Under the pieces are notes generated by a model that did not search any database, had not been told where the DNA came from, and saw only the letters and a program-made list of their open reading frames with translations. This document shows, one piece after another, positions 1 through 64,000 of a DNA stretch of 64,000 bases (position 1 is the stretch's first letter; the number at the start of each line of letters is the position of its first letter). A program made the position numbers and the translations under genes. The DNA lies in assembly GCA_017640605.1 (NCBI GenBank), contig JAEPQH010000002.1, forward strand, positions 124,001 through 188,000. Direction: 5' to 3'. This stretch comes from Balneolaceae bacterium. Lineage in GTDB: Bacteria > Bacteroidota > Rhodothermia > Balneolales > Balneolaceae.

Positions 1-902
1 ATAATGGAACCTCAACCGATACGAATGGTAATTTCATACTGTCCAATCTGAGTAATGGCGTCCACATTTTAAACGTTGGGTTTGTGGGCTTTACAACCAA
101 TCGGTTTCCGATTAACATCCAGAGAAATGGTTTTGAAATTATCGTTTACATGAATGCGGATCTTGTTGGCCTGGATGATGTTATAGTCACTGCAGCCGGA
201 ATCCGGCGAGAAAGAAACGCTCTTGGCTACAGCATGCACAAACCGGAAGTTCCTCATGAAAAACCATCAATAATTCAAAATAACGTAACCAGAAATCAAA
301 CTAGTTTCAGTTATGAGTTATCCGATCCATATTCCGTGCCTTCAGATGGCAAAACGCACACTGTTGACATCAAGCGGGAGTACATTTCCGGAGATTTCAA
401 ATATGGATCCGTTCCTAAATTATCTGAGTTTGCATATCTCGAAGCTAAAATCAAAAATTCCTCAACGCTGAATTTGTTATCTGGTGAGGCTAATATTTAC
501 TTCGAAAATCGCTTTGTGGGCACCAGTTTCTTAGATCCTAATAGTACACAAGACAGTCTTTCGGTTTCTTTAGGAAAAGATGAGCAAATCGTGATCAACC
601 GGGAAAAACTCAACGACTATTCCTCCAAAAATTTCTTTCGCAGTAGAATACGTGAGCTTGAAGTCTACGAGATATCCATTAAGAATACCAAAAGTGAGCC
701 TATAGTACTGATGATAGAGGATCAGATACCAGTTTCGACAAACGAAGAGATCGAAATTAAAATAAAGGAGTTATCAAATGGTAAAGTAGACGAAGAAACA
801 GGTATTATCACGTGGGATTTAGAACTCGCGCCCGGTGAGTTGAAAACACTTCGATTGGCATTTGAAATTGAATACCAAAAAGGAAAGCGGTTGAATATGT
901 AG
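1..902 (+). CDS. DUF4139 (MuiA-type) protein with CarboxypepD_reg-like segment, 5' partial
   Basis: The frame is already open at base 3, so the gene starts outside the window. The first visible residues (TDTNGNF...LNVGFVG) look like the end of a carboxypeptidase-regulatory-like beta domain. They are followed by LDDVIVTAAGIRRERNALGY, which strongly resembles the peptide at the start of the plug in SusC-type TonB receptors. No receptor barrel follows. The remaining ~200 residues match the DUF4139 pattern of mucoidy-inhibitor-like (MuiA) proteins: FSYELSDPYSVPSDG..., IYFENRFVGTS, and a C-terminus with ITWDLELAPGE. Family function is unknown and it is probably exported. A start at the GTG at 84 would cut the beta domain, so I reject it. 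Two hairpin terminators follow. Confidence 0.8.
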   Translation, partial: NGTSTDTNGNFILSNLSNGVHILNVGFVGFTTNRFPINIQRNGFEIIVYMNADLVGLDDVIVTAAGIRRERNALGYSMHKPEVPHEKPSIIQNNVTRNQTSFSYELSDPYSVPSDGKTHTVDIKREYISGDFKYGSVPKLSEFAYLEAKIKNSSTLNLLSGEANIYFENRFVGTSFLDPNSTQDSLSVSLGKDEQIVINREKLNDYSSKNFFRSRIRELEVYEISIKNTKSEPIVLMIEDQIPVSTNEEIEIKIKELSNGKVDEETGIITWDLELAPGELKTLRLAFEIEYQKGKRLNM

Positions 903-980
903 TTTGCCTAGTATGGCAAACGAATTATTAACGATTCAAAACTAGCAAATCAGCCTACAAAACTTTATCTTTCTTGTTCG

Positions 981-1012
981 CAAGCCGGTCTAATCCATCG
1001 GCTTGTTTTATT
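981..1012 (+). terminator. Rho-independent terminator after the DUF4139 gene
   Basis: A perfect 7-bp stem (CAAGCCG at 981-987, CGGCTTG at 999-1005) with an 11-nt loop is followed directly by TTTTATT. It lies 78 bp after the stop codon. Confidence 0.7.
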
Positions 1013-1028
1013 GGATGCATGCAACCCG

Positions 1029-1053
1029 AAGGTGACCGCAAATCACCTTTTTT
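1029..1053 (+). terminator. Second hairpin with T-tract, just upstream of rsmB
   Basis: The stem AAGGTGA (1029-1035) / TCACCTT (1043-1049) closes a 7-nt loop and runs into TTTTTT. It backs up the terminator at 981-1012. It ends only 36 bp before the rsmB start, so rsmB transcription must begin inside that short gap or read through both hairpins. It could therefore also act as an attenuator. Confidence 0.6.
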
Positions 1054-1089
1054 CATACATATAAATTCGAATCACAAACCGGTACTCCC

Positions 1090-2412
1090 TTGGAAACTGA
1101 ATTCTCAGAACGCTCAGCAAGTATTGATATACTCATAGAATTTGATCTTAAAAAAATTCTAGACTACTCCTATGCCGATGAATTAGAACCACGCGAACGT
1201 GCCCAAGTGCGCGAATACGTGCAAAATATCTTTCGTCGCAGAAGTTATCTCGATTTCTTGATCGACCACTATTCGAGCATCGGTGTGGATGAGATGAAGG
1301 CCGAACTGAAGAATATTTTACGTCTTGGTATCTACGATCTGCTGTTTATGGATAGTACTCCAGATTATGCTGCCATCAATGAAGCAGTAGAAATTGCAAA
1401 AGCAATGCTAGGTTCCAAAACCGGTGACCTTGTGAATGCGATTATGCGAAACTTACAGCGTGATATCGAAAACCTACCAAAGCCTGCCTACAAAGACCGT
1501 ACGAAATTGGTTGCTACTACTTTCTCTCACCCTGAGTGGATGGTTGCCCGTTGGAGTAAGCGTTTCGGTGAGCGTGAAGCGTTTCAGTTGATGCAAGCCA
1601 ATAACACTCGCCCAAATTATTATGTGCGAGTAAACACCCTACGTACCAAGCCGGAAAACTTCGAGCTACGTATGGACAAAATGGGAGTAGAATTTGAAGC
1701 CAGTGATTGGTTACCAAATTTCTACAAAGTGGATAGCGTGCAACCATTCATCGAGAAAGGATTGCTTGCCAAAGGACTTTGCCAGGTTCAGGATATTGCT
1801 GCCGGTCTTGCTCCATTTGTACTCGATCCTCAGCCGGGCGAAAAAATTTATGATTTGTGTGCAGCGCCCGGAACCAAATCCATCATGATTTCTGATCTCA
1901 CGGAAGCTCAAAGTGATATTCTTTCTGTGGATATTTCTGCCGATCGACTCGAAAAACTGGCGGAGAGTGCCATCAGTCATGGTGCTGAGAATATCAAAAT
2001 CCGTCGTGGTGATGTACTTGAACTATCCCTTCCACTTGCTGATGCTGTATTACTTGATGCACCTTGTACCGGAACCGGAGTATTGAGCAAACGTGCTGAT
2101 TTACGTTGGAGAAGAGATGAAGAAGGTCTTAAGAAAGCAGTTGAACTTCAGGAGCAATTACTGGAAGAAGCGGCCAATATGGTTAAAGTTGGCGGACGTT
2201 TAGTATACAGCACCTGTTCGCTAGAGCCGGAAGAAAACATGGAGCAGATCAAGAAGTTGATAGATAAAATGGACGACAACTTCGAGCTACAGCCATTGGA
2301 AGATTTTGTACCCGAAGAAGTACTTACCGAAGATGGACTAGCATACCAAACCTTCCCACACAAACACGGCTGCGACGGACACTTCGGTGTTCTTCTTGAA
2401 CGTGTCAAGTAA
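1090..2412 (+). CDS. rsmB: 16S rRNA (cytosine-967-C5)-methyltransferase RsmB
   Basis: RsmB methylates C967 of 16S rRNA using S-adenosylmethionine. The N-terminal ~130 residues form a NusB-like RNA-binding helical domain, including ERAQVREYVQNIFRRRSYLDFLI. The Rossmann methyltransferase follows, with the SAM motif CAAPGTKS from residue 257, motif IV DAPCTGTG with Cys326, and motif VI YSTCSLEPEEN with Cys376. Two conserved cysteines are the hallmark of m5C RNA methyltransferases. The length of 440 aa is normal. The start is a TTG. The frame stays open upstream but holds no ATG, and the NusB domain already fits from here, so the TTG is the best available start. Confidence 0.93.
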   Translation: METEFSERSASIDILIEFDLKKILDYSYADELEPRERAQVREYVQNIFRRRSYLDFLIDHYSSIGVDEMKAELKNILRLGIYDLLFMDSTPDYAAINEAVEIAKAMLGSKTGDLVNAIMRNLQRDIENLPKPAYKDRTKLVATTFSHPEWMVARWSKRFGEREAFQLMQANNTRPNYYVRVNTLRTKPENFELRMDKMGVEFEASDWLPNFYKVDSVQPFIEKGLLAKGLCQVQDIAAGLAPFVLDPQPGEKIYDLCAAPGTKSIMISDLTEAQSDILSVDISADRLEKLAESAISHGAENIKIRRGDVLELSLPLADAVLLDAPCTGTGVLSKRADLRWRRDEEGLKKAVELQEQLLEEAANMVKVGGRLVYSTCSLEPEENMEQIKKLIDKMDDNFELQPLEDFVPEEVLTEDGLAYQTFPHKHGCDGHFGVLLERVK

Positions 2413-2426
2413 GTTACAGAGTTGCC

Positions 2427-2500
2427 GAGTTACAAAGTGACAAAGAAAAGTTCAACTTTGTAACTCATGTACTTTGGTACTTTGGTACTTTGTAACTTAT
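2427..2500. repeat. Intergenic inverted repeat plus 8-bp tandem triplication
   Basis: GAGTTACAAAGT (2427-2438) and its exact reverse complement ACTTTGTAACTC (2455-2466) form a 12-bp inverted repeat with a 16-nt spacer. Directly after it GTACTTTG is repeated three times (2469-2492), ending in a further TAACTT. The unit looks like a dispersed low-complexity intergenic repeat rather than a terminator. It sits between rsmB and valS. Confidence 0.6.
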
Positions 2501-2558
2501 CCTTTCCTTAAAAAATCTCTTGAATCAAAAAGCCCTCTGTGCACTCTGTGGTAAACAA

Positions 2559-5228
2559 ATGAACCAAGAAATTCCCTCAAAATACGATCCTTCGAATATT
2601 GAAGATAAATGGTATGCCTACTGGATGGAGCAAGGCTACTTTTATTCTCAAGTTGATCATTCCAAAGAACCCTACACCATCGTAATTCCACCGCCGAATG
2701 TGACGGGCGTTTTACACATGGGACACATGCTCAACAACACCATTCAGGATGTGTTGATTCGCCGAGCTCGTATGCAAGGCTACAACGCCTGCTGGGTTCC
2801 GGGAACCGATCATGCCTCTATTGCTACTGAAGCAAAAGTAGTACGAAAGCTAAGAGAAGAAGGCATCAAAAAAGGAGATTTGAGTCGTGATGAATTTTTA
2901 GAGCATGCCTGGGAATGGACCCACAAGCACGGTGGAATCATCCTTGAGCAGCTTAAGAAACTAGGTGCCAGCTGTGATTGGAAGCGTACTTCGTTTACGA
3001 TGGACGATAAGTACTCGGAAAGTGTAATCGACACATTCATCGATCTGTACAATAAGGGAAAGATTTATCGCGGAGCTCGGATGATCAACTGGGATCCATC
3101 CGCAAAAACGGCGTTAAGCGATGAAGAGGTAATTCACAAGGAAGTGAATTCTAAGCTGTATCACGTTCGGTATCAGATTGTAGATTCTTCTGATTTTGTG
3201 ACCATCGCCACAACCCGTCCAGAAACCATTCTTGGCGATACCGCGGTGTGTATTAATCCGAATGATGAACGCTACACGCATCTTCATGGCAAACGCGTGA
3301 TCGTACCGCTTGTAAATCGAGAAGTGCCCATCATTCTTGATGACTATGTGGATATGGAATTCGGAACGGGTTGCCTGAAAGTAACCCCCGCCCACGATGT
3401 AAACGATTACGAATTAGGTCAGCGCCATAATCTAGAAACCATCAACATGATGAATGCGGATGGTACAGTAAGTGAAGAAGGTGAGCTATACATTGGCATG
3501 GACCGTTTTGAAGTTCGTAAGCAAATCGCCAAAGATCTGGAAACAGAGGGTAATCTGGTTTCCATCGAAGATTACAAAAACAAAGTGGGCTATTCCGAGC
3601 GTACCGACGTGGTGATTGAACCACGATTATCGCTGCAATGGTGGGTTTCGATGAAAGAGTTGGCGCAACCTGCTCTTGAAAATGTGATGAACGACAACAT
3701 TCAGTTTCATCCTCCGAAATTCAAAAACACCTACCGCCATTGGATGGAAAATGTGAAAGACTGGTGTATTTCTCGTCAGCTTTGGTGGGGACATAGAATT
3801 CCGGCCTTTTATTATGGCGATGGCGAAAACGATTTTGTGGTTGCCAAAGACGAAGAAGATGCGCTAGAATTTGCTCGCGAGAAAACCGGTGATCAGGAAA
3901 TGGCGTTCAGTGATTTACGTCAGGATGAAGACGTTTTAGACACCTGGTTCAGTTCTTGGCTATGGCCTATTTCAGTGTTTGATGGTTTTTATACCGATGA
4001 AGAGGTGGATTACTACTACCCTACCAAAGATTTGGTAACTGCGCCGGAAATCATGTTTTTCTGGGTAGCACGCATGATTATTGCCGGATACGAATACCGT
4101 AACGAGCTTCCATTCGAGAATGTGTATTACACAGGTATTGTGCGTGATAAACTCGGACGGAAAATGAGCAAAAGTTTAGGAAATTCTCCCGATCCGTTGG
4201 AGCTGATTTCTACTTACGGCGCCGATGGTGTTCGAATGGGAATGCTCTTCTCCACTCCTGCCGGAAATGATCTTCCTTTCGATCCTTCGATTTGTGAGCA
4301 AGGCAAAAAGTTTTCGAATAAAATTTGGAATGCCTTCCGCTTCCTTACTCTTAACATGAAAGAAGGTGTTGAGTATCAACCAACCTTAGAAATCGACGAA
4401 AGCAATTTGGCCGATCGTTGGATGATGACACGCATCCAGCAAACCATCAAAGAGGTGGACGAGAATTTTGCGAGCTATCGCTTAAATGATGCACTAAAGA
4501 GTGTGTACTCGTTGATTTGGGATGATTTCTGCGATTGGTACATCGAGCTGGCAAAGCCTGAATATGGCAAAGAGTTCGATCCTCAAAAGATGAACGTTGC
4601 CCTCGGTTTCTTCGAAGTGTTGATGAAGCTGCTTCATCCTTTCATGCCGTTTATTTCGGAAGAAATCTGGCAATACATTCAGGAGCGTAGTTCAGAAAAT
4701 GCACTCTGTATCTCAGAATGGCCAACGCATGATGAGCAAGCTGACCGAACCACTGATGCTGATACTTTCAAACTTTTCCAACAATTCGTTTCTGCGATCA
4801 GAAATATCAGAGCAGAAATGCAGCTTTCGCCAAAGGCTGAGTTGGAAATTCTTATCAAAACCACCAATACCGAGGTAGCTGAGAATCTAACCTCTAATCA
4901 ATGGATTTTGGAGCAATTGCAGTCATTAAGTGCGATCACTATCGGTGCCAATGTTGAAAAGCCCAAAGCGTGTTCGTCATCGCTGGTAGATGGCCATGAA
5001 TTGTATGTACCTCTTGCAGGACTCATCGACGTTAATAAAGAGCGCGAGCGTATCGAAAGTGAAATCAAACGTATCGAAGGCTGGTTGAAAGGTGTAAATG
5101 GAAAATTGAATAACGCCAATTTCGTGAACAATGCCCCGGATGCCGTGGTTGAAAATGAGCGCAATAAAAAGCGTGATGGTGAGGCAAATTTAGCAAAGCT
5201 GAAAGAACAGCTTAAAGATTTTGCGTGA
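2559..5228 (+). CDS. valS: Valyl-tRNA synthetase
   Basis: This class I aminoacyl-tRNA synthetase charges tRNA-Val. Numbered from the ATG at 2559 (889 aa), the HIGH-type motif HMGH lies at residues 53-56 within PPPNVTGVLHMGHML. The KMSKS motif is at 535-539. The CP1 editing region contains TTRPETILGDTAV. The protein ends in the coiled-coil tRNA-binding arm typical of ValRS (INKERERIESEIKRIEG-like). The frame continues upstream to a TTG at 2520. Those 13 codons are encoded by a low-complexity repeat, and the protein proper (SKYDPSNIEDKWYAYW) aligns from the ATG. No clear Shine-Dalgarno site is visible. Confidence 0.97.
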   Translation: MNQEIPSKYDPSNIEDKWYAYWMEQGYFYSQVDHSKEPYTIVIPPPNVTGVLHMGHMLNNTIQDVLIRRARMQGYNACWVPGTDHASIATEAKVVRKLREEGIKKGDLSRDEFLEHAWEWTHKHGGIILEQLKKLGASCDWKRTSFTMDDKYSESVIDTFIDLYNKGKIYRGARMINWDPSAKTALSDEEVIHKEVNSKLYHVRYQIVDSSDFVTIATTRPETILGDTAVCINPNDERYTHLHGKRVIVPLVNREVPIILDDYVDMEFGTGCLKVTPAHDVNDYELGQRHNLETINMMNADGTVSEEGELYIGMDRFEVRKQIAKDLETEGNLVSIEDYKNKVGYSERTDVVIEPRLSLQWWVSMKELAQPALENVMNDNIQFHPPKFKNTYRHWMENVKDWCISRQLWWGHRIPAFYYGDGENDFVVAKDEEDALEFAREKTGDQEMAFSDLRQDEDVLDTWFSSWLWPISVFDGFYTDEEVDYYYPTKDLVTAPEIMFFWVARMIIAGYEYRNELPFENVYYTGIVRDKLGRKMSKSLGNSPDPLELISTYGADGVRMGMLFSTPAGNDLPFDPSICEQGKKFSNKIWNAFRFLTLNMKEGVEYQPTLEIDESNLADRWMMTRIQQTIKEVDENFASYRLNDALKSVYSLIWDDFCDWYIELAKPEYGKEFDPQKMNVALGFFEVLMKLLHPFMPFISEEIWQYIQERSSENALCISEWPTHDEQADRTTDADTFKLFQQFVSAIRNIRAEMQLSPKAELEILIKTTNTEVAENLTSNQWILEQLQSLSAITIGANVEKPKACSSSLVDGHELYVPLAGLIDVNKERERIESEIKRIEGWLKGVNGKLNNANFVNNAPDAVVENERNKKRDGEANLAKLKEQLKDFA

Positions 5229-5274
5229 TAAGAATTTGAAAGCGGGGTGTTGTAAAAGTATCCCGTTACATTAA

Positions 5275-5300
5275 TGAGGAGTTTAAACTCCTCATTTGGT
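5275..5300 (+). terminator. Palindrome after valS, possible terminator
   Basis: TGAGGAGT-TTAA-ACTCCTCA (5275-5294) is a perfect 20-bp palindrome 47 bp after valS. It is followed by a weak T-rich stretch (TTTGGT). It could be a weak terminator or an operator for the next gene. Confidence 0.45.
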
Positions 5301-5318
5301 AAAAATAGATATTTTCAC

Positions 5319-5350
5319 AAGCGAAAGATTTCAACCTTTCGCTTATTTTA
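5319..5350 (+). terminator. Hairpin with T-rich tail between valS and pcrA
   Basis: AAGCGAAAG (5319-5327) pairs perfectly with CTTTCGCTT (5336-5344) over an 8-nt loop and is followed by ATTTTA. It ends a few bases before the helicase ATG at 5356, so it may terminate valS transcripts or mask the helicase translation start. Confidence 0.5.
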
Positions 5351-5355
5351 GATGT

Positions 5356-7650
5356 ATGAAAACTTTTTCTCTTCAACCTCAGGAGCCACAACAGCCGGCA
5401 GATTTTCTTAAAGGTCTCAACAAACAGCAGCATGAAGCAGTAACCACTACTCAAGGTCCGTTACTGATTGTAGCCGGTGCAGGTTCGGGTAAAACGCGTG
5501 TACTTACTTTTCGGATTGCATACCTCCTTCAACAATACAAAGCGGCTCCTAACGAAATCCTGGCGCTTACTTTCACCAACAAGGCCGCCCGTGAAATGAA
5601 AGAGCGAATCTTGAAATTAATCGGAGATAAAGCGCAAAAGCTATGGATGGGTACCTTCCACTCCATCTTCTCAAAAATATTGCGATTTGAAGCAGAAAAA
5701 TTAGGCTACGGCAAAGACTTTACTATTTACGATACCAGCGATTCGGAGCAGGTGATCAAACAGATTCTTCAAGAATTGAATTTTGATCCTAAAGAAATCA
5801 AGCCTAAAACAATTCGAAATAAAATAAGCGATGCCAAGAATCAGCTTATTTCGCCGGATGATTTTCAGCATCGATTTGTAAGCTCAACACTCGATGATAT
5901 TACCTCTCGCGTGTACAGCGTGTATCAAAAACGACTGAAACAAAGCAATGCCATGGATTTTGACGATCTTCTGGTAAAGCCCATTCAGCTGTTTGAGGAA
6001 CACCCTGAAGTGTTAGAGCAATATCAGGATCGCTTTAAATACATTTTGATTGATGAGTATCAGGATACGAACCACGCACAGTATAAAGTGACCAAAATGC
6101 TGGCGGCTAAGTACAACAATATTTGTGTGGTGGGTGATGACGCCCAAAGTATTTATTCGTTCCGAGGAGCAGATATTTCGAATATTCTGAACTTTAAGGA
6201 AGATTACGAAAACGCAAAGCAAGTCCCACTCGAGCAAAACTATCGGTCATCGAAATCGATCCTTCAATGTGCCGATTCTATCATCAAGAAAAACAGTAAT
6301 CAGCTTGATAAAACCCTATGGACAGAGCAAGGGTTAGGTGATCCGGTTATACTGCTTCAGAATTACGATGAGAGAGATGAGGCAAATCGAGTAGCACAGC
6401 ATATTATCGATTTAAAGATGAGGCATGGATACACGAATAATCAGGTAGCCATCCTCTATCGTACCAATTACCAATCCAGAGTATTTGAAGAAGCATTACG
6501 CCGACACGACCTCGCCTATCAGTTGATTGGAGGTCTCTCCTTCTATCAACGGAAAGAGATAAAAGATGTGCTCGCTTATCTCACGCTGTTGGTGAACAAA
6601 CACGATGAAACCAATTTGGTACGCATCATCAACGAGCCATCGCGTGGAATCGGAAATAAATCGATTAATGATTTACGCAGGCAGGCACGGGAAACCGGGC
6701 AAACCATGTGGGATATCCTCGAAAATGTGGAAGACAGCAACGTGTACAAACCAGCGAAAGTGCGCATTCGAGAGTTCGTGGATATGATTAATAAAATCCG
6801 ATCAGATTTGGCGATGGGAATCACCATCTCTGAAGCTACAAGAAATGTGCTTGAGCAATCGGGATACATGAAGGCGTTGGTTGAGGAGAATTCCCACGAA
6901 TCGATGATGCGACGTGAAAATATTATCGAACTCCAAAACGCAATCTCCTACTACGAGCGTGGAAAAGCTAAACCATCGTTAAGCGCATTCTTGCAAGAAA
7001 TCAGCTTGATTACCGACGGAGACAAATTCGACGAAAACAAACCTGCTATTACGTTGATGACTGTGCACGGCTCAAAAGGACTCGAGTTTCCCGTCGTGTT
7101 TGTGGTTGGTTTAGAAGAAAACCTCTTCCCTGTTGGTGGCCGTGATGGTTTTGATGCAGACATTGAAGAAGAACGACGTCTATTCTATGTGGCCATAACC
7201 CGAGCTGAAGAACGTTTGTATTTTAGCTATTGTAAATCGCGCTTTAAATTTGGTGAAGAGCAGCAACAGCTTCGCTCACGTTTTCTGGATGAAGTAGATC
7301 CGGGTGTAGTGCGAACTGAAACCGGTGCTACCATTTCTCAAAAAAATGATCGATTTAGTTATGAGGGAACTTCGGATGATAACCATACTTCAAACTATGT
7401 TGAATACGACTGGCAGAAACCTAAAACCAAGAAAACAGGTTCTTCTTCTCTAGGATCTATTCATTACGAATACGAAGCCGGTGAAGATCCCTTTGTTGTG
7501 GGAGCTCAGGTGATGCATGCTAAATTCGGCCCCGGAAAAATCATCAGCCGTAGCGGATTAGGAATGGATGCTAAAGTTGTCGTATTTTTCAAAAAACGAG
7601 GACAAAAGAAATTAATGTTGAGGGCAGCCCCCCTTCAGGTTATCGATTAG
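5356..7650 (+). CDS. pcrA: ATP-dependent 3'-5' DNA helicase, UvrD/PcrA family
   Basis: This SF1A helicase acts in nucleotide-excision and mismatch repair and removes proteins from DNA. From the ATG at 5356 (764 aa) all signature motifs are present: Q-motif LNKQQHEAV, Walker A GAGSGKT at 41-47, motif II DEYQDTN at about 233, motif III VVGDDAQSIYSFRGA, motif V TVHGSKGLEFPVVF, and motif VI RRLFYVAITRAEERL. The C-terminal ~50 residues (HAKFGPGKII...) are the Tudor-like RNA-polymerase-binding tail seen in PcrA/UvrD. A GTG at 5296 in the same frame would run through the 5319-5344 hairpin, so the ATG is preferred. uvrD would be an equally fair symbol. Confidence 0.93.
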   Translation: MKTFSLQPQEPQQPADFLKGLNKQQHEAVTTTQGPLLIVAGAGSGKTRVLTFRIAYLLQQYKAAPNEILALTFTNKAAREMKERILKLIGDKAQKLWMGTFHSIFSKILRFEAEKLGYGKDFTIYDTSDSEQVIKQILQELNFDPKEIKPKTIRNKISDAKNQLISPDDFQHRFVSSTLDDITSRVYSVYQKRLKQSNAMDFDDLLVKPIQLFEEHPEVLEQYQDRFKYILIDEYQDTNHAQYKVTKMLAAKYNNICVVGDDAQSIYSFRGADISNILNFKEDYENAKQVPLEQNYRSSKSILQCADSIIKKNSNQLDKTLWTEQGLGDPVILLQNYDERDEANRVAQHIIDLKMRHGYTNNQVAILYRTNYQSRVFEEALRRHDLAYQLIGGLSFYQRKEIKDVLAYLTLLVNKHDETNLVRIINEPSRGIGNKSINDLRRQARETGQTMWDILENVEDSNVYKPAKVRIREFVDMINKIRSDLAMGITISEATRNVLEQSGYMKALVEENSHESMMRRENIIELQNAISYYERGKAKPSLSAFLQEISLITDGDKFDENKPAITLMTVHGSKGLEFPVVFVVGLEENLFPVGGRDGFDADIEEERRLFYVAITRAEERLYFSYCKSRFKFGEEQQQLRSRFLDEVDPGVVRTETGATISQKNDRFSYEGTSDDNHTSNYVEYDWQKPKTKKTGSSSLGSIHYEYEAGEDPFVVGAQVMHAKFGPGKIISRSGLGMDAKVVVFFKKRGQKKLMLRAAPLQVID

Positions 7651-7674
7651 AAAGACGGTTTTACAATAGTTTTT

Positions 7675-9183
7675 ATGTGGAGAAGAACCTCACTTAGTTG
7701 GGTGATGGTGTTATTCAGTGTTTTCACTGCGTATGCACAGCCTGTGTTAACGCCTCAAAATGTGGCCCTTGGAGGTGGTGGAAGCACCTACATTACCGAT
7801 TATAATGCCAATTTTTATAATCCGGCGAATTTGTTCATTCCTGATCGCATCCGAACCATAGACGTTGGCTTGGCTATAACAGGTACGTACTTCAATGGAG
7901 TGCAGAATTTCAGTGATCTCAACGAACAACGGTCTAACCTCGAAAATTATCTGTATGCTTTTCAACCCGGTGCTTATGCTATCACTTCGGCCGACAGAGC
8001 TGAGATTCTAGACGAAAATTATATTCGAAACCGAACTACTTCCTTACATCAAACGCGGCTTGAAGCAACTCTACTCGGTTTTAAAATCAGGAATGATCGT
8101 CGTGCTATTTCTTTCGCCATCAGAAACCGAATAGCTTCTTCTTTTGAAGTTGGCAGAGGGTGGTATTCTACCGAAACACAAACTGTGGATAATCAAACTA
8201 TACTCGATCGTACCTTAAAGCATAGGTATCAATCGTTGTATGAAGTTTCGATTGGCTTTGCCGAATCTTTCCAGTTCTTTTCTGATATGACCCCTCGTCT
8301 TGATGAACTTGCCATTGGCATTGCTCCTAAATTTGTAATTGCCGGTGCCTATCAAAATGCAGTTTGGGAGAATCAATTTGTTCAACAAAACAACGGTAGT
8401 GTTAATCAGATTCAGAATTTTGAATATGCTGCAACCGGCACGTTTGCCACAGCCACTGATGAATACCTTAACGGAGTTCCGGCCCAACAAGCATTAACTT
8501 CTAATATTACCGACGAGCTTTTCAACCCACAGGGATTTGGTGGCGGACTAGATCTTGGATTAACCTATTTAATCACCTTAGGTAGTGATTTTTCTACGCT
8601 AGAGAATACCGATCAAAGAACTCAAAAATCACTACGTGTATCTTTTTCTATCACAGATATCGGTTTTGTAGTGTATGATCAATCAGTTGAACTTGGTATT
8701 AATACCGATACTTCTAATGCGTCTACATTTCCAACCAATGTGTCTTCAAATGCCTTTGTTGGAGCGCCGGGACAGTTCATCGATTTTGTAGATCAGTTTT
8801 CAACAAGTAACCCTTTCGCAAGTGCATCAAAAGTGGGTGGTTCTAATTTTGTACTTTTACCAACAGCACTACATACAGGGATTTTGTTTGAAGTAAATCG
8901 ATTAAAACTTATGGGCGACTTGAGTTTTGGGCTCACAAATAATGCCTACAATTCTACAAAGTTAGTTGCCTCTGCCGGAGTTGAAATCCGACCACTGAAA
9001 TTTTTACCATTAAGGGCAGGTACGCAGTTAGCAACCGAATTGCCAAATTACTTCAGCTTTGGGGCTGCCATCGAAACTAAGCTATTGGACTTATCCATTG
9101 CAAACCAATTCGTTTCTCGAACTTTCAACGAAAACCCAACGTTATCAGGGATAACAGTGGCTGCATTGCAATTTCATTTTTAA
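7675..9183 (+). CDS. Secreted outer-membrane beta-barrel protein, unknown role
   Basis: The protein has an N-terminal signal peptide (RRTSLSWVMVLFSVFTAYAQ, cleaved near residue 21). A mature part of about 480 residues is rich in alternating hydrophobic strands. An early NANFYNPANLFIP segment resembles the opening strand of FadL/PorV-like and DUF5723-like barrels in Bacteroidota. The last residues (TVAALQFHF) end in an aromatic, as outer-membrane barrels do. It lies 24 bp after the helicase gene. I cannot name a substrate or family with confidence. Confidence 0.7.
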   Translation: MWRRTSLSWVMVLFSVFTAYAQPVLTPQNVALGGGGSTYITDYNANFYNPANLFIPDRIRTIDVGLAITGTYFNGVQNFSDLNEQRSNLENYLYAFQPGAYAITSADRAEILDENYIRNRTTSLHQTRLEATLLGFKIRNDRRAISFAIRNRIASSFEVGRGWYSTETQTVDNQTILDRTLKHRYQSLYEVSIGFAESFQFFSDMTPRLDELAIGIAPKFVIAGAYQNAVWENQFVQQNNGSVNQIQNFEYAATGTFATATDEYLNGVPAQQALTSNITDELFNPQGFGGGLDLGLTYLITLGSDFSTLENTDQRTQKSLRVSFSITDIGFVVYDQSVELGINTDTSNASTFPTNVSSNAFVGAPGQFIDFVDQFSTSNPFASASKVGGSNFVLLPTALHTGILFEVNRLKLMGDLSFGLTNNAYNSTKLVASAGVEIRPLKFLPLRAGTQLATELPNYFSFGAAIETKLLDLSIANQFVSRTFNENPTLSGITVAALQFHF

Positions 9184-9242
9184 CTGACAGATTGCCCGTC
9201 TCATTTGGCAGATTCCGATTATTTGTCGGCATAGTTATTGCA
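9184..9242 (+). promoter_or_regulatory. Candidate sigma-54 promoter with upstream TGACAG-type repeats, driving lon
   Basis: CGGCAT-AGTTA-TTGC at 9227-9241 matches the -24/-12 consensus TGGCAC-N5-TTGC at 8 of 10 positions. The GG and GC are separated by the required 10 nt. The implied transcription start is near 9253, about 50 nt before the lon ATG. Upstream, CTGACAGATT (9184-9193) and TTGGCAGATT (about 9205-9215) form an imperfect direct repeat about 22 bp apart, which could be an activator site. No CIRCE element is visible. The assignment rests on pattern only. Confidence 0.4.
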
Positions 9243-9304
9243 CAAAAAGCTTGGCTTTGTATTTGCCAACTCATAGGAAAATAAACAGAGAAGAAAATTA
9301 CTTA

Positions 9305-11800
9305 ATGAAATCACGTTTTACTTTAGACAATCAGCTTGGGCGAGCAGACGACGCATTCGAAGATTTTGAGCAAGCAATCCCGCTCATGTCAGAAGAGGAA
9401 GAGAAAGAGCTCACCGAATCGATTGTTCCCGACTCATTACCAATTCTACCCCTAAAAAATACTGTATTATTTCCCGGAGTTGTTGTTCCTATTACTGTTG
9501 GCAGAGACCGATCGCTTGCTTTAGTAAAGGAAGCGTATGCCGGTGATAAAATAATCGGTGTGGTTACCCAAATCGATGAAGAAATTGAAGAGCCATCCTA
9601 TGGCGATTTACACAAAATCGGTACAGTTGCTCAAATCCTGAAGCTTATCAAAATGCCGGATGGCAGCCGTAGTATTGTAATTCAGGGTAAATCGGTATTT
9701 GAAGTGGAAGAGTTTACTCAAGATCAGCCCTACTTCAGAGCTACCACGAAAAGCTACCCACGTGAAATGGATATCCAGGGATTGGAACTAAGTGCTTCCA
9801 TCCGAAATGTGAAAGAAACGGCGGTTAATATCATAAACAAATCGCCGAATATTCCTTCCGAAGCGGCCATTGCTGTAAATAACATTAACAGCCCGATATT
9901 TCTACTCAACTTTATTGCCTCGAATTTAAATGTAGATATCGACGACAAACAGGATTTGCTGGAAACTCAAAAATTCTCTGATAATCTTGATAAAATCATG
10001 GAGTTTCTCGAGCAGGAACTTCAGGTTCTGGATATGAGTGAGAAAATCCGCACTAAGGTAAAGTCTGACATCGACGACCAGCAGCGCGAATTTTATTTAC
10101 GCCAGCAAATGAAAGCCATTCAGGAAGAGCTGGGTGAAGATGCAGAACAACAGGAAGTTGAAAAGTTACGCGAGAAACTAGCATCAAAAAAACTGCCGGA
10201 TTACGCCCGGGAAGTCGCCGAAAAAGAGTTAGGAAGATTAGAAATGACCCCTAACGCTTCCCCAAACTATGGCATCATCTACAGTTATGTAGAATGGATT
10301 ATTGATCTGCCTTGGGATGAATACTCGGAAGACAAACTCGATCTGGAATTTGCCCGCAAAGTATTGGATGAAGATCACTACGGACTCGAAAAAGTAAAAA
10401 AGCGCATCATAGAATATTTGGCCGTACTAAAGCTAAAGAAAGACATGAAAGCGCCTATTCTTTGTTTTTATGGGCCTCCGGGCGTTGGTAAAACTTCGCT
10501 TGGAAAGTCGATTGCACGTTCACTAAACAGAGAGTTTGAGCGATTTAGTTTAGGTGGAATCAGAGATGAAGCTGAGATTCGAGGTCATAGAAGAACGTAT
10601 ATTGGTGCGCTACCGGGGCGAATAATCCGCTCTATGAAAAAAGCCGGTAAAGGAAATCCTGTAATAATGCTGGACGAGATTGATAAGGTTGGTTCTGATT
10701 ATCGAGGCGATCCAACTTCTGCCCTGCTTGAGGTTTTAGATCCTGAACAAAATGATACCTTCAGCGATAACTATCTGGAGATTGAATACGATTTATCTAA
10801 AGTGATGTTTATTGCTACGGCAAACTCACTGGAAACCATTCCTGCTCCCCTTCGTGATCGAATGGAAATCATTAATATTAGTGGATACACGCTCGAAGAA
10901 AAAACCGAGATTGCTAAAAATTATCTCATCCCAAAACAGATAAAGGAAAACGGTTTAACAGAAGAGCAAATCAGCATTGATGATAAAGCGATAACACGTG
11001 TAATAGATCAATATACCAGAGAATCCGGTGTACGAAACTTAGATCGGCAAATTGGATCAGTGTGCAGAGGTGTGGCAGCCAAAGTGGCTTCCGGAGAAAT
11101 TGAATCATTTACCGTTTCGGAAAAAGACGTTGAAGAATTGTTGGGTAAACAAAAATTCTTCAGCGATGTTGCAGAACGCACAACTGTACCGGGAGTGGCA
11201 ACCGGACTCGCATGGACCCCATTTGGTGGAGACATCCTCTTTATCGAAGCAAGTGTTTCAAAAGGAAGTGGAAAACTGAATATCACCGGTCAGCTTGGTG
11301 ATGTAATGAAAGAATCGGCAATGCTGGCGATTTCATATTTAAAAGCTCATGCCGGTGAAATTGGAATTCCCGAAGAAGCCTTCAAGTACTGGGATTTACA
11401 CATTCACGTACCTGCGGGTGCAGTTCCAAAAGATGGTCCTTCGGCTGGTGTATCACTGCTTTCTGCCATTGCTTCAATCTTTACGCAGCGTAAAGTTAAA
11501 GGCACAATTGCACTTACCGGAGAAATCACATTACGTGGCTTAGTGTTGCCGGTTGGTGGAATCAAAGAAAAAGTACTGGCTGCAAAACGTGCGGGAATTA
11601 CAAAAGTGCTTTTACCTAAGAAAAACGAAAAAGACGTTGCTGAAATTGAAGCTGATGTGATCGGAGATCTTGAGGTAGAATATCTGGAAAGAATGTCTCC
11701 CCTTCTCGATATCATTCTTGACAAAGAAGCAGTTCGCGATCCAAACGAATACTTTAAAGTTAGTGACGAGCACAAGCAGACCGTAAAGAAGAAAAAGTAA
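9305..11800 (+). CDS. lon: ATP-dependent Lon protease
   Basis: Lon is a cytosolic AAA+ serine protease that degrades misfolded and regulatory proteins. From the ATG at 9305 it has 831 aa. The LAN substrate-binding domain begins at LPILPLKNTVLFPGVVVPI. The AAA+ module carries Walker A GPPGVGKT at 390-397, Walker B MLDEIDKVG and the arginine-rich EAEIRGHRRTYIGA loop. The peptidase domain has the catalytic serine in DGPSAG (Ser713) and the lysine in GGIKEK (Lys756), the expected 43-residue spacing. A TTG at 9251 in frame lies inside the predicted promoter, so the ATG is chosen. A strong terminator follows. Confidence 0.97.
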   Translation: MKSRFTLDNQLGRADDAFEDFEQAIPLMSEEEEKELTESIVPDSLPILPLKNTVLFPGVVVPITVGRDRSLALVKEAYAGDKIIGVVTQIDEEIEEPSYGDLHKIGTVAQILKLIKMPDGSRSIVIQGKSVFEVEEFTQDQPYFRATTKSYPREMDIQGLELSASIRNVKETAVNIINKSPNIPSEAAIAVNNINSPIFLLNFIASNLNVDIDDKQDLLETQKFSDNLDKIMEFLEQELQVLDMSEKIRTKVKSDIDDQQREFYLRQQMKAIQEELGEDAEQQEVEKLREKLASKKLPDYAREVAEKELGRLEMTPNASPNYGIIYSYVEWIIDLPWDEYSEDKLDLEFARKVLDEDHYGLEKVKKRIIEYLAVLKLKKDMKAPILCFYGPPGVGKTSLGKSIARSLNREFERFSLGGIRDEAEIRGHRRTYIGALPGRIIRSMKKAGKGNPVIMLDEIDKVGSDYRGDPTSALLEVLDPEQNDTFSDNYLEIEYDLSKVMFIATANSLETIPAPLRDRMEIINISGYTLEEKTEIAKNYLIPKQIKENGLTEEQISIDDKAITRVIDQYTRESGVRNLDRQIGSVCRGVAAKVASGEIESFTVSEKDVEELLGKQKFFSDVAERTTVPGVATGLAWTPFGGDILFIEASVSKGSGKLNITGQLGDVMKESAMLAISYLKAHAGEIGIPEEAFKYWDLHIHVPAGAVPKDGPSAGVSLLSAIASIFTQRKVKGTIALTGEITLRGLVLPVGGIKEKVLAAKRAGITKVLLPKKNEKDVAEIEADVIGDLEVEYLERMSPLLDIILDKEAVRDPNEYFKVSDEHKQTVKKKK

Positions 11801-11806
11801 TGATTT

Positions 11807-11842
11807 AAAAAGCCCAAGCTGAAGTTTTCACTTGGGCTTTTT
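11807..11842 (+). terminator. Rho-independent terminator after lon
   Basis: AAAAAGCCCAAG (11807-11818) and CTTGGGCTTTTT (11831-11842) form a 12-bp perfect stem including the A/T flanks, with a 12-nt loop. It is the clearest terminator in the first 20 kb. Confidence 0.85.
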
Positions 11843-11943
11843 CATTAATAGAAGATTTGATTCGTTGAAAAGATTTTTTCCCTTTGTTTATATACTCAGG
11901 AGTGTTTTATTTAGAAATTCACCCACGCACAAACTAAATAAAT

Positions 11944-12291
11944 ATGAATCAATCCATTGTTTTGCGACAAGAACCTAAATTTGAAATCCAACTTCTTGAG
12001 GAGGGTTTTCAGATTATAGATGCCAATAAAGATGAAAACAATGGATACTTCACCTATCAAGAACTAGATTCTGTGGAAATAAACAAAGCATGGTTTCCAA
12101 AATTAAGTGTGTGGATGCGCATAATTACCACCTTTTTAAATGGCGTACCCTTCTTCCCTAGTGCCGACCAATACAAAACTGCCAACCTGATTTTACATGT
12201 GAAACATTCAAAAATTGGAGTTTGGCTTACTAGTTCTAATATGGCCGATGAGGCCATAAAATTGAAAGAATTACTTTCACAGAAAATCTGA
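11944..12291 (+). CDS. Hypothetical protein, 115 aa
   Basis: I do not recognise this protein. It starts at an ATG and has no signal peptide. Its N-terminal half reads as beta strands (IVLRQEPKFEIQLLEEGFQII). A moderately hydrophobic stretch around residues 57-75 (LSVWMRIITTFLNGVPFF) is followed by a strand and a C-terminal amphipathic helix. The fold suggests a small PH-like or membrane-associated domain, but that is a guess. It stands alone between the lon terminator and the phosphotransferase gene. Confidence 0.6.
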   Translation: MNQSIVLRQEPKFEIQLLEEGFQIIDANKDENNGYFTYQELDSVEINKAWFPKLSVWMRIITTFLNGVPFFPSADQYKTANLILHVKHSKIGVWLTSSNMADEAIKLKELLSQKI

Positions 12292-12363
12292 TTATTTATT
12301 TAAAAACTACTTTTACTTTCAACAATCTTAGCGAAGAGCTGCATAAGACTGTCTATTTGTTTG

Positions 12364-13311
12364 ATGAATAACCACTTCCACTCTGTTCTGCTAGAAAATA
12401 TCGGTGCCTCAAAAATCATTCGATCCGAAATGATCCAAGAACTTTGGAGCGGATACGGTGAACTTATAAGAGTTCATTTAGCAGGTTCTGATATTGAGAC
12501 CGTAATTGTAAAACATATTCAGTTAACCCAGAATGGGTCACATCCAAGAGGATGGAATACGGATATCGGGCATCAAAGGAAATTGAAATCCTACCAAGTT
12601 GAGACTAAATGGTATGAGCAGTATAGTTCAGCGAGTACTGCAAGGCTCCCAAAAGCATTAGCTATTGAGCAAAAACAAGACGAGATGTTAATTGTGATGG
12701 AAGATTTGGATCAAGCAGGTTATCCTCTTAGGAAATCAACCGTTACATGGATTGAGATCAAGGCATGCATAAAATGGCTCGCAGAATTTCATGCGAGCTT
12801 TATGGGAGTTACACCACACGGACTTTGGGAAATTGGAACTTATTGGCATTTGGATACACGTCCCCAAGAGCTGGCTGCGCTATCTGATCAATCACTAAAA
12901 AAAGCTGCTCCACTGATTGATCAAAAACTAAATGAATGTGCCTACAAAACATTTGTACATGGTGACGCCAAACTCGCTAACTTTTGCTTTTCAGAAAGTG
13001 GCAAAGTTGCCGCTGTTGATTTCCAGTACGTTGGTGGAGGTTGTGGGATGAAAGATCTTGCCTATTTTATCGGTAGTTGCTTGAATGAAGACGACTGTGA
13101 ACGAATGGAACATCAAATTTTAGATACCTATTTCGGTTTTTTACGGAATGAACTTGGCGAAAAGTCAAAGCAAATTGAAGAAGAATGGCGGCCAATGTAT
13201 CGTGTAGCCTGGGCCGATTTCCATCGTTTTTTAAAGGGGTGGAGTCCCGGACACTGGAAAATAAATAGTTATAGTGAACGAGTAACAAAACAAGTAATAG
13301 AGTCCTTTTGA
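12364..13311 (+). CDS. Aminoglycoside-phosphotransferase/choline-kinase-like small-molecule kinase
   Basis: The protein has a protein-kinase-like fold of the APH/ecdysteroid-kinase type and would transfer phosphate from ATP to an unknown small molecule. The catalytic loop is [11 protein letters not shown] (HGD-x4-N). The metal-binding motif is [18 protein letters not shown]. The N-lobe has the strand carrying the conserved lysine (VIVKHI) and a hinge [11 protein letters not shown]. The length of 315 aa is normal. A TTG lies directly before the ATG at 12364 and I take the ATG. The next gene starts 2 nt after the stop and encodes a phosphatase, so the pair may run opposing steps on related metabolites. 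Confidence 0.8.
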
Positions 13312-13313
13312 AT

Positions 13314-14135
13314 ATGAATTTGATTACACTAAAAGAGATCGCAATCAAAGCCGCTTTAGCAGCCGGGGAACACATCAAAACTTATATGAGCGAATCGATA
13401 GAATTCGATGAAAAAGATGGTGGAGTAAATTATGCCTCTCAAGTAGTTACTAAAGTTGACAAAGAGTGCGAGGATATTATCCTCTCCCACCTACTACCAC
13501 CTTGCGAAAAACATGATCTTGCATTACTTACCGAAGAAACCGAAGACGATGGAAGTAGGTTTGAAAAAGCCTATTTCTGGTGTATAGATCCCATAGACGG
13601 GACTCTGGCATTTATCAAAAACGAGCCACATTTCTCTGTTTCGATTGCTTTGGTTCGAAAAGATGGAACTCCGGTAATTGGTGTAGTATACGACCCAAGT
13701 ACAGATACATTATATCATGGAGCGAAAGGAAGTGGCGTATTCAGAAACAATGAGTTATGGAATATTAAACGCGAGAATGATTACCTCACCTTTGTACATG
13801 ATAAGTCGCTACAATCAACTCATGAAATTGATGATTTAGTTGAAATATTGAATCATACGGTTGAAGAGCAAAAGTTGAAAAGATTCAAAGTGATTAAAGG
13901 TGGCGGATCGGTATTGAATGCCATAAATGTGCTGAAAAACGCTCCAGCTTGTTTAATTAAGCATCCTAAAAAAGAAGTGGGTGGTGGCAGCATCTGGGAT
14001 TTTGCAGCCACAGCATGTTTGTTTCACGAGCTAGGATATCGAGCAACAAATTTTAAAGGTAAACCGCTCGACTTAAATCGAAAAGACAGCACCTTTATGC
14101 ACCACGAAGGCGTTTATTTCAGCTGCTTTGGCTAA
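13314..14135 (+). CDS. Inositol-monophosphatase-superfamily phosphatase, CysQ-like
   Basis: This is a magnesium-dependent sugar-phosphate or 3'(2'),5'-bisphosphate nucleotidase of the IMPase/CysQ superfamily. The metal-binding signature is TEETEDDG, then WCIDPIDGTLAFI, and the C-terminal motif is GGGSIWDFAATACL. It has 273 aa from the ATG at 13314. A TTG at 13308 would overlap the upstream stop. CysQ removes the 3' phosphate of PAP in sulfate assimilation, but no cys genes are nearby, so the substrate is uncertain. It is probably cotranscribed with the kinase-like gene 2 nt upstream. Its end overlaps the convergent radical SAM gene by 4 bp. Confidence 0.82.
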   Translation: MNLITLKEIAIKAALAAGEHIKTYMSESIEFDEKDGGVNYASQVVTKVDKECEDIILSHLLPPCEKHDLALLTEETEDDGSRFEKAYFWCIDPIDGTLAFIKNEPHFSVSIALVRKDGTPVIGVVYDPSTDTLYHGAKGSGVFRNNELWNIKRENDYLTFVHDKSLQSTHEIDDLVEILNHTVEEQKLKRFKVIKGGGSVLNAINVLKNAPACLIKHPKKEVGGGSIWDFAATACLFHELGYRATNFKGKPLDLNRKDSTFMHHEGVYFSCFG

Positions 14136-16009
14136 TTATTAACCGTTTCCATTTCAGTTAAAAAGCCCTCGATTAAATCTTTTGGATGATTTGTTGGCAC
14201 CACAGGAAAATCAAACCATTCATCCACAGGTTTTTCGAAACCGATTCGATTTAGGTAACTATGAAGTGCGGCATTCAATCCTTTTGTATAAGCAGGATGA
14301 TCGGTTCCTTCAGGATCCTCATGCCATAGATCATTTTGAGCAAAACCATGAAATTCCGGTCCGGTAATCCGTATTCCAAAAGCTTCCGGATTTTTTCCAA
14401 TCGGGCTATGAACCGTAGTTGTGAACTGATGCCAGTAAGCAGATTGTATGCAATTCTTCTCAAATAACTGTCGTACTACTTCTAGCGAATCTATAGTTTC
14501 TTGTTGGCTTTGAGTGGGGAAACCATACATCAAATAAGCATGAACCATGATTCCATTTTGGGAGAAATTATGGGTTACCCGAGTGACTTGTGCAATGTCT
14601 ACACCCTTTTTCATTTTCGCTAGCAACCGATCGGAAGCCACTTCTAGTCCACCAGTTACAGCAATACACCCCGCTTCAGCCATCAAAGCACAGAGTTCGG
14701 CGTTAAACGTTTTTTCGAATCGTATGTTCGTCCACCAACTAATCTTTATTTCTCTTTCGATGAGCACCCTAGATAACGCTTTGAGCATTTTAGGGGGAGC
14801 AGCTTCATCCACAAAATGAAACCCATTAATTCCCGTATCCGCCATTATCTTTTCAATTTTATCCGCTAATAATTCAGCGGTTGTGTTCTGATAATTGCCA
14901 ATATAATCGAGACTCACATCACAAAAAGAACATTGGCGCCAATAGCAACCATGCGATATGGTGAGTTTATTCCAGCGTTTATCAGTCCACATCCGGTGCA
15001 TGGGATTTACTACATCCAAAAAAGAAGTGTATTTTTCGAATGGGAGTCCGGTATAATCCGGTGCCGGTAGACTTGCGTGATGATGAATAGTGTTAGGTAA
15101 GAAATTTTTATACACCACTTGTTCATCTTCAAGAATAAAGGTGCGTTCTAGTTGTTCATTATTAATTTTTCCGGAGATTAAATCCAGCATTTTTAAGAGA
15201 GGGCCTTCCCCATCATCCAATGAGATGAAATCAACTATTTCGAAAATTCTTGGGTCTTCAAGACTACGTAATTCGGTGTTGCAATAGCCACCGCCAAAGG
15301 CCACTTTGATTTCAGGAAAAAACTGTTTGATAAACTGAGCACAACGTAAAGCTGCGAATAAATTGCCGGGAAAAGGAATGGTGAACCCAATTATTTCTGG
15401 AGATGTCTCTTCGATTTTTTGTTCTAGTAAATTAAGCATCTCATCTTCAATCAAAGTGGGTTGGTACTGTAGAAACTCATCCAACTGATCGAAACTACTG
15501 GCCGAACTACCAATTTGCTCGGCATACTTTGTAAAAGCGAAAAACTCATCAATATTAGCCTGAATGAAATCGCCGAGTTCTTCGATAAAAAGCGTACCGA
15601 AATGTTTGGCTTTGTCTATGATCCCTTCCTCTCCAACCGCCCATTTAATGTTGACATTCACATTCTGTAGGCGATGACCGACAGGCAAAAAACCAGAGGT
15701 TAGGATAACTTCGGCAGTTTCTAGATCTGGTGTTTGGAGAAATCCAATTACCGTATCAACACATGCGATGTACGCATCAGCATTCTTTCTTATCTCTGGA
15801 AAATGGTTATTTCCTAAAAGTTCAGCTTCATCAAAAAGATCGGAAATGAATTCAGCCGTAAAAATTGAAGTAAACAACTCGATACTCAAATCTACATGAG
15901 CCACCGAATATCCTTGTTCTTGTAAGAACCCTTTTAAATACGCTGAAGCAGGATATGCGGTATTTAGTTGCGTAAACGGTGGCGTAACGAGCAGAAGATT
16001 CGAGTGCAT
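14132..16009 (-). CDS. B12-binding-type radical SAM protein
   Basis: The protein has 625 aa. The N-terminal region opens with LLLVTPPFTQLNTAYPASAYL, as in cobalamin-binding radical SAM enzymes, and continues with a Rossmann-like part (IIGFTIPFPGNLFAALRCAQFI...VAFGGGY). The [4Fe-4S] cluster motif GCYWRQCSFC has Cys355, Cys360 and Cys363, that is C-x4-C-x2-C, one residue longer than the standard radical SAM motif. This spacing recurs in B12-radical SAM proteins with a CYW motif. The classic B12-binding histidine motif DxHxxG is not obvious. The substrate is unknown. The gene stands alone and converges with the CysQ-like gene. Confidence 0.85.
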   Translation of the reverse strand: MHSNLLLVTPPFTQLNTAYPASAYLKGFLQEQGYSVAHVDLSIELFTSIFTAEFISDLFDEAELLGNNHFPEIRKNADAYIACVDTVIGFLQTPDLETAEVILTSGFLPVGHRLQNVNVNIKWAVGEEGIIDKAKHFGTLFIEELGDFIQANIDEFFAFTKYAEQIGSSASSFDQLDEFLQYQPTLIEDEMLNLLEQKIEETSPEIIGFTIPFPGNLFAALRCAQFIKQFFPEIKVAFGGGYCNTELRSLEDPRIFEIVDFISLDDGEGPLLKMLDLISGKINNEQLERTFILEDEQVVYKNFLPNTIHHHASLPAPDYTGLPFEKYTSFLDVVNPMHRMWTDKRWNKLTISHGCYWRQCSFCDVSLDYIGNYQNTTAELLADKIEKIMADTGINGFHFVDEAAPPKMLKALSRVLIEREIKISWWTNIRFEKTFNAELCALMAEAGCIAVTGGLEVASDRLLAKMKKGVDIAQVTRVTHNFSQNGIMVHAYLMYGFPTQSQQETIDSLEVVRQLFEKNCIQSAYWHQFTTTVHSPIGKNPEAFGIRITGPEFHGFAQNDLWHEDPEGTDHPAYTKGLNAALHSYLNRIGFEKPVDEWFDFPVVPTNHPKDLIEGFLTEMETVNN

Positions 16010-16227
16010 GATTGTGATGAGTGATAAGCGCTTAACTATTGCTTAAAAATATGAGTTTTATGGGAGAAGTGTTGGTAAAAGGGAAATCGAAACCTACAGT
16101 ATACCGTATTTCAAGTGTTAAATTATGGGTTGTAGTGCCGATAATTAATTTATCACATCAAGCATTATGTTTTCGGGCACACATATAGTATAATCATGAT
16201 GATAGATTAGGTACTTATCATACAAAA

Positions 16228-16398
16228 ATGGAATACGCAAATAAAACAAAGCAGGAATTAGTTGAGGAAATTGTTTCATTAAAAAAGGAAAACCAGAAAC
16301 TTCAAACCTCCTTTAACAAAAAGATTCGTGAAAGAGATTGGGCGCACTTAAAGTTTCGAATGCTATTTAAAAATCACCTATTGGTATGGCTTTGGTAG
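16228..16398 (+). pseudogene. Out-of-frame N-terminal piece of the following histidine kinase
   Basis: An ATG at 16228 opens 56 codons encoding a lysine/glutamate-rich coiled coil (KTKQELVEEIVSLKKENQKL) that ends in LFKNHLLVWLW-stop. This is the usual N-terminal helix of PAS kinases. Inserting a single A into the A5 run at 16369-16373 changes the end to LFKKSPIGMALVD, the textbook entry of a PAS domain, and fuses the frame with the kinase below. The two pieces are therefore most likely one gene of about 400 codons with a 1-nt deletion, real or from sequencing. Confidence 0.75.
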
Positions 16399-17429
16399 AT
16401 CATAAAACGGGAGAGTTTTTAGAAGTAAATGACGCCGTCCTTTCATCTACCGGTTATACGAAAGATGAGTTTATGAAATTGAGTTATTGGGACATCACCC
16501 CAATTGAATATGAAGAACAAGAGAAAGCCCAAATAGAATTATTAAATAAAACAGGCTCTTTTGGTCCTAACGTAAAAGAATACATCCGAAAAGATGGAAC
16601 TCGGTTTCCCATTTCGATAAGCGGTGCGCTTTTCACAGAAATAAACGGAGAACAAGTTGTTTGGGGGATTATTGAAGATATCACTGAACGAACTAAAGCT
16701 GAGAAAACTATAAAGGAACAGAATGAAGAATTAATTGCGTTGAATGCAGCAAAAGACAAATTCTTAACTATTCTCGCTCACGATCTGAAAACACCATTTA
16801 CGTCCTTATTGGGATTACTTGAATTAGTACTCAGAAATTATGATCGACTAAATAAAGACCAACTACTCGAATACATTCATATGATGGATTCGGTGACCAC
16901 AAATACCTATTCGATGCTCGATGATATTCTTTTGTGGATTAAAGCAGAATCGAATAAAATCGAATTTGAGCCCGAACCACTAACTATTAGCGAGCTGTAC
17001 AATGCCATTATTGACACCTTTGATCCTATCGCCAAAACTAAGCAAATATCCATACAACGTGATTTAACCGAACTGCTCCCTATAATTGCCGACAAGCAAA
17101 TGATCAAAACGATACTTAGAAATTTAATTTCTAATGCGATCAAATTTACTCAACCAAGAGGTAGTATAAATATTCAATCAAAGATACTAGATAATAAACT
17201 AGTTACTTCTGTAACTGATAGCGGAGTTGGAATAGACCCAATGCATTTAAAAAATATATTTAATGTATCTAATAACTATTCAACTCCGGGTACTGCTGAT
17301 GAAAAAGGTACCGGACTTGGGCTCCTGATCTGTAAAGAATTTGTAGAAAAACATGGCGGTAAAATTCATGTAAGCAGCAAACCCGAAAAAGGCAGTTCAT
17401 TCATCTTTGAGTTACCAATTTCAGCGTAA
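16386..17429 (+). CDS. PAS-domain sensor histidine kinase (5' end displaced by frameshift)
   Basis: This is the kinase half of a two-component system. The PAS domain covers about residues 1-105 (KTGEFLEVNDAVLSSTGYT ... GIIEDITERTKAE). A short coiled coil is followed by the HisKA dimerisation domain with phospho-acceptor His132 in FLTILAHDLKTPF. The HATPase domain carries the N box RNLISNAIKF, G1 DSGVGID from about residue 278 and G2 KGTGLGLLICKEF. No membrane segment is seen, so the protein is predicted soluble. No response regulator is adjacent. The ATG at 16386 lies at the first PAS strand, and the native protein probably began at 16228 in another frame. Confidence 0.85.
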   Translation: MALVDHKTGEFLEVNDAVLSSTGYTKDEFMKLSYWDITPIEYEEQEKAQIELLNKTGSFGPNVKEYIRKDGTRFPISISGALFTEINGEQVVWGIIEDITERTKAEKTIKEQNEELIALNAAKDKFLTILAHDLKTPFTSLLGLLELVLRNYDRLNKDQLLEYIHMMDSVTTNTYSMLDDILLWIKAESNKIEFEPEPLTISELYNAIIDTFDPIAKTKQISIQRDLTELLPIIADKQMIKTILRNLISNAIKFTQPRGSINIQSKILDNKLVTSVTDSGVGIDPMHLKNIFNVSNNYSTPGTADEKGTGLGLLICKEFVEKHGGKIHVSSKPEKGSSFIFELPISA

Positions 17430-17481
17430 GTGTTACTCACACTATATGTCGAATTGATCACATTTTGAAAAATTGTCCCAC

Positions 17482-17516
17482 CTTATCTCATAAGTATTAC
17501 TTATACGTGTGATAAG
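17482..17516. promoter_or_regulatory. Imperfect nested palindrome upstream of the PfpI gene
   Basis: CTTATC (17482-17487) pairs with GATAAG (17511-17516), and inside it TAAGTA (17491-17496) pairs with TACTTA (17498-17503). There is no T-tract, and it lies about 90 bp before the start, so an operator is more likely than a terminator. Confidence 0.3.
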
Positions 17517-17603
17517 TACACTCAAAATTCTAGCTGGAACATAATCCGCTTGCTTCCTTTTAAATAAGTGTAACAGTCAAATAAAATAAAGGAGTTACAC
17601 ACT

Positions 17604-18170
17604 ATGAAAGGCGAGTTAAAAGGAAAAAATATTGCATTATTAGCTACCAATGGATTTGAAGAAATTGAATTAACAAGTCCACGAAAAGCACTAAATGAAG
17701 CTGGTGCTAACACCTTTATTGTTGCACCGGAAAACGACACCATTCGGAGTTGGAATAACAATGACTGGGGAAGCGATTTTGAAGTAGATACAACCATCGA
17801 AAAAGCGAACCAAGAAAGTTTTGACGGATTGATGATTCCCGGTGGAGTAATGAGTCCGGATACGTTACGTCAAAACGATACAGCGATTGAGTTTGTGCGT
17901 TCGTTTTTTGAAGCAGGTAAACCTGTAGCGGCTATTTGCCACGGACCGCAATTACTTATCGATGCTGATGTATTACAAGGTCGCGAAGTGACTTCGTACC
18001 CAGCCATCAAGAACGATATTAAAAACGCAGGAGCACGATGGATGGATATGGAAGTAGTTGTTGATCAGGGATTAACAACGAGTCGGTCGCCAGATGACCT
18101 TCCGGCATTTAATCGCAAAATGATAGAAGAATTTAGAGAAGGTGTTCATAAAGCCCAGATGACTGCGTGA
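17604..18170 (+). CDS. DJ-1/PfpI-family glutamine-amidotransferase-like protein
   Basis: This family includes the PfpI protease, YhbO/YajL deglycases and general stress protein 18. The nucleophile elbow is AAICHGPQ with Cys112-His113. The conserved glutamate lies in NGFEEIEL near residue 19. The tail motif ARWMDMEVVVDQGLTTSRSPDDLPAF is the one shared by type-1 PfpI/YhbO proteins. It has 188 aa, normal for the family. It has the best Shine-Dalgarno site in this region (AAGGAG about 9 nt before the ATG) and is followed by a strong terminator, so it is a single-gene unit, probably for stress or carbonyl damage. Confidence 0.9.
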   Translation: MKGELKGKNIALLATNGFEEIELTSPRKALNEAGANTFIVAPENDTIRSWNNNDWGSDFEVDTTIEKANQESFDGLMIPGGVMSPDTLRQNDTAIEFVRSFFEAGKPVAAICHGPQLLIDADVLQGREVTSYPAIKNDIKNAGARWMDMEVVVDQGLTTSRSPDDLPAFNRKMIEEFREGVHKAQMTA

Positions 18171-18192
18171 GCAGTGATCGTAGATGACCCCA

Positions 18193-18230
18193 AAAGCCTC
18201 TGGCCTATCCGGTCGGAGGCTTTCTTTTTT
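18193..18230 (+). terminator. Rho-independent terminator after the PfpI gene
   Basis: AAAGCCTC (18193-18200) pairs with GAGGCTTT (18216-18223) and is followed by CTTTTTTT. It lies between the convergent PfpI and DUF481 genes. Confidence 0.8.
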
Positions 18231-18254
18231 TGTATTTACCTCATGTAAGTTCAA

Positions 18255-19028
18255 TTAGTAACTACTTACTGAAAAACCGACAGTTAAAAATTTGTCTCTT
18301 CTTTTTTGATTTACCATCACAACGCTTTCAAAAGTTTGTAGGTAATTCACTTTGAAGGCGAAATTTTTCATCATCGAAAATTCTACTCCAATGTCTGCCC
18401 GCCAACGGTAATTATCTCTCTCTAGTAATGAGGGTTGATAGTAACTTTCATGAATTAATATGATTTTATCTTTCAACATAACATATCTCCCCTTCATCCA
18501 AAAAGTACCTCGTACAGTAGAAATGTAAGATTCGCCATTGTATTGAGTGCGATTAAAAACAGTACTTCTGAAACGAGTTCGTTCAAATTCGCTGGTTATT
18601 GAAAATTCCAATCTATTCCGTTTGTTATTCACAGCCCTAAATGATGCCCCGGCACCTAATAAATATCGAATTTCAATTTCTCTACGATAGTTTGTGCTTA
18701 TAAATCCTAAAGCCAATGGATAGACTTTCTTCAAAGGATTCAGATATAGAAAATTTAAACTGAGAATGTCTTCATCCGCCTTAGTTTTCCCAAATTCCTG
18801 ATAGGTGTAGGAGTTCTGTGTTTTAAATAATATCTGTTCGCTGATTTTAAAACTAGTATTGGAAACGGCTCTGAAAATGACTGTTTGAACATTTCCCTCT
18901 TGAAGAAAACCCGTAATCGAAAGATCAGTTTTAAAGTTTAAGGAGTCACTTTCGTTAACTTGCCCTTTAATGTTATTAGACAACATAAATACGAGCAGAA
19001 AAACCAAAGCGCATAATTTTAACTTCAT
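18255..19028 (-). CDS. DUF481-family outer-membrane protein
   Basis: The protein has 257 aa with a signal peptide (LCALVFLLVFMLSNNIKGQ). A series of amphipathic strands has the DUF481 pattern: salt-like SITGFLQEGNVQTVIFRA, NSYTYQEFGKTKADEDI, RREIEIRYLLGAGASFRAV. The C-terminus KFLTVGFSVSSY ends in an aromatic residue. DUF481 proteins are predicted outer-membrane barrels of unknown function. It is divergent from ppc across a 263-bp gap and convergent with the PfpI gene. Confidence 0.78.
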   Translation of the reverse strand: MKLKLCALVFLLVFMLSNNIKGQVNESDSLNFKTDLSITGFLQEGNVQTVIFRAVSNTSFKISEQILFKTQNSYTYQEFGKTKADEDILSLNFLYLNPLKKVYPLALGFISTNYRREIEIRYLLGAGASFRAVNNKRNRLEFSITSEFERTRFRSTVFNRTQYNGESYISTVRGTFWMKGRYVMLKDKIILIHESYYQPSLLERDNYRWRADIGVEFSMMKNFAFKVNYLQTFESVVMVNQKRRDKFLTVGFSVSSY

Positions 19029-19291
19029 ATTTGCTCTATATATTTTCGGTTATCAATAAGTAAGTGATTAAGTACATTTAAAAATACTGAGCGTTTGCAA
19101 CAAAAATTCTAAATGTTATACCAACTTTCGCTTTCATATTTTTGATTTTTTTTTAGATCATCTTGAAAATTTATAGCCGCTAAATAATTAACACTTGAAG
19201 GTTTTCACAAAAAATTCATGAATCACCTCTACCTTAGAACAAATAAATAGAGGTATTTACTCACTCCAATCGAACATCGATCACACTTCAC

Positions 19292-22006
19292 ATGAAGAAA
19301 GAACAACTTGAAACACAGAGTTTAAACAAAATAAACGACGATTTTATCTATTTGATTGAATCGTTTTCTGAAATGCTCCAATCTCTCGGGGAAGAAAAAC
19401 TAGCAGGTATTTTACCTTGGATTAACGACCAATCTAACTTACCGGATACTTCGGGCATTGCCGATCAGAAAGTGATACAGGCATTAAGCATATCATTTCA
19501 ACTGCTCAATTTGGTTGAAGAAAATAATGCAACTCATTTTCGTCGTAAATCTGAATTTTTCCTAGGACCTGATTCTATACGTGGTTCTTGGGCTGAGACC
19601 TTAAAAGAATTATCAGCAAAAAATTACAGCGAGCAGCAGATTCTAGATACACTAGGCAATTTGAATGTAATGCCTGTGCTTACTGCCCATCCAACAGAAG
19701 CAAAAAGGGTTACTGTATTAGAAATTCAACGCGAATTGTACCAATTGCTTGTAAAAAGAGAGAATCCGAATTGGTCGCCACAAGAACAGGATGTACTCCA
19801 TAGCGATATTTTAAGCTTAATGGAGCGCTGGTGGTTAACCGGTGATATTTATTTAGAAAAACCAGATTTGGCCGACGAACGAAATAATCTGCTTTATTAC
19901 TTTGCAAATGTGTTTCCAAAAGCATTGAATGTATCCGATCAAAGGCTGAAATTTGCTTGGAAGAATGCTGGTTTCGAACCTGAAAAACTTACACAAGCCG
20001 AACAGTTTCCATTGTTGAAACTTGGTAGTTGGGTTGGTGGCGATCGAGACGGTCACCCTTTTGTAACACCAGAGTTTACTGCCGATACATTACGAAAACA
20101 TCGTGAAGTTGCATTAAATCTTCACCTCTCAAATTTGAAAGATTTAGGTCGAAAAATCAGCCTTTCTTCTTTCCTTACCGAAACCCCTCTATGGTTTTCT
20201 GAAGAAATTCAAAAGATGGCGGCCCAATTTGGAGAAAAGGGCGCTCATGCAGTAGAACGAAACCCAAATGAGCCTTGGAGACAGTATGTAAACTTAATGG
20301 TTCATAAGCTCGAGCAAACCATTGCGGAATCAAAAGGCGACAATTCTGAATTGTACTACGCTTCACCGGATGCATTGCTACATGATGTAAAAACTCTGGA
20401 AAAAGCTCTTGAGTCTGTCGGTTCAGATCGTATTATTGAAGATCTCATCTTCCCTATTGAGCGTCACATTCTATGTTTTGGTTTCCACCTGGCAAAGCTT
20501 GATATCCGTCAAAACAGTTCCTATCACGATAAAGCTATAACTCAAATCCTCAAAGCTTCAGGTTTTGAAGATTTCGATTTTGAGCATTGGACTGAGGAAA
20601 AGCGTCTAGATTTTATCAATAAAGAATTGCAAACTAATCGACCATTTTTACCAAGTGGTGAACAATGTGGATTGGAAGCTGATAATGTACTCGGCTACTT
20701 CAAAGTAGTTAAAGAATACACCGATAATTACGGCTTGGATGGCGTTGGTTCTATCATTGTAAGTATGACTCGCAGCTTGAGCGATTTATTGGTGATGTAT
20801 CTTTTTTTAAGAGAAGTAGGTTTAAATACGTCCGATTTTCAGGTTGTACCACTACTTGAAACCATTGACGATCTCGAAGCTGGTGAAGATATTTTAAACG
20901 ATTTCCTCACTCATCCCAGAACTATTCAGCGATTGGAAAAAGATTCGCAAAGGAAACAAGAAATCATGCTTGGCTATAGTGATAGCAACAAGGATGGTGG
21001 AATATTGTCGAGTAGATGGACGATCTATAAAACCGAAGCCAAGCTTACAGCAACTGCTGCAAAGCATAATGTAGCGCTTACCTTTTTCCATGGTCGAGGT
21101 GGTACCATTAGCCGAGGTGGTGGTAAAATTCACCGATTCTTGGAAAGTATGCCTCCGGGTTCCGTAAGTGGCTCCATCAAAATGACTATTCAGGGAGAAA
21201 CGATTGCCAGCCAGTTCGCGAACTTACTGAATGCCACCTATAATCTGGAAATGTTTCTCTCAGGAACCGCTAAGCAAGCTATTCATGCAGACCTAAATGA
21301 TCCATTTACCGATAATTTTGATGCAATAGATGCGCTTGTTCAAACATCTAACCAGACGTATCGATCGCTGTTGGATCACCCAAAGTTCATTGAGTTTTAC
21401 AGCCACGCTACTCCCATCGATGTGTTGGAGGAAAGTAAAATTGGATCTCGTCCGGCCAGAAGAACCGGACAGCGCTCGCTTAATGATTTACGCTCTATAC
21501 CTTGGGTTTTCAGCTGGAATCAGTCAAGGTTTAACTTAACCGGTTGGTTTGGTTTTGGCTCGGCTTTCAAGAAAGTGCAGACTGATAACCCGGAAGCTTA
21601 TCAAGCGTTTAAAAAATTAGCACAAGATTGGCCATTCTTTAAGTATTTGATTATTCAAATCGAAACAAATTTACTGAATGCTGATCCTAAGATTATGAAT
21701 CGGTTTTCGGAATATGTAACTGACGAGGAACTACGGGATGATATCTTATCTCTTATTTTAGACGACTACACGGCTGCCTTATCTCAGACAGATGAAATAA
21801 TGGGAAGCGAAAAAATTATTCGTAGATCAACAAAATTGGAAGATTCTGAATTACGCGAAGTTGCATTGAATATTTTACACGAGTTTCAGTTTAAGTACCT
21901 TAGCTTGAAACGAAATGCTTCTGGCGATTCGGATCAAACCGAGTTGTTAAATCATCTTCTACTTACCGTAAATGCACTTAGTGGTGGATTAAAAAGCACC
22001 GGATAA
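19292..22006 (+). CDS. ppc: Phosphoenolpyruvate carboxylase
   Basis: PEP carboxylase makes oxaloacetate from PEP and bicarbonate, refilling the TCA cycle. The protein has 904 aa. Catalytic His133 sits in TAHPTEAKR, Lys567 in GYSDSNKDGG, and the mobile PEP-binding loop FHGRGGTISRGGG begins at Phe599-His600. The C-terminus ends in STG where NTG is usual. The 263-bp upstream gap contains ACCTCTA (19225-19231) and TAGAGGT (19248-19254), an inverted repeat about 38 bp before the ATG that could be an operator. The agmatinase-family gene follows 3 nt after the stop, an unexpected partner. Confidence 0.97.
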   Translation: MKKEQLETQSLNKINDDFIYLIESFSEMLQSLGEEKLAGILPWINDQSNLPDTSGIADQKVIQALSISFQLLNLVEENNATHFRRKSEFFLGPDSIRGSWAETLKELSAKNYSEQQILDTLGNLNVMPVLTAHPTEAKRVTVLEIQRELYQLLVKRENPNWSPQEQDVLHSDILSLMERWWLTGDIYLEKPDLADERNNLLYYFANVFPKALNVSDQRLKFAWKNAGFEPEKLTQAEQFPLLKLGSWVGGDRDGHPFVTPEFTADTLRKHREVALNLHLSNLKDLGRKISLSSFLTETPLWFSEEIQKMAAQFGEKGAHAVERNPNEPWRQYVNLMVHKLEQTIAESKGDNSELYYASPDALLHDVKTLEKALESVGSDRIIEDLIFPIERHILCFGFHLAKLDIRQNSSYHDKAITQILKASGFEDFDFEHWTEEKRLDFINKELQTNRPFLPSGEQCGLEADNVLGYFKVVKEYTDNYGLDGVGSIIVSMTRSLSDLLVMYLFLREVGLNTSDFQVVPLLETIDDLEAGEDILNDFLTHPRTIQRLEKDSQRKQEIMLGYSDSNKDGGILSSRWTIYKTEAKLTATAAKHNVALTFFHGRGGTISRGGGKIHRFLESMPPGSVSGSIKMTIQGETIASQFANLLNATYNLEMFLSGTAKQAIHADLNDPFTDNFDAIDALVQTSNQTYRSLLDHPKFIEFYSHATPIDVLEESKIGSRPARRTGQRSLNDLRSIPWVFSWNQSRFNLTGWFGFGSAFKKVQTDNPEAYQAFKKLAQDWPFFKYLIIQIETNLLNADPKIMNRFSEYVTDEELRDDILSLILDDYTAALSQTDEIMGSEKIIRRSTKLEDSELREVALNILHEFQFKYLSLKRNASGDSDQTELLNHLLLTVNALSGGLKSTG

Positions 22007-22009
22007 TCT

Positions 22010-22786
22010 ATGGCCCAAATTACCGTGCAGGGCATCAACTTTGATGCAAACTCATCCTTTCAACGAGGGCCGGCTAAAGCACCGGCTCTCATTCGTAATG
22101 CTTTTTATTCAGACTCCGGAAATAGCTATTCCGAAGATCTAATCCTCATAGATAGCTCAGTCTTTTCCGATGCCGGTGATTTTGAGATTAAAGATTACTT
22201 TGATATTGAGTCGATTACAAAAGCGAATCTTCGACAAACGGATAAATTATTAACACTTGGTGGCGACCACTCGATCACCTTTCCGCTGATGAAAGCATAT
22301 CGTGAAAAATACTCCAGTTTCGATATTCTGCAAATTGATGCGCACAGTGATTTATACCACGATTTCGAAGGCAATCCATATTCTCATGCCTCTCCTTTTG
22401 CCCGCATCATGGAAAATAACTTGGCAGATCGATTAATTCAGATTGGAGTACGAACGCTAACACCGCATCAAAAAGAACAGGCTGAACGTTTTGGAGTTGA
22501 GATTATAACCATGCCGGACTTCGACCTCTCTTCATTACCTGTTTACGATAAACCACTTTACGTTTCTCTTGATATGGATGGCTTTGATCCCGCATTTGCA
22601 CCGGGTGTTTCTCACCACGAGCCGGGAGGGTTGAGCACGCGCGAAGTGCTCTCTATTCTTCATCAAATAAACGTACCCATTATTGGCGCAGATATTGTAG
22701 AATATAATCCTGATCGTGATTTTCGGGAAATGACAGCTTACCTGGCAGCTAAAATGATGAAAGAACTATTGGCAAAAATGATCTGA
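22010..22786 (+). CDS. speB: Agmatinase/arginase-family ureohydrolase
   Basis: This di-manganese ureohydrolase would split agmatine (or a related guanidino compound) into putrescine and urea. All metal motifs are present: GGDHSITFP, DAHSDLYHD and the signature SLDMDGFDPAFAPG. The length of 258 aa is slightly short, because the N-terminal part before the first metal motif is reduced. The family cannot be split by eye into agmatinase, formiminoglutamase or guanidino hydrolase, so the symbol is tentative. It starts 3 nt after ppc and precedes a PaiB-like gene, which fits a polyamine link. Confidence 0.85.
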   Translation: MAQITVQGINFDANSSFQRGPAKAPALIRNAFYSDSGNSYSEDLILIDSSVFSDAGDFEIKDYFDIESITKANLRQTDKLLTLGGDHSITFPLMKAYREKYSSFDILQIDAHSDLYHDFEGNPYSHASPFARIMENNLADRLIQIGVRTLTPHQKEQAERFGVEIITMPDFDLSSLPVYDKPLYVSLDMDGFDPAFAPGVSHHEPGGLSTREVLSILHQINVPIIGADIVEYNPDRDFREMTAYLAAKMMKELLAKMI

Positions 22787-22827
22787 AAAGGGGTTGACAA
22801 TCCACAATTTCCTCAGGTTATTCTGCC

Positions 22828-23457
22828 ATGTATAATATCTCCCATTTTAAAGAGCCCGAACAGTCACGCATAAGGGATTTAATAAAAAATTATCCTTTCG
22901 CTTTTTTGACCGGAAGTTTCGCCGATGGAAAACAAGTTGCAACTCAAGTTCCGCTCTTGTTGGTCGAAAATGAAGATGATTTTTTTATCCAAGGACATAT
23001 AATGCGTAACACCGACCATCACAAAGCATTTCTAGAGAACGCGCATGCTTTGGCTGTGTTTAGTGGACCTCATAGTTATGTGAGCGCCCGGTGGTATTCT
23101 ACTCAAAATGTTGGCTCTACCTGGAATTATATGAGCGTACATATTTCCGGGACCGTTAGATTCATGGACGATCAGGAGTTGGTTGATTTTATGAAGCGAC
23201 TTACTCTTCACTTCGAAAATGATGATTCAAACTCACCAACTTTTTACGATAACTTATCCGAATCCTATCTCAAAAAAATGATGAAAGCGATCGTTGGTTT
23301 CGAAATCAAGGGTGAAAAAATCGATCATGTATTTAAGTTGAGCCAGAATAAAGATGAAGAAAGTTACGATACGATCATTACAGAACTAGAACACCGAGGA
23401 GGTCAAAGCGCACTTATTGCCACAGAAATGAAAAACCGAAGAGGTGAAATATTCTGA
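22828..23457 (+). CDS. PaiB-like FMN-binding negative transcriptional regulator family protein
   Basis: The protein has a flavin-reductase-like split-barrel fold of the PaiB family. Landmarks are the opening MYNISHFKEPEQSRI, LVENEDDFFIQGHIMRNTDH, HSYVSARWYS and NYMSVHISGTVRFM. PaiB was named from a Bacillus operon that represses protease and sporulation genes, but most members are better regarded as flavin- or heme-binding proteins of uncertain role. It lies 41 bp after speB. A TTGACA at 22794 with a poor -10 could give it a promoter of its own. The stop is followed by weak hairpins shared with the convergent gene. Confidence 0.85.
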   Translation: MYNISHFKEPEQSRIRDLIKNYPFAFLTGSFADGKQVATQVPLLLVENEDDFFIQGHIMRNTDHHKAFLENAHALAVFSGPHSYVSARWYSTQNVGSTWNYMSVHISGTVRFMDDQELVDFMKRLTLHFENDDSNSPTFYDNLSESYLKKMMKAIVGFEIKGEKIDHVFKLSQNKDEESYDTIITELEHRGGQSALIATEMKNRRGEIF

Positions 23458-23529
23458 CGTATTTATTAAAAAAAAATACACCATTTCCATAGTGTACTTT
23501 CGATTGTTGATTAGTAATTAATCAACCAA

Positions 23530-24852
23530 TCACTCCAGTAAAAGTTGTTCTAAAGCTCGAAATACATCTCGCATTCCATCTCGATCGGAAATTTCATTTA
23601 AAAATAAATAGAGCTCTGTCTCATTTGTCGGGTTACTGATACTAAATAATTCAAAACCTCGCATACTTCCATCTAACTGAACCGATTCTCCCATAAACCA
23701 TTGTTGATGTTCTTCATCAAGCACATCGCCCGATCGTAAATACGCATAAAACGCCCTTAGATCTTCCAAAGTGCTGTACATTCCCCCACTTCCTTTAATT
23801 AACCAGGAAGTTGGCCCCCAATTGGGCGGGATATTTGGTAATCCAATTCTTTGTGGTCCTTTACCCTCGGCAAAATCAGAAAGTTCAAATCCTCGAGTTT
23901 CTCCATATTCACCGGTTCTTTCCATACCAGCAGGATCGAAGAAGTTTTTTCTAAGAAAAGCATAGTAATCCATTCCACTAACCTTTTCTATCACTATTGC
24001 CAACAAACCAAAAGCAGCATGTGAGTGCTGTCTGTTCGTTCCGGGTTCGAAGAGTAAATCAATCGTTAATAAGCGCTCTGTGGCCTCTTCGCGATCGATC
24101 CATGCGAGATCGGCATCCCAATCGCTTTCAACATCGAAAAAATCCGGCAACCCACTTCTTCCTGTCATCAAATGCTGTATTGTCACTGATTGCTTATCCT
24201 TTGGTACCTCATCAATGTAACGGTCTATTGTATCGTCCAGCGATAACTTATCTTGTTGGGCTAATAATAATATAGAAGCTATTGTGTAATCTATAGGACG
24301 TGAACCGGTTGCAAAAATAGTCTCTTTTGTATTGGGAATATTCAAACCCGGATTCGCCATTCCAAAAGGTTGGTCGACTAACATCTCCCCTTCTTTGCGA
24401 GCATATAACAACCCTGAATATCCATTCTGTGAAAGAGAATCTACCAATTTCGGAAGCAATTCTACTGTTAAAGCTATTGAAGGAGTTGAATCTTCAATCC
24501 TTAGGCTTTCGATAAATCCATTATTGGTGATTGCAACGAATAGTATCTTTTCGTGATCATCATTTGAAAAGTAAAATTTCAAACCATTGGGACTTCCTTC
24601 AATACCTACATCTCCCAAAAAAGCTGCAAGCTCGGTTTTAACATTCTCTAGTTGGGCAGTACGTTCATCTATAGTTGACTCATCAGATTCTTTAAAATAA
24701 CTCAGCAAGTTCTGTAGATGTGAAGGATCAGTTTTAGCTAAATAATCGAGAACCGTCGTTTCTATTTCCATCAATCTGCTTTCACCATTCATTTGAGCTG
24801 GTAGAGTAGATGGTATCAGAATTAGCAGTAAAAGTGCAGTAAATATTTTCAT
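23530..24852 (-). CDS. Secreted beta-lactamase-fold serine hydrolase family protein with degenerate active site
   Basis: The protein has 440 aa. A signal peptide (LLLLILIPSTLPAQ) leads into a helical N-terminal region of ~120 residues. The class C beta-lactamase/PBP-like domain follows: KLSLDDTIDRYIDE, TIQHLMTGRSGLPDF, FEPGTNRQ, LLAIVIEKVSG, GSGGMYSTLEDL. The catalytic S-x-x-K position reads Ser184-Arg-Pro-Ile187, so the general-base lysine is absent. The Y-x-N position reads His276-Ser-His278. A hydrolase with both motifs changed is probably inactive or has a different chemistry. Some related proteins have a GSxPIDFTK variant, so this may be a known non-canonical subfamily. Confidence 0.8.
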   Translation of the reverse strand: MKIFTALLLLILIPSTLPAQMNGESRLMEIETTVLDYLAKTDPSHLQNLLSYFKESDESTIDERTAQLENVKTELAAFLGDVGIEGSPNGLKFYFSNDDHEKILFVAITNNGFIESLRIEDSTPSIALTVELLPKLVDSLSQNGYSGLLYARKEGEMLVDQPFGMANPGLNIPNTKETIFATGSRPIDYTIASILLLAQQDKLSLDDTIDRYIDEVPKDKQSVTIQHLMTGRSGLPDFFDVESDWDADLAWIDREEATERLLTIDLLFEPGTNRQHSHAAFGLLAIVIEKVSGMDYYAFLRKNFFDPAGMERTGEYGETRGFELSDFAEGKGPQRIGLPNIPPNWGPTSWLIKGSGGMYSTLEDLRAFYAYLRSGDVLDEEHQQWFMGESVQLDGSMRGFELFSISNPTNETELYLFLNEISDRDGMRDVFRALEQLLLE

Positions 24853-25012
24853 GAAGTTTTTTTCAGTAGATAATCAATCCATTTGTTAAAGATGTTAAGT
24901 GCTCTGTTAAATTGCTTTTACATTTCAAGTTATTAGGAAATCAGAAAAAATCGGAACAATTTAATTGTATTGGAGTTATAGACAGTAAAGAGTAACAAAA
25001 AAACACATTATT

Positions 25013-25219
25013 ATGAGTATTAAGGAAAAAACATTGAACGAAATTGAAAACAGAATCGAATCTATTGAAGATGCAATTTCAGAAAATGGTATTGGTAGCG
25101 GATATCTGAAAAAAGTAGAAAGAATTCAACGCGATGTGAACTTAGGCTTGTTAGCAGCAGGTGCAGCAACCGTATTCGGATTAACGGCCTATGGAATTTT
25201 TAAAGCTACCGAATCATGA
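25013..25219 (+). CDS. Small single-pass membrane protein, 68 aa, unknown
   Basis: The first ~45 residues form a charged amphipathic helix (KTLNEIENRIESIEDAI), followed by one hydrophobic helix (LGLLAAGAATVFGLTAYGIF) and a short tail. I do not recognise a family. A GIGSGYL turn lies between the helices. It starts at an ATG in a separate intergenic region and overlaps the next small gene by the 4 nt ATGA, so the two are translationally coupled. Confidence 0.65.
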   Translation: MSIKEKTLNEIENRIESIEDAISENGIGSGYLKKVERIQRDVNLGLLAAGAATVFGLTAYGIFKATES

Positions 25220-25362
25220 AAGAATCCGAAAAAAAGAAGCAAGTAAACTTGAAAGCATTTTATGCATTAGATCAAGTACCGAACAAAGAAAAGAAATTAG
25301 AATTCGGGACGTATAGATTTGCATATAAACTAGGAAAATTTGCTTCAGGTCTACCAAAATAA
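25216..25362 (+). CDS. Basic 48-aa microprotein coupled to the preceding membrane protein
   Basis: The ATG at 25216 overlaps the upstream TGA (ATGA). The 48 codons encode a lysine-rich protein (KESEKKKQVNLKAF ... TYRFAYKLGKFASGLPK) with no hydrophobic segment and about a quarter lysine. Reality is supported by the coupled start, by codon content free of stops, and by a strong terminator that ends 46 bp after the stop. I know no homologue. It may be a soluble partner of the 68-aa membrane protein. Confidence 0.6.
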   Translation: MKESEKKKQVNLKAFYALDQVPNKEKKLEFGTYRFAYKLGKFASGLPK

Positions 25363-25379
25363 TTAGATGACCACAAGAT

Positions 25380-25408
25380 AAGCCAGCTACAAATAGCTGG
25401 CTTTTTTT
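25380..25408 (+). terminator. Strong terminator after the microprotein pair
   Basis: AAGCCAGCTA (25380-25389), loop CAAA, TAGCTGGCTT (25394-25403), then TTTTT. The stem is a perfect 10 bp. It ends 5 bp before the convergent RND gene and probably serves the plus strand. Confidence 0.85.
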
Positions 25409-25412
25409 ATGC

Positions 25413-27923
25413 TTAAAATCGAATCCAATTTCTATCCTCTAGCCATTGGATTAACGCCGGTAAAAAAGTAATGGAGGTTAACAACGTCATTCCTATACCC
25501 ATTACTGCCATTACTCCTAAGGATTGCAGTCCGGGATGCGCTGTAAAAATTAAACCGGCAAAACCAAGCATGGTTGTAAAACTACCCATTGTTATGTGCT
25601 GACCGGTACTCGACAATACCGCCCACATACTATCTTTTCCCTCTTCTCTGTATCGATGTGCAAGATGAACACCACTGTCGCACCCGATACCCAAAATCGC
25701 CGGAAGTACAACCAAGTTGTAGAAATTAAACTGAAAGTCGAAAATCATCATCAATCCAAACAACCAGAGTAAACCAACCAAAAGAGGTAACATTGAAATT
25801 ACCGACCATCTAAATGAGCGGAAGGTAAAAATCATGAATAGATAGATAATTATGAAGGTAGCACCCACCATGTACGGACTTTCAGTACGCATCAAATCCA
25901 GCATACTAGCAGCTACAATGCTTGTACTTGCAGCATGGTATGTTTTACCGTTGGATAGTTCCACCACTCCTACATCATCTTTAAATGCGATTGATTTTCG
26001 TCCATCTGAAAGCCCAACAGATGGATAAATGATCACAAATCGCCCTACTTCTCCATCTTTGGTTATGAATCTTGATTTCAGATAATCAGGAATTTGATCG
26101 ATGGTGAGAGGTTCGCGACTTTGGGCTGCCTGTCGAAGCTTTTCTAAATCTTCATCTTCCCTATTCACCAAAAATGGATCTTGAAGAAGCTCTCTTACAT
26201 AAGCAATCTTTTCTAGTTTCTCTTCCGATTCTTCTTCGGTGGAAGGGAATCGCTCTTGTAACGACTCTACACTTTGAACCGTAGGTGAACTGGTATCTGA
26301 ATCGACAATCTCACGTAGTGATTCTATGAGCATATCTACTTCTTCATCAGAGTCTGCAATAATATATGCCGGATTCCTTTTGTTTGAATCGCTAACTTGC
26401 CCAGCCACTTTTCGGAATTTCTCATATTCAGGATAGGTTGGTTCCAGCTTACCGAAATCATACTGAAATTTCAGATTATCTGAATATCCGATTACAAAGG
26501 CCGAAGCTACCAATCCTAACACAACTACTACTCTTGCGAACGGATATCGATGTGGAGTTAGGTCTAATTGCTCTTGATCGTTTTTGCTGAATAAAATCAG
26601 ATTGTACTTTTCAAAAATCACCAACAACGAGGGCAATACATATAACATTGAAAAAAGTGCTAACAGAATTCCCGTTCCTGATATAAAACCGAATTCGGAG
26701 AATCCTCTAAAATCAGCAAACATTAACACATACAATGCACAAGCTGTAGTGAAAGCACTTACTAAAATTGCCTCACCCGTTTTGCCATTGGTAGCATAAA
26801 TGGCTTCTTCAACTGATAAACCGGAAGATCGTAATTCGATGTACCTTGCGTAATAATGAATCCCGTAATCAATCCCCAATCCAAATAATATCACAGCCAG
26901 CACCGATGTCATGGTATTCAACATACCAAGATAAAAGTAAGTGAGTCCGAACGTCCAGATCAAACTAAACACCAGTGGGATACCAATAATTAATACCGGA
27001 ATAGGCATTCGAAGCACATGACTCCAAATACTGTATTTACGCTCACTTTCGTCGCCATTACGATAATGCAGGTATTTTTTAATAAAAAAGTAGAGCATCA
27101 CTAAAAGAACTACACTACTTATCCCCGATGCAAAACTACCAAGTACATCATTCATGATAGAGGTTAACTCTTCGAGATGGCGTTTCAATCTACCTCCGAA
27201 TTGCACCTCCATTTCTGGGTGAAAACTGGCAGGATCAAGTGAAGCGATCAAAGAGTCATACACCGCAAACATATCCTCCAAATACTGAATATCACTTTTG
27301 GAGCCGGTAGGGAAGAACTTTATCACCATAATAGTGCTGTCTTCATTTACAGGATATTCGGATGGTACTAATGTGTTGTAACTTTCTTTGAAGTCATCGG
27401 CTGGATCTTCTTCTTCAACGCTTTCTTCATCCTCAAAATCGTCTTCGAAGTCTACAAAAAATGGATTGGCTTCTTCCTTAGCGTAATAAATCTCATCCTC
27501 TAACCAAAAAATGATCTCGTCGAGCTCTTCGTTACTCGCCAAATACAAGGCATTGTTTTTTATTACTTCCGTATCCTTGCGATATTCAGCTCTTTTGAAA
27601 TAAAAATCATCATATCGATCATAGAAAAGCTCTAAACTTTTCGGGATAAGAGCTTCAGCAAATGCTTTATTTGCTTCGAAACTGGGCGACTTTATTGCCA
27701 CCTGCATTTCCGTTTCACCGCCCACTGTTTGCTGCAGTTTATTCAGGGCCAGTACATTTGGGTGATCTTTTGGGAGGAGATTCGCAATATCGGTATCCAC
27801 CTTTAGCTGAATAGCGAAATAAGCAGAAACTGCCGCGATGATCAGGCTTACCCCTATTACCACAATTGGATGAGAAATGTTAAGTGCTAAAAGAGGCTTA
27901 AATAACCTCAAAATCTGCTTCAT
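25413..27923 (-). CDS. RND-superfamily exporter, MMPL/HAE3 type
   Basis: The protein has 836 aa. After a first membrane helix (VIGVSLIIAAVSAYFAI) comes KVDTDIANLLPKDHP, the typical periplasmic entry of HAE3/MMPL transporters. A ~200-residue periplasmic loop is unusually acidic (FEDDFEDEESVEEEDPADD). Then come six helices including the duplicated GLGIDYGIHYYARY, and a second half with GIGCDSGVHLAHRY. The conserved Asp pairs GIDYG/GCDSG are the expected proton-relay sites. Family members export lipids or hopanoids (HpnN-like) without a TolC in the same operon. The DUF3047 gene lies 53 bp upstream on the same strand. Confidence 0.88.
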   Translation of the reverse strand: MKQILRLFKPLLALNISHPIVVIGVSLIIAAVSAYFAIQLKVDTDIANLLPKDHPNVLALNKLQQTVGGETEMQVAIKSPSFEANKAFAEALIPKSLELFYDRYDDFYFKRAEYRKDTEVIKNNALYLASNEELDEIIFWLEDEIYYAKEEANPFFVDFEDDFEDEESVEEEDPADDFKESYNTLVPSEYPVNEDSTIMVIKFFPTGSKSDIQYLEDMFAVYDSLIASLDPASFHPEMEVQFGGRLKRHLEELTSIMNDVLGSFASGISSVVLLVMLYFFIKKYLHYRNGDESERKYSIWSHVLRMPIPVLIIGIPLVFSLIWTFGLTYFYLGMLNTMTSVLAVILFGLGIDYGIHYYARYIELRSSGLSVEEAIYATNGKTGEAILVSAFTTACALYVLMFADFRGFSEFGFISGTGILLALFSMLYVLPSLLVIFEKYNLILFSKNDQEQLDLTPHRYPFARVVVVLGLVASAFVIGYSDNLKFQYDFGKLEPTYPEYEKFRKVAGQVSDSNKRNPAYIIADSDEEVDMLIESLREIVDSDTSSPTVQSVESLQERFPSTEEESEEKLEKIAYVRELLQDPFLVNREDEDLEKLRQAAQSREPLTIDQIPDYLKSRFITKDGEVGRFVIIYPSVGLSDGRKSIAFKDDVGVVELSNGKTYHAASTSIVAASMLDLMRTESPYMVGATFIIIYLFMIFTFRSFRWSVISMLPLLVGLLWLFGLMMIFDFQFNFYNLVVLPAILGIGCDSGVHLAHRYREEGKDSMWAVLSSTGQHITMGSFTTMLGFAGLIFTAHPGLQSLGVMAVMGIGMTLLTSITFLPALIQWLEDRNWIRF

Positions 27924-27976
27924 GAATTGGTTGTCTCCAAAGGTTTAAAATCTTACCAAAATAAGAATTTTAACGG

Positions 27977-28702
27977 CTAATTAGAATGTTTGGAATGTAA
28001 CATGATGTCATCGTAATCAGCCTTTGCAGGTGAATCGGTATTGTTCGCATCACTTAAAATTAAGATGGCGATTGGCTTTGCAGGTGGATTATCCCCAAAT
28101 AGGCGTTTGTAATCTTCTACAATATTTCGGCTAAATGATTTCCAATTACCATTTGTGTTTTCCCCCTGCCCCATCACAACAATCTTTTGGTTGCCGTAAA
28201 ATTTTGAGAGCTCGGTTCCTTCTGGTAATGTGCTACTCCAGGTATATCGAATAGTTTTGGGTACTTTCTTGAAGAGCGCAACCCGTCCCATATCAAAAGC
28301 TACATAGATACTCGCCGCAACATCATTTCGGTTGTCATCATCCTCATTTCCATTTTTGGGGGCTTGATGTACCCGCCATTTCCAAGATAGAATTGGAGTA
28401 TTATAAATGTCTACCTCGTCTTTATTTATTAGCGGAAAGCTCATGTGTTTTCCATAAGTGCCTTCAAATCTTAGAAATTTGTTGTTACGTTCTTCTAAAA
28501 TCTGATAATTGTAAGTGGTTCGTAAATCGGCACTAAAATCTTTGGTTGCTAGATTACCTTTTTGATTAAACCACCCGATGGGTAAGCCACCAATCTCGCC
28601 CGACTCGAAATCTTCTATGGGAAATACTTCATGCAATTCCTGACTGGCCGGCAATAAAACTATTTGAATAAGTGAGAGGTACAGAATTAAAACTACGTTC
28701 AT
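27977..28702 (-). CDS. DUF3047-family secreted protein
   Basis: A signal peptide (VVLILYLSLIQIVLLPA) is followed by a beta-rich domain with the DUF3047 landmarks DIYNTPILSWKWRVH, DDNRNDVAASIYVAFDMG, IRYTWSS, VMGQGENTNGNWKSFSRNI and ILSDANNTDSPAKADYDDI. Function is unknown. The fold resembles carbohydrate-binding jelly rolls. The ATG at 28702 overlaps the stop of the glycosyltransferase upstream by 4 nt (ATGA), so the two are translationally coupled. A start at 28762 would push deep into that gene and precede the signal peptide, so I reject it. Confidence 0.82.
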   Translation of the reverse strand: MNVVLILYLSLIQIVLLPASQELHEVFPIEDFESGEIGGLPIGWFNQKGNLATKDFSADLRTTYNYQILEERNNKFLRFEGTYGKHMSFPLINKDEVDIYNTPILSWKWRVHQAPKNGNEDDDNRNDVAASIYVAFDMGRVALFKKVPKTIRYTWSSTLPEGTELSKFYGNQKIVVMGQGENTNGNWKSFSRNIVEDYKRLFGDNPPAKPIAILILSDANNTDSPAKADYDDIMLHSKHSN

Positions 28703-29850
28703 TCTGAGGGTGATTTTAGTTGTTGTAGATGATGATATAATTGTGATGAAAGAGCTTCCCAATTAGCTTCAGTTTGTACTCGATGTAATCCCTGTTGTCC
28801 TAATTCTTGAGCAAAATCTTTACCATTGTATAATTGGAGTATCGCCTGAGAAAGTTCCTTCGGGTTCTCTTCTTCTACCAATAAACCCGTTTTTTCATGA
28901 ATTATTGCGCTGGGTATTCCGCCAGAATAAGTACCAATAACCGGCTTTGAACATGCATTAGCTTCTAAAAAAACAATTCCAAAACCTTCAACATCGGGGG
29001 TTGCCGTTTTCGAGGGCATTACAAATACATCGCACAAATTATAGTAGCTATTTAGCTCATTGTAAGGCACTTTTCCACAAAAAGTAACCAAGTGATCAAC
29101 TTCCAATGTTCGAGCTAACTGCTCAAGTTTTTCGCGATCAGGTCCTTCACCAACAACAAGATATCTGATATTCGGGACTTCATTCTTTAAAACACTTAAA
29201 GCTTTTAACACGGTATCTATGCCTTTTCGCTCAACCAATCGGGTTACGGTGAGTACTACAAAGCTTTCTTCCAATTTATGTTTTATCCTTTGAGTAGATA
29301 CATCCTGAGGGAGAAACCGATCTGGGTCTGTTCCATTTATCAATACCTGAATCTTTCGTTCTCTTACTCCTAAATCAGCTAGTAATTGCTTTGTATAGTC
29401 GCTTACTGGCAATAATAAATCAGCTTTGGAAAGCAGCCACTGCATATACTTTTTATACCAACGACCTAAAATAGAATTACCCAATGGGTTAAAAAGTAGT
29501 TCACGAGCATGTGCGGCAAGAACAATGTGCTTAATCCTCCCCATTTTCTTTGCAACTATAGAGGGTAACAAGGTTTGCCATTGAGCATGAAAAACAACTT
29601 CTGTGTCTTCTTTTTTTGCCCAAATCGGCAATTTAAAAAGCAAAGGCAGAAACAATAACGTATTCGAAATAGAGATTCTCTTGGTGCTGAAAGCTTGTTT
29701 AGCGTCCCAATCTTTAGCTTCTGGTTTGCCCGGAGCAATCACTGTAACTTTATCTAAGTGATTAGCTAAGCCTTTAGCATGCTCGTAAGAATAGGTTTGT
29801 ATTCCGCCGGTTTCCGGGGGGAAGTCTTGCGTTACAAAAAATAGCCGCAT
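28699..29850 (-). CDS. GT4-family glycosyltransferase
   Basis: This is a retaining GT-B glycosyltransferase with 383 aa. The N-terminal Rossmann domain opens with LFFVTQDFPPETGGIQTYSYE, including the GG loop. The C-terminal nucleotide-sugar domain has LTVTRLVERKGIDTVLKAL, YLVVGEGPDREKLE, and the E-x7-E motif PDVEGFGIVFLEANACSKPVIGT. It is probably part of envelope glycan or lipopolysaccharide synthesis. Acceptor and sugar cannot be told. It is divergent from the membrane protein gene at 29910. Confidence 0.9.
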   Translation of the reverse strand: MRLFFVTQDFPPETGGIQTYSYEHAKGLANHLDKVTVIAPGKPEAKDWDAKQAFSTKRISISNTLLFLPLLFKLPIWAKKEDTEVVFHAQWQTLLPSIVAKKMGRIKHIVLAAHARELLFNPLGNSILGRWYKKYMQWLLSKADLLLPVSDYTKQLLADLGVRERKIQVLINGTDPDRFLPQDVSTQRIKHKLEESFVVLTVTRLVERKGIDTVLKALSVLKNEVPNIRYLVVGEGPDREKLEQLARTLEVDHLVTFCGKVPYNELNSYYNLCDVFVMPSKTATPDVEGFGIVFLEANACSKPVIGTYSGGIPSAIIHEKTGLLVEEENPKELSQAILQLYNGKDFAQELGQQGLHRVQTEANWEALSSQLYHHLQQLKSPSE

Positions 29851-29909
29851 ATGATCAAAATCTTAAGTCGATATCCTCGTATATTTCCCGGCTGAAATCA
29901 TTATCACTC

Positions 29910-30872
29910 ATGCAATTTAAGGATTTAGGTCGCCAATTTTCTTCTTTTTTTGAATCACCAGCCGGTAAGTCTCTTACCAAGTGGTTTCAGCGCTTTTTAT
30001 TTGTTGGTATCGTTATTTGGATGGGAATCGAACTTACGAACGTAGGTTGGAAGGCCGTTTGGGAGTCGTTACCCACCCAATCATTATTTTACTTATTCTT
30101 TTTGATTGCCTATTTCCAACTTCCATTCTTCGAAGTTTGGATTTATCGCCTCACTTGGGCTTTCGATGCCGTAAAAAGCATCCCTACCTTCATCATTAAG
30201 CGTGTGTATAATAAAGATGTACTCGGTTATTCCGGCGAATTGTATTTCTTTGTTTGGGCAAAAAAACATCTGTCTCTAAAAGATAAAGACATCCTTTTTA
30301 CCATAAAGGATAATAATATTATTTCCTCTGTTGCTTCCACCGTTGTGTCGGTTGGGTTACTCTCCATTTTTTTCTTTACCGGACAAGTGCCGATTGATGA
30401 ATGGTTTACGGCAGATCAGTTGGTGTATTGGATATCAGGCATTGTTTTCGCTTTAGTCTTATTTATCGTTCTATATCGTTTCCGAAACTATGTAATCCAT
30501 ATGAGTTGGCGTACTGCATTCTCAATTTTTGGTATACAAATGTTGCGTTTGTTAGTAGTTCAGGTCCTTAATCTGCTGATGTTTTATGTGGTAATGCCGG
30601 AAACGCCTATGTACGTTTGGTTCACCTATTTGTCGATTGAAATCATTCTTTCGCGCATTCCATTTTTACCTAACAAGGATTTCATATTTGTGAGTTTAAG
30701 TATTTCACTTGCAGGAAACTTAGACGTGAGTGAATCAGCTATTGCCGGATTAATGCTTACCAGAAGTGTACTAGGTAAGATTCTAAATTTTATCTTCTTT
30801 GCAGTGTTTAGCTTTTTCAAACCAAAAGACATTGAAGAATTGGATAAAGATGAAATTCCCTCGATTGTGTAA
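29910..30872 (+). CDS. Polytopic membrane protein, possibly flippase-like
   Basis: The protein has 320 aa and about seven or eight hydrophobic helices (e.g. FVGIVIWMGIELTNVGW, LFYLFFLIAYFQLPFF, VASTVVSVGLLSIFFF, IFGIQMLRLLVVQVLNLL). The general layout resembles lysylphosphatidylglycerol-synthase-TM/UPF0104 flippase-like proteins, which often sit in glycan loci. I see no diagnostic motif, so the family is an inference. It is followed 11 bp later by a GT4 gene on the same strand. Confidence 0.65.
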   Translation: MQFKDLGRQFSSFFESPAGKSLTKWFQRFLFVGIVIWMGIELTNVGWKAVWESLPTQSLFYLFFLIAYFQLPFFEVWIYRLTWAFDAVKSIPTFIIKRVYNKDVLGYSGELYFFVWAKKHLSLKDKDILFTIKDNNIISSVASTVVSVGLLSIFFFTGQVPIDEWFTADQLVYWISGIVFALVLFIVLYRFRNYVIHMSWRTAFSIFGIQMLRLLVVQVLNLLMFYVVMPETPMYVWFTYLSIEIILSRIPFLPNKDFIFVSLSISLAGNLDVSESAIAGLMLTRSVLGKILNFIFFAVFSFFKPKDIEELDKDEIPSIV

Positions 30873-30883
30873 ATATTGCTGCT

Positions 30884-32050
30884 TTGAGCTATAGAATTAT
30901 TTTATCATCTAATTATTCGCCTTGGTCGCCATATTCGGGTGGTGGACAACGCTCAACGCATCATTTAGCGGAAGCATTAAGTTCATTAGGGTATGATGTA
31001 CACCTGATTTTCTCAAAAACCCGCAATGAACGCATAAAAACTCCCTCATCTTTACCTTATACCCTGCATTGGGCTGAATATCCGGGTATCAAATCAAATA
31101 GGAAAAATTGGTTTAGAACGCAAAGCGGAAAAGCTGTAGCACGAATTGTGGATCAATTACTTAAACCAAGAACGGTTTACCATTCGAATGGCGAGGAATC
31201 TTCGGAAATTGCTTCATTACGAGCTAATAAAAATTTCCCATTCATTCTCACTCCTCGCTATCCTCACATTCCTGAAAATGTGAAAGAATTAAATAAAGAG
31301 ACACGGTTAAGCCCATTTCAATCCAAGTTTAGTTTATTGAGAAAGTCATTGCAAGAGTGTGATATTTACTGCCCAACCTCAAAATTCGCCGTTCAGTTAT
31401 ATCGCGAACGATATTTTATCCGGGATAAACCCTTTGAAGTGATACCGAATGGAATTCCTGATGAATTTATTAATCTAGATATCTCTTCAAATTCACCAAA
31501 AACACGGCGTATTATTTTTTTTGGAAGGTTATCTAAGGAAAAAGGTGTTGATACATTACTAAAAGCCGCATCCGCTGCAGCTAATCAATTTGATGAACTG
31601 CATTTTATTGGAAGAGGTGAACTTGAACCGGCGATTGACAATGCTAATAAAAATGGTCCTCTTGCAGGAAAAGTCATCCGAACTGAGTGGCTAAGTGTTT
31701 CTGAATTAATCAAGCGAATAACTACCTCCACATTGGCTGTACTTCCATCCCTCGAAGAAAGTTTTGGAAACGCCATTGTTGAAGCAATGGCTTGTGGAAT
31801 ACCGGTGATAACAACCAATGCGGGTTCCATTCCGGAAATCATCACGCAAAACAAAAACGGGATTATGATTGAGCCAGGAAACTCCCATCAACTTGCCTCA
31901 GATATCGAGAATTTGCTCAACAATCCAGAAAAACGTCGTTCTTTAGGTAAATCTGCTAGAGAGACAGTAGTATCTAAGTATAGTTGGGAAAGTACCGCAA
32001 AAAGATATTTGAGTATCTACTCCGACTTATTAGACGGCCAAATCGTGTAG
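30884..32050 (+). CDS. GT4-family glycosyltransferase
   Basis: The protein has 388 aa from a TTG start, with no ATG near, placed exactly before the first Rossmann strand (YRIILSSNYSPWSPYSGGGQR). The C-terminal domain shows IIFFGRLSKEKGVDTLL, LHFIGRGELEP, and the donor-binding ESFGNAIVEAMACGIPVITT with the paired glutamates. Acceptor unknown. It likely works with the membrane protein just upstream. Its 3' end overlaps the convergent Wzi gene by 34 bp. Confidence 0.88.
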   Translation: MSYRIILSSNYSPWSPYSGGGQRSTHHLAEALSSLGYDVHLIFSKTRNERIKTPSSLPYTLHWAEYPGIKSNRKNWFRTQSGKAVARIVDQLLKPRTVYHSNGEESSEIASLRANKNFPFILTPRYPHIPENVKELNKETRLSPFQSKFSLLRKSLQECDIYCPTSKFAVQLYRERYFIRDKPFEVIPNGIPDEFINLDISSNSPKTRRIIFFGRLSKEKGVDTLLKAASAAANQFDELHFIGRGELEPAIDNANKNGPLAGKVIRTEWLSVSELIKRITTSTLAVLPSLEESFGNAIVEAMACGIPVITTNAGSIPEIITQNKNGIMIEPGNSHQLASDIENLLNNPEKRRSLGKSARETVVSKYSWESTAKRYLSIYSDLLDGQIV

Positions 32051-33468
32051 CGGATTCCAATCCCAATTCCGGTTCTGTTTTTTCCCATTTCAATCGAGTC
32101 AAACCCAAGGCTCAAAGTAAAAGACAAATGTTCGGCATATTGATAGGACATTATAATATTAGTACTCAGGATATTATTCTGAAGCGTGTTTCTAGGGTGT
32201 GCGTCTTCTAACAATATTTTGGGCTTGGATAGACAAGTTCGATTTTCATCAATTAGGATATCATCACAAGTGCCATAGTTTCTGGAGTAAGTAGCCAAAA
32301 GTTGTACACTTGTTTTATACGATGGAGTTAGTTCAAGCCCAAATGATTGAGCAACTAGCACATTATTTGTAATGGTATTGGTAGCTTCATCGAATGTGAT
32401 AAGAGGCATCCCAATTACATATCCTTGATTAGTCCATCCGGATTGATAAATGTAATGATGATAATAATCAGCTCTTCCATCAGGCTGACTTACTTTAGAA
32501 TCTTGCCGGATGGTATACACATAATCGTAGCGTATCCTGCTAACAAAGGGGCGGTTTTTAAACAATAGATCGAAGCTCCATTGCCCGTCCCAACCACTAC
32601 GATAATACACTCCCGGAATATCTTCGATATAAAAGAGACGCGTAATTTTCATATCAATGCGCTCGCTATCCCATAATATTCCATAATCGTAGGCGGCAAT
32701 TGAGTTTCCTAAAGCATTGGTTCTTTCGGCATCAACATTTGTATCGTTGCCTGCGCCTTGAGCAAAAATAACTCGCAAATAATCGTTAAATGATTGTGGC
32801 ATTTGTCCAACATCAGGACTCACCCCACCCCACATGGCATTATGAACAATCCCTCCCGTTAGTTTTAACGGAGATAAATCTATTTGCAGATATAAAAACT
32901 TGGAATGCAAAAGTGCATTTTCAACATAGCGATCATCCTCAAACCAAAAATGGCTAATTCCAACATGGTATCTGAAGTATCCTTGAGCTAATGGAAAAGA
33001 ATTAAACTGAGTAGTTCCTGCAGAAGCACCAATTAATGCTCCGGCATTTCTACTTTTCATCATCGAACCTATGGCTAGTTCGCCATCATTCAGCCCTTGA
33101 GTTTGAAAGAATCTTCCAACTTTTGCTCCTACTTTTTTGTAAGTCAAATCAGCATAGAGTTGTGAAATATTGAGTGAATGATCCACACCATTCGATAGAG
33201 TAACATCCATTCCACTTTCAATATTAAATGCCCCTTTCGAATAATCTAACGGACGATAAGTGAAATCCTGAATTGCATTTATCCCTTCCTCATTAACTTT
33301 CCCTCTTTGATTAGCCCACATCCAAAAAGGAAGTTTACCGGATGAGATTGGAGCATAAATTCTAGATTCAACCATCAATTGACCCTGATCAAATTGAGCT
33401 TGAACTTCATTACCAAAATTGAATGCCGTAATCAGGAAAAATATCCCTACGATTATTCGGGCAACCAT
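32017..33468 (-). CDS. Wzi-type capsule-assembly outer-membrane protein
   Basis: The protein has 483 aa with a signal peptide (IIVGIFFLITAFNFGNEVQAQ). The Wzi-like opening APISSGKLPFWMWANQRG is the characteristic start of Bacteroidota members. Many amphipathic strands follow and the barrel ends in GIGIGIRYTIW. Wzi anchors capsule polysaccharide at the cell surface. The gene lies 9 bp downstream of the GT8-like gene on the same strand, which supports a surface-glycan role. It overlaps the convergent GT4 gene tail-to-tail by 34 bp. Confidence 0.82.
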   Translation of the reverse strand: MVARIIVGIFFLITAFNFGNEVQAQFDQGQLMVESRIYAPISSGKLPFWMWANQRGKVNEEGINAIQDFTYRPLDYSKGAFNIESGMDVTLSNGVDHSLNISQLYADLTYKKVGAKVGRFFQTQGLNDGELAIGSMMKSRNAGALIGASAGTTQFNSFPLAQGYFRYHVGISHFWFEDDRYVENALLHSKFLYLQIDLSPLKLTGGIVHNAMWGGVSPDVGQMPQSFNDYLRVIFAQGAGNDTNVDAERTNALGNSIAAYDYGILWDSERIDMKITRLFYIEDIPGVYYRSGWDGQWSFDLLFKNRPFVSRIRYDYVYTIRQDSKVSQPDGRADYYHHYIYQSGWTNQGYVIGMPLITFDEATNTITNNVLVAQSFGLELTPSYKTSVQLLATYSRNYGTCDDILIDENRTCLSKPKILLEDAHPRNTLQNNILSTNIIMSYQYAEHLSFTLSLGFDSIEMGKNRTGIGIGIRYTIWPSNKSE

Positions 33469-33477
33469 GGCGTAATG

Positions 33478-34500
33478 CTAATTGATTCCGGTATTCAGAA
33501 CTTGTCCGGTTTTTGCCTTAGGACTTTCAGATAAAGTGAGACGTTTCCAAACGTATTCGGCAAACTTATAAAAAGGCTCTTTCTGGTGATACCAGCCAAA
33601 GTGCAAACAATACGGGGTAGTCCATAGATGATCTCCTTTACCCGGTAAAAGACCGAATACATTTATGAGAAGAGATCGGAGTTTTTCTGATTTTAACCCT
33701 CGAAATGAATACACAAAATCGTTGCAGTAATACTTACACTTCACATACTGATATTCATCATCGTGTTCGGTTAAATCAGCAATGTAATCTAGTTGAGGAC
33801 TTTCATGGCCTTGCAACCATGGATAAACGGAAACATTTAGTTTACTCATCGCCATCGCAAGACTCCACTCGCAGGATTCCATCGTACGTCCGTGTTCCAT
33901 TTTGCGACTACGAAAATGTGTTTCATCTTTTCGGTCAAGCATTTCGCCTGCAAGCGTACAAACACGCTTGGTGAGTTCGTAATCAGCCGCATACATCAAT
34001 CCGGATTGAACTCTGCTCAGATAGGTAAGCCCAAAACGTTTTAGTGTTTTCTTTCGGCGACCTGTAAATACATCAATCAAAAAAGAGACCCCTTTAGGAG
34101 CACCAAAAAAACTATCAGAGACAAGATTTCCTGTAATCGTGAATTCGAACGGAGCCAATGAAGTCCACAGCGGTTCAGGATCTTTACACCAAACAATATC
34201 GCTATCGAGGTAAAGATTTTGTTCGAAAAACATATACTTATGTACGTTGTGTTTAAATCCAACGATAGAGGCATGTTCTTCCGGCAGTGGATGAATTACA
34301 TCAAAAAGGTGAGATAGCCCTTGTTCTTCAAGAATCTTACGTTGTTTATCTGAACAAGCAAGTGCAACGGGTCTACTCTGATCATACCTTCTAAGGGTAA
34401 CAACAGAAGCGATGGTATGCTTTAAATACTTAGGATGGCCATAGCTAACGTAAACGTAGCCTTGCTTTCCTTTTTTATCTTTAATTATGGATGTAAGCAC
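33478..34500 (-). CDS. GT-A-fold glycosyltransferase-like protein, GT8-like
   Basis: The protein has 340 aa from a GTG start, with no better ATG near. It has the GT-A layout: YVYVSYGHPKYLKHTIASVVTLRRYD, then a metal-binding DxD in LYLDSDIVW (Asp99, Asp101), then an acceptor region with SGLMYA. This resembles GT8 or sugar-transferase proteins, but the detailed family is uncertain. No signal peptide or membrane helix is present, so it is cytosolic. Position before Wzi suggests surface-glycan synthesis. Confidence 0.65.
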   Translation of the reverse strand: MLTSIIKDKKGKQGYVYVSYGHPKYLKHTIASVVTLRRYDQSRPVALACSDKQRKILEEQGLSHLFDVIHPLPEEHASIVGFKHNVHKYMFFEQNLYLDSDIVWCKDPEPLWTSLAPFEFTITGNLVSDSFFGAPKGVSFLIDVFTGRRKKTLKRFGLTYLSRVQSGLMYAADYELTKRVCTLAGEMLDRKDETHFRSRKMEHGRTMESCEWSLAMAMSKLNVSVYPWLQGHESPQLDYIADLTEHDDEYQYVKCKYYCNDFVYSFRGLKSEKLRSLLINVFGLLPGKGDHLWTTPYCLHFGWYHQKEPFYKFAEYVWKRLTLSESPKAKTGQVLNTGIN

Positions 34501-34556
34501 CGTCTGATAATTTTGCCCTAAAGATACGGTTAATAGCTACAGAAAAAAAAGAACTA

Positions 34557-35150
34557 TTAGGCTCGGGCAGCTCGCTTACGTAAACTATCCATTAAGGCAT
34601 CAAAACCTCGGCGAGCGATAATACGCTGAAACTGTCGCTTATAGGATTCAGCTGTGTACACATCATCGATACTCATATCTGTTATCACCCATTCGCCTTC
34701 TTTCCATTCCATTTTATAATCAACAGGCGTTCTTACTTCATCTAGCTCTGCCATTGTTTGAACGAGAGCTTTTTCTCCATCAATTTCGATTTCGTTGTAA
34801 CTTACTTCTGCTCTGTAAATGTCTAGCTTAGTGAGGGAATTGTCGCGAATGATGGTAGAAAACAGATCTACAAATTCTTTTCTACTTTCTTCCGAGATTT
34901 CATCGTAAGTATCGTCTAATGCCGTTTTCGACATTGCTTCAAAATCTATGATCCCATTGATTATGGTTTTCAAAGTTTCGCGTTGTTCCTCGGTGTATTC
35001 ACTCCCCTCAGGACCCAGAATATTTTTAATTTCTTCATCTCTTTCTTCTAGAAGTGATTTAATCCCATCGGAATCAGTTTGTGCAAAGACTGATGTTTGC
35101 AAACTTATTACCAAAAAAAACCAAACGAATAAGCTGATAAATCTTCTCAT
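34557..35150 (-). CDS. MlaC/Ttg2D-family phospholipid-binding protein
   Basis: The protein has 197 aa with a signal peptide (FISLFVWFFLVISLQTSVFAQ). The MlaC pattern follows: INGIIDFEAMSKTALDDTYDEIS, FVDLFSTIIRDNSLTKLD, VDYKMEWKEGEWVITDMSIDDV. MlaC shuttles phospholipids between the inner and outer membranes. HpnM is the hopanoid equivalent. The inner-membrane MlaFED genes are not in the window. It lies 16 bp after tolC-like gene, likely the same operon. Confidence 0.85.
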   Translation of the reverse strand: MRRFISLFVWFFLVISLQTSVFAQTDSDGIKSLLEERDEEIKNILGPEGSEYTEEQRETLKTIINGIIDFEAMSKTALDDTYDEISEESRKEFVDLFSTIIRDNSLTKLDIYRAEVSYNEIEIDGEKALVQTMAELDEVRTPVDYKMEWKEGEWVITDMSIDDVYTAESYKRQFQRIIARRGFDALMDSLRKRAARA

Positions 35151-35166
35151 AAATCCTATAATTATT

Positions 35167-36540
35167 TTATTGATCTAACCGATGTGTTAACGGAAGTCCT
35201 GCCGATTTATTTAGTTTTATCAAGGCAGTATTAAATTCAAATATACTTTGCTTTTCGGTGAGTCGAAGTTCCAATTCTTGCCGCACTGCATCAATTAGGT
35301 CCTTAGAATCACCAAAACCTAAATCGTAGTCTAATTGTTCAGCACGCAGCCATTCTTTAGCAATCTGCAGTGCTTCATCGGTTCGCTCAACCTTTGCTTT
35401 AGCGATGGCTGTGGTACGATAGGCTTCATTAAGCTCAAGAATAATGCCATCTGTAGCAGCATCCTCAAGAAATTCTAATCGACGAACTTCCAATCTACTG
35501 CGCTCCAAATTTGTTTTTGCTTGAAAGAAATTCAGATTCTGACGAATTGTAAACCCAACAGCCGTATTGAAAGTATTTTCAGGTGTTTGAATAAACGGAT
35601 TAGGTTGTCGTGGACGAATTGGAGTACTTGCTAAGGTAGTAGTAAACCCTAAATATAAACCCGGTAGATTTTGAGCTTTGAGAGATCCGATATAAGTTTT
35701 AAGAGCGTCTCTTCCGAAATTAATCGCCTTTAACTCAGCTCGATTCACCATCGCACTGTTTTGATAATAATTTATCTCTGATAGCTCAGAATCTATAGGA
35801 TCTAGAAAACGAACCGATGGCTCGTATATATTATCATCTTCATTACGGAGTGCGTATTCCCAAGATTCTTTAACAAATAGCAGACTCTGCTTTACTTCTT
35901 CCCTTTGAATGCCAAATTGTGCTTTGAACACTCTAAACTTGAACATATCCGATTCATCCAACTCTGCGGGGTCTTCCTCTTCTTGCTTTTTCATCGCCCG
36001 CTCTATTTGATCCATTTTATCTTCGGCGTCTTTTAACAGTCGCTCGATCTCTAAAGCTAAGACGTAGCTAAAATATAATTCGTTAAGCAATACTTTTGTT
36101 TCTTCTTCGGTAGCAACGGTCTGCTGCTGCATTGCTTTAATACCTAATTCAGCCGCATCAACGGCTTTACCGACAGCGCCCCACGTAAAAACTGGCTGAA
36201 CTCCTGATACTCTTAATCGAGTAAATAAGCCAAAATTACTCCAATCATTTCGGGCATCCGGATCAAGATAAATGCTTTCTTCCGGACGTCCATTTGGTGA
36301 AGTAACCCCGGGAACCAGTGCGTGTTCTGATCGAAAATTTAGACTAGGTAAGAAACGCTGGTCTTTAGCTCGTTGCTTTCTGTTTTCAGCAAGGCTCACA
36401 TCAACCTGAGCTACTTTAACTTGTCCGGCATTTTGTAATGCGATTTCAACAAATTCTTCAAGCGAAATGGATAAGGTATCCTGCGCAGTTACAGGGAAAG
36501 TAATTGCAATAGTTAGGATAATTGCCGTGATAAATTTCAT
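35167..36540 (-). CDS. TolC-family outer-membrane efflux protein
   Basis: The protein has 457 aa from the ATG at 36540, which places a signal peptide (FITAIILTIAITFPVTAQ) at the N-terminus. It has the two TolC repeats of long helices, including LSLEEFVEIALQNAGQVKVA-type entry, the proline/glycine strand segments near RPEESIYLDPDARN, and LEFLEDAATDGIILELNEAY in the second half. An acidic coiled stretch (KQEEEDPAELDESD) is unusual. No adaptor or pump is adjacent, but mlaC follows, which suggests a lipid-export role rather than drug efflux. An in-frame start at 36573 precedes the signal peptide and is rejected. Confidence 0.85.
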   Translation of the reverse strand: MKFITAIILTIAITFPVTAQDTLSISLEEFVEIALQNAGQVKVAQVDVSLAENRKQRAKDQRFLPSLNFRSEHALVPGVTSPNGRPEESIYLDPDARNDWSNFGLFTRLRVSGVQPVFTWGAVGKAVDAAELGIKAMQQQTVATEEETKVLLNELYFSYVLALEIERLLKDAEDKMDQIERAMKKQEEEDPAELDESDMFKFRVFKAQFGIQREEVKQSLLFVKESWEYALRNEDDNIYEPSVRFLDPIDSELSEINYYQNSAMVNRAELKAINFGRDALKTYIGSLKAQNLPGLYLGFTTTLASTPIRPRQPNPFIQTPENTFNTAVGFTIRQNLNFFQAKTNLERSRLEVRRLEFLEDAATDGIILELNEAYRTTAIAKAKVERTDEALQIAKEWLRAEQLDYDLGFGDSKDLIDAVRQELELRLTEKQSIFEFNTALIKLNKSAGLPLTHRLDQ

Positions 36541-36594
36541 ACTATGAATTATTGAATTTCGCAATGAACGCACAATGTATTGGTTTATTTAAAC

Positions 36595-36621
36595 AAAAAT
36601 AGCCCCAAATGGGGCTATTTT
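36595..36621 (-). terminator. Terminator for the tRNA-Ser / ATP synthase transcript
   Basis: AAAATAGCCCC (36596-36606), loop AAAT, GGGGCTATTTT (36611-36621). The stem is symmetrical. On the minus strand it is followed by TTTGTTT, so it ends transcripts just after the tRNA. Confidence 0.8.
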
Positions 36622-36625
36622 AATG

Positions 36626-36712
36626 CGGAGAGTGAGGGATTCGAACCCCCGGAGACCGTGAAGCCTCAACGGTTTTCAAGACCGCCGCATTCGACCACTC
36701 TGCCAACTCTCC
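36626..36712 (-). tRNA. tRNA-Ser (UGA)
   Basis: Read on the minus strand the 87-nt sequence begins GGAGAGTTGGCAGAGTGG and has the anticodon arm CGGTCTTGAAAACCG with anticodon TGA. A long variable arm typical of serine tRNAs is present, with a T-loop GGGTTCGAATCCC. Acceptor ends GGAGAGT/ACTCTCC pair fully, with discriminator G. CCA is not encoded. It lies 6 bp after the atpG stop, so it may be processed from the atp operon transcript. Confidence 0.95.
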
Positions 36713-36718
36713 AATAAA

Positions 36719-37603
36719 TTAAGAATCTGATAGCGCTTGAGCTCCCGATACAATTTCAGAAATCTCAGTGGTAATAGCGCTCTGTCTTGCTTGGTTATAC
36801 TTTAATCTGAGTTCACGCTCTAATTCTTTAGCGTTTTCAGTAGCACTGTCCATAGCTGACATTCTAGCACCTTGCTCTGCAGCATTAGATTCCAGTACTG
36901 CTTTCCATAATTGCATGTTCAAATGCAGAGGTAAAAGCTGATCAAGAATCGCTGACGAATCAGGCTCGAAAAGATAATCAATTGTTTCCTTAGAATCACC
37001 ACCAGAAATAACTTCCGGATCAATTGGTAACACTTTTTCGATTTTTCTGTTCTGTGCAATAACAGAACGGAATTCGTTGAATGCAATAAATACTTCATCA
37101 TAAGTGCCATCTACAAATTGCTCGGTAGCTGTTCGCATAATGTCGGATGTAGCATCATATTCAATAGAATCGAAGAAACCAGGAAATTTGCTTACCACAT
37201 TATACTTATGTTTTGAAAAGTGGGCCGTAGCTTTTTTTCCAATCGTTACTAAACCAAGTGTACCTTTTTCACGGTATTCACTAAGATTTTGTTCAATATG
37301 CTTTTCAATTTCTTTGAACAAATTATTGTTGAAACCACCGCACAATCCTCGATCGGATCCAACGATAATCATCAATACATTTTTCACCTCATCAACAGGA
37401 CGCATGAGTTGATTATCAACCTTAGTGCTAGCTACTAACCTTCCTACAACATCCTGAATCTTTGCTGCATATGGTCTCGTTTGAACCATACGGTCCTGAG
37501 CCTTACGCAACTTTGCAGCAGCTACCATTTTCATAGCTTTGGTGATCTGCTGAGTGTTGTTTACAGAACCTATTCTGTTTCGTATGTCCCGTAAATTAGC
37601 CAT
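36719..37603 (-). CDS. atpG: F-type ATP synthase gamma subunit
   Basis: The gamma subunit is the central rotor stalk of F1. The opening NLRDIRNRIGSVNNTQQITKAMKMVAAAKLRKAQ and the closing ENAKELERELRLKYNQARQSAITTEISEIVSGA are the two diagnostic coiled-coil helices. IVGSDRGLCGGFNN is the conserved mid motif. It has 294 aa. It lies 3 bp after atpA and is the last protein gene of the operon. Confidence 0.97.
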   Translation of the reverse strand: MANLRDIRNRIGSVNNTQQITKAMKMVAAAKLRKAQDRMVQTRPYAAKIQDVVGRLVASTKVDNQLMRPVDEVKNVLMIIVGSDRGLCGGFNNNLFKEIEKHIEQNLSEYREKGTLGLVTIGKKATAHFSKHKYNVVSKFPGFFDSIEYDATSDIMRTATEQFVDGTYDEVFIAFNEFRSVIAQNRKIEKVLPIDPEVISGGDSKETIDYLFEPDSSAILDQLLPLHLNMQLWKAVLESNAAEQGARMSAMDSATENAKELERELRLKYNQARQSAITTEISEIVSGAQALSDS

Positions 37604-37606
37604 GAA

Positions 37607-39223
37607 TTAAGCTTCCTTAGCTGCCAAAAGTTGATCAATTACGTGACTAGCAGTATCAACTACTTTGTTCCCAAACTCATCACTTAACACACCTGAAGTT
37701 GCCAACTCAGCCATTTCTTTGCTGAATTTTGCACCTACAGTTTCAAGGAATTGAGTTTGGAATTCACTGATGCTAGAAACAGGAAGTTTGTCAAGTAATC
37801 CAACATCATTAACTTTTAATAGCACAATTTCTTGCTCAACCGGAAGTGGTTGATATACATCTTGTTTCAGAAGTTCTACTGTACGCTCACCTTTGCGAAG
37901 TTGAGCTTGAGTAGAGGCATCAAGATCAGAACCAAATTTTGCGAAAGCTTCCAACTCACGGTACTGAGCTAAATCAAGCTTAAGCGTACCGGAAAGTTTC
38001 TTCATCGATTTTACCTGAGCAGAACCACCTACACGAGATACAGAAGTACCAACATCGATAGCAGGGCGAATACCTTGATTAAATAAATCGGTATCCAAGA
38101 AAATCTGACCGTCGGTAATTGAAATAACGTTGGTAGGAATGTACGCTGAAACATCACCCGCTTGTGTTTCAATAACAGGAAGTGCTGTTAATGAACCGCC
38201 ACCTTTTACTAAAGGGCGTAATTCATCTGGAATGTTATTCATAGACTGCGCAACACCATCATCATCGATAATTTTTGCAGCACGTTCTAATAAACGGCTA
38301 TGTAAATAGAATACATCACCCGGATACGCTTCACGACCTGGAGGACGCTTCAATAATAATGAGAGCTCACGATAAGCTACCGCTTGCTTTGATAAATCAT
38401 CATAAATTACCAAAGCGTGTCTACCTGTATCGCGGAAATACTCACCAACTGTTGCTCCTGTAAATGGAGCGATATACTGCATAGGTGCTGCTGAAGATGC
38501 TGGTGCAGTTACGATTACCGTGTAATCCATTGCTCCTGTTTGCTCAAGAACTTGTTTAATTCCGGCAACCGTAGATGCTTTTTGCCCAACAGCCACATAA
38601 ATACAAAAAACCGGGTTATCAGAATCTTGAGTAGCTTTTTGATTGATAATCGTATCAATAGCAACAGAAGTTTTACCTGTCTGTCTATCACCAATAATTA
38701 ATTCACGCTGGCCACGGCCAATCGGAATCAATGAATCAATAGCTTTAATACCGGTTTGAAGAGGCTCTGCTACAGGTTCTCTGTAAATTACACCGGGTGC
38801 TTTCCTTTCTAATGGAAGTCGAACAGTATCACCTAGAACCGGACCTTTACCATCCACAGGATTTCCCAATGGATCGATAACACGACCTAGTAAACCATCA
38901 CCAACACTAACAGATGCAATATCTTTAGTACGCTTCACGGTTTGTCCTTCTTCAACAGCACTTGCAGAACCAAATAATACGATACCCACATTATCCTCTT
39001 CGAGGTTAAGTACCATACCGGTTACCGGATTGCCATCCTCATCTTTTGAGTCGGGTAAAGTTACAAGCTCGCCGGCTTGTACTTGAGAAAGTCCATATAC
39101 GCGTGCGATACCATCACCTACTTCAAGTACGGTACCCACATCATACACATCAGCTTCGTTTTCGAAACCTGATAATTGTTTACGTAAAATGGCTGAAACT
39201 TCGTCTGGTCTGACTTGGCTCAT
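37607..39223 (-). CDS. atpA: F-type ATP synthase alpha subunit
   Basis: The alpha subunit is the regulatory nucleotide-binding part of the F1 head. P-loop GDRQTGKTS lies near residue 170. The alpha signature [17 protein letters not shown] and the [20 protein letters not shown]-type segment ([12 protein letters not shown]) are present. It has 538 aa, slightly longer than the 513 of Escherichia coli. It is 22 bp from atpH and 3 bp from atpG. Confidence 0.98.
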
Positions 39224-39245
39224 TGTATTTTTATACTAAGTCGTT

Positions 39246-39800
39246 CTAGTTCAATTCTAATGTATTATCAAGCAACCGTTCTTCGAGTTGCTCAATTTTG
39301 TGCTTGATGGTACCGTCGATAACAGTGTCTTCAATCTTCACCAATAAACCACCTTTTAATTCTTCTTTTTCAGAAGTAGATAGGTTTACTTTTTTTGAAG
39401 TGGTTTTTTCAAGCACAGTTTTTAACTCTTCTACCTGTTTGGCTGAAAGTTTCTTCGCTGATCGAACTTCCACTTCAATTATTCCTGCATACGTGTTGTA
39501 TTGAGAAATAAAAGCTTTAGAAATTTGATGCAGAATTGCGGCTCGTTCTTTGGTTGCAACAAGGCTAACAAATTGCATTGTAAGTTCTGAAATATGTTCT
39601 TCAAACAATGCAGTTAATGCTTCTTTCTTTATTGAAGGCTTGATAATTGGGCTTTTAAGAAAATTCTCTAATTCCCGCGAATCATCAATGGTGCTTTCAA
39701 TAAATTGCACATCAGTAAGTGTAGCCTCAACCGATTTTTGCTCTTTACTTAATTCGAGCAATGCGATCGCATATCTTCTGGCTGCTTTAGAAACTAACAT
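39246..39800 (-). CDS. atpH: F-type ATP synthase delta subunit
   Basis: The delta subunit (OSCP homologue) caps F1 and joins it to the b stator. The helical N-terminal domain opens with SKAARRYAIALLELSKEQKS. The C-terminal motif GGLLVKIEDTVIDGTIKHKIEQLEERL is diagnostic. It has 184 aa. Position between atpF and atpA is as expected. Confidence 0.95.
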   Translation of the reverse strand: MLVSKAARRYAIALLELSKEQKSVEATLTDVQFIESTIDDSRELENFLKSPIIKPSIKKEALTALFEEHISELTMQFVSLVATKERAAILHQISKAFISQYNTYAGIIEVEVRSAKKLSAKQVEELKTVLEKTTSKKVNLSTSEKEELKGGLLVKIEDTVIDGTIKHKIEQLEERLLDNTLELN

Positions 39801-39811
39801 CCGTAGTTAGG

Positions 39812-40327
39812 TTAGTTATTTGAGAGGTCGGTAATAAACTTATCGACCAGTTTGCTGTTCTTCTTCTCGTCGAGTTCCTCATCCAAAATCATGGAAGCAG
39901 ACTGAATGGCAAGTCTTGCAACTTCTTCTCTTAATTCAGAGAGAGCTTGCTTCTTTTCTTGCTCAATAGTGTTTTTAGCCTGCTCAATGATTTGTGCTGC
40001 CTCGTCCTTAGCTTTTGAAATTCGCTCGGTTCGAAGAAGTTCTGCTTCTTCAAGTGCCTCTTTGCGAATTTGCTGAGCTTTAGCCTCGGCTTCACGCAAA
40101 GCTTTCTCATTATCCTTCGAAATTTCTTCAGCTCGGGCTAGTGCCTTTTCAGCTGATTCCAAAGAATCTTTGATTTTTGCTTCACGTTCGTTGAGCGACT
40201 TCATGATTGGCGGCACCGCATACTTCATCATAACCAACAGAAAGATGATCATGGATATAAGAATCCATAACGCAAATCCTGTATTAAATGAAAGTAATCC
40301 GCCTCCGCCTGCTAAAAGGAAAGTCAT
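39812..40327 (-). CDS. atpF: F-type ATP synthase b subunit
   Basis: The b subunit forms the peripheral stalk. One N-terminal membrane helix (FALWILISMIIFLLVMMKY) is followed by AVPPIMKSLNEREAKIKDSLESAEKA and a long charged coiled coil to the end. It has 171 aa. No second b' gene is present, so the stalk is a b homodimer. Confidence 0.96.
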   Translation of the reverse strand: MTFLLAGGGGLLSFNTGFALWILISMIIFLLVMMKYAVPPIMKSLNEREAKIKDSLESAEKALARAEEISKDNEKALREAEAKAQQIRKEALEEAELLRTERISKAKDEAAQIIEQAKNTIEQEKKQALSELREEVARLAIQSASMILDEELDEKKNSKLVDKFITDLSNN

Positions 40328-40344
40328 TTCAGGGTAATTTTAAA

Positions 40345-40575
<231 letters not shown>

Positions 40576-40608
40576 TTATTGTTATGGTTATTTAAGTGTA
40601 TTAAAATC

Positions 40609-41667
40609 TTATGCGGCATGTTCTGCGGCATGCTCTTCATGATGGTGCTCCTCAGCGGCCATCCCTATAAATACTGCGGTTAGAAGAGTGAAAATATAAG
40701 CCTGTAACAAGGCTACAAATGTCTTGAGTGCGTAAAGTATTACCGTTAGTGAAACAGAGAATGTACTTACGCCATATCCGGCAGCTGCTCCAAAAAAGTC
40801 AGCGAATATAAAGATTAGACCAAGAATAGATATGATCATGATTTTACCGGATAACATATTGGCAAATAATCGAATTGCCAAAGCAAATGGTTTTGTGAAT
40901 AAACCAAGAATTTCTACAGGGGTCAGAATCAAACGAATAGCAGAAGGAACACCCGGAAACCAAAATACATGCTCCCAATGGTCTTTTGTACCGCTAAATT
41001 GAATCACGAAGAAACTGATTACTGCAAGTGTTGCGGTAACTGTTAAATCTGCCGTTGCGGTGGCTGCCCATGGCAATAAACCAAACAGGTTCATAAAAGC
41101 GATCCCCATAAAAACGGTAAATAGGTATGGCACATATTTATCCGCTTTGTGACCTTCGATGTTTGCTCTTACTACTTCATCTCGAATGAATACGAAAAAT
41201 ACCTCAAATAAATTCTGGAACGCCCCCTTTGGCTCAACATCTCGACCTACACCTTTTTTGTAGCGTGACGACATTGAAATAGTTAACCAAACCGCGAGCA
41301 ACATAGACATCCAAAAATACACTAAATGAGATGTGATTGACATATCTAGTGTAATTGTGCCACTTACTGGAGCCAATACCTCATCAACCTTTTCAAACAT
41401 TCCAGATTCAACCGCTTTTTTGGAATTAGCGAAGGCACTGAATTGAGAGTTCCCCTCTCCATCTTCCCAGAAAATCAAGCGGGGCAGATAAACCTTACCA
41501 CCATTTATAAGCTTAGGAACTTTGATGTAGTCGTGATCGGCTACAGTCCCCATCACGTCGATTACAGGTTCTTCATCATTAGTATCCGCATCTGCAGCAA
41601 ATAAATGTGAGGTACTAATTGATAAAAAAAGAAGTGTCAGAAACAGGCGACGGATAGTCTGAAACAT
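40609..41667 (-). CDS. atpB: F-type ATP synthase a subunit with long exported N-terminus
   Basis: The a subunit forms the proton half-channels. The essential arginine lies in FALAIRLFANMLSGK, and GLLPWAATATADLTVT and ALLQAYIFTLLTAVFIG are present. At 352 aa it is about 80 residues longer than the enterobacterial protein. The extra part is a signal-peptide-like start (RLFLTLLFLSISTSHLFA) plus a ~90-residue periplasmic region with PKLINGGKVYLPRLIFWED. The C-terminus is histidine-rich (EEHHHEEHAAEHAA). Extended AtpB is usual in Bacteroidota. Its ATG overlaps the upstream stop by 1 nt. Confidence 0.95.
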   Translation of the reverse strand: MFQTIRRLFLTLLFLSISTSHLFAADADTNDEEPVIDVMGTVADHDYIKVPKLINGGKVYLPRLIFWEDGEGNSQFSAFANSKKAVESGMFEKVDEVLAPVSGTITLDMSITSHLVYFWMSMLLAVWLTISMSSRYKKGVGRDVEPKGAFQNLFEVFFVFIRDEVVRANIEGHKADKYVPYLFTVFMGIAFMNLFGLLPWAATATADLTVTATLAVISFFVIQFSGTKDHWEHVFWFPGVPSAIRLILTPVEILGLFTKPFALAIRLFANMLSGKIMIISILGLIFIFADFFGAAAGYGVSTFSVSLTVILYALKTFVALLQAYIFTLLTAVFIGMAAEEHHHEEHAAEHAA

Positions 41668-42038
41668 TATACAGTATTACTTCCCTTTTTGAGGATTTTG
41701 TTGATGAAAATCATTTCTGTTATAGAATGACAAAGATAGGAAATAATGAAACTAACTGTAAAGTAGATTTCATCAATTTTTGTAGCTCCATAGATTATTA
41801 CCAACAGAACGATAATTCCGGCAAATCGTGCCAGCATAGATACCCAAAATGCCTTTAGAAATGCACTATCATTCAATTTCCAAGTTCTCTCCAAAACCAC
41901 TATGCTAATCAATACAAAGCCAAAGCTTAATAGAAAACCAATTACCACGTCTGGAGCATGTGCGCGGTCAACAAAAACACTTATTAAAAGAACTAGAAAA
42001 AGTAGTGGAACTTGAATTTTTAAAAATGTTCGAGTCAT
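41667..42038 (-). CDS. AtpI-like small membrane protein
   Basis: The protein has 123 aa and four hydrophobic helices (IQVPLLFLVLLISVFV, VIGFLLSFGFVLISIVVL, LKAFWVSMLARFAGIIVLLVI, FTVSFIISYLCHSITEM). Size, helix count and place directly before atpB fit the AtpI/UncI accessory protein that helps assemble the c ring. Sequence identity is too low for me to be sure. It overlaps both neighbours (1 nt and 4 nt). Confidence 0.7.
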   Translation of the reverse strand: MTRTFLKIQVPLLFLVLLISVFVDRAHAPDVVIGFLLSFGFVLISIVVLERTWKLNDSAFLKAFWVSMLARFAGIIVLLVIIYGATKIDEIYFTVSFIISYLCHSITEMIFINKILKKGSNTV

Positions 42039-42250
42039 TTTCTGTTATTCAGTTTTTTACTAATTCTTAGAATCACCAAAAAGAATAAAAGTAACCCAAA
42101 ACCAACTCCTACTAATATGCCTACAGGGCTACTATCAAACTTTGTATCGATATATCTACCTAATAAAATGGGTAAGGCAATAGAAAGAGCTATTTCGGAA
42201 CCTAATCCGATATATTCTAAATACTTTTTTGGTAGAAGGTTGTAATTCAA
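42035..42250 (-). CDS. atpZ: AtpZ-like F0F1 ATPase accessory subunit
   Basis: The protein has 71 aa and two membrane helices. It has the ATPase_gene1 pattern: an entry YIGLGSEIALSIALPILLGRYIDTKFD, a GVGFGLLLFFLVI second helix, and a basic tail. AtpZ/AtpI pairs are linked to ion uptake and F0 assembly. It overlaps the bactofilin gene upstream by 4 nt (ATGA), so translation is coupled to it. Confidence 0.82.
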   Translation of the reverse strand: MNYNLLPKKYLEYIGLGSEIALSIALPILLGRYIDTKFDSSPVGILVGVGFGLLLFFLVILRISKKLNNRK

Positions 42251-42684
42251 CTACCCGATGCTTTTAAGTGTGTGCCTTTTTCAAACTCTGCATCACTCAT
42301 TTGCGAGAGTTTGTTCGAGCGCTCCCCCATTCGGCAGGCTCCGTTTATTTCCGCACCTTCTTCTACAATTAAAGTTTTTGTGTAAATATTGCCATCTATT
42401 ACCGCACTTTTTCGAAGAATCAATTTGTTGCTAACCCGAACCTCTCCCTCTACTTTACCGGCAATATCGGCGTCTGATGAGGTAATATTCCCGTTTACCT
42501 TACCAATTTCGGTAATAATCATTTTGCCTTTGCTTAGGGCTTCACCATCTATGGTTCCACTAACCCGAATATCGGCATGTGCATGTACATTTCCCGTTAC
42601 TTTAGTGCCTTCGCTCACAATATTTACAGAAGGAGAATTATTGATGGTACTCACTTTTTTCTGGGGTTTGTTTCTGTTTAACAT
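42247..42684 (-). CDS. Bactofilin (polymer-forming cytoskeletal protein)
   Basis: The protein has 145 aa. A short disordered N-terminus is followed by the bactofilin right-handed beta helix, seen as repeating hydrophobic turns: VSEGTKVTGNVHAHADIRVS, GTIDGEALSKGKMIITE, VNGNITSSDADIAGKVEGEV, ILRKSAVIDGNIYTKTLIVEEG. Bactofilins polymerise without nucleotide and guide wall enzymes. The preceding gene encodes an M23 peptidase, a known partner class. It is 6 bp downstream of that gene and overlaps atpZ by 4 nt. Confidence 0.92.
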   Translation of the reverse strand: MLNRNKPQKKVSTINNSPSVNIVSEGTKVTGNVHAHADIRVSGTIDGEALSKGKMIITEIGKVNGNITSSDADIAGKVEGEVRVSNKLILRKSAVIDGNIYTKTLIVEEGAEINGACRMGERSNKLSQMSDAEFEKGTHLKASGS

Positions 42685-42690
42685 AAATTT

Positions 42691-43548
42691 TTACTGAATT
42701 AAATATAATGCGGGATCCTGAGGGATACCATCTTTCCAAATTTCCAGATGTAGATGCGGCCCTGTACTGCTTGTTCCTACATTTCCAGTAGTTCCCACAA
42801 TATCACCTTTTAATACTACATCGCCACTTTTTTTTGCGATGGATGAACAATGCTTATATACGCTTATAATTCCTGCAGCATGTTGAATGGTTAATACATA
42901 GCCATCATTGATCGTCCAACTGGCATTAACCACAGTGCCATCCGCAATACTTGTAATTGGAGCATTTTCTGCCGTTGCAATATCTATCCCAAAATGAAAG
43001 GTATCGGGATCGTACCCTCGTGTAAATGTTCCGTCTACCGGATAATTGGATGGAAAATCGCTAATCCCGCTTAAAGTATTCGAGAAAACTATTCCTGACG
43101 GATTAACCCTACTTGCAGTGTTTATCTGTGCATCGGCATATTCCGGAAATGCTGCGTATGCATTACCACTGTTAAAAACTTCTCTAAATCGTTGGTCGGT
43201 GGTAAGCGTTGTATCCAAACTCAATCGTATAATATTTTTCATTTCAGCCAACTGCTGATCCCTAACCAATAACGAATCCTGTAGCGATAGCACGCGATCG
43301 GTGATGGCTTCAATATCGGCACGCATTTGCGCATCTTCTTTCGTGTAAAGCAACGACCCAAGCGGAGTAATCATAAACAAACCTACTACAATAATTGAAA
43401 GTAAGATGCATGAAATCACAAATAAGCTGAACAAACGATTAGGCCGGATTTCAAACGAATTGTCTTCACCTGGCTTAGAATCATCCAGTAAAATTACTGT
43501 GATGTCTTTCAGGCGTTGCTCGTAAAGTTTTCTAAGAAATTTTATCAT
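42691..43548 (-). CDS. Membrane-anchored M23 peptidase (LytM-type)
   Basis: The protein has 285 aa. One membrane helix spans about residues 40-60 (LFVISCILLSIIVVGLFM), followed by a coiled coil (residues 70-105), then an M23 metallopeptidase domain. Zinc ligands are His185 and Asp189 in HFGIDIA and His267 in GPHLHLE (HxH 265/267). All are intact, so it should cut peptidoglycan cross-links. The N-terminal cytosolic part could contact the bactofilin encoded 6 bp downstream. It is part of the block running into atp genes. Confidence 0.92.
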   Translation of the reverse strand: MIKFLRKLYEQRLKDITVILLDDSKPGEDNSFEIRPNRLFSLFVISCILLSIIVVGLFMITPLGSLLYTKEDAQMRADIEAITDRVLSLQDSLLVRDQQLAEMKNIIRLSLDTTLTTDQRFREVFNSGNAYAAFPEYADAQINTASRVNPSGIVFSNTLSGISDFPSNYPVDGTFTRGYDPDTFHFGIDIATAENAPITSIADGTVVNASWTINDGYVLTIQHAAGIISVYKHCSSIAKKSGDVVLKGDIVGTTGNVGTSSTGPHLHLEIWKDGIPQDPALYLIQ

Positions 43549-43581
43549 CGTATTAGCTTGCTAACAAAGATGTAACAATAC

Positions 43582-44865
43582 TCAGGAAATTACATTAAAA
43601 ATTTCAGCCAACTTTTTGGTCAGTAACTTTCGGTTAAAACTTTCGACCAATTTCAGATTTGGCTTTGGCAAAGAATCAGACTCCCAAAGATTGTAAATAG
43701 TTTCGAGTGAATGTGTAATAGTTTCTACATTATCAGGAGCCGCAGTAAAACCTGCTTCGTATTTATGTAATAGATCTTCTGCAACTGATGGATGAACAAG
43801 CCCTAAAATTGGCTTTGCAGATCCAAGATACTCAAACAACTTACCCGATTTTATTTGCTTTAATTCCTTATCGAAATTGGAAATCATCCACAGAATATCA
43901 GCTTTTTTAAGATTTGCTACTGCTTGTTGATGCGAAACATACCCATAGTCTTCAACTAAATGATCCAAATCTAGCTTCGTTATCTTTTTCTTGATCCTCT
44001 CGTCAAGCCCTCCTTGAAAATGTAGCTTGATTTTATCGCCGATCTCCGGCCGTTTTTTGATCAGTACCAGTATTCCCTCTAGAAAAGTATCAGGCTGATT
44101 TTGTTCATAAAACAAACCGCTGTATAAAAAGTTTAACGCCCCTTCTTTGTATCTGAGTTGGGATTCAACTTTAGAATACGAGAAATCCTCAGGATCAAAT
44201 CCATGGGGTAGCACTTCCAATCTTTCTGCAACATGCGGGTAGTTGGCAATGAATTCGCTGCGCATAAATGCGTCTAGACAAACCACACGGTCAGCCGTGG
44301 CAATAACATTTCTTTCCTGATTTTTAAGAATGGTTTTTTGCCAATTCCACAATTCCGTCTGAAAATGATTGTTCGTCCAAGAATCTCTGTAATCTACCAC
44401 CAGTGGCAATCCAGTTTCTTCTTTAATCTTTGACGCGAGTAAGTGATTGCTAAATGGAGGTGCTGTACTAAAAATTGCATCTATTTTCTTATCAGAAATC
44501 AATGTTAATGCTTGATCATAAGCAGCTTTTGTCCACCCAATTTTATTATCAGGATAATAGAAAAGCCTGGAAATGCGGCGTAACACTTTAGCCCATTTAT
44601 CCGAAATCGATACTTGTTGTTCCGCTTTACCAACTGCCGCTTTTTGAAAAAGCCCACCTGTTTCAATACGATGCACTTCTAATTCTAAAGCTTCCAGCTC
44701 TTCGTTTAGCGACTCATCAAAAGTATGATAAATACCCGGCTCTGGGCAAAGAATGATTGGATTCCAGCCAAATTCCCGTAAATATTTAGCAAATTTAAGC
44801 GGACGCTGAACCCCACTCCCTCCCATCGGCGGGAAATAATAAACGATAAAAAGTACGTTTCTCAT
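43582..44865 (-). CDS. GT4-family glycosyltransferase
   Basis: The protein has 427 aa with the GT-B start VLFIVYYFPPMGGSGVQRPLKFAKYL. Next is a sugar-acceptor region with IFSTAPPFSNHLLA and VVDYRDSWTNN. The donor half has LNFLYSGLFYEQNQPDTFLEG and a later KSGKLFEYLGSAKPILG. It belongs to the GT4 group that acts on cell-surface glycans. Between guaB (16 bp away) and the M23 gene (33 bp) it is probably cotranscribed with both, though I cannot link the activities. Confidence 0.87.
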   Translation of the reverse strand: MRNVLFIVYYFPPMGGSGVQRPLKFAKYLREFGWNPIILCPEPGIYHTFDESLNEELEALELEVHRIETGGLFQKAAVGKAEQQVSISDKWAKVLRRISRLFYYPDNKIGWTKAAYDQALTLISDKKIDAIFSTAPPFSNHLLASKIKEETGLPLVVDYRDSWTNNHFQTELWNWQKTILKNQERNVIATADRVVCLDAFMRSEFIANYPHVAERLEVLPHGFDPEDFSYSKVESQLRYKEGALNFLYSGLFYEQNQPDTFLEGILVLIKKRPEIGDKIKLHFQGGLDERIKKKITKLDLDHLVEDYGYVSHQQAVANLKKADILWMISNFDKELKQIKSGKLFEYLGSAKPILGLVHPSVAEDLLHKYEAGFTAAPDNVETITHSLETIYNLWESDSLPKPNLKLVESFNRKLLTKKLAEIFNVIS

Positions 44866-44881
44866 GCGCTAAACGTACACA

Positions 44882-46363
44882 TTAAACCGAATAATTGGGG
44901 GCTTCTTTTGTGATTTGAACCGTATGAGGGTGACTTTCGCGATAAGATGCTGCCGAAATCTGAACAAACTCAGCGGTTTTTAGTTCTTGAATAGAAGCTG
45001 CTCCACAATAACCCATTGCTGCTCGCAATCCACCATTCATTTGATGCACAACTTCGCTTAAGAATCCTTTAAATGGAACTCGACCTTCAATTCCTTCTGG
45101 CACAAGTTTTTTCAAATCATCTTCTACATCCTGGAAGTAGCGATCTTTAGACCCTTTTTTCATAGCTCCGATGCTGCCCATGCCACGATACGACTTATAT
45201 TTTCTGGATTCGTAAATAATTGTCTCGCCCGGACTCTCATCCACACCGGCAAACATCGATCCCATCATTACTACATCGGCGCCACCGGCAATTGCTTTTG
45301 GAATGTCTCCGGTTTGTTTAATTCCTCCATCAGCAACTAAACCAATTCCTCGCTCGGCACAAAACTGAGAAACTTCCATAATTGCAGATAATTGCGGCAC
45401 CCCAATACCGGTAACCACACGTGTAGTACAAATAGAACCTGGACCAACACCTACTTTTACAACATCGGCGCCTGCATCAGCTAAGGCTTCGGCAGCTGCT
45501 TTTGTTGCAATATTTCCACCAATCACATTTAAATCGGGATATTTTTCTTTAATTGCTGAAACGGTGTTCAATACGCCTTGCGAATGTCCGTGAGCAGTAT
45601 CTACGGTAATTACATCAACGCCTGCAAACACTAAAGCTTCTACTCGATCCATTGTATCGCCGGTTACACCTACTGCTGCACCAACTCGTAAGCGCCCGAG
45701 TTCATCTTTGCACGCATTCGGGAAGTTCATTTTCTTCTCAATGTCTTTGAAGGTGATTAAACCAACCAGCTTATTATGCTCATCTACAATTGGGAGCTTC
45801 TCTACTTTATATGTTTGAAGAATTTCTTCCGCTTGCTTGAGATTAGTCCCCTCTTTCCCGGTGATCAAATTTTCTTTGGTCATGATATCACCGAGTTTAC
45901 GATTCAGTTCCGATTCGAAACGTAAATCACGATTAGTTACAATTCCAATCAGCTCACCGGTTGTATTTACAATTGGAATACCACCGATTTTATGCTTTCT
46001 CATTAGATTTCTTGCATCAAGAACTGTAGCATCCGAACCAAGTGTAACGGGATCCACAATCATCCCACTTTCGCTTCTTTTAACGAGCCGAACTTGTTCT
46101 GCCTGATCTTCGATCGACATATTTTTATGAAGCATAGCAATACCCCCTTCGCGAGCGAGTGCAATTGCCAACCGATACTCTGAAACAGTATCCATTGCAG
46201 CACTCAAAATTGGGATATTTAACGTTAAACTTGGCGTCAGTTTTACACTTAAATCCACATCACGTGGGAGCACATTCGAGTAGTTTGGAACAAGTAGAAC
46301 GTCGTCGTAGGTGAGCCCTTGTCTTGAAATTCTATCGAAGGGTGATTCGCTCGTCTTTTGCAT
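44882..46363 (-). CDS. guaB: Inosine-5'-monophosphate dehydrogenase
   Basis: IMPDH oxidises IMP to XMP, the first step to GMP. From the ATG at 46363 it has 493 aa. The opening [18 protein letters not shown], two CBS domains (about residues 95-215), and the catalytic loop [18 protein letters not shown] with Cys312 are complete. The flap RGMGS follows. A TTG at 46396 would add an unlikely NRKQNFSNL tail, so I reject it. The 113-bp gap to the divergent paralogue at 46477 should hold its promoter. Confidence 0.97.
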
Positions 46364-46476
46364 TAAATTGGAGAAGTTTTGCTTGCGGTTTTTCAAAGAT
46401 ACACATTATTGATTGCAAGTTTAATGTTTTGAACTATTTTTTTAATTCTTCGTAGTAAGTTCCCAAATCAATCTTT

Positions 46477-47238
46477 ATGGCAGACAAAACATTCAATAAA
46501 TCCGATTTAAAAGAGATTCTTTCTAAAGCTCAAAAAATCCAAAGTAGTTTAGAAATTGATAATCAGAAGGATAATTTAACCGTTGATGAGCTTACTGAAA
46601 TTGCTTCAGAAATCGGTATTTCAAAATCTGTTCTTAATCAAGCTCTGCAAATCCAAGAAACGCCTGATTTAGGAAGTACTTTCAATTGGCTGACAGGTAC
46701 TGGAGTAATTCAAACTACTGCTTTTATTAATCGATCGATTTCGAAAGAAGAACTCGAAGATAAATTAGCCGAATTGAATGCTATTACAGGTCAAAAGGGG
46801 CGTTTAGAACAAGTAGGAACTGCCGTCGATTGGGAATTAATAGAGTCGGAATTTATAGATTTGCAGCGCATTACTTTTTATCCTTCATCCAATGAAACTA
46901 AAATTACCCATCGAGTGAGTTGGAACGAAGTACGTTACCTTTGCCTTGGGCTTGCAGCTTTTTTTGGTGCCATTGCATTTATAGTATTAGGTAAAAGTTT
47001 TGGCTTACCTAAATCAACGTTTATGATGCTTTCTCCTCTCGGTGCATTGGGTGGTTACAGTTTATGTATGATTGGATTAAACAACTATTACAGAAAACAA
47101 AAAAGCAAGATGAAAAAAATTAGTAAAACATTAACTAGTGTTTTTTCTAAAAACAGTCCTAATACTATTATTATCGATGAGGAACTTCCAGCTAAACATA
47201 GTTCAGAAAATTCATCCAGAAAGAAAATTAAAAATTGA
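46477..47238 (+). CDS. Unknown membrane protein, first of two tandem paralogues
   Basis: The protein has 253 aa. The N-terminal ~50 residues are a helical region with KSDLKEILSKAQKIQSSLEI, then LTVDELTEIASEIGISKSVLNQAL, which reads as a small helical domain with a conserved GIS turn. The middle ~80 residues (FNWLTGTGVIQTTAFINRSI...) form a beta/alpha domain. Two adjoining membrane helices follow (LCLGLAAFFGAIAFIVLG and MMLSPLGALGGYSLCMIGL), then a lysine-rich tail. I do not recognise a named family. The next gene is a divergent copy of the same layout and the same length. Confidence 0.65.
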   Translation: MADKTFNKSDLKEILSKAQKIQSSLEIDNQKDNLTVDELTEIASEIGISKSVLNQALQIQETPDLGSTFNWLTGTGVIQTTAFINRSISKEELEDKLAELNAITGQKGRLEQVGTAVDWELIESEFIDLQRITFYPSSNETKITHRVSWNEVRYLCLGLAAFFGAIAFIVLGKSFGLPKSTFMMLSPLGALGGYSLCMIGLNNYYRKQKSKMKKISKTLTSVFSKNSPNTIIIDEELPAKHSSENSSRKKIKN

Positions 47239-47274
47239 CCTGCTTCAACCTTTCATATTCACTCTCTTAATTCG

Positions 47275-48036
47275 ATGTCTGATCCATTATTTGATAAAAA
47301 AGAAATTCAGCAGATCCTTAAAAAAGCATCTGAAATTCAAACGCAAAAAGATCTTTACGGAGATAAAGAGGGTTTAACTCGGAGTGAATTAGAAGTGCTA
47401 GCAAAAGAAGTGGGTATTGATGCCGATTCACTTAATCAGGCAATATTGAATAGAGAATCTGATACATTTGATACTACTTTTAACTGGTTTTCAGGGACAT
47501 CTAAGGTGCAGGATGTTTCTGTTGTTGAAGGCGAAGTAAATAAAGAGAATTGGGATGAGATTATTCGGGAAATCAGAAAAGTGATCGGAGGAATTGGTAA
47601 AGATTCCCGCCATCGGGATACTTTTGAATGGGAACAACGATTAAAAGACATTGGCTATCGCCATATTTCATTAACTGCAAAAAACGGAAAAACTACCATT
47701 CAATACGTGTACAGTTGGCAGGGAATTAAGTTTATAGCACAATTCTTTAGTTTTATTTTCCCTTTTACTATCACTGCAATTTCGTTTGATGGAAGTACCA
47801 TTCCCTTTGTATTTGCTATTCTTTCAGCTTCTATTGCTGGTGGTTTGGGCATTTTGGCGAGTAGAGTGTTCCTAAAACCCTTCTTTGAAAAACAAAAAGG
47901 AATAATGAAACAAACCTTAAAAGCGATTTCGCAAAAATTGACTTCGAAAGAACAACCAAAAATAGAAATTGAGGAGAATGCTTACTTAGAAAACGAAACA
48001 CTCTCCTCTTCTACAAATCGGCAACAAGAATCATAA
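47275..48036 (+). CDS. Unknown membrane protein, second of two tandem paralogues
   Basis: The protein has 253 aa and shares its layout with the gene 36 bp upstream: KKEIQQILKKASEIQ, LTRSELEVLAKEVGIDADSLNQAIL, FNWFSGTSKVQDVSVVEGEV, then two membrane helices (FIAQFFSFIFPFTITAISF and VFAILSASIAGGLGILASRVF), and a charged tail. The shared positions are strongest in the N-terminal helix-turn-helix-like block and the FNWxxGT motif. They probably arose by tandem duplication and may form a hetero-oligomer. Function unknown. The end overlaps the convergent gene by 6 bp. Confidence 0.65.
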   Translation: MSDPLFDKKEIQQILKKASEIQTQKDLYGDKEGLTRSELEVLAKEVGIDADSLNQAILNRESDTFDTTFNWFSGTSKVQDVSVVEGEVNKENWDEIIREIRKVIGGIGKDSRHRDTFEWEQRLKDIGYRHISLTAKNGKTTIQYVYSWQGIKFIAQFFSFIFPFTITAISFDGSTIPFVFAILSASIAGGLGILASRVFLKPFFEKQKGIMKQTLKAISQKLTSKEQPKIEIEENAYLENETLSSSTNRQQES

Positions 48037-48372
48037 ACTTTTTACCTTTAGTGCTTTGATTGCAGTTTCAAGACTACAAATCCCATCCTGAAAACTTTGC
48101 ACCCAAAATAGTACTGATTCCCGGCGGCGTTGTACGTATGGATCGCATGAAGAAAACATTCCCTTGAGCTCTTGAACCATAAAACGGACATCATTATAAA
48201 TTTCGATTTTTAGTTCATCCGGCAAGCTTCCCCAACTTAATAAATCGAAAGCCTGCTGCATTTCGGTGTATTCTTGTGCACTTTCTTTCTTTATTCGCTT
48301 TAGTAAAGGTGCTACAAAAATGTTTTTGTTTAATAGTGCTTGATTGGTTGAAGTAGTTACTGAGTTCATCAT
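48031..48372 (-). CDS. Hypothetical helical protein, 113 aa
   Basis: I do not recognise it. It is largely alpha-helical: IFVAPLLKRIKKESAQEYTEMQQAFDLL, LPDELKIEIYNDVRFMVQELKGMF, and VLFWVQSFQDGICSLETAIKAL. A CDPYVQRRRES loop is basic. No signal peptide or membrane helix is present. Two adjacent ATG codons (48372 and 48369) start it. A perfect 10-bp palindrome lies 43 bp upstream. It converges with the second paralogue by 6 bp. Confidence 0.55.
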   Translation of the reverse strand: MMNSVTTSTNQALLNKNIFVAPLLKRIKKESAQEYTEMQQAFDLLSWGSLPDELKIEIYNDVRFMVQELKGMFSSCDPYVQRRRESVLFWVQSFQDGICSLETAIKALKVKSL

Positions 48373-48414
48373 TTTGTTCCTTTTGTTTTTTTGATTTACT
48401 CTAAGCTAACACCA

Positions 48415-48440
48415 AGGGGTGACAACAGTATGTCACCCCT
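48415..48440. promoter_or_regulatory. Perfect palindrome between divergent genes, candidate operator
   Basis: AGGGGTGACA (48415-48424), 6-nt spacer ACAGTA, TGTCACCCCT (48431-48440). The core is TGACA-N6-TGTCA, a common layout for dimeric regulators. No T-tract follows on the plus strand. It lies in the gap between 48372 (minus) and 48512 (plus), so it could control both. Confidence 0.5.
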
Positions 48441-48511
48441 AAATCAAAATTTTTCTTCCCCCCTGTTTTTCTCATATTTCAGATCTGTAATTCTAACATC
48501 AAGCACATATT

Positions 48512-49465
48512 ATGAACCTTCGCTATCTATCATTGTTAAGTCTGTTTTTATTGATTGCTATAAGTCAATCTTCCAATGCTCAGTTGCCTGTTTCGTTAAG
48601 TTTACCTCAGGTAAGTCCTTTTGAAGAACGCAGTATTACCATTGGTTTTACTGAAATTAAGCTCGAATACAGTTCGGTAGGCATTAAAGGAAGAGATATT
48701 TGGGACGGTCTTATTCCTTATGGTGAAGTTTGGCGAACGGGTGCTAATAAAAATACAGTGTTTTCTGTTTCTGATGATGTGCTCATAAATGGTCAACCGC
48801 TAGCAAAAGGCTCGTATGGTTTCCATACTATTCCCGGAGAAAATGAATGGACGCTGATATTTTCTCACAATTCAGAGGCGTGGGGCAGTTATTTTTATAA
48901 TGAAGATGAAGATGCTTTGCGAGTTACGGTAGATTCAAAAGAAATGGATAGCAAGTATGAATGGATGAAATTTTCATTCAGCGAATACACGGATACCAGC
49001 GTTGCTATTTCACTAAAATGGGCACATCGCAGTGTACCCTTTGAAGTAACTATTCCACGAGAAGTAACTTTTGCCCATATCGAAAAACAGTTTACAACCC
49101 TGCCGGCTTTTAGTTGGCAAGGCTGGCTTCAGGGTGCTACTTATACCGTTCAAAATAATTACCGCTTGGAAAAAGGGTTAGAATGGGCTGAGAGAGCACA
49201 TTCAATGGAAAAAAACATTCAAACAGTAGGCTTACTTGGTAAACTCTATATTCTCAATAATAGAATTGAAGAAGGATTACAACTTGCTGAAGAATTAACT
49301 ACTTCTTGGGAAAACGAATGGCGTTCTCATTATTCTGCTGCAGAGATATTTGAAACTGCCGATAAAACTGATGAGGCAATTAAAGCGTACGAAAAAGCTA
49401 TTGAACTGCATCCCAATGAACGATCTAAACAAGTGTTGCGACAGCGAATAAATGCTTTAGACTAA
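48512..49465 (+). CDS. DUF2911-domain secreted protein with TPR repeats
   Basis: The protein has 317 aa with a signal peptide (YLSLLSLFLLIAISQSSNAQ). The DUF2911 domain has LEYSSVGIKGRDIWDGLIPYGEVWRTGANK, then LAKGSYGFHTIPGENEWTLIFSHN, the pattern widely seen in Bacteroidota. The last ~100 residues are tetratricopeptide-like, ending in DKTDEAIKAYEKAIELHPNE. Function is unknown, probably a periplasmic or outer-membrane binding protein. The 3' end overlaps folD by 4 bp, tail-to-tail. Confidence 0.87.
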   Translation: MNLRYLSLLSLFLLIAISQSSNAQLPVSLSLPQVSPFEERSITIGFTEIKLEYSSVGIKGRDIWDGLIPYGEVWRTGANKNTVFSVSDDVLINGQPLAKGSYGFHTIPGENEWTLIFSHNSEAWGSYFYNEDEDALRVTVDSKEMDSKYEWMKFSFSEYTDTSVAISLKWAHRSVPFEVTIPREVTFAHIEKQFTTLPAFSWQGWLQGATYTVQNNYRLEKGLEWAERAHSMEKNIQTVGLLGKLYILNNRIEEGLQLAEELTTSWENEWRSHYSAAEIFETADKTDEAIKAYEKAIELHPNERSKQVLRQRINALD

Positions 49466-50355
49466 TTAGAAGGATAAATAGATTTTTTAGCAGCTAATAA
49501 CGTGTTCTTCATCAGCATAGCTACTGTCATCGGGCCAACACCGCCCGGTACGGGAGTTATCCAGCTGGCTTTTTTGCGAACAGCTTCAAAATCAACATCA
49601 CCCACTAGTTTATAGCCTTTTTCGCTTTTTTCATCTGCAACACGATTGATTCCCACATCAATAACTACCACACCTTCTTTCACCATTTCCGGCTTTATAA
49701 GGTGCGGTTGCCCAGCTGCTACAATTAAAATGTCTGCATTGATAGTGTGGGCCGTTAAATCTTTTGTGTATTTATGGCAGATGGTAGTTGTTGCTTTACC
49801 CGATGCATTTTCTCGGGATAACATCACTGCCATTGGCGAACCAACAATATTACTCGCCCCAACTACCACGGCATGTTTTGATTTTACCGGAATACTGTAA
49901 TGTTTGAACAATTCCATCACGCCAGCAGGAGTACAGCTTCTAAAACAAGGCTGATCCACCGATAATCGCCCAACATTCATTGGGTGAAATCCATCTACAT
50001 CTTTTCGATGGTCGATACTTTCAATTACATCATATTTAGATAAATGAGACGGAAGCGGCATTTGCACGAGAATCCCATCCACAGAATCATCCTCATTAAA
50101 ACCTGTAATTACTTCTTTTAGCTCTCGAGCCGAAATGGTGTCTTGTAATACCAAAGTGTTGGTTTCTATACCAACATCTTTACACGCTTTGGTTTTGGTA
50201 CCTGTATAAACTACAGATGCCGGATCGTCACCCACCAAAATCACTTGAAGAAATGGTGCACGATTTCCTTTCTGAACCCATTGCTCAACATCGCTGCGAA
50301 CACCGTCCCGCATTAAAGCAGCTACTTTTTTACCGTCTATAATTTCTGCGCTCAT
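49462..50355 (-). CDS. folD: Bifunctional methylenetetrahydrofolate dehydrogenase / methenyl-THF cyclohydrolase
   Basis: FolD converts 5,10-methylene-THF to 10-formyl-THF for purines and initiator tRNA. The active-site pair Tyr50 and Lys54 lies in SVVYTGTKTKACKDVGI. DGILVQMPLPSHL, RRKDVDGFHP-like HRKDVDGFHPMNVGRL, and GASNIVGSPMAVML plus PGGVGPMTVAMLMKN are the family signatures. It has 297 aa. It starts 2 nt after the response-regulator stop, so both are probably cotranscribed. Confidence 0.96.
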   Translation of the reverse strand: MSAEIIDGKKVAALMRDGVRSDVEQWVQKGNRAPFLQVILVGDDPASVVYTGTKTKACKDVGIETNTLVLQDTISARELKEVITGFNEDDSVDGILVQMPLPSHLSKYDVIESIDHRKDVDGFHPMNVGRLSVDQPCFRSCTPAGVMELFKHYSIPVKSKHAVVVGASNIVGSPMAVMLSRENASGKATTTICHKYTKDLTAHTINADILIVAAGQPHLIKPEMVKEGVVVIDVGINRVADEKSEKGYKLVGDVDFEAVRKKASWITPVPGGVGPMTVAMLMKNTLLAAKKSIYPSN

Positions 50356-50357
50356 AG

Positions 50358-51728
50358 TTATCGCTCGATGTTATACTTTTTCATTTTATTGTACACATGA
50401 CTTCGTTGCAAACCGATGGTTTCTGCCGTTTGAGAAATATTCCAGTCATGTTTTTCTAATTGCTGTTTCAAAAATAAGCGTTCTGCTGATTCTTTAAATA
50501 ACTGAAAATCATTTTCAGCGTGTACCAATTCTGTTAAATCACTTTTTTGGTTCGAAGATGGCTTTAGAATGGTATGAATCAACTCTTCGGTAATCTCACC
50601 GTCGCTGGAAAGTATTGCAAGGCGTTCGATTGTATTCTGAAGTTCACGAACATTACCGCTCCAACTCCGGTCTTGTAAGGCGTTTAATGCCCCACCTGAC
50701 AATGAAATATTCGAAAAGCTGATGTCATCGTTCTGAAGTTTAGTTAGCCATGCTTTTGCAAGAGCCGGAATATCCTGCTTTCGTTCATCTAATGGAGGTA
50801 TCTGAATTGGGATTACTCCAATTCTGTGGTAGAGATCTTCACGAAAATTCCCTTGTTCTATTTCTTCTTCCAGTTTCTTATTGGTTGCCGCAATTACGCG
50901 TACATCTACATCTATTACCTCAGCCCCACCCACTCGGGTAATTTGCTGTTCTTGCAATGCACGTAATAGTTTTGCTTGTGCTTCCAACGGCATATCACCG
51001 ATTTCATCAAGAAATAGGGTTCCGCCATCGGCTAATTCAAACTTTCCTTTTCTTTGTTGATGCGCGCCGGTAAATGCTCCTTTTTCGTGCCCAAAAAGCT
51101 CACTTTCAATCAAATCCGGTGGAATCGCTGCACAATTTACATCGATAAAGTTTTCCCCTTCTCTTGGGCTTAATTCATGAATCCAACGTGCCACTAATTC
51201 CTTTCCGGTCCCATTTGCTCCGGTTATCAATACTCTAGATTTAGTCGGAGCTACCTTTTCTATCAGATTTTTGATTCGATTGATCGCTGCACTTTCACCT
51301 AAAATGGGAGGTAATTTGGGCAATCGCTCTTTCATCTTGGTGATTTTTCTGTTCAGCGATTCCTGAGAAAGAGCGTTTCGAGTAGCTAAGAGTAATCGAT
51401 TTAAATCCGGTGGTTTTTCCAGAAAATCGAAGGCTCCATATTTAGTGGCTTCTACAGCAATCTCGATAGTGCCATGACCTGATATCATAACAACGGGAAT
51501 TTCACTTCCGGTTTCTCTGAGCTTTTTTAAGGTTTCCAGGCCATCCATCCCCTTCATCTTTATATCCAGAAACATCAAGTGGATGGTTTCTTTAGCAATA
51601 ATCTCTAGCGCTTCGGCGCCACTTTCTGCTGTGGAAACGGTATATCCTTCAAATTCAAGGATTTCTTTTAGCGTTGATCGAATTGCCCGTTCGTCGTCAG
51701 TAACGAGAATATGTGCTTTATTTGCCAT
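50358..51728 (-). CDS. Sigma-54-dependent response regulator (NtrC/AtoC type)
   Basis: The protein has 456 aa in three parts. The receiver domain has phospho-acceptor Asp55 in LMFLDIKMKGMDG, with DD at 11-12 and EKP at about 103. The AAA+ domain has Walker A GANGTGKE near residue 170, the sigma-54 contact loop GAFTGA in ELFGHEKGAFTGAH, and Walker B GGTLFLDEIGDM. The C-terminal Fis-type helix-turn-helix reads NISQTAETIGLQRSHVYNKM. No histidine kinase is adjacent, so its sensor is unknown. It shows that the cell has a sigma-54 system, consistent with the promoter seen before lon. Confidence 0.95.
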   Translation of the reverse strand: MANKAHILVTDDERAIRSTLKEILEFEGYTVSTAESGAEALEIIAKETIHLMFLDIKMKGMDGLETLKKLRETGSEIPVVMISGHGTIEIAVEATKYGAFDFLEKPPDLNRLLLATRNALSQESLNRKITKMKERLPKLPPILGESAAINRIKNLIEKVAPTKSRVLITGANGTGKELVARWIHELSPREGENFIDVNCAAIPPDLIESELFGHEKGAFTGAHQQRKGKFELADGGTLFLDEIGDMPLEAQAKLLRALQEQQITRVGGAEVIDVDVRVIAATNKKLEEEIEQGNFREDLYHRIGVIPIQIPPLDERKQDIPALAKAWLTKLQNDDISFSNISLSGGALNALQDRSWSGNVRELQNTIERLAILSSDGEITEELIHTILKPSSNQKSDLTELVHAENDFQLFKESAERLFLKQQLEKHDWNISQTAETIGLQRSHVYNKMKKYNIER

Positions 51729-51898
51729 GCTTAAAACTACTCAGAATGCAGTGGAAATGAAATGGAGTTGATGGATGAATTACCAACCCTTTAAAACTCT
51801 TGGTTGCTACCAGAGTTCGATGTTTTAGTTCCTCTTTTCATCGTCAATCTGAATATCCATTTTTCTCAAAATCAATACGTACAATTCCTGATCATGGA

Positions 51899-53338
51899 TC
51901 AATAACTTTGATACAGATACTGGAGTATTTCTTCATGAATCGCATCTATCGGACGAACTTTTCCTATAAAATTGTTGGCGGCTAAACTCACAATTAGTGT
52001 ATCACCTGATGCAGTTTCGAAAAAGCCACCTAGTGTGCGAACTCCGGCAACGTATCCCGATTTTCCCCTAAAGTTTCTATACAGCGGTGTTCCTTTCATT
52101 CTATGGGCGATGGTACCATCGATTCCTGCAACCGATAAACTTTTGAAGAACGTAGGAAACTCTGAATGTTGCTGAATTTTCACTAGAAAATCGGATAAAA
52201 TGCTTGTTTTTGTAAAATTCCCGGAAGCCATCCCTGATCCGTCTCTCATATTTACATAAGTGGTATCAATACCTAATTCGCCTAGAAATCTTCTTACTTC
52301 CTTTATACCAGCATCAAATGAACCGGGTAGACCCTGTCTCTCTGCTGCTAAGGTTTTTAAAAGCATTTCGGTATAAAAATTATCGCTTTCTTTATTTGCC
52401 CAAATAACCATTTCTGATAACGGTACAGAGGTATGTGAGGCAACCTCCGTTAAATTTTTATCAGAATATTCCTGTGTGCTGAGAATTGCATCAAAAGTTG
52501 AAGTTGTCCGAAATCCATTCTTTTTGAGAAATAAATCGAACGAATGAATGAAATACTGATGAGCCTCAGAAACCGCAAATGCCTCTTCTTCTACATATCC
52601 TTGCGGCAAATCACTACCGAGGTGATACTCGTTTTTACCGAGATATTTGAGATAATCTTCGTCGTATTTTCTATGCTTTTCAACGATGTGCTGCCTGTTA
52701 TGAAAAGTTACATAATCGGTGTTGTAGGGCCACCAGCTAATAATGGGTTTTCCACCGATCGGTCCATCAGCAATCACGGTAAGGTCAACGGCATTATTAT
52801 TAAACGAAAGAGGATTTATTTCTACGCCATAGTAGAAACTCAAATCTTCCCAATCCCAGCCTTTTGGGAAAGGTTGATCATCAAAAAAAGAAACATCAGC
52901 CACAATGTTACCCTGTATTCCTCGAATTCCGGATTTTTGTAACTGTTTAGCAAGTGATGTAAACACAAACTCACGTTCATCGTCGTAAAAAATTCCGGAA
53001 ATGCTCGGGTCTCCACTCCCACGAATAATCAAATCGCCAATCAGAATAGAGTCGCGAATTGCACCATCTGCCAACACCCTTGTTGTATAACGATAATCGC
53101 CACCCAAACCATCAAGTACAGCGGCTGTGGTAAACAACTTTTGATTCGATGCGGGTATAATCAAATGATTTGATTGATATTCTTCTATCTGCACCCCATT
53201 TACATCCCTAACACTTACCGACCAAAAAGCCCCAGTAGATTCACCCTTTTTTAGAATTGACTCCAGATTTTGAGCTAATAAAAAATCCGCAGGAAGTAGT
53301 AATAAGAACACCCAGAAACTGCGGATTAGCAATGTCAT
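51899..53338 (-). CDS. dacB: D-alanyl-D-alanine carboxypeptidase/endopeptidase, PBP4 type (S13)
   Basis: This periplasmic penicillin-binding protein trims peptidoglycan peptides. The protein has 479 aa with a signal peptide (SFWVFLLLLPADFLLAQ). The three active-site motifs are intact: SNQK at 64-67 (Ser64, Lys67), SDN at 318-320 and KSG at 426-428. The large insert with PFPKGWDWEDLSFYYG between motifs is typical of PBP4. RDGSGM precedes the C-terminal half. It is 6 bp downstream of the EIIA gene. Confidence 0.94.
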   Translation of the reverse strand: MTLLIRSFWVFLLLLPADFLLAQNLESILKKGESTGAFWSVSVRDVNGVQIEEYQSNHLIIPASNQKLFTTAAVLDGLGGDYRYTTRVLADGAIRDSILIGDLIIRGSGDPSISGIFYDDEREFVFTSLAKQLQKSGIRGIQGNIVADVSFFDDQPFPKGWDWEDLSFYYGVEINPLSFNNNAVDLTVIADGPIGGKPIISWWPYNTDYVTFHNRQHIVEKHRKYDEDYLKYLGKNEYHLGSDLPQGYVEEEAFAVSEAHQYFIHSFDLFLKKNGFRTTSTFDAILSTQEYSDKNLTEVASHTSVPLSEMVIWANKESDNFYTEMLLKTLAAERQGLPGSFDAGIKEVRRFLGELGIDTTYVNMRDGSGMASGNFTKTSILSDFLVKIQQHSEFPTFFKSLSVAGIDGTIAHRMKGTPLYRNFRGKSGYVAGVRTLGGFFETASGDTLIVSLAANNFIGKVRPIDAIHEEILQYLYQSY

Positions 53339-53344
53339 AGTAAT

Positions 53345-53944
53345 TTAGTGAACGAAATATTTCTCTTCTTCATCGCGAAACGCTTCAATGATCACTTCGG
53401 AAGTTTCGGAATTCAAAATCTTTTCGTGAAATGAAGAGCTATTCATTAACCGAGAAATCCTGCTCAGTAACTTAATGTGCTGCGAGTGATTTCCATCCGG
53501 CCCGACAAGTAAAAAAATGATCTGTACCGGTTCATTATCGATGGAATTAAAATCGAGAGGTTTTGAGAGTCGTGCAAAAGCAGCATAGTTCTTATCTACA
53601 GCTTGTGTTTTGCAATGTGGAATGGCTAAGCCTTTACCTACCCCGGTAGACATTATTCGCTCTCTTTCAAATACCGATTCTCTAACAGCTTTCACCGCTT
53701 GATCGTCCAACACACTCTTTAGAGTATCAATCAAATCATTAATGACTTGTGTTTTTGTGTTCGCTTCAAGATTCGGCAACACGGTTTGTTCGTCAAGTAG
53801 AGTGTGTAAATTCATAAAGTTATCGGATAGCAAATTAGACTTCAATATATGGATATCTGATTTCTTAATATAGCTTGCTGCGATGGAATCAATCAAAGCT
53901 AAATTCTCTGATTCTGTTTTTTTTGCACTTTTGTGTGTGATCAT
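53345..53944 (-). CDS. PTS fructose-type EIIA / PtsN-like protein
   Basis: The EIIA domain (about residues 44-195) has the phospho-acceptor His110 in GLAIPHCKT, plus FERERIMSTGVGKG and IIFLLVGPDGNHSQHIKLL. In PtsN-type proteins this domain is a nitrogen-PTS regulator. A 43-residue N-terminal extension precedes the usual start (NLHTLLDEQTVLPNL). A strong Shine-Dalgarno (AGAGGAG) lies about 11 nt before the ATG at 53944 and none lies before the internal ATG at 53815, so I keep the longer form. No HPr or enzyme I is in the window. Confidence 0.87.
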   Translation of the reverse strand: MITHKSAKKTESENLALIDSIAASYIKKSDIHILKSNLLSDNFMNLHTLLDEQTVLPNLEANTKTQVINDLIDTLKSVLDDQAVKAVRESVFERERIMSTGVGKGLAIPHCKTQAVDKNYAAFARLSKPLDFNSIDNEPVQIIFLLVGPDGNHSQHIKLLSRISRLMNSSSFHEKILNSETSEVIIEAFRDEEEKYFVH

Positions 53945-54080
53945 TACTTTTTTCTCCTCTTTTTGACGTGCGCTAAAACCATTCTTTTCCGTTTAGCGTT
54001 GCCCATTCATAATTCGTATAGCCCTTAGGTACTTATCGGTTCAAATGTTGGATAAATAACTCTGTGAATTCTGCAAAGTC

Positions 54081-54773
54081 ATGGAAATCTCCGTATTCTT
54101 GGCTATGGATTGGATACAAACTTCCCTCGCAGTTTTTAAAAAAGATTTAAGGATAGAGTTCCGGACGCGATTTGCCGTTAACATGGTACTCGCATTTGTG
54201 GTGGCTTCGTTGCTACTTATACTTTTTACACTAAAGGCTCAGTCGCTTGATCCTACACCAAAAGCCGGCCTCGTTTGGATAATCATTTTGTTCGCCGCTC
54301 TTTCTGCTTTGGGACGCAGTTTTATCTCAGAAACGGATAAAAGCACATACGACTTACTCAGAATTTACGCGCCAGGTACCGTTGTTTATTTAGGAAAGCT
54401 CTTTTTTAATTGCGCGTTTTCCCTCTTTATTAACACTGCAACATTTGTCATTTATCTGTTTTTGATGGATATGAGCATTGTTTCCTATCCCGCTTTTTTT
54501 GTAATGTTGATATTAGGCACTCTTGGACTGAGCTCAGTTTCTACCATGACTGCAGCCATTGTTTCGCAGGCAGACCGTAAAGGCGCTGTTTTTTCAGTGT
54601 TATCTATTCCCCTTTTTATTCCATTGATTTTATTATTAAGTAGAGTCACTAAAGCAGCGCTTGTAGATGCTTCGTTGGATGCTTTTACTGGGGATGTTTT
54701 TGCCTTGATTGGCTTTGCCGGTGTTACCGTTACGGCCGGTGTTTTATTGTTTGATTTTATCTGGGATGAGTAA
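54081..54773 (+). CDS. ccmB: Heme exporter CcmB
   Basis: CcmB is the membrane part of the CcmABC transporter for cytochrome c maturation. The protein has 230 aa, with six hydrophobic helices after the cytosolic start FKKDLRIEFRTRFAVN. The motif LFAALSALGRSFISETDKST and the loop SQADRKGAVFSVLSIPLFIPLI are characteristic. Start is uncertain: the ATG at 54105 gives the usual MDWIQTSLAVFKKDLR opening, and the ATG at 54081 adds eight residues. No other ccm gene is in the window. holB overlaps its stop by 1 nt. Confidence 0.85.
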   Translation: MEISVFLAMDWIQTSLAVFKKDLRIEFRTRFAVNMVLAFVVASLLLILFTLKAQSLDPTPKAGLVWIIILFAALSALGRSFISETDKSTYDLLRIYAPGTVVYLGKLFFNCAFSLFINTATFVIYLFLMDMSIVSYPAFFVMLILGTLGLSSVSTMTAAIVSQADRKGAVFSVLSIPLFIPLILLLSRVTKAALVDASLDAFTGDVFALIGFAGVTVTAGVLLFDFIWDE

Positions 54774-55957
54774 TGAGTATTGAATTTGGAAATCGACGTT
54801 TAGTAGGCCAAAAAAGGGCAAAAGGACAAATTTCACGGATTCTAGAGTCCGAACGAATTGGGCATGCTTATCTTTTCTCAGGACCAAAAGGATCCGGTAA
54901 AACTGCATTTGCGCTGGCCTTAGCTGAAGCGGTGAACAACATCTCGCATATTACTGATCTGAATCAAACGAACATTTCGAAATATTCCTCATGGTTTACC
55001 CATCCCGATATTCACGTTTTTATCCCAAAACCAACTTCAGCAGATATTTCTGAATTGCGCGAACGTTTAGAGTTACTTGCAAAAGATCCCTACGAGATAA
55101 TCAGTTTTTCACAAAGGCCTTCATTAGATAAGGATTCAGGCTCCAAAAATCTTCAGGCTTTTTATCCGGTTGATTATTTCCGCGATGATATTCGTCCGGT
55201 TACTCGATTACGCCCTAATGAAGGAAATCGTGTCATAATTATTATGACACAAGTTGAAACTATGCGTAAAGAAACAGCCAATGCTTTTCTTAAAATTCTG
55301 GAAGAACCCTCCAGCAACTTGATGTTCATTCTTACCACTTCCAGCTACGAAAGCCTATTGCCAACCATCACTTCCAGATGTCAGCACATTCCACTGGGCA
55401 CGTTAACTACAGCGGATGTTGAACATGGCTTGATTGACATAGACGGACTAAACGAAGAAGATGCCGCCTACTTAGCAAGAGTTTCGAATGGTAACTATGC
55501 GATGACTCGGTTTTATGATGTTGACCGGCTAAGAAGTGATCGTGAAACCGTTGTCAATTTCCTTAGATTTTCATTTAGTCAGGATGCAGTGCAGTTGTCT
55601 AAAATTGCGCAAGATTGGCAAAGCAGTATGAATATTGAATCGCTGATTTCGCTGACAAATCTCATGGAAATGTATTTACGTGATTTAATGGTTTATCGCG
55701 AAACAAAAAACCGATCTTTAGTTACTAATGTAGATCAGATCGAATCGATCTCTAAATTTGTATCAGCACTTAATGACGCTCGAATTGAAGAGATGATTCA
55801 AGAGTTGGACGCAACACGCCCAATGCTTCGACAAAATATATCCCCTAAACTAATTTTTACTGTACTTTCGTTACGTTTTTCTGCGTTGATGAGAGGTTTC
55901 GACCCTGAAATAAGTACTAACGAAAACTGGAAACATCTACCCGCATTTGTTCAATGA
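54773..55957 (+). CDS. holB: DNA polymerase III delta' subunit
   Basis: Delta' is part of the clamp loader. The protein has 394 aa. Walker A GPKGSGKT lies at 37-44. LKILEEPSSNLMFILTT and TITSRCQHIPL (the SRC arginine-finger motif) are the clamp-loader landmarks. The zinc-binding cysteines found in many delta' proteins are absent. The ~200-residue C-terminal helical part is longer than usual. It overlaps ccmB by 1 nt and dapF by 4 nt, so they form one operon. Confidence 0.88.
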   Translation: MSIEFGNRRLVGQKRAKGQISRILESERIGHAYLFSGPKGSGKTAFALALAEAVNNISHITDLNQTNISKYSSWFTHPDIHVFIPKPTSADISELRERLELLAKDPYEIISFSQRPSLDKDSGSKNLQAFYPVDYFRDDIRPVTRLRPNEGNRVIIIMTQVETMRKETANAFLKILEEPSSNLMFILTTSSYESLLPTITSRCQHIPLGTLTTADVEHGLIDIDGLNEEDAAYLARVSNGNYAMTRFYDVDRLRSDRETVVNFLRFSFSQDAVQLSKIAQDWQSSMNIESLISLTNLMEMYLRDLMVYRETKNRSLVTNVDQIESISKFVSALNDARIEEMIQELDATRPMLRQNISPKLIFTVLSLRFSALMRGFDPEISTNENWKHLPAFVQ

Positions 55958-56784
55958 AAGAACTCCATTTTTATAAAATGCAAGGCACCGGTAACGACTT
56001 TGTTGTTGTTGATAACCGTAACAACACGCTTTCGCTTGATGAAATTATTGAGCATACGCCGCAACTTTGTGATCGTATTTTTGGAATCGGAGCCGACGGT
56101 TTTATAGCTTTGAACGCACCTGTTTTACCCGACACTGATTATACCATGATTTACCGCAATGCCGATGGTTCTGACGCCGGGATGTGTGGTAATGGCGCAC
56201 GATGCCTTGCTCGTTTAGCTTGGCAATTAGGCATGGGAACCTCGTTTACATTTAACGTACACGATGCCATTTACAAAGCCTCGGTAAATGAAGAAAACGG
56301 ATTAATTAGTATTTGCTTCCCTGATACATTACAACCGAAACGTTTATATATCGACGATTTGAACTTGTTACAAATCTATCCGGGAACTGAGCATCTAGTT
56401 TGGCAAACCGATCTGCATAGACTTTCGGATGAAGAGGAAATCACAAAACTTGGCCGAAAAATCAGAAATCATCCCTCGGTAAACCCACCCGGAAGTAATG
56501 TTAATTTTGTTGCTATCAATTCAGAAAAACACATTCACCTTCAAACATACGAACGTGGTGTAGAAGGGTTAACGCAAGCTTGTGGAACGGGTGCGATAGC
56601 CTCTGCATTGGCAACAGATTTTTTAAGCTCACCAGAAGCAAATGAAATCAGAAACATTCAGGTTACGGTAAAAGGTGGTATTCTAAATGTTAAGTTTAAA
56701 AGAAACGAATCCACCGGTCATTACGAAGACATTGAACTTACAGGACCCGCAGCCGTTGTTTATGAAGGAACCTTCCATCTCTAG
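55954..56784 (+). CDS. dapF: Diaminopimelate epimerase
   Basis: DapF makes meso-diaminopimelate for peptidoglycan and lysine. The protein has 276 aa. The two catalytic cysteines lie in GMCGNGARC (Cys78) and in QACGTGAIAS (Cys210). Opening FYKMQGTGNDFVVVDNR is diagnostic. The ATG overlaps the holB stop by 4 nt. The gene after it begins inside its last 23 bases. Confidence 0.96.
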   Translation: MKELHFYKMQGTGNDFVVVDNRNNTLSLDEIIEHTPQLCDRIFGIGADGFIALNAPVLPDTDYTMIYRNADGSDAGMCGNGARCLARLAWQLGMGTSFTFNVHDAIYKASVNEENGLISICFPDTLQPKRLYIDDLNLLQIYPGTEHLVWQTDLHRLSDEEEITKLGRKIRNHPSVNPPGSNVNFVAINSEKHIHLQTYERGVEGLTQACGTGAIASALATDFLSSPEANEIRNIQVTVKGGILNVKFKRNESTGHYEDIELTGPAAVVYEGTFHL

Positions 56785-58057
56785 ATTAATCCTTGTTTCA
56801 TTTCTTATTATTTTTGGCGCTTGTGGTGGATCTTATTCCGGAATAGATAATTCATCCGAACCAAAAACCACGTCTACCTCTGAGCTTTTAGTCCCAGGAC
56901 AAACGCCATTGCCCGGGAGTATCAAGGGAGTTCAATTCTTCAGAAAAAATTATCCAGGATCCCCACCAATAATCCGTCTTGGAACCGCTGATCGATTATC
57001 ACTAAAGTTTGATGAACTAAGTAGCGTTGGTGGCCGATTTAGGGTGCGAATTACTCACCATAATAAAGATTGGTCCCCCTCCGGTTTAGCTGATGTATGG
57101 GTCTTTGAGCATTCATCGGAATCTGACTTCGGTGGTGGAGAATTAAATCAAAATGAACGACCTAATTTTTTCAGTTATTCGTATGAATTTCCAAATCGCG
57201 AGCTGAAGTTTCTAGTGAGTGGCAATTATTTGATACACATCTACGACTTTCAATCTGATACCGAATTATTTAGCCTACCATTTTTTATAACTGAAAACGA
57301 AGGTGAGTTACAACCTGATGTGGAAACCATTTTTAATGCCGGTCCATTTGGTGCCGCAATGCATGAACTTTCGGGCAGATATAGAATTCCTGATTTAGTT
57401 GAATTCCCCCAATTCGACTTAAGCTATCGTTTAGCACAGAATCGATTTTGGGGTTCAGATAAAACTCCACAGGAAAGCTCTTATACAGGCCAAGACTTTA
57501 CTACATTCCGAACCACAAGAAACCAATTGTTTGCAGGTTATCAAGAATTCTACAGTCTTGATCTTCGAAATCTAAGTACACAAAACGGGCAAATTTTTGG
57601 TATTGAACGAGCAGAAGTCCCTCAGAAAGTAATCCTTCAACCCGATTATTTTAATTTTTCAAGTGATGTTCGAACCATCACAGAAACAGGATTTGGCCGG
57701 CCATTGCAAACAAGAGAGGCAGCTTATTTAAACGTATTATTCAGATATGAGACTCAGGGTGAAATCTCGAGAAATGCTCAGGTTTTTCTGATTGGAGATT
57801 TCAACCAATGGACGGTCTCTAAGAGATACGAACTTGAAGTCAATCCTGCTTCGGGATTCATGGAAGTGTCAGCACTAATCAAACAGGGGATTTATAATTA
57901 CCGGTACGTGTTATTCGAAGACGGAGAAATAAAGCCGCTAAGAAATCTTGAGTCGTTAGCACAAAAGCCACAAGAATATGCGGCTTTTGTGTATTACAGA
58001 GATCCACAGCAACAATATGATCGTTTGCTGAATACCCGAATATTTTATTCCGAGTAA
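56762..58057 (+). CDS. DUF5103 lipoprotein (type IX secretion plug-like)
   Basis: The ATG at 56762 begins a lipoprotein signal (ISRLILVSFLIIFGAC, lipobox FGAC). The protein has 431 aa. The DUF5103/T9SS-plug landmarks are RLSLKFDELSSVGGRFRVRITHHNKDW, then LPFFITENEG, LSYRLAQNRFWGSD and FLIGDFNQWTVSKRYELEVN. In Flavobacterium a protein of this family plugs the SprA channel of the type IX secretion system. The start lies inside the last 23 bp of dapF, so translation is coupled. A frame start at 56687 has no signal peptide and is rejected. Confidence 0.83.
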   Translation: MKEPSISRLILVSFLIIFGACGGSYSGIDNSSEPKTTSTSELLVPGQTPLPGSIKGVQFFRKNYPGSPPIIRLGTADRLSLKFDELSSVGGRFRVRITHHNKDWSPSGLADVWVFEHSSESDFGGGELNQNERPNFFSYSYEFPNRELKFLVSGNYLIHIYDFQSDTELFSLPFFITENEGELQPDVETIFNAGPFGAAMHELSGRYRIPDLVEFPQFDLSYRLAQNRFWGSDKTPQESSYTGQDFTTFRTTRNQLFAGYQEFYSLDLRNLSTQNGQIFGIERAEVPQKVILQPDYFNFSSDVRTITETGFGRPLQTREAAYLNVLFRYETQGEISRNAQVFLIGDFNQWTVSKRYELEVNPASGFMEVSALIKQGIYNYRYVLFEDGEIKPLRNLESLAQKPQEYAAFVYYRDPQQQYDRLLNTRIFYSE

Positions 58058-58059
58058 GT

Positions 58060-61000
58060 TTAGAAATCGATTCCTATTGAGAAATAGTGGATGGGGTCTT
58101 TTCTGAAACCGTCGCGACCATAAGGCCATGCAACATCCCAACGAAATGGAAGTCCAAACACGATGGTTCTGAGACCAAAACCGGAACCTATCAAAACATC
58201 TCCATCGAGGTAAGAGAATTCCTGAGTAAATTCATTGGGCGAGTCTACAAACCTGCTCTGGTTAAAATCGTAGTATCTTACTACTTCTTCACCCACTCTG
58301 AAATCAAGATCAGCTCCATTTGAAACTAGGAAAACTTCTTCACCATTTATATTCTGAAACGTTTGATCAATTTCATATCCCCAGGCTGTACCGGCATCAA
58401 TAAAAAATGCCGCGGTTATATTGTATAATGGCAAAATGGGGATGGCCCCCGGAATTACAGCAGCAAATAATGGGACTCTAAGTTCTGCATTAATTAGGGA
58501 ATATTTGTTTCCATAAAGTGAGGAATAATCATAGCCGCGGAGAGGCATAGCCGGTAGCGTAAAGAAAGTATCTGTTAAACGTTCAAACGGTATACCATTG
58601 TCCGACCATCGGTAATTAATCCATCCAAGCATACCACCCAGAAAGTATGTTTGAGATTCTGGGCCAACCGATACAGCCCCTGAACCTCGCAGGGCAATGG
58701 TTGAATTACGTCCTAGATTCACATAATGTCTAAAATCTCCTGAAATCGAGGCAAATGTGGGTGAATCTATGCCTAAGCCCGGAGATGCCGAAACTGTAAA
58801 CGTAAAGCGAGTTCCGCCTTGGGGCGTTATAAAACCGGGTAAGGTAGCGTCTTTTGTATAGCTTACATTAGGATACAAAAAAGATCCCCGTGTGGTTTGC
58901 GCATCAACATTGCCGGCATTACCAAAATACGTTGTTACGCCATCGTAGTCTCTTATCAAACTTACCCAAGTTACATTAGCATCAATCCGACGGAATTTAT
59001 CGATTGGATACTGCATTCCAACTCCAAGCCCTAAGGTTCTGAATCGTAATAATTCACCTAGTAGTGTTTGATATTGGCGACTCGTATGAAAATAGGATGC
59101 AAAGAAATTAGTTCTATTCTTTAAATACCCATATTGAACGGAGTAATCACTGTTTCGTAAATCGGTCTGGAAGTTGGTTCCTAACGATAATTGATGATCA
59201 CCGAGTAAATCACTGATAATGAATTGGGTGAATGCATAAGTACCATAAGTGGAAGCAACTACCGATGGGCTGTAAGCCACGTCGGTACTAAACGTTAGCC
59301 GATAAGGACGAGGAAGATATCTACCATCTTCGGTAACGTTATCGTCCGGTTCGAATAAAAACTGGTCTTCTAAAACAAGTGTAGTGTCTTCAAAGATTTC
59401 TTCTGAAAACACGTAATTTCTAAAATCTATTTCTCCACTTGTCTCACTATCTGTAGTTTCAGCTTGGTCTTTTTCGGCTTCTTTTTCGATTTGTGCTCTA
59501 TCTGCTCCAGAAATTACGCCTTGTGCATACATTTCTTGAGCATAAAAGGTAGCCGGTACTCGTACCGATTGTGGTTCCTGAGCACGTCTTTTAGCCCAAT
59601 AATTATCAGATAACTGAGTTTCTTTTTTTCTGGCGAATGGCGTTTTCAATAAAAATATATCCAAATAACCTTCATTGATTGAACTAAAAGCTATTCTACT
59701 TCCATCTCCTGAAATAGAATGTTGAGAAATGCCAGTTTGTAAGTCGGTTAATGGAAAAGCCTCTCCTGTTTCAAGATTGTGCTCGTAAATATTTTGAATT
59801 CCGTTTTTATCCGAGTTATAAATCAAACGACCTGTTCTAGTTATCTGAGGTTGTTTTTCTGTCCAACCGGGCGTATTAGTGATTCGCTCTGCAACTCCGT
59901 CACCTACTTTTACTCGATACACATCCATTTGATAAATGCTGTAGTCTTTCAACAATCTGTGATCGGTGGTGTAAGTATGTAGTTCAACTTGATCAGAACG
60001 AGCTGAAGTGAAGAATAAATGTTGCGAATCGTTATCCCAGTAGGGTTCAGCGTCAGTGAAAAAATCACCCGTTAAATTTGTAAGTGTACCAGTTCGTAGC
60101 TCGTATACAAAAATATCCTGGTAAGGTCCGATGTTACCATCAAATGCTATTTTTTCTCCATCGGGCGACCAATTTACAGAACCGATTGCATCGAGATTGG
60201 GAATTCTAATTTTTTCAGTTTTCCGCGTTCGATAGTCAATAATAGCGAGCTCATCTACTCCTTTCGTTTTTGTGGAAAGAGCAATGCGTTGTCCATCGGG
60301 TGACCATGTTAGGTTGGGATTCAGAATGTTTAGCTCTTCAAAATCAGGGTCGTCTTCTCCGCGAACTACAGTTTTTAGTTTCTGTCCATTTAATGCATTA
60401 ATAACAATTACATCAAAATAGCCTCGCTTGTTGGTGATGAAAGCAATTTTATCGCCTTGAGGAGTAATTGCCGGACTTGTGTTATAAGTTCCGTAATCAC
60501 CCCTTCGCGTCATTAACGTAGCGATTGATTTTGCAGATTGTCGCTCTGCAACTTCCGGGAAGTAGCGTTTTTTGAGCGATTCTTCCCATCGTTCTGAAAG
60601 TTCTTGTATGCTAAGGCCTAAAGACTGTACAAAACCATATTCGATGCTACGACTAGTTTTAATTCGATTAAGAATTTCTGCAATTTTTTCCCGGCCGTAT
60701 TCTTCCACAATAAAATTCCAAACCGATTGCCCCCCTCGGTACGCATAATAGCCACTTAATCGAGGAATTGGAGGCAGATATCCATTTATAACCGCATCTC
60801 TGATAAACATATCGGTGTTCGTATCCCAACCGAGTGCCGTGTATTCTGCCAATCCTTCTTCGAACCACAGAGGAAATACTAACTGAATATTATTGCTAAT
60901 GATAGACTGAACGGAACCGCCGTAAAACATATCATTAAATACAGCATGTACAAGTTCGTGGTGCAATGTTCGGCGGAAATCGTTGTAATCTCCATCGAAA

Positions 61001-61386
61001 GGAACCGTCATTCTGTTTTTGAACTTGTCGGTTACCCCTCCTATACCCTCAGCACTTGTAGGTAGAGCAACCACGTTCGTTTGTGAAAAATCGTTGTGCG
61101 AATCATAGATAATCAATGGTATTCGATCTACAATTTCATGATCAAAATCAGCTTGAAGTTGCAGGTAAGCAGATTCTAGGCTCTGTGCAGCAAATTCAGC
61201 TAATTCGTAGTTTTTTTCGCCGTAGTAATAAATATCGAAGTGTTTCGATTGTATAAATCTCCAATCAAAATCTTCGTATTGAACCCGGTTTTTTCCAAAA
61301 GCTGCATATTGTGCGTGAAGTGCTGAAAAACTGGAGCCGATAATAAAACCGACTAAAATGGCAATACTTTTGAATTTGATCATCAC
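58060..61386 (-). CDS. Peptidase-MA-like / TolB-propeller / Omp85-like barrel fusion protein
   Basis: The protein has 1108 aa. A signal peptide (SIAILVGFIIGSSFSALHAQ) is followed by three parts. First, a zinc-peptidase-like domain with HELVH at 143-147 and WFEEGLAEY with Glu177 as a third ligand. Second, a six- or seven-bladed PD40/TolB propeller, about 300-620, with repeats such as LTWSPDGQRIALS and VNWSPDGEKIAFD. Third, an Omp85-like C-terminal barrel, about 690-1108, ending HYFSIGIDF. An acidic linker (EKEAEKDQAETTDSETSG) joins the last two. It lies 9 bp after rnr in the tamB-rnr operon. Function is unknown. Confidence 0.85.
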   Translation of the reverse strand: MMIKFKSIAILVGFIIGSSFSALHAQYAAFGKNRVQYEDFDWRFIQSKHFDIYYYGEKNYELAEFAAQSLESAYLQLQADFDHEIVDRIPLIIYDSHNDFSQTNVVALPTSAEGIGGVTDKFKNRMTVPFDGDYNDFRRTLHHELVHAVFNDMFYGGSVQSIISNNIQLVFPLWFEEGLAEYTALGWDTNTDMFIRDAVINGYLPPIPRLSGYYAYRGGQSVWNFIVEEYGREKIAEILNRIKTSRSIEYGFVQSLGLSIQELSERWEESLKKRYFPEVAERQSAKSIATLMTRRGDYGTYNTSPAITPQGDKIAFITNKRGYFDVIVINALNGQKLKTVVRGEDDPDFEELNILNPNLTWSPDGQRIALSTKTKGVDELAIIDYRTRKTEKIRIPNLDAIGSVNWSPDGEKIAFDGNIGPYQDIFVYELRTGTLTNLTGDFFTDAEPYWDNDSQHLFFTSARSDQVELHTYTTDHRLLKDYSIYQMDVYRVKVGDGVAERITNTPGWTEKQPQITRTGRLIYNSDKNGIQNIYEHNLETGEAFPLTDLQTGISQHSISGDGSRIAFSSINEGYLDIFLLKTPFARKKETQLSDNYWAKRRAQEPQSVRVPATFYAQEMYAQGVISGADRAQIEKEAEKDQAETTDSETSGEIDFRNYVFSEEIFEDTTLVLEDQFLFEPDDNVTEDGRYLPRPYRLTFSTDVAYSPSVVASTYGTYAFTQFIISDLLGDHQLSLGTNFQTDLRNSDYSVQYGYLKNRTNFFASYFHTSRQYQTLLGELLRFRTLGLGVGMQYPIDKFRRIDANVTWVSLIRDYDGVTTYFGNAGNVDAQTTRGSFLYPNVSYTKDATLPGFITPQGGTRFTFTVSASPGLGIDSPTFASISGDFRHYVNLGRNSTIALRGSGAVSVGPESQTYFLGGMLGWINYRWSDNGIPFERLTDTFFTLPAMPLRGYDYSSLYGNKYSLINAELRVPLFAAVIPGAIPILPLYNITAAFFIDAGTAWGYEIDQTFQNINGEEVFLVSNGADLDFRVGEEVVRYYDFNQSRFVDSPNEFTQEFSYLDGDVLIGSGFGLRTIVFGLPFRWDVAWPYGRDGFRKDPIHYFSIGIDF

Positions 61387-61395
61387 TTTAATTTT

Positions 61396-63561
61396 TTAAG
61401 CTGGTATAAAATCTATTTGTCTCTTCTGATGGTTAACACTTTCCACCTTCACCTTAATTTCATCGCCAAGGCGATATCGTATTTTACTGGAACGACCTAC
61501 TAAACTGTGAGATTTTTGATCGTAATGGAAGTAATCTCGTTTTAAATCACTAACTCGCACCATGCCTTCGCAATGAATTTCTTTCAAATCAACAAAAATT
61601 CCTCGTTCAGTTACTCCACTGATTACACCTTCAAATTCTTCTCCAATCCGATCGGCTAAGAATTCAACTTGCTTCAGTTTTATGGAGTCTCGTTCTGCAT
61701 CTACCGCTACTCGTTCTCTAGCGCTACAATGCTCGCCGTGTTTACGAAGCACATCGTAGTTGTAAGCTTGCGTGCCTTTATAATAGCTTTTGAGCAAACG
61801 GTGGACAATCACGTCGGGGTAACGGCGAATGGGGCTCGTAAAGTGTGCATAATGTTTAAAGCCTAGCCCAAAATGTCCCAGATTGTCGGGACTATATTCT
61901 GCCTTTGCCATGGCACGTAGTGTCAACTCATTAACTATGATCTCCACACTCGAGCCTTTCACTTTCTCCAACAAACGGTTAATTGATTTTGGAGAGATAC
62001 TATCGCCCAGTTGAAAATCAATTCCTATTGGCTTCACACTGTCTGCTACGGCTGCCAATTTTTTATCATCGGGCCGATCGTGTACGCGATAAAAGAATGG
62101 AAATAATGTTTTAGATTTTTTTCTATTCGATTTCTGTCGTAATCGATCGATATGCTCTGCCACTGTTTTATTTGCCATTAGCATGCATTCCTCGATTAAC
62201 CGATGCGCAAAAATTCGCTTTTTTAGGATTACTTTTATCGGCTTTCCATTTTCGTCGAGCACAAAACGAGGTTCAGGAGTATCAAAATCGATTGCTCCTT
62301 CCTTAAAGCGTTTATCCATTAACACTTTTGCCAATTTACCGGCTAAATGTACTTCGTTTTGAAGTGAATGTGACTCACCATCTAGAATACTTTGTGCTTC
62401 CTCGTAGGTAAATCGTTGCTTCGAGTGAATAATGGTTTCTTCGATGGAATAATCTACCAAATGCCCGTTCGAATCAATCTCCATAAAGCAGCTGTAACAA
62501 AGCTTATCTTCTTCCGGGCGAAGAGAGCAAACTCCGTTACTTAGTCGCTCCGGTAACATGGGTATAACCCGATCAACCAAATAAATACTTGTTGCCCGAG
62601 CATAGGCTTCTTCATCAAGAATAGAATCTTTAGGCATGTAGGCAGTCACATCTGCAATGTGTACGCCCAGATAGAAGTTTCCATTCTCTAAATATTTAAT
62701 ACTGAGTGCATCGTCAAAATCTTTGGCGTCTACGGGATCGATAGTAAATATGGTTTCGTCTCGTAAATCCACCCTTCGTTCAATTTCCTCTTCGGGAATA
62801 TCAAGAGGAATTTCTTCAGCAAACTGCTCTACATTTTTCGGAAAATCGGCCTTAAGCTCATTTTCAGCTAATATGGATAAAATATTTGCATCGTTGGAAC
62901 CAGATTTTCCCAGAACTGAAGTAATAACTGCCTCAGGCAATGCTTTTTGATGTACCCAGTTTTTAAGCTCAAAAACTACTTTATCATCATTTTCTGCACC
63001 ATTTACATTTTCAGGTTGTACAAAAAAGTCGGTATGAGCTGATTTTATATCCGGTTCAATGATAAAAGTTTTAACCCCGGTACGTTTTAGAGTACCAACA
63101 TAAAAGTCTTTTCCTCTTTCAAGGATGTCTACTACTTTCCCTTTTGGTTGTCCGGTTCGTTTATTCGTTCCTTGAATTAATACTCGTACAATGTCATCGG
63201 GCAATGCAGTGTTAGTTTCTCTTCTTGATACCTGCACGTCATCGTCTAACTCATCAATAATTACATAGCCGGTGCCTCTGGGCGTGATTTGAATTCTACC
63301 TTCGAGTGTGCCCCGAAAGTTTTTCATATTTCTTTTAGCTGTCTTTTTTTCGCCTTTTGTACTAATGCTGTTCCCTGATTTAAATAATAATCCTTTCGAA
63401 GCTAAGCTATTTAATGCTTTATCAAATCTTCGATACTCTTTTTTACTGTTTAATTGTAAAACATCTTCCAGTTCGTCTTTGTTAAACGTTTGTTTTGGAT
63501 GATTCTTTACAAGATCAAAAATTAATTCTTCGAGTGAACTGAGCCTTTTATTTCTGCTCAT
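61396..63561 (-). CDS. rnr: Ribonuclease R
   Basis: RNase R is a 3'-5' exoribonuclease able to degrade structured RNA. The protein has 721 aa. An N-terminal winged-helix (LEELIFDLVKNHPKQTF) precedes two cold-shock domains, then the RNB catalytic core with TIDPVDAKDFDDALS and the HFTSPIRRYPDVIVHRLL motif, then an S1 domain (EFEGVISGVTERGIFVDL). It is shorter than the 813 aa of Escherichia coli because the basic C-terminal tail is missing. It lies 35 bp after the tamB stop. Confidence 0.96.
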   Translation of the reverse strand: MSRNKRLSSLEELIFDLVKNHPKQTFNKDELEDVLQLNSKKEYRRFDKALNSLASKGLLFKSGNSISTKGEKKTAKRNMKNFRGTLEGRIQITPRGTGYVIIDELDDDVQVSRRETNTALPDDIVRVLIQGTNKRTGQPKGKVVDILERGKDFYVGTLKRTGVKTFIIEPDIKSAHTDFFVQPENVNGAENDDKVVFELKNWVHQKALPEAVITSVLGKSGSNDANILSILAENELKADFPKNVEQFAEEIPLDIPEEEIERRVDLRDETIFTIDPVDAKDFDDALSIKYLENGNFYLGVHIADVTAYMPKDSILDEEAYARATSIYLVDRVIPMLPERLSNGVCSLRPEEDKLCYSCFMEIDSNGHLVDYSIEETIIHSKQRFTYEEAQSILDGESHSLQNEVHLAGKLAKVLMDKRFKEGAIDFDTPEPRFVLDENGKPIKVILKKRIFAHRLIEECMLMANKTVAEHIDRLRQKSNRKKSKTLFPFFYRVHDRPDDKKLAAVADSVKPIGIDFQLGDSISPKSINRLLEKVKGSSVEIIVNELTLRAMAKAEYSPDNLGHFGLGFKHYAHFTSPIRRYPDVIVHRLLKSYYKGTQAYNYDVLRKHGEHCSARERVAVDAERDSIKLKQVEFLADRIGEEFEGVISGVTERGIFVDLKEIHCEGMVRVSDLKRDYFHYDQKSHSLVGRSSKIRYRLGDEIKVKVESVNHQKRQIDFIPA

Positions 63562-63596
63562 TTATTCCCCTATTGTAAGTGATTGTAATTAGATAG

Positions 63597-64000
63597 TTAG
63601 TTTGTAGTTGCAATTTCTTCTTTGTTGGTATTTTTGCCGAATAGTTTTCTAAACGGTTTAGTTAGCCTTCTGAAAAACTCCTGCCAGCTGTTAAAGCTCA
63701 CATCGGCTTCTAAACCAACGCCATTTATATCCTGCGATTGTTGGGTATCATCAGCACCCGAAGCATTACTAAAAGTAGGATCTTGGCGATGGAAAGCCGT
63801 TACCGAAAGTGTATTGTTAATGCGATAGGTTGCACCAATGTCGCCAATATTCGATTGAGCTCCTGTAATTTGGCCTTCTCTACTCAATATAATCCGATCA
63901 TTGTACAAACGCAGAGCCACTCCAAGATCAACATTATTATAAGTATTTAGATTAAAATCGATGTCTAAGCTACCAATATCACTTCTCAATAAAGAATTGA
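63597..64000 (-). CDS. TamB (DUF490) C-terminal fragment, cut by the window edge
   Basis: Only the last ~134 residues are in the window, and the frame stays open to base 64000. SDIGSLDIDFNLNTYNNVDLGVALRL, then ILSREGQITGAQSNIGDIGATYRI, SVTAFHRQDPTF and GLEADVSFNSWQEFFRRL match the TamB C-terminal domain of Bacteroidota-type proteins. TamB bridges the inner and outer membranes and helps insert outer-membrane proteins or move lipids. It ends in a basic tail (RRLTKPFRKLFGKNTN). It is the first visible gene of the tamB-rnr-barrel operon. Confidence 0.82.
   Translation of the reverse strand, partial: NSLLRSDIGSLDIDFNLNTYNNVDLGVALRLYNDRIILSREGQITGAQSNIGDIGATYRINNTLSVTAFHRQDPTFSNASGADDTQQSQDINGVGLEADVSFNSWQEFFRRLTKPFRKLFGKNTNKEEIATTN

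Follow-up and report, generated by a model that had tools for sequence, protein, structure and literature searches.

In the 64,000-nucleotide stretch of DNA from a marine Balneolaceae bacterium that was analysed as a whole (hereafter the window), the gene of the ATP-dependent protease Lon is preceded on the same strand by an outer-membrane-type gene, and the features found between the two are collected in Table 1 together with the candidate regulators. The frame listed for lon opens at an alternative TTG start at 9251, by which the element at 9252-9266 formally falls inside a coding frame. Relatives carry in-frame stops at this place, upstream of the ATG, and the TTG start is disfavoured for that reason. 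A structured RNA leader was sought by comparison of 8900-9500 with Rfam, and no match was obtained at E<=0.1.

Table 1 Features of the lon region and sigma-54 activators of the genome. Positions are those of the window, except for P0003.
Feature	Position	Strand	Remarks
DUF5723 outer-membrane-type gene upstream of lon	7675-9183	+	Stop codon abuts site A
Putative activator site A, CTGACAGATTGCCCG	9184-9198	+	53 nt before TGG; like the CTGAC-N5-GTCAG-type sites of relatives
Putative activator site B	9197-9211	+	Right half TTTGGCAG at 9204-9211; 40 nt before TGG; weaker, one half only, less in phase
Putative activator site C	9215-9229	+	Palindrome CCGAT-TATTT-GTCGG; 22 nt before TGG
Earlier-proposed -24/-12-like site, CGGCATAGTTATTGC	9227-9241	+	GG 9228-9229, N10, GC 9240-9241; probably no promoter; overlaps site C
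Candidate sigma-54 -24/-12 element of lon, TGGCTTTGTATTTGC	9252-9266	+	GG 9253-9254, N10, GC 9265-9266
Predicted lon transcription start	9278	+	12 nt past the last base of the -12 GC; 27-nt leader; from sigma-54 geometry
lon, ATP-dependent protease Lon, 831 aa	9305-11800	+	ATG start; 832 codons including stop
Receiver-type (NtrC-like) sigma-54 activator	50358-51728	-	Response_reg, Sigma54_activat and HTH_8; not the best lon candidate
Receiver-less PspF-like candidate activator P0003	G000:C25:20753-22060	-	Outside the window, next to lptE

A preliminary description of this DNA had proposed sigma-54 control of lon through a site about 50 nt before the lon ATG. The site, CGGCATAGTTATTGC, is present with the exact GG-N10-GC geometry claimed for it, although it ends 63 nt before the ATG and so lies slightly farther away. 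A second element that the description had missed, TGGCTTTGTATTTGC, begins 25 nt downstream and is strongly supported by sequence comparison as the better promoter candidate. Sigma-54 control as such is strongly supported by way of this element, while the site at 9227-9241 is not supported. Transcription is predicted to start near 9278, and the start formerly placed 12 nt after 9241 is expected to fail.

The lon genes for comparison were gathered from whole genomes (56 of 58 matched) and from named contigs (80 loci); duplicates were removed by their last 60 nt, and L106-L144 were left out and analysed apart, which gave 70 distinct upstream regions. The pattern TGGCN7TTGC is found in 51 of them, versus 0.4 on average and never more than 2 in 200 dinucleotide shuffles, and this count, like all counts across genomes given here, includes related genomes and does not represent independent cases. 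Relaxing the first part to TGG[CT] raises the number to 56, and requiring only TTG at -12 raises it to 65; the five regions in which the element is then still missing are L063, L093, L096, L099 and L156. Of the spacers N3 to N12 tried between TGG[CT] and TTGC, only N7 was enriched (56/70 versus at most two at the others), which is the GG-N10-GC geometry of sigma-54, and the GG/GC pair at -24/-12 stands in the TGGC/T...TTGC context of this promoter class at its fixed spacing. It can be gathered from the comparison that the element at 9252-9266 is conserved across genera. Within the window TGG[CT]N7TTGC occurs seven times, and only the copy at 9252-9266 lies directly before a conserved gene start, save for one that lies 63 nt before a 262-codon frame.

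Other heat-shock genes of the genome, to which the preliminary description had pointed as a check, bear out the proposal, since hsp20-dnaK, groESL, grpE-dnaJ and ftsH share the arrangement. Two sigma-54 patterns gave 24 and 15 matches genome-wide versus 19 and 13 for the reversed controls, in 37 distinct places, and most of these matches are background because the counts are close to those of the controls. Intergenic matches within 100 nt upstream precede nine genes, eight of which are proteostasis genes; by names assigned from reading the translations, the nine are lon, ftsH, grpE, an hsp20 before dnaK, a second hsp20, clpC, hslV, a groES-like gene and an ABC exporter.

The groESL element reads TGGTACGGAACTTGC. 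Counts of TGG[CT]-N7-TTGC were 12/15 for hsp20-dnaK, 8/15 for groES, 7/10 for ftsH and 8/14 for grpE, with at most two at any other spacer from N3 to N12. Conservation of the grpE, ftsH, hslV, clpC and groES-like sites was scored by locus, with 5 of the 73 loci left unscored for want of an alignable gene start (L287, L289, L295, L296 and L297). The hsp20-dnaK site was present in 13 of 15 genomes, including all ten Balneolaceae, and the groES site, taken as TGG[CT]N7TTG[CT], in all nine Balneolaceae; the grpE site was kept in 9 of the 14 scored (8/8 scored Balneolaceae) and the ftsH site in 7 of the 10 scored (7/9 scored Balneolaceae), a set of ftsH loci to which those of G036, G037 and G039 do not belong. 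The sites before hslV (5/17), clpC (4/16) and the groES-like gene (2/11) are weakly conserved. As regulon members, clpC and the groES-like gene were dropped, their sites being kept only in the genus plus at most one other genome.

Stress genes that are essential or nearly so commonly have two promoters, and clpC does retain a separate conserved upstream block. It is possible, though we lean against it, that lon is likewise served by two promoters, the sigma-54 one for induction and an unseen housekeeping one for basal expression. Between the putative activator sites and the lon ATG, however, no second conserved block was seen, and a scan of the + strand that covered sigma-70-type sites found none.

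Upstream of the -24, the imperfect repeats that had been noted earlier are present as CTGACAGATT/TTTGGCAGATT/TTTGTCGG repeat-like units within 9184-9229. Such units belong to a wider picture, in which lon regions carry CTGAC-N5-GTCAG-like 15-mers 12-73 nt before the -24. The mean best score of this 15-mer, out of 10, is 7.93 for lon and 8.0 for hsp20-dnaK versus 6.1 for shuffles, with the optimum at a spacer of 5; groES and ftsH (7.0 each) also stand above the shuffles, and grpE, with 6.1, shows no excess over them. Half-sites of the form CTGNCA/TGNCAG number 143 in 65 lon regions versus 15 expected, 19 versus 3.9 in 29 lon regions of other orders, and 23 versus 1.5 in 13 phylum-wide dnaK regions; ftsH has few of them. 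The distances of the lon sites peak at 12, 22, 32, 43, 52-53 and 72-73 nt, and this period of about 10 is as expected for proteins bound on one face of the DNA. Site C, at 22, lies a helical turn farther upstream than the most frequent position, 12; it also came out as a weak hairpin of terminator type, and the CGGCAT of the earlier-proposed -24 begins inside it. A single composite pattern that joined activator site and -24/-12 proved too strict, its one match lying before an hsp20 gene and not before lon.

The rpoN gene, on which any such control depends, is found once in the genome, at full length and with AID, core-binding and DNA-binding domains. Among the matches listed, the genome encodes three true enhancer-binding proteins, two of which have receiver domains: one is the sigma-54 activator that the preliminary description had recognised in the window, which is real and consists of receiver, AAA+ and Fis-type HTH, and the other lies on contig C33. 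The third, P0003, has its AAA+ domain from residue 12, then a lid, a linker that is conserved over one stretch and finally a Fis-type HTH, and is followed by lptE and then a TPR-like gene. It matches PF00158 (Sigma54_activat) with 232.9 bits and has the Walker A motif GESGVGKD and the GAFTGA loop, for which its orthologs carry GSFTGA or GAYTGA variants. It has an HTH_8 match (50.1 bits), by which it may bind upstream sites, and within this HTH near and distant orthologs have an identical SERTLYRK stretch, in keeping with a shared half-site. Tested as an NtrC-type protein, P0003 gave no Response_reg match, and tested against the PspF equivalog it scored 297.9 bits, below the cut-off of 443.55. 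It is nonetheless like PspF in having an AAA+ domain without a receiver and a Fis-type HTH, the PspF model covering residues 12-429; it differs in that AAA+ and HTH are joined by a linker of about 100 residues, part of which is conserved and helix-like, and in that it is proposed to regulate proteostasis genes, not psp.

Orthologs of P0003 are present in 17 of 17 genomes tested. In G017, G022, G031 and G033, whose completeness of 87-96% means that a second activator may be missed, the matches listed for PF00158 at E<=1e-30 comprise the receiver-less protein alone, and these four reduced genomes have the lon element or a TTGT variant in lon regions of their own or of their genus. A run of miaB, activator, LptE-like, TPR-like, secG, groES and groEL was read from the translations of four distant genomes, G059, G077, G080 and G083. 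Three of these four groESL-neighbour activators join the P0003 clade with support of 100/99 in a tree that holds only those three, G059 (L378) having been left out by a motif filter, and the activator of the window falls in another clade. From this we infer that the receiver-less PspF-like protein next to lptE is the best candidate for the lon activator.

Co-loss of activator and lon site was considered as a further test of the activator and was not clean. In the g28 lineage, which belongs to another family, the lon site is absent in G047, G050 and G056, and G052 has only a distant match; G052 has the receiver-less activator despite lacking a proper lon site, and G047 (88% complete) yielded a single activator, which is another protein, of receiver type.

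Sigma-54 control could also be real and yet be exerted by a receiver-type activator driven by a histidine kinase, either the one at 50358-51728 or that of contig C33. Such activators are widespread in these genomes among the matches listed, and one is the sole activator of G047 noted above, but the four reduced genomes keep the lon element or its TTGT variant with only the receiver-less protein among the matches listed, and receiver-less relatives adjoin groESL in other Bacteroidota, which leaves this reading improbable. The window activator was dropped as lon regulator on the grounds of its clade and of those four genomes.

Beyond the order, TGG[CT]N7TTG was found in 29 of 37 lon regions from Rhodothermales, Flavobacteriales and other Bacteroidota, versus at most four at other spacers, and the -12 there is mostly TTGA, TTGT or TTGG. 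In a phylum-wide draw of dnaK regions, from which 2 of 29 loci without a recognisable start were dropped, the same pattern lies within 260 nt in 13 of 27, again versus at most four at other spacers.

It is very doubtful that the TGGC...TATTTGC block of lon is instead the Bacteroidota housekeeping promoter (-33 TTTG, -7 TAnnTTTG). The TATTTG of lon does look like a -7 box, and in several lon regions a TTTG precedes it by about 30 nt, but TAnnTTTG does not occur in the lon consensus TGGCTnnnTATTTGC nor in the ftsH, groES and hsp20-dnaK elements, and it is missing from the consensus elements of five operons in all; the elements agree in nothing but TGGC/T and TTGC, set a fixed distance apart. The mapped starts of Flavobacterium psychrophilum, moreover, are divided over two promoter types, and in the accessible text lon is placed in the sigma-54 type (PMC9723704). 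As for 9227-9241 being the sigma-54 promoter of lon, this is very unlikely, and the site was dropped: it has the correct GG-N10-GC and TTGC, and the sister genome G001 has a like site in the same position, but its frequency is at chance level genome-wide (YGGCAYN5TTGC: 24 in the 3.74-Mb genome versus 19 for the reversed control; two in the window with up to one mismatch versus 3.3 expected), it is found in 2 of the 70 distinct lon upstream regions, both of the same genus, it overlaps the palindromic site C, and the better element downstream is the one conserved across genera.

The sigma-54 promoter at 9252-9266 has close counterparts in published work. For F. psychrophilum SM4 (sigma-54), the accessible text reports mapped -24/-12 starts before groESL, lon, dnaK, grpE-dnaJ, htpG and clpB (PMC9723704). 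A sigma-54 activator gene is located there by lptE, under another promoter type and with locus numbers that adjoin groESL, and three activators are said to exist, none of them assigned to the sigma-54 promoters (PMC9723704). The likeness lies in sigma-54-type promoters at lon, dnaK, groESL and grpE-dnaJ; the differences are that neither an activator nor a binding site is assigned in that text and that ftsH falls outside its printed selection (PMC9723704). F. psychrophilum also belongs to another phylum than Balneolaceae in the NCBI taxonomy, which puts Balneolaceae in Balneolota. The flavobacterial lon elements of the compared records mostly have TTGA or TTGT at -12 in place of TTGC.

Among the families relevant here is COG0466, which we take to be Lon. 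In a PSSM survey, GroEL, IbpA, GroES, GrpE, DnaJ, DnaK and protease COGs including COG0466 are predicted to be under sigma-54 control, and the accessible text describes those COGs as enriched in Bacteroidota classes and Planctomycetota (PMC12316311). The same text differs from the present case in containing neither Balneol- nor Rhodotherm- and in assigning no upstream activating site and no activator (PMC12316311). Sigma-54 control of lon and chaperones is hence already published for F. psychrophilum (PMC9723704) and predicted for Bacteroidota (PMC12316311), and in the accessible text of both sources no mention was found of Balneolaceae, of activator identity or of a binding site. Among the open-access titles and abstracts retrieved, none named an activator of these sigma-54 chaperone and lon genes. 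In Myxococcus xanthus, the lon gene lonD is reportedly activated on heat shock by the NtrC-like two-component regulator HsfA/HsfB; the likeness is a lon gene under a heat-shock activator, and the difference is that this activator is of receiver type and serves one gene.

The distribution of the repressor system HrcA/CIRCE bears on the same question. No CIRCE core is present in the 64-kb window, as had been stated in the preliminary description, or in the organism's own groESL locus. The hrcA gene turned up in none of 35 Balneolaceae, among them the organism itself, versus 15 of 23 genomes from the rest of the order, and CIRCE in 0 of 9 groES regions of Balneolaceae versus 4 of 6 of the others; in those related families HrcA/CIRCE thus probably controls groESL, and it differs as a repressor from the activator-driven system proposed for lon and the chaperones. 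In a phylum draw of 16 groES regions, of which two had no recognisable start, ten have the CIRCE core, and G058, G063 and G068 have TGGCAC-type elements and no CIRCE; two weak TGGT matches in CIRCE-bearing groES regions look like chance. Judged by the occurrence of hrcA and CIRCE in the order, and with both states seen in the phylum draw, the control of groESL seems to have passed from a repressor to sigma-54 or the other way round.

Overall, we consider it likely that lon is transcribed from a sigma-54 promoter at 9252-9266 as part of a proteostasis regulon, with an AAA+ activator, for which the receiver-less, PspF-like protein is the best candidate, acting at CTGAC-N5-GTCAG-like sites. At the level of sequence, the case is made up of a conserved element, its fixed spacing, shared sites, rpoN and a conserved activator. 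Sigma-54 polymerase would be held in a closed complex at 9252-9266, and the receiver-less activator, bound at 9184-9229 and sitting along a single DNA face at 12-73 nt before the -24, would hydrolyse ATP and open the promoter, with transcription beginning near 9278. The members of the regulon would be lon, hsp20-dnaK, groESL, grpE-dnaJ and ftsH. Since the activator has no receiver domain, control by a partner is proposed: its activity would probably depend on the linker or on an inhibitor bound to the activator, and unfolded protein may titrate the inhibitor and so bring about heat-shock induction. We infer which activator acts, that heat or misfolded protein is the signal and that a partner, a chaperone or a Psp-like protein, holds the activator back; what the signal and the inhibitor are is conjecture.

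Heat-shock genes are typically controlled by a repressor or by an alternative member of the sigma-70 family, and rpoH (sigma-32) is not known from Bacteroidota. A sigma-54 regulon of core chaperones and Lon would follow a different logic, and as sigma-54 needs ATP-driven activation, a sensor would be expected upstream of the AAA+ activator. The new part of this analysis is the candidate activator, with one gene and one DNA site named, by which the question is made directly testable. We give an even chance to the broader proposal that, in all of Balneolota and Bacteroidota, one receiver-less PspF-like activator by lptE is the master of a sigma-54 heat-shock regulon, and that in Balneolaceae this activating system has fully taken the place of HrcA/CIRCE. 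Within a single order, the comparison shows groESL with CIRCE in some families and with sigma-54 elements in another.

Within one order, groESL promoters are either of the CIRCE type or of the sigma-54 type, and across the loci compared (L226, the groESL of the own genome, and L328-L341) the promoter type agrees with the presence or absence of hrcA. The exception is the related genome G035, in which no CIRCE was matched by pattern at groESL, yet hrcA is present.

Among orthologs of the candidate activator (L211, L305, L306, L309-L314, L378, L406, L407), the HTH is retained despite variation of the sigma-54 contact loop, which reads GAFTGA, GSFTGA or GAYTGA. The contig carrying the activator gene also holds tandem repeats close to its end, whose frame reads QKPETRN... 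The palindrome CCGATTATTTGTCGG, one of the proposed activator sites before lon, is also scored as a terminator-like hairpin, though a weak one, of the gene that precedes it. A second Lon-like protein (28-40% identical) appears in the Lon match list in many genomes of other families of the order and is missing there from Balneolaceae genomes.

The upstream regions of clpC (L231-L247) differ from those of the sigma-54 genes in carrying a block of their own, TTTGC-TTTAC ... TACTACxTTCG ... GAACTAA, kept across genera, which looks like a housekeeping promoter with an unknown GAACTAA motif.

A GroES-like protein of 123 aa, distinct from groES, is found in most relatives, and the sigma-54-like site of its gene in only two genomes of the genus. 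Upstream of an ABC exporter gene, whose product was judged by eye to be MsbA-like, lie TTGGCATTATATTTGC, 28 nt from the gene start, and a TGATTGGTAG unit; this gene is a possible additional member of the sigma-54 regulon.

Locations of the features discussed
Feature	Locus	Position	Strand
Palindrome		window 9215-9229	
ABC exporter gene	L031	G000:C27:252007	-
GroES-like gene	L019	G000:C14:53161-53526	
Tandem repeats (G000:C25)	L213	L213:9939-10324
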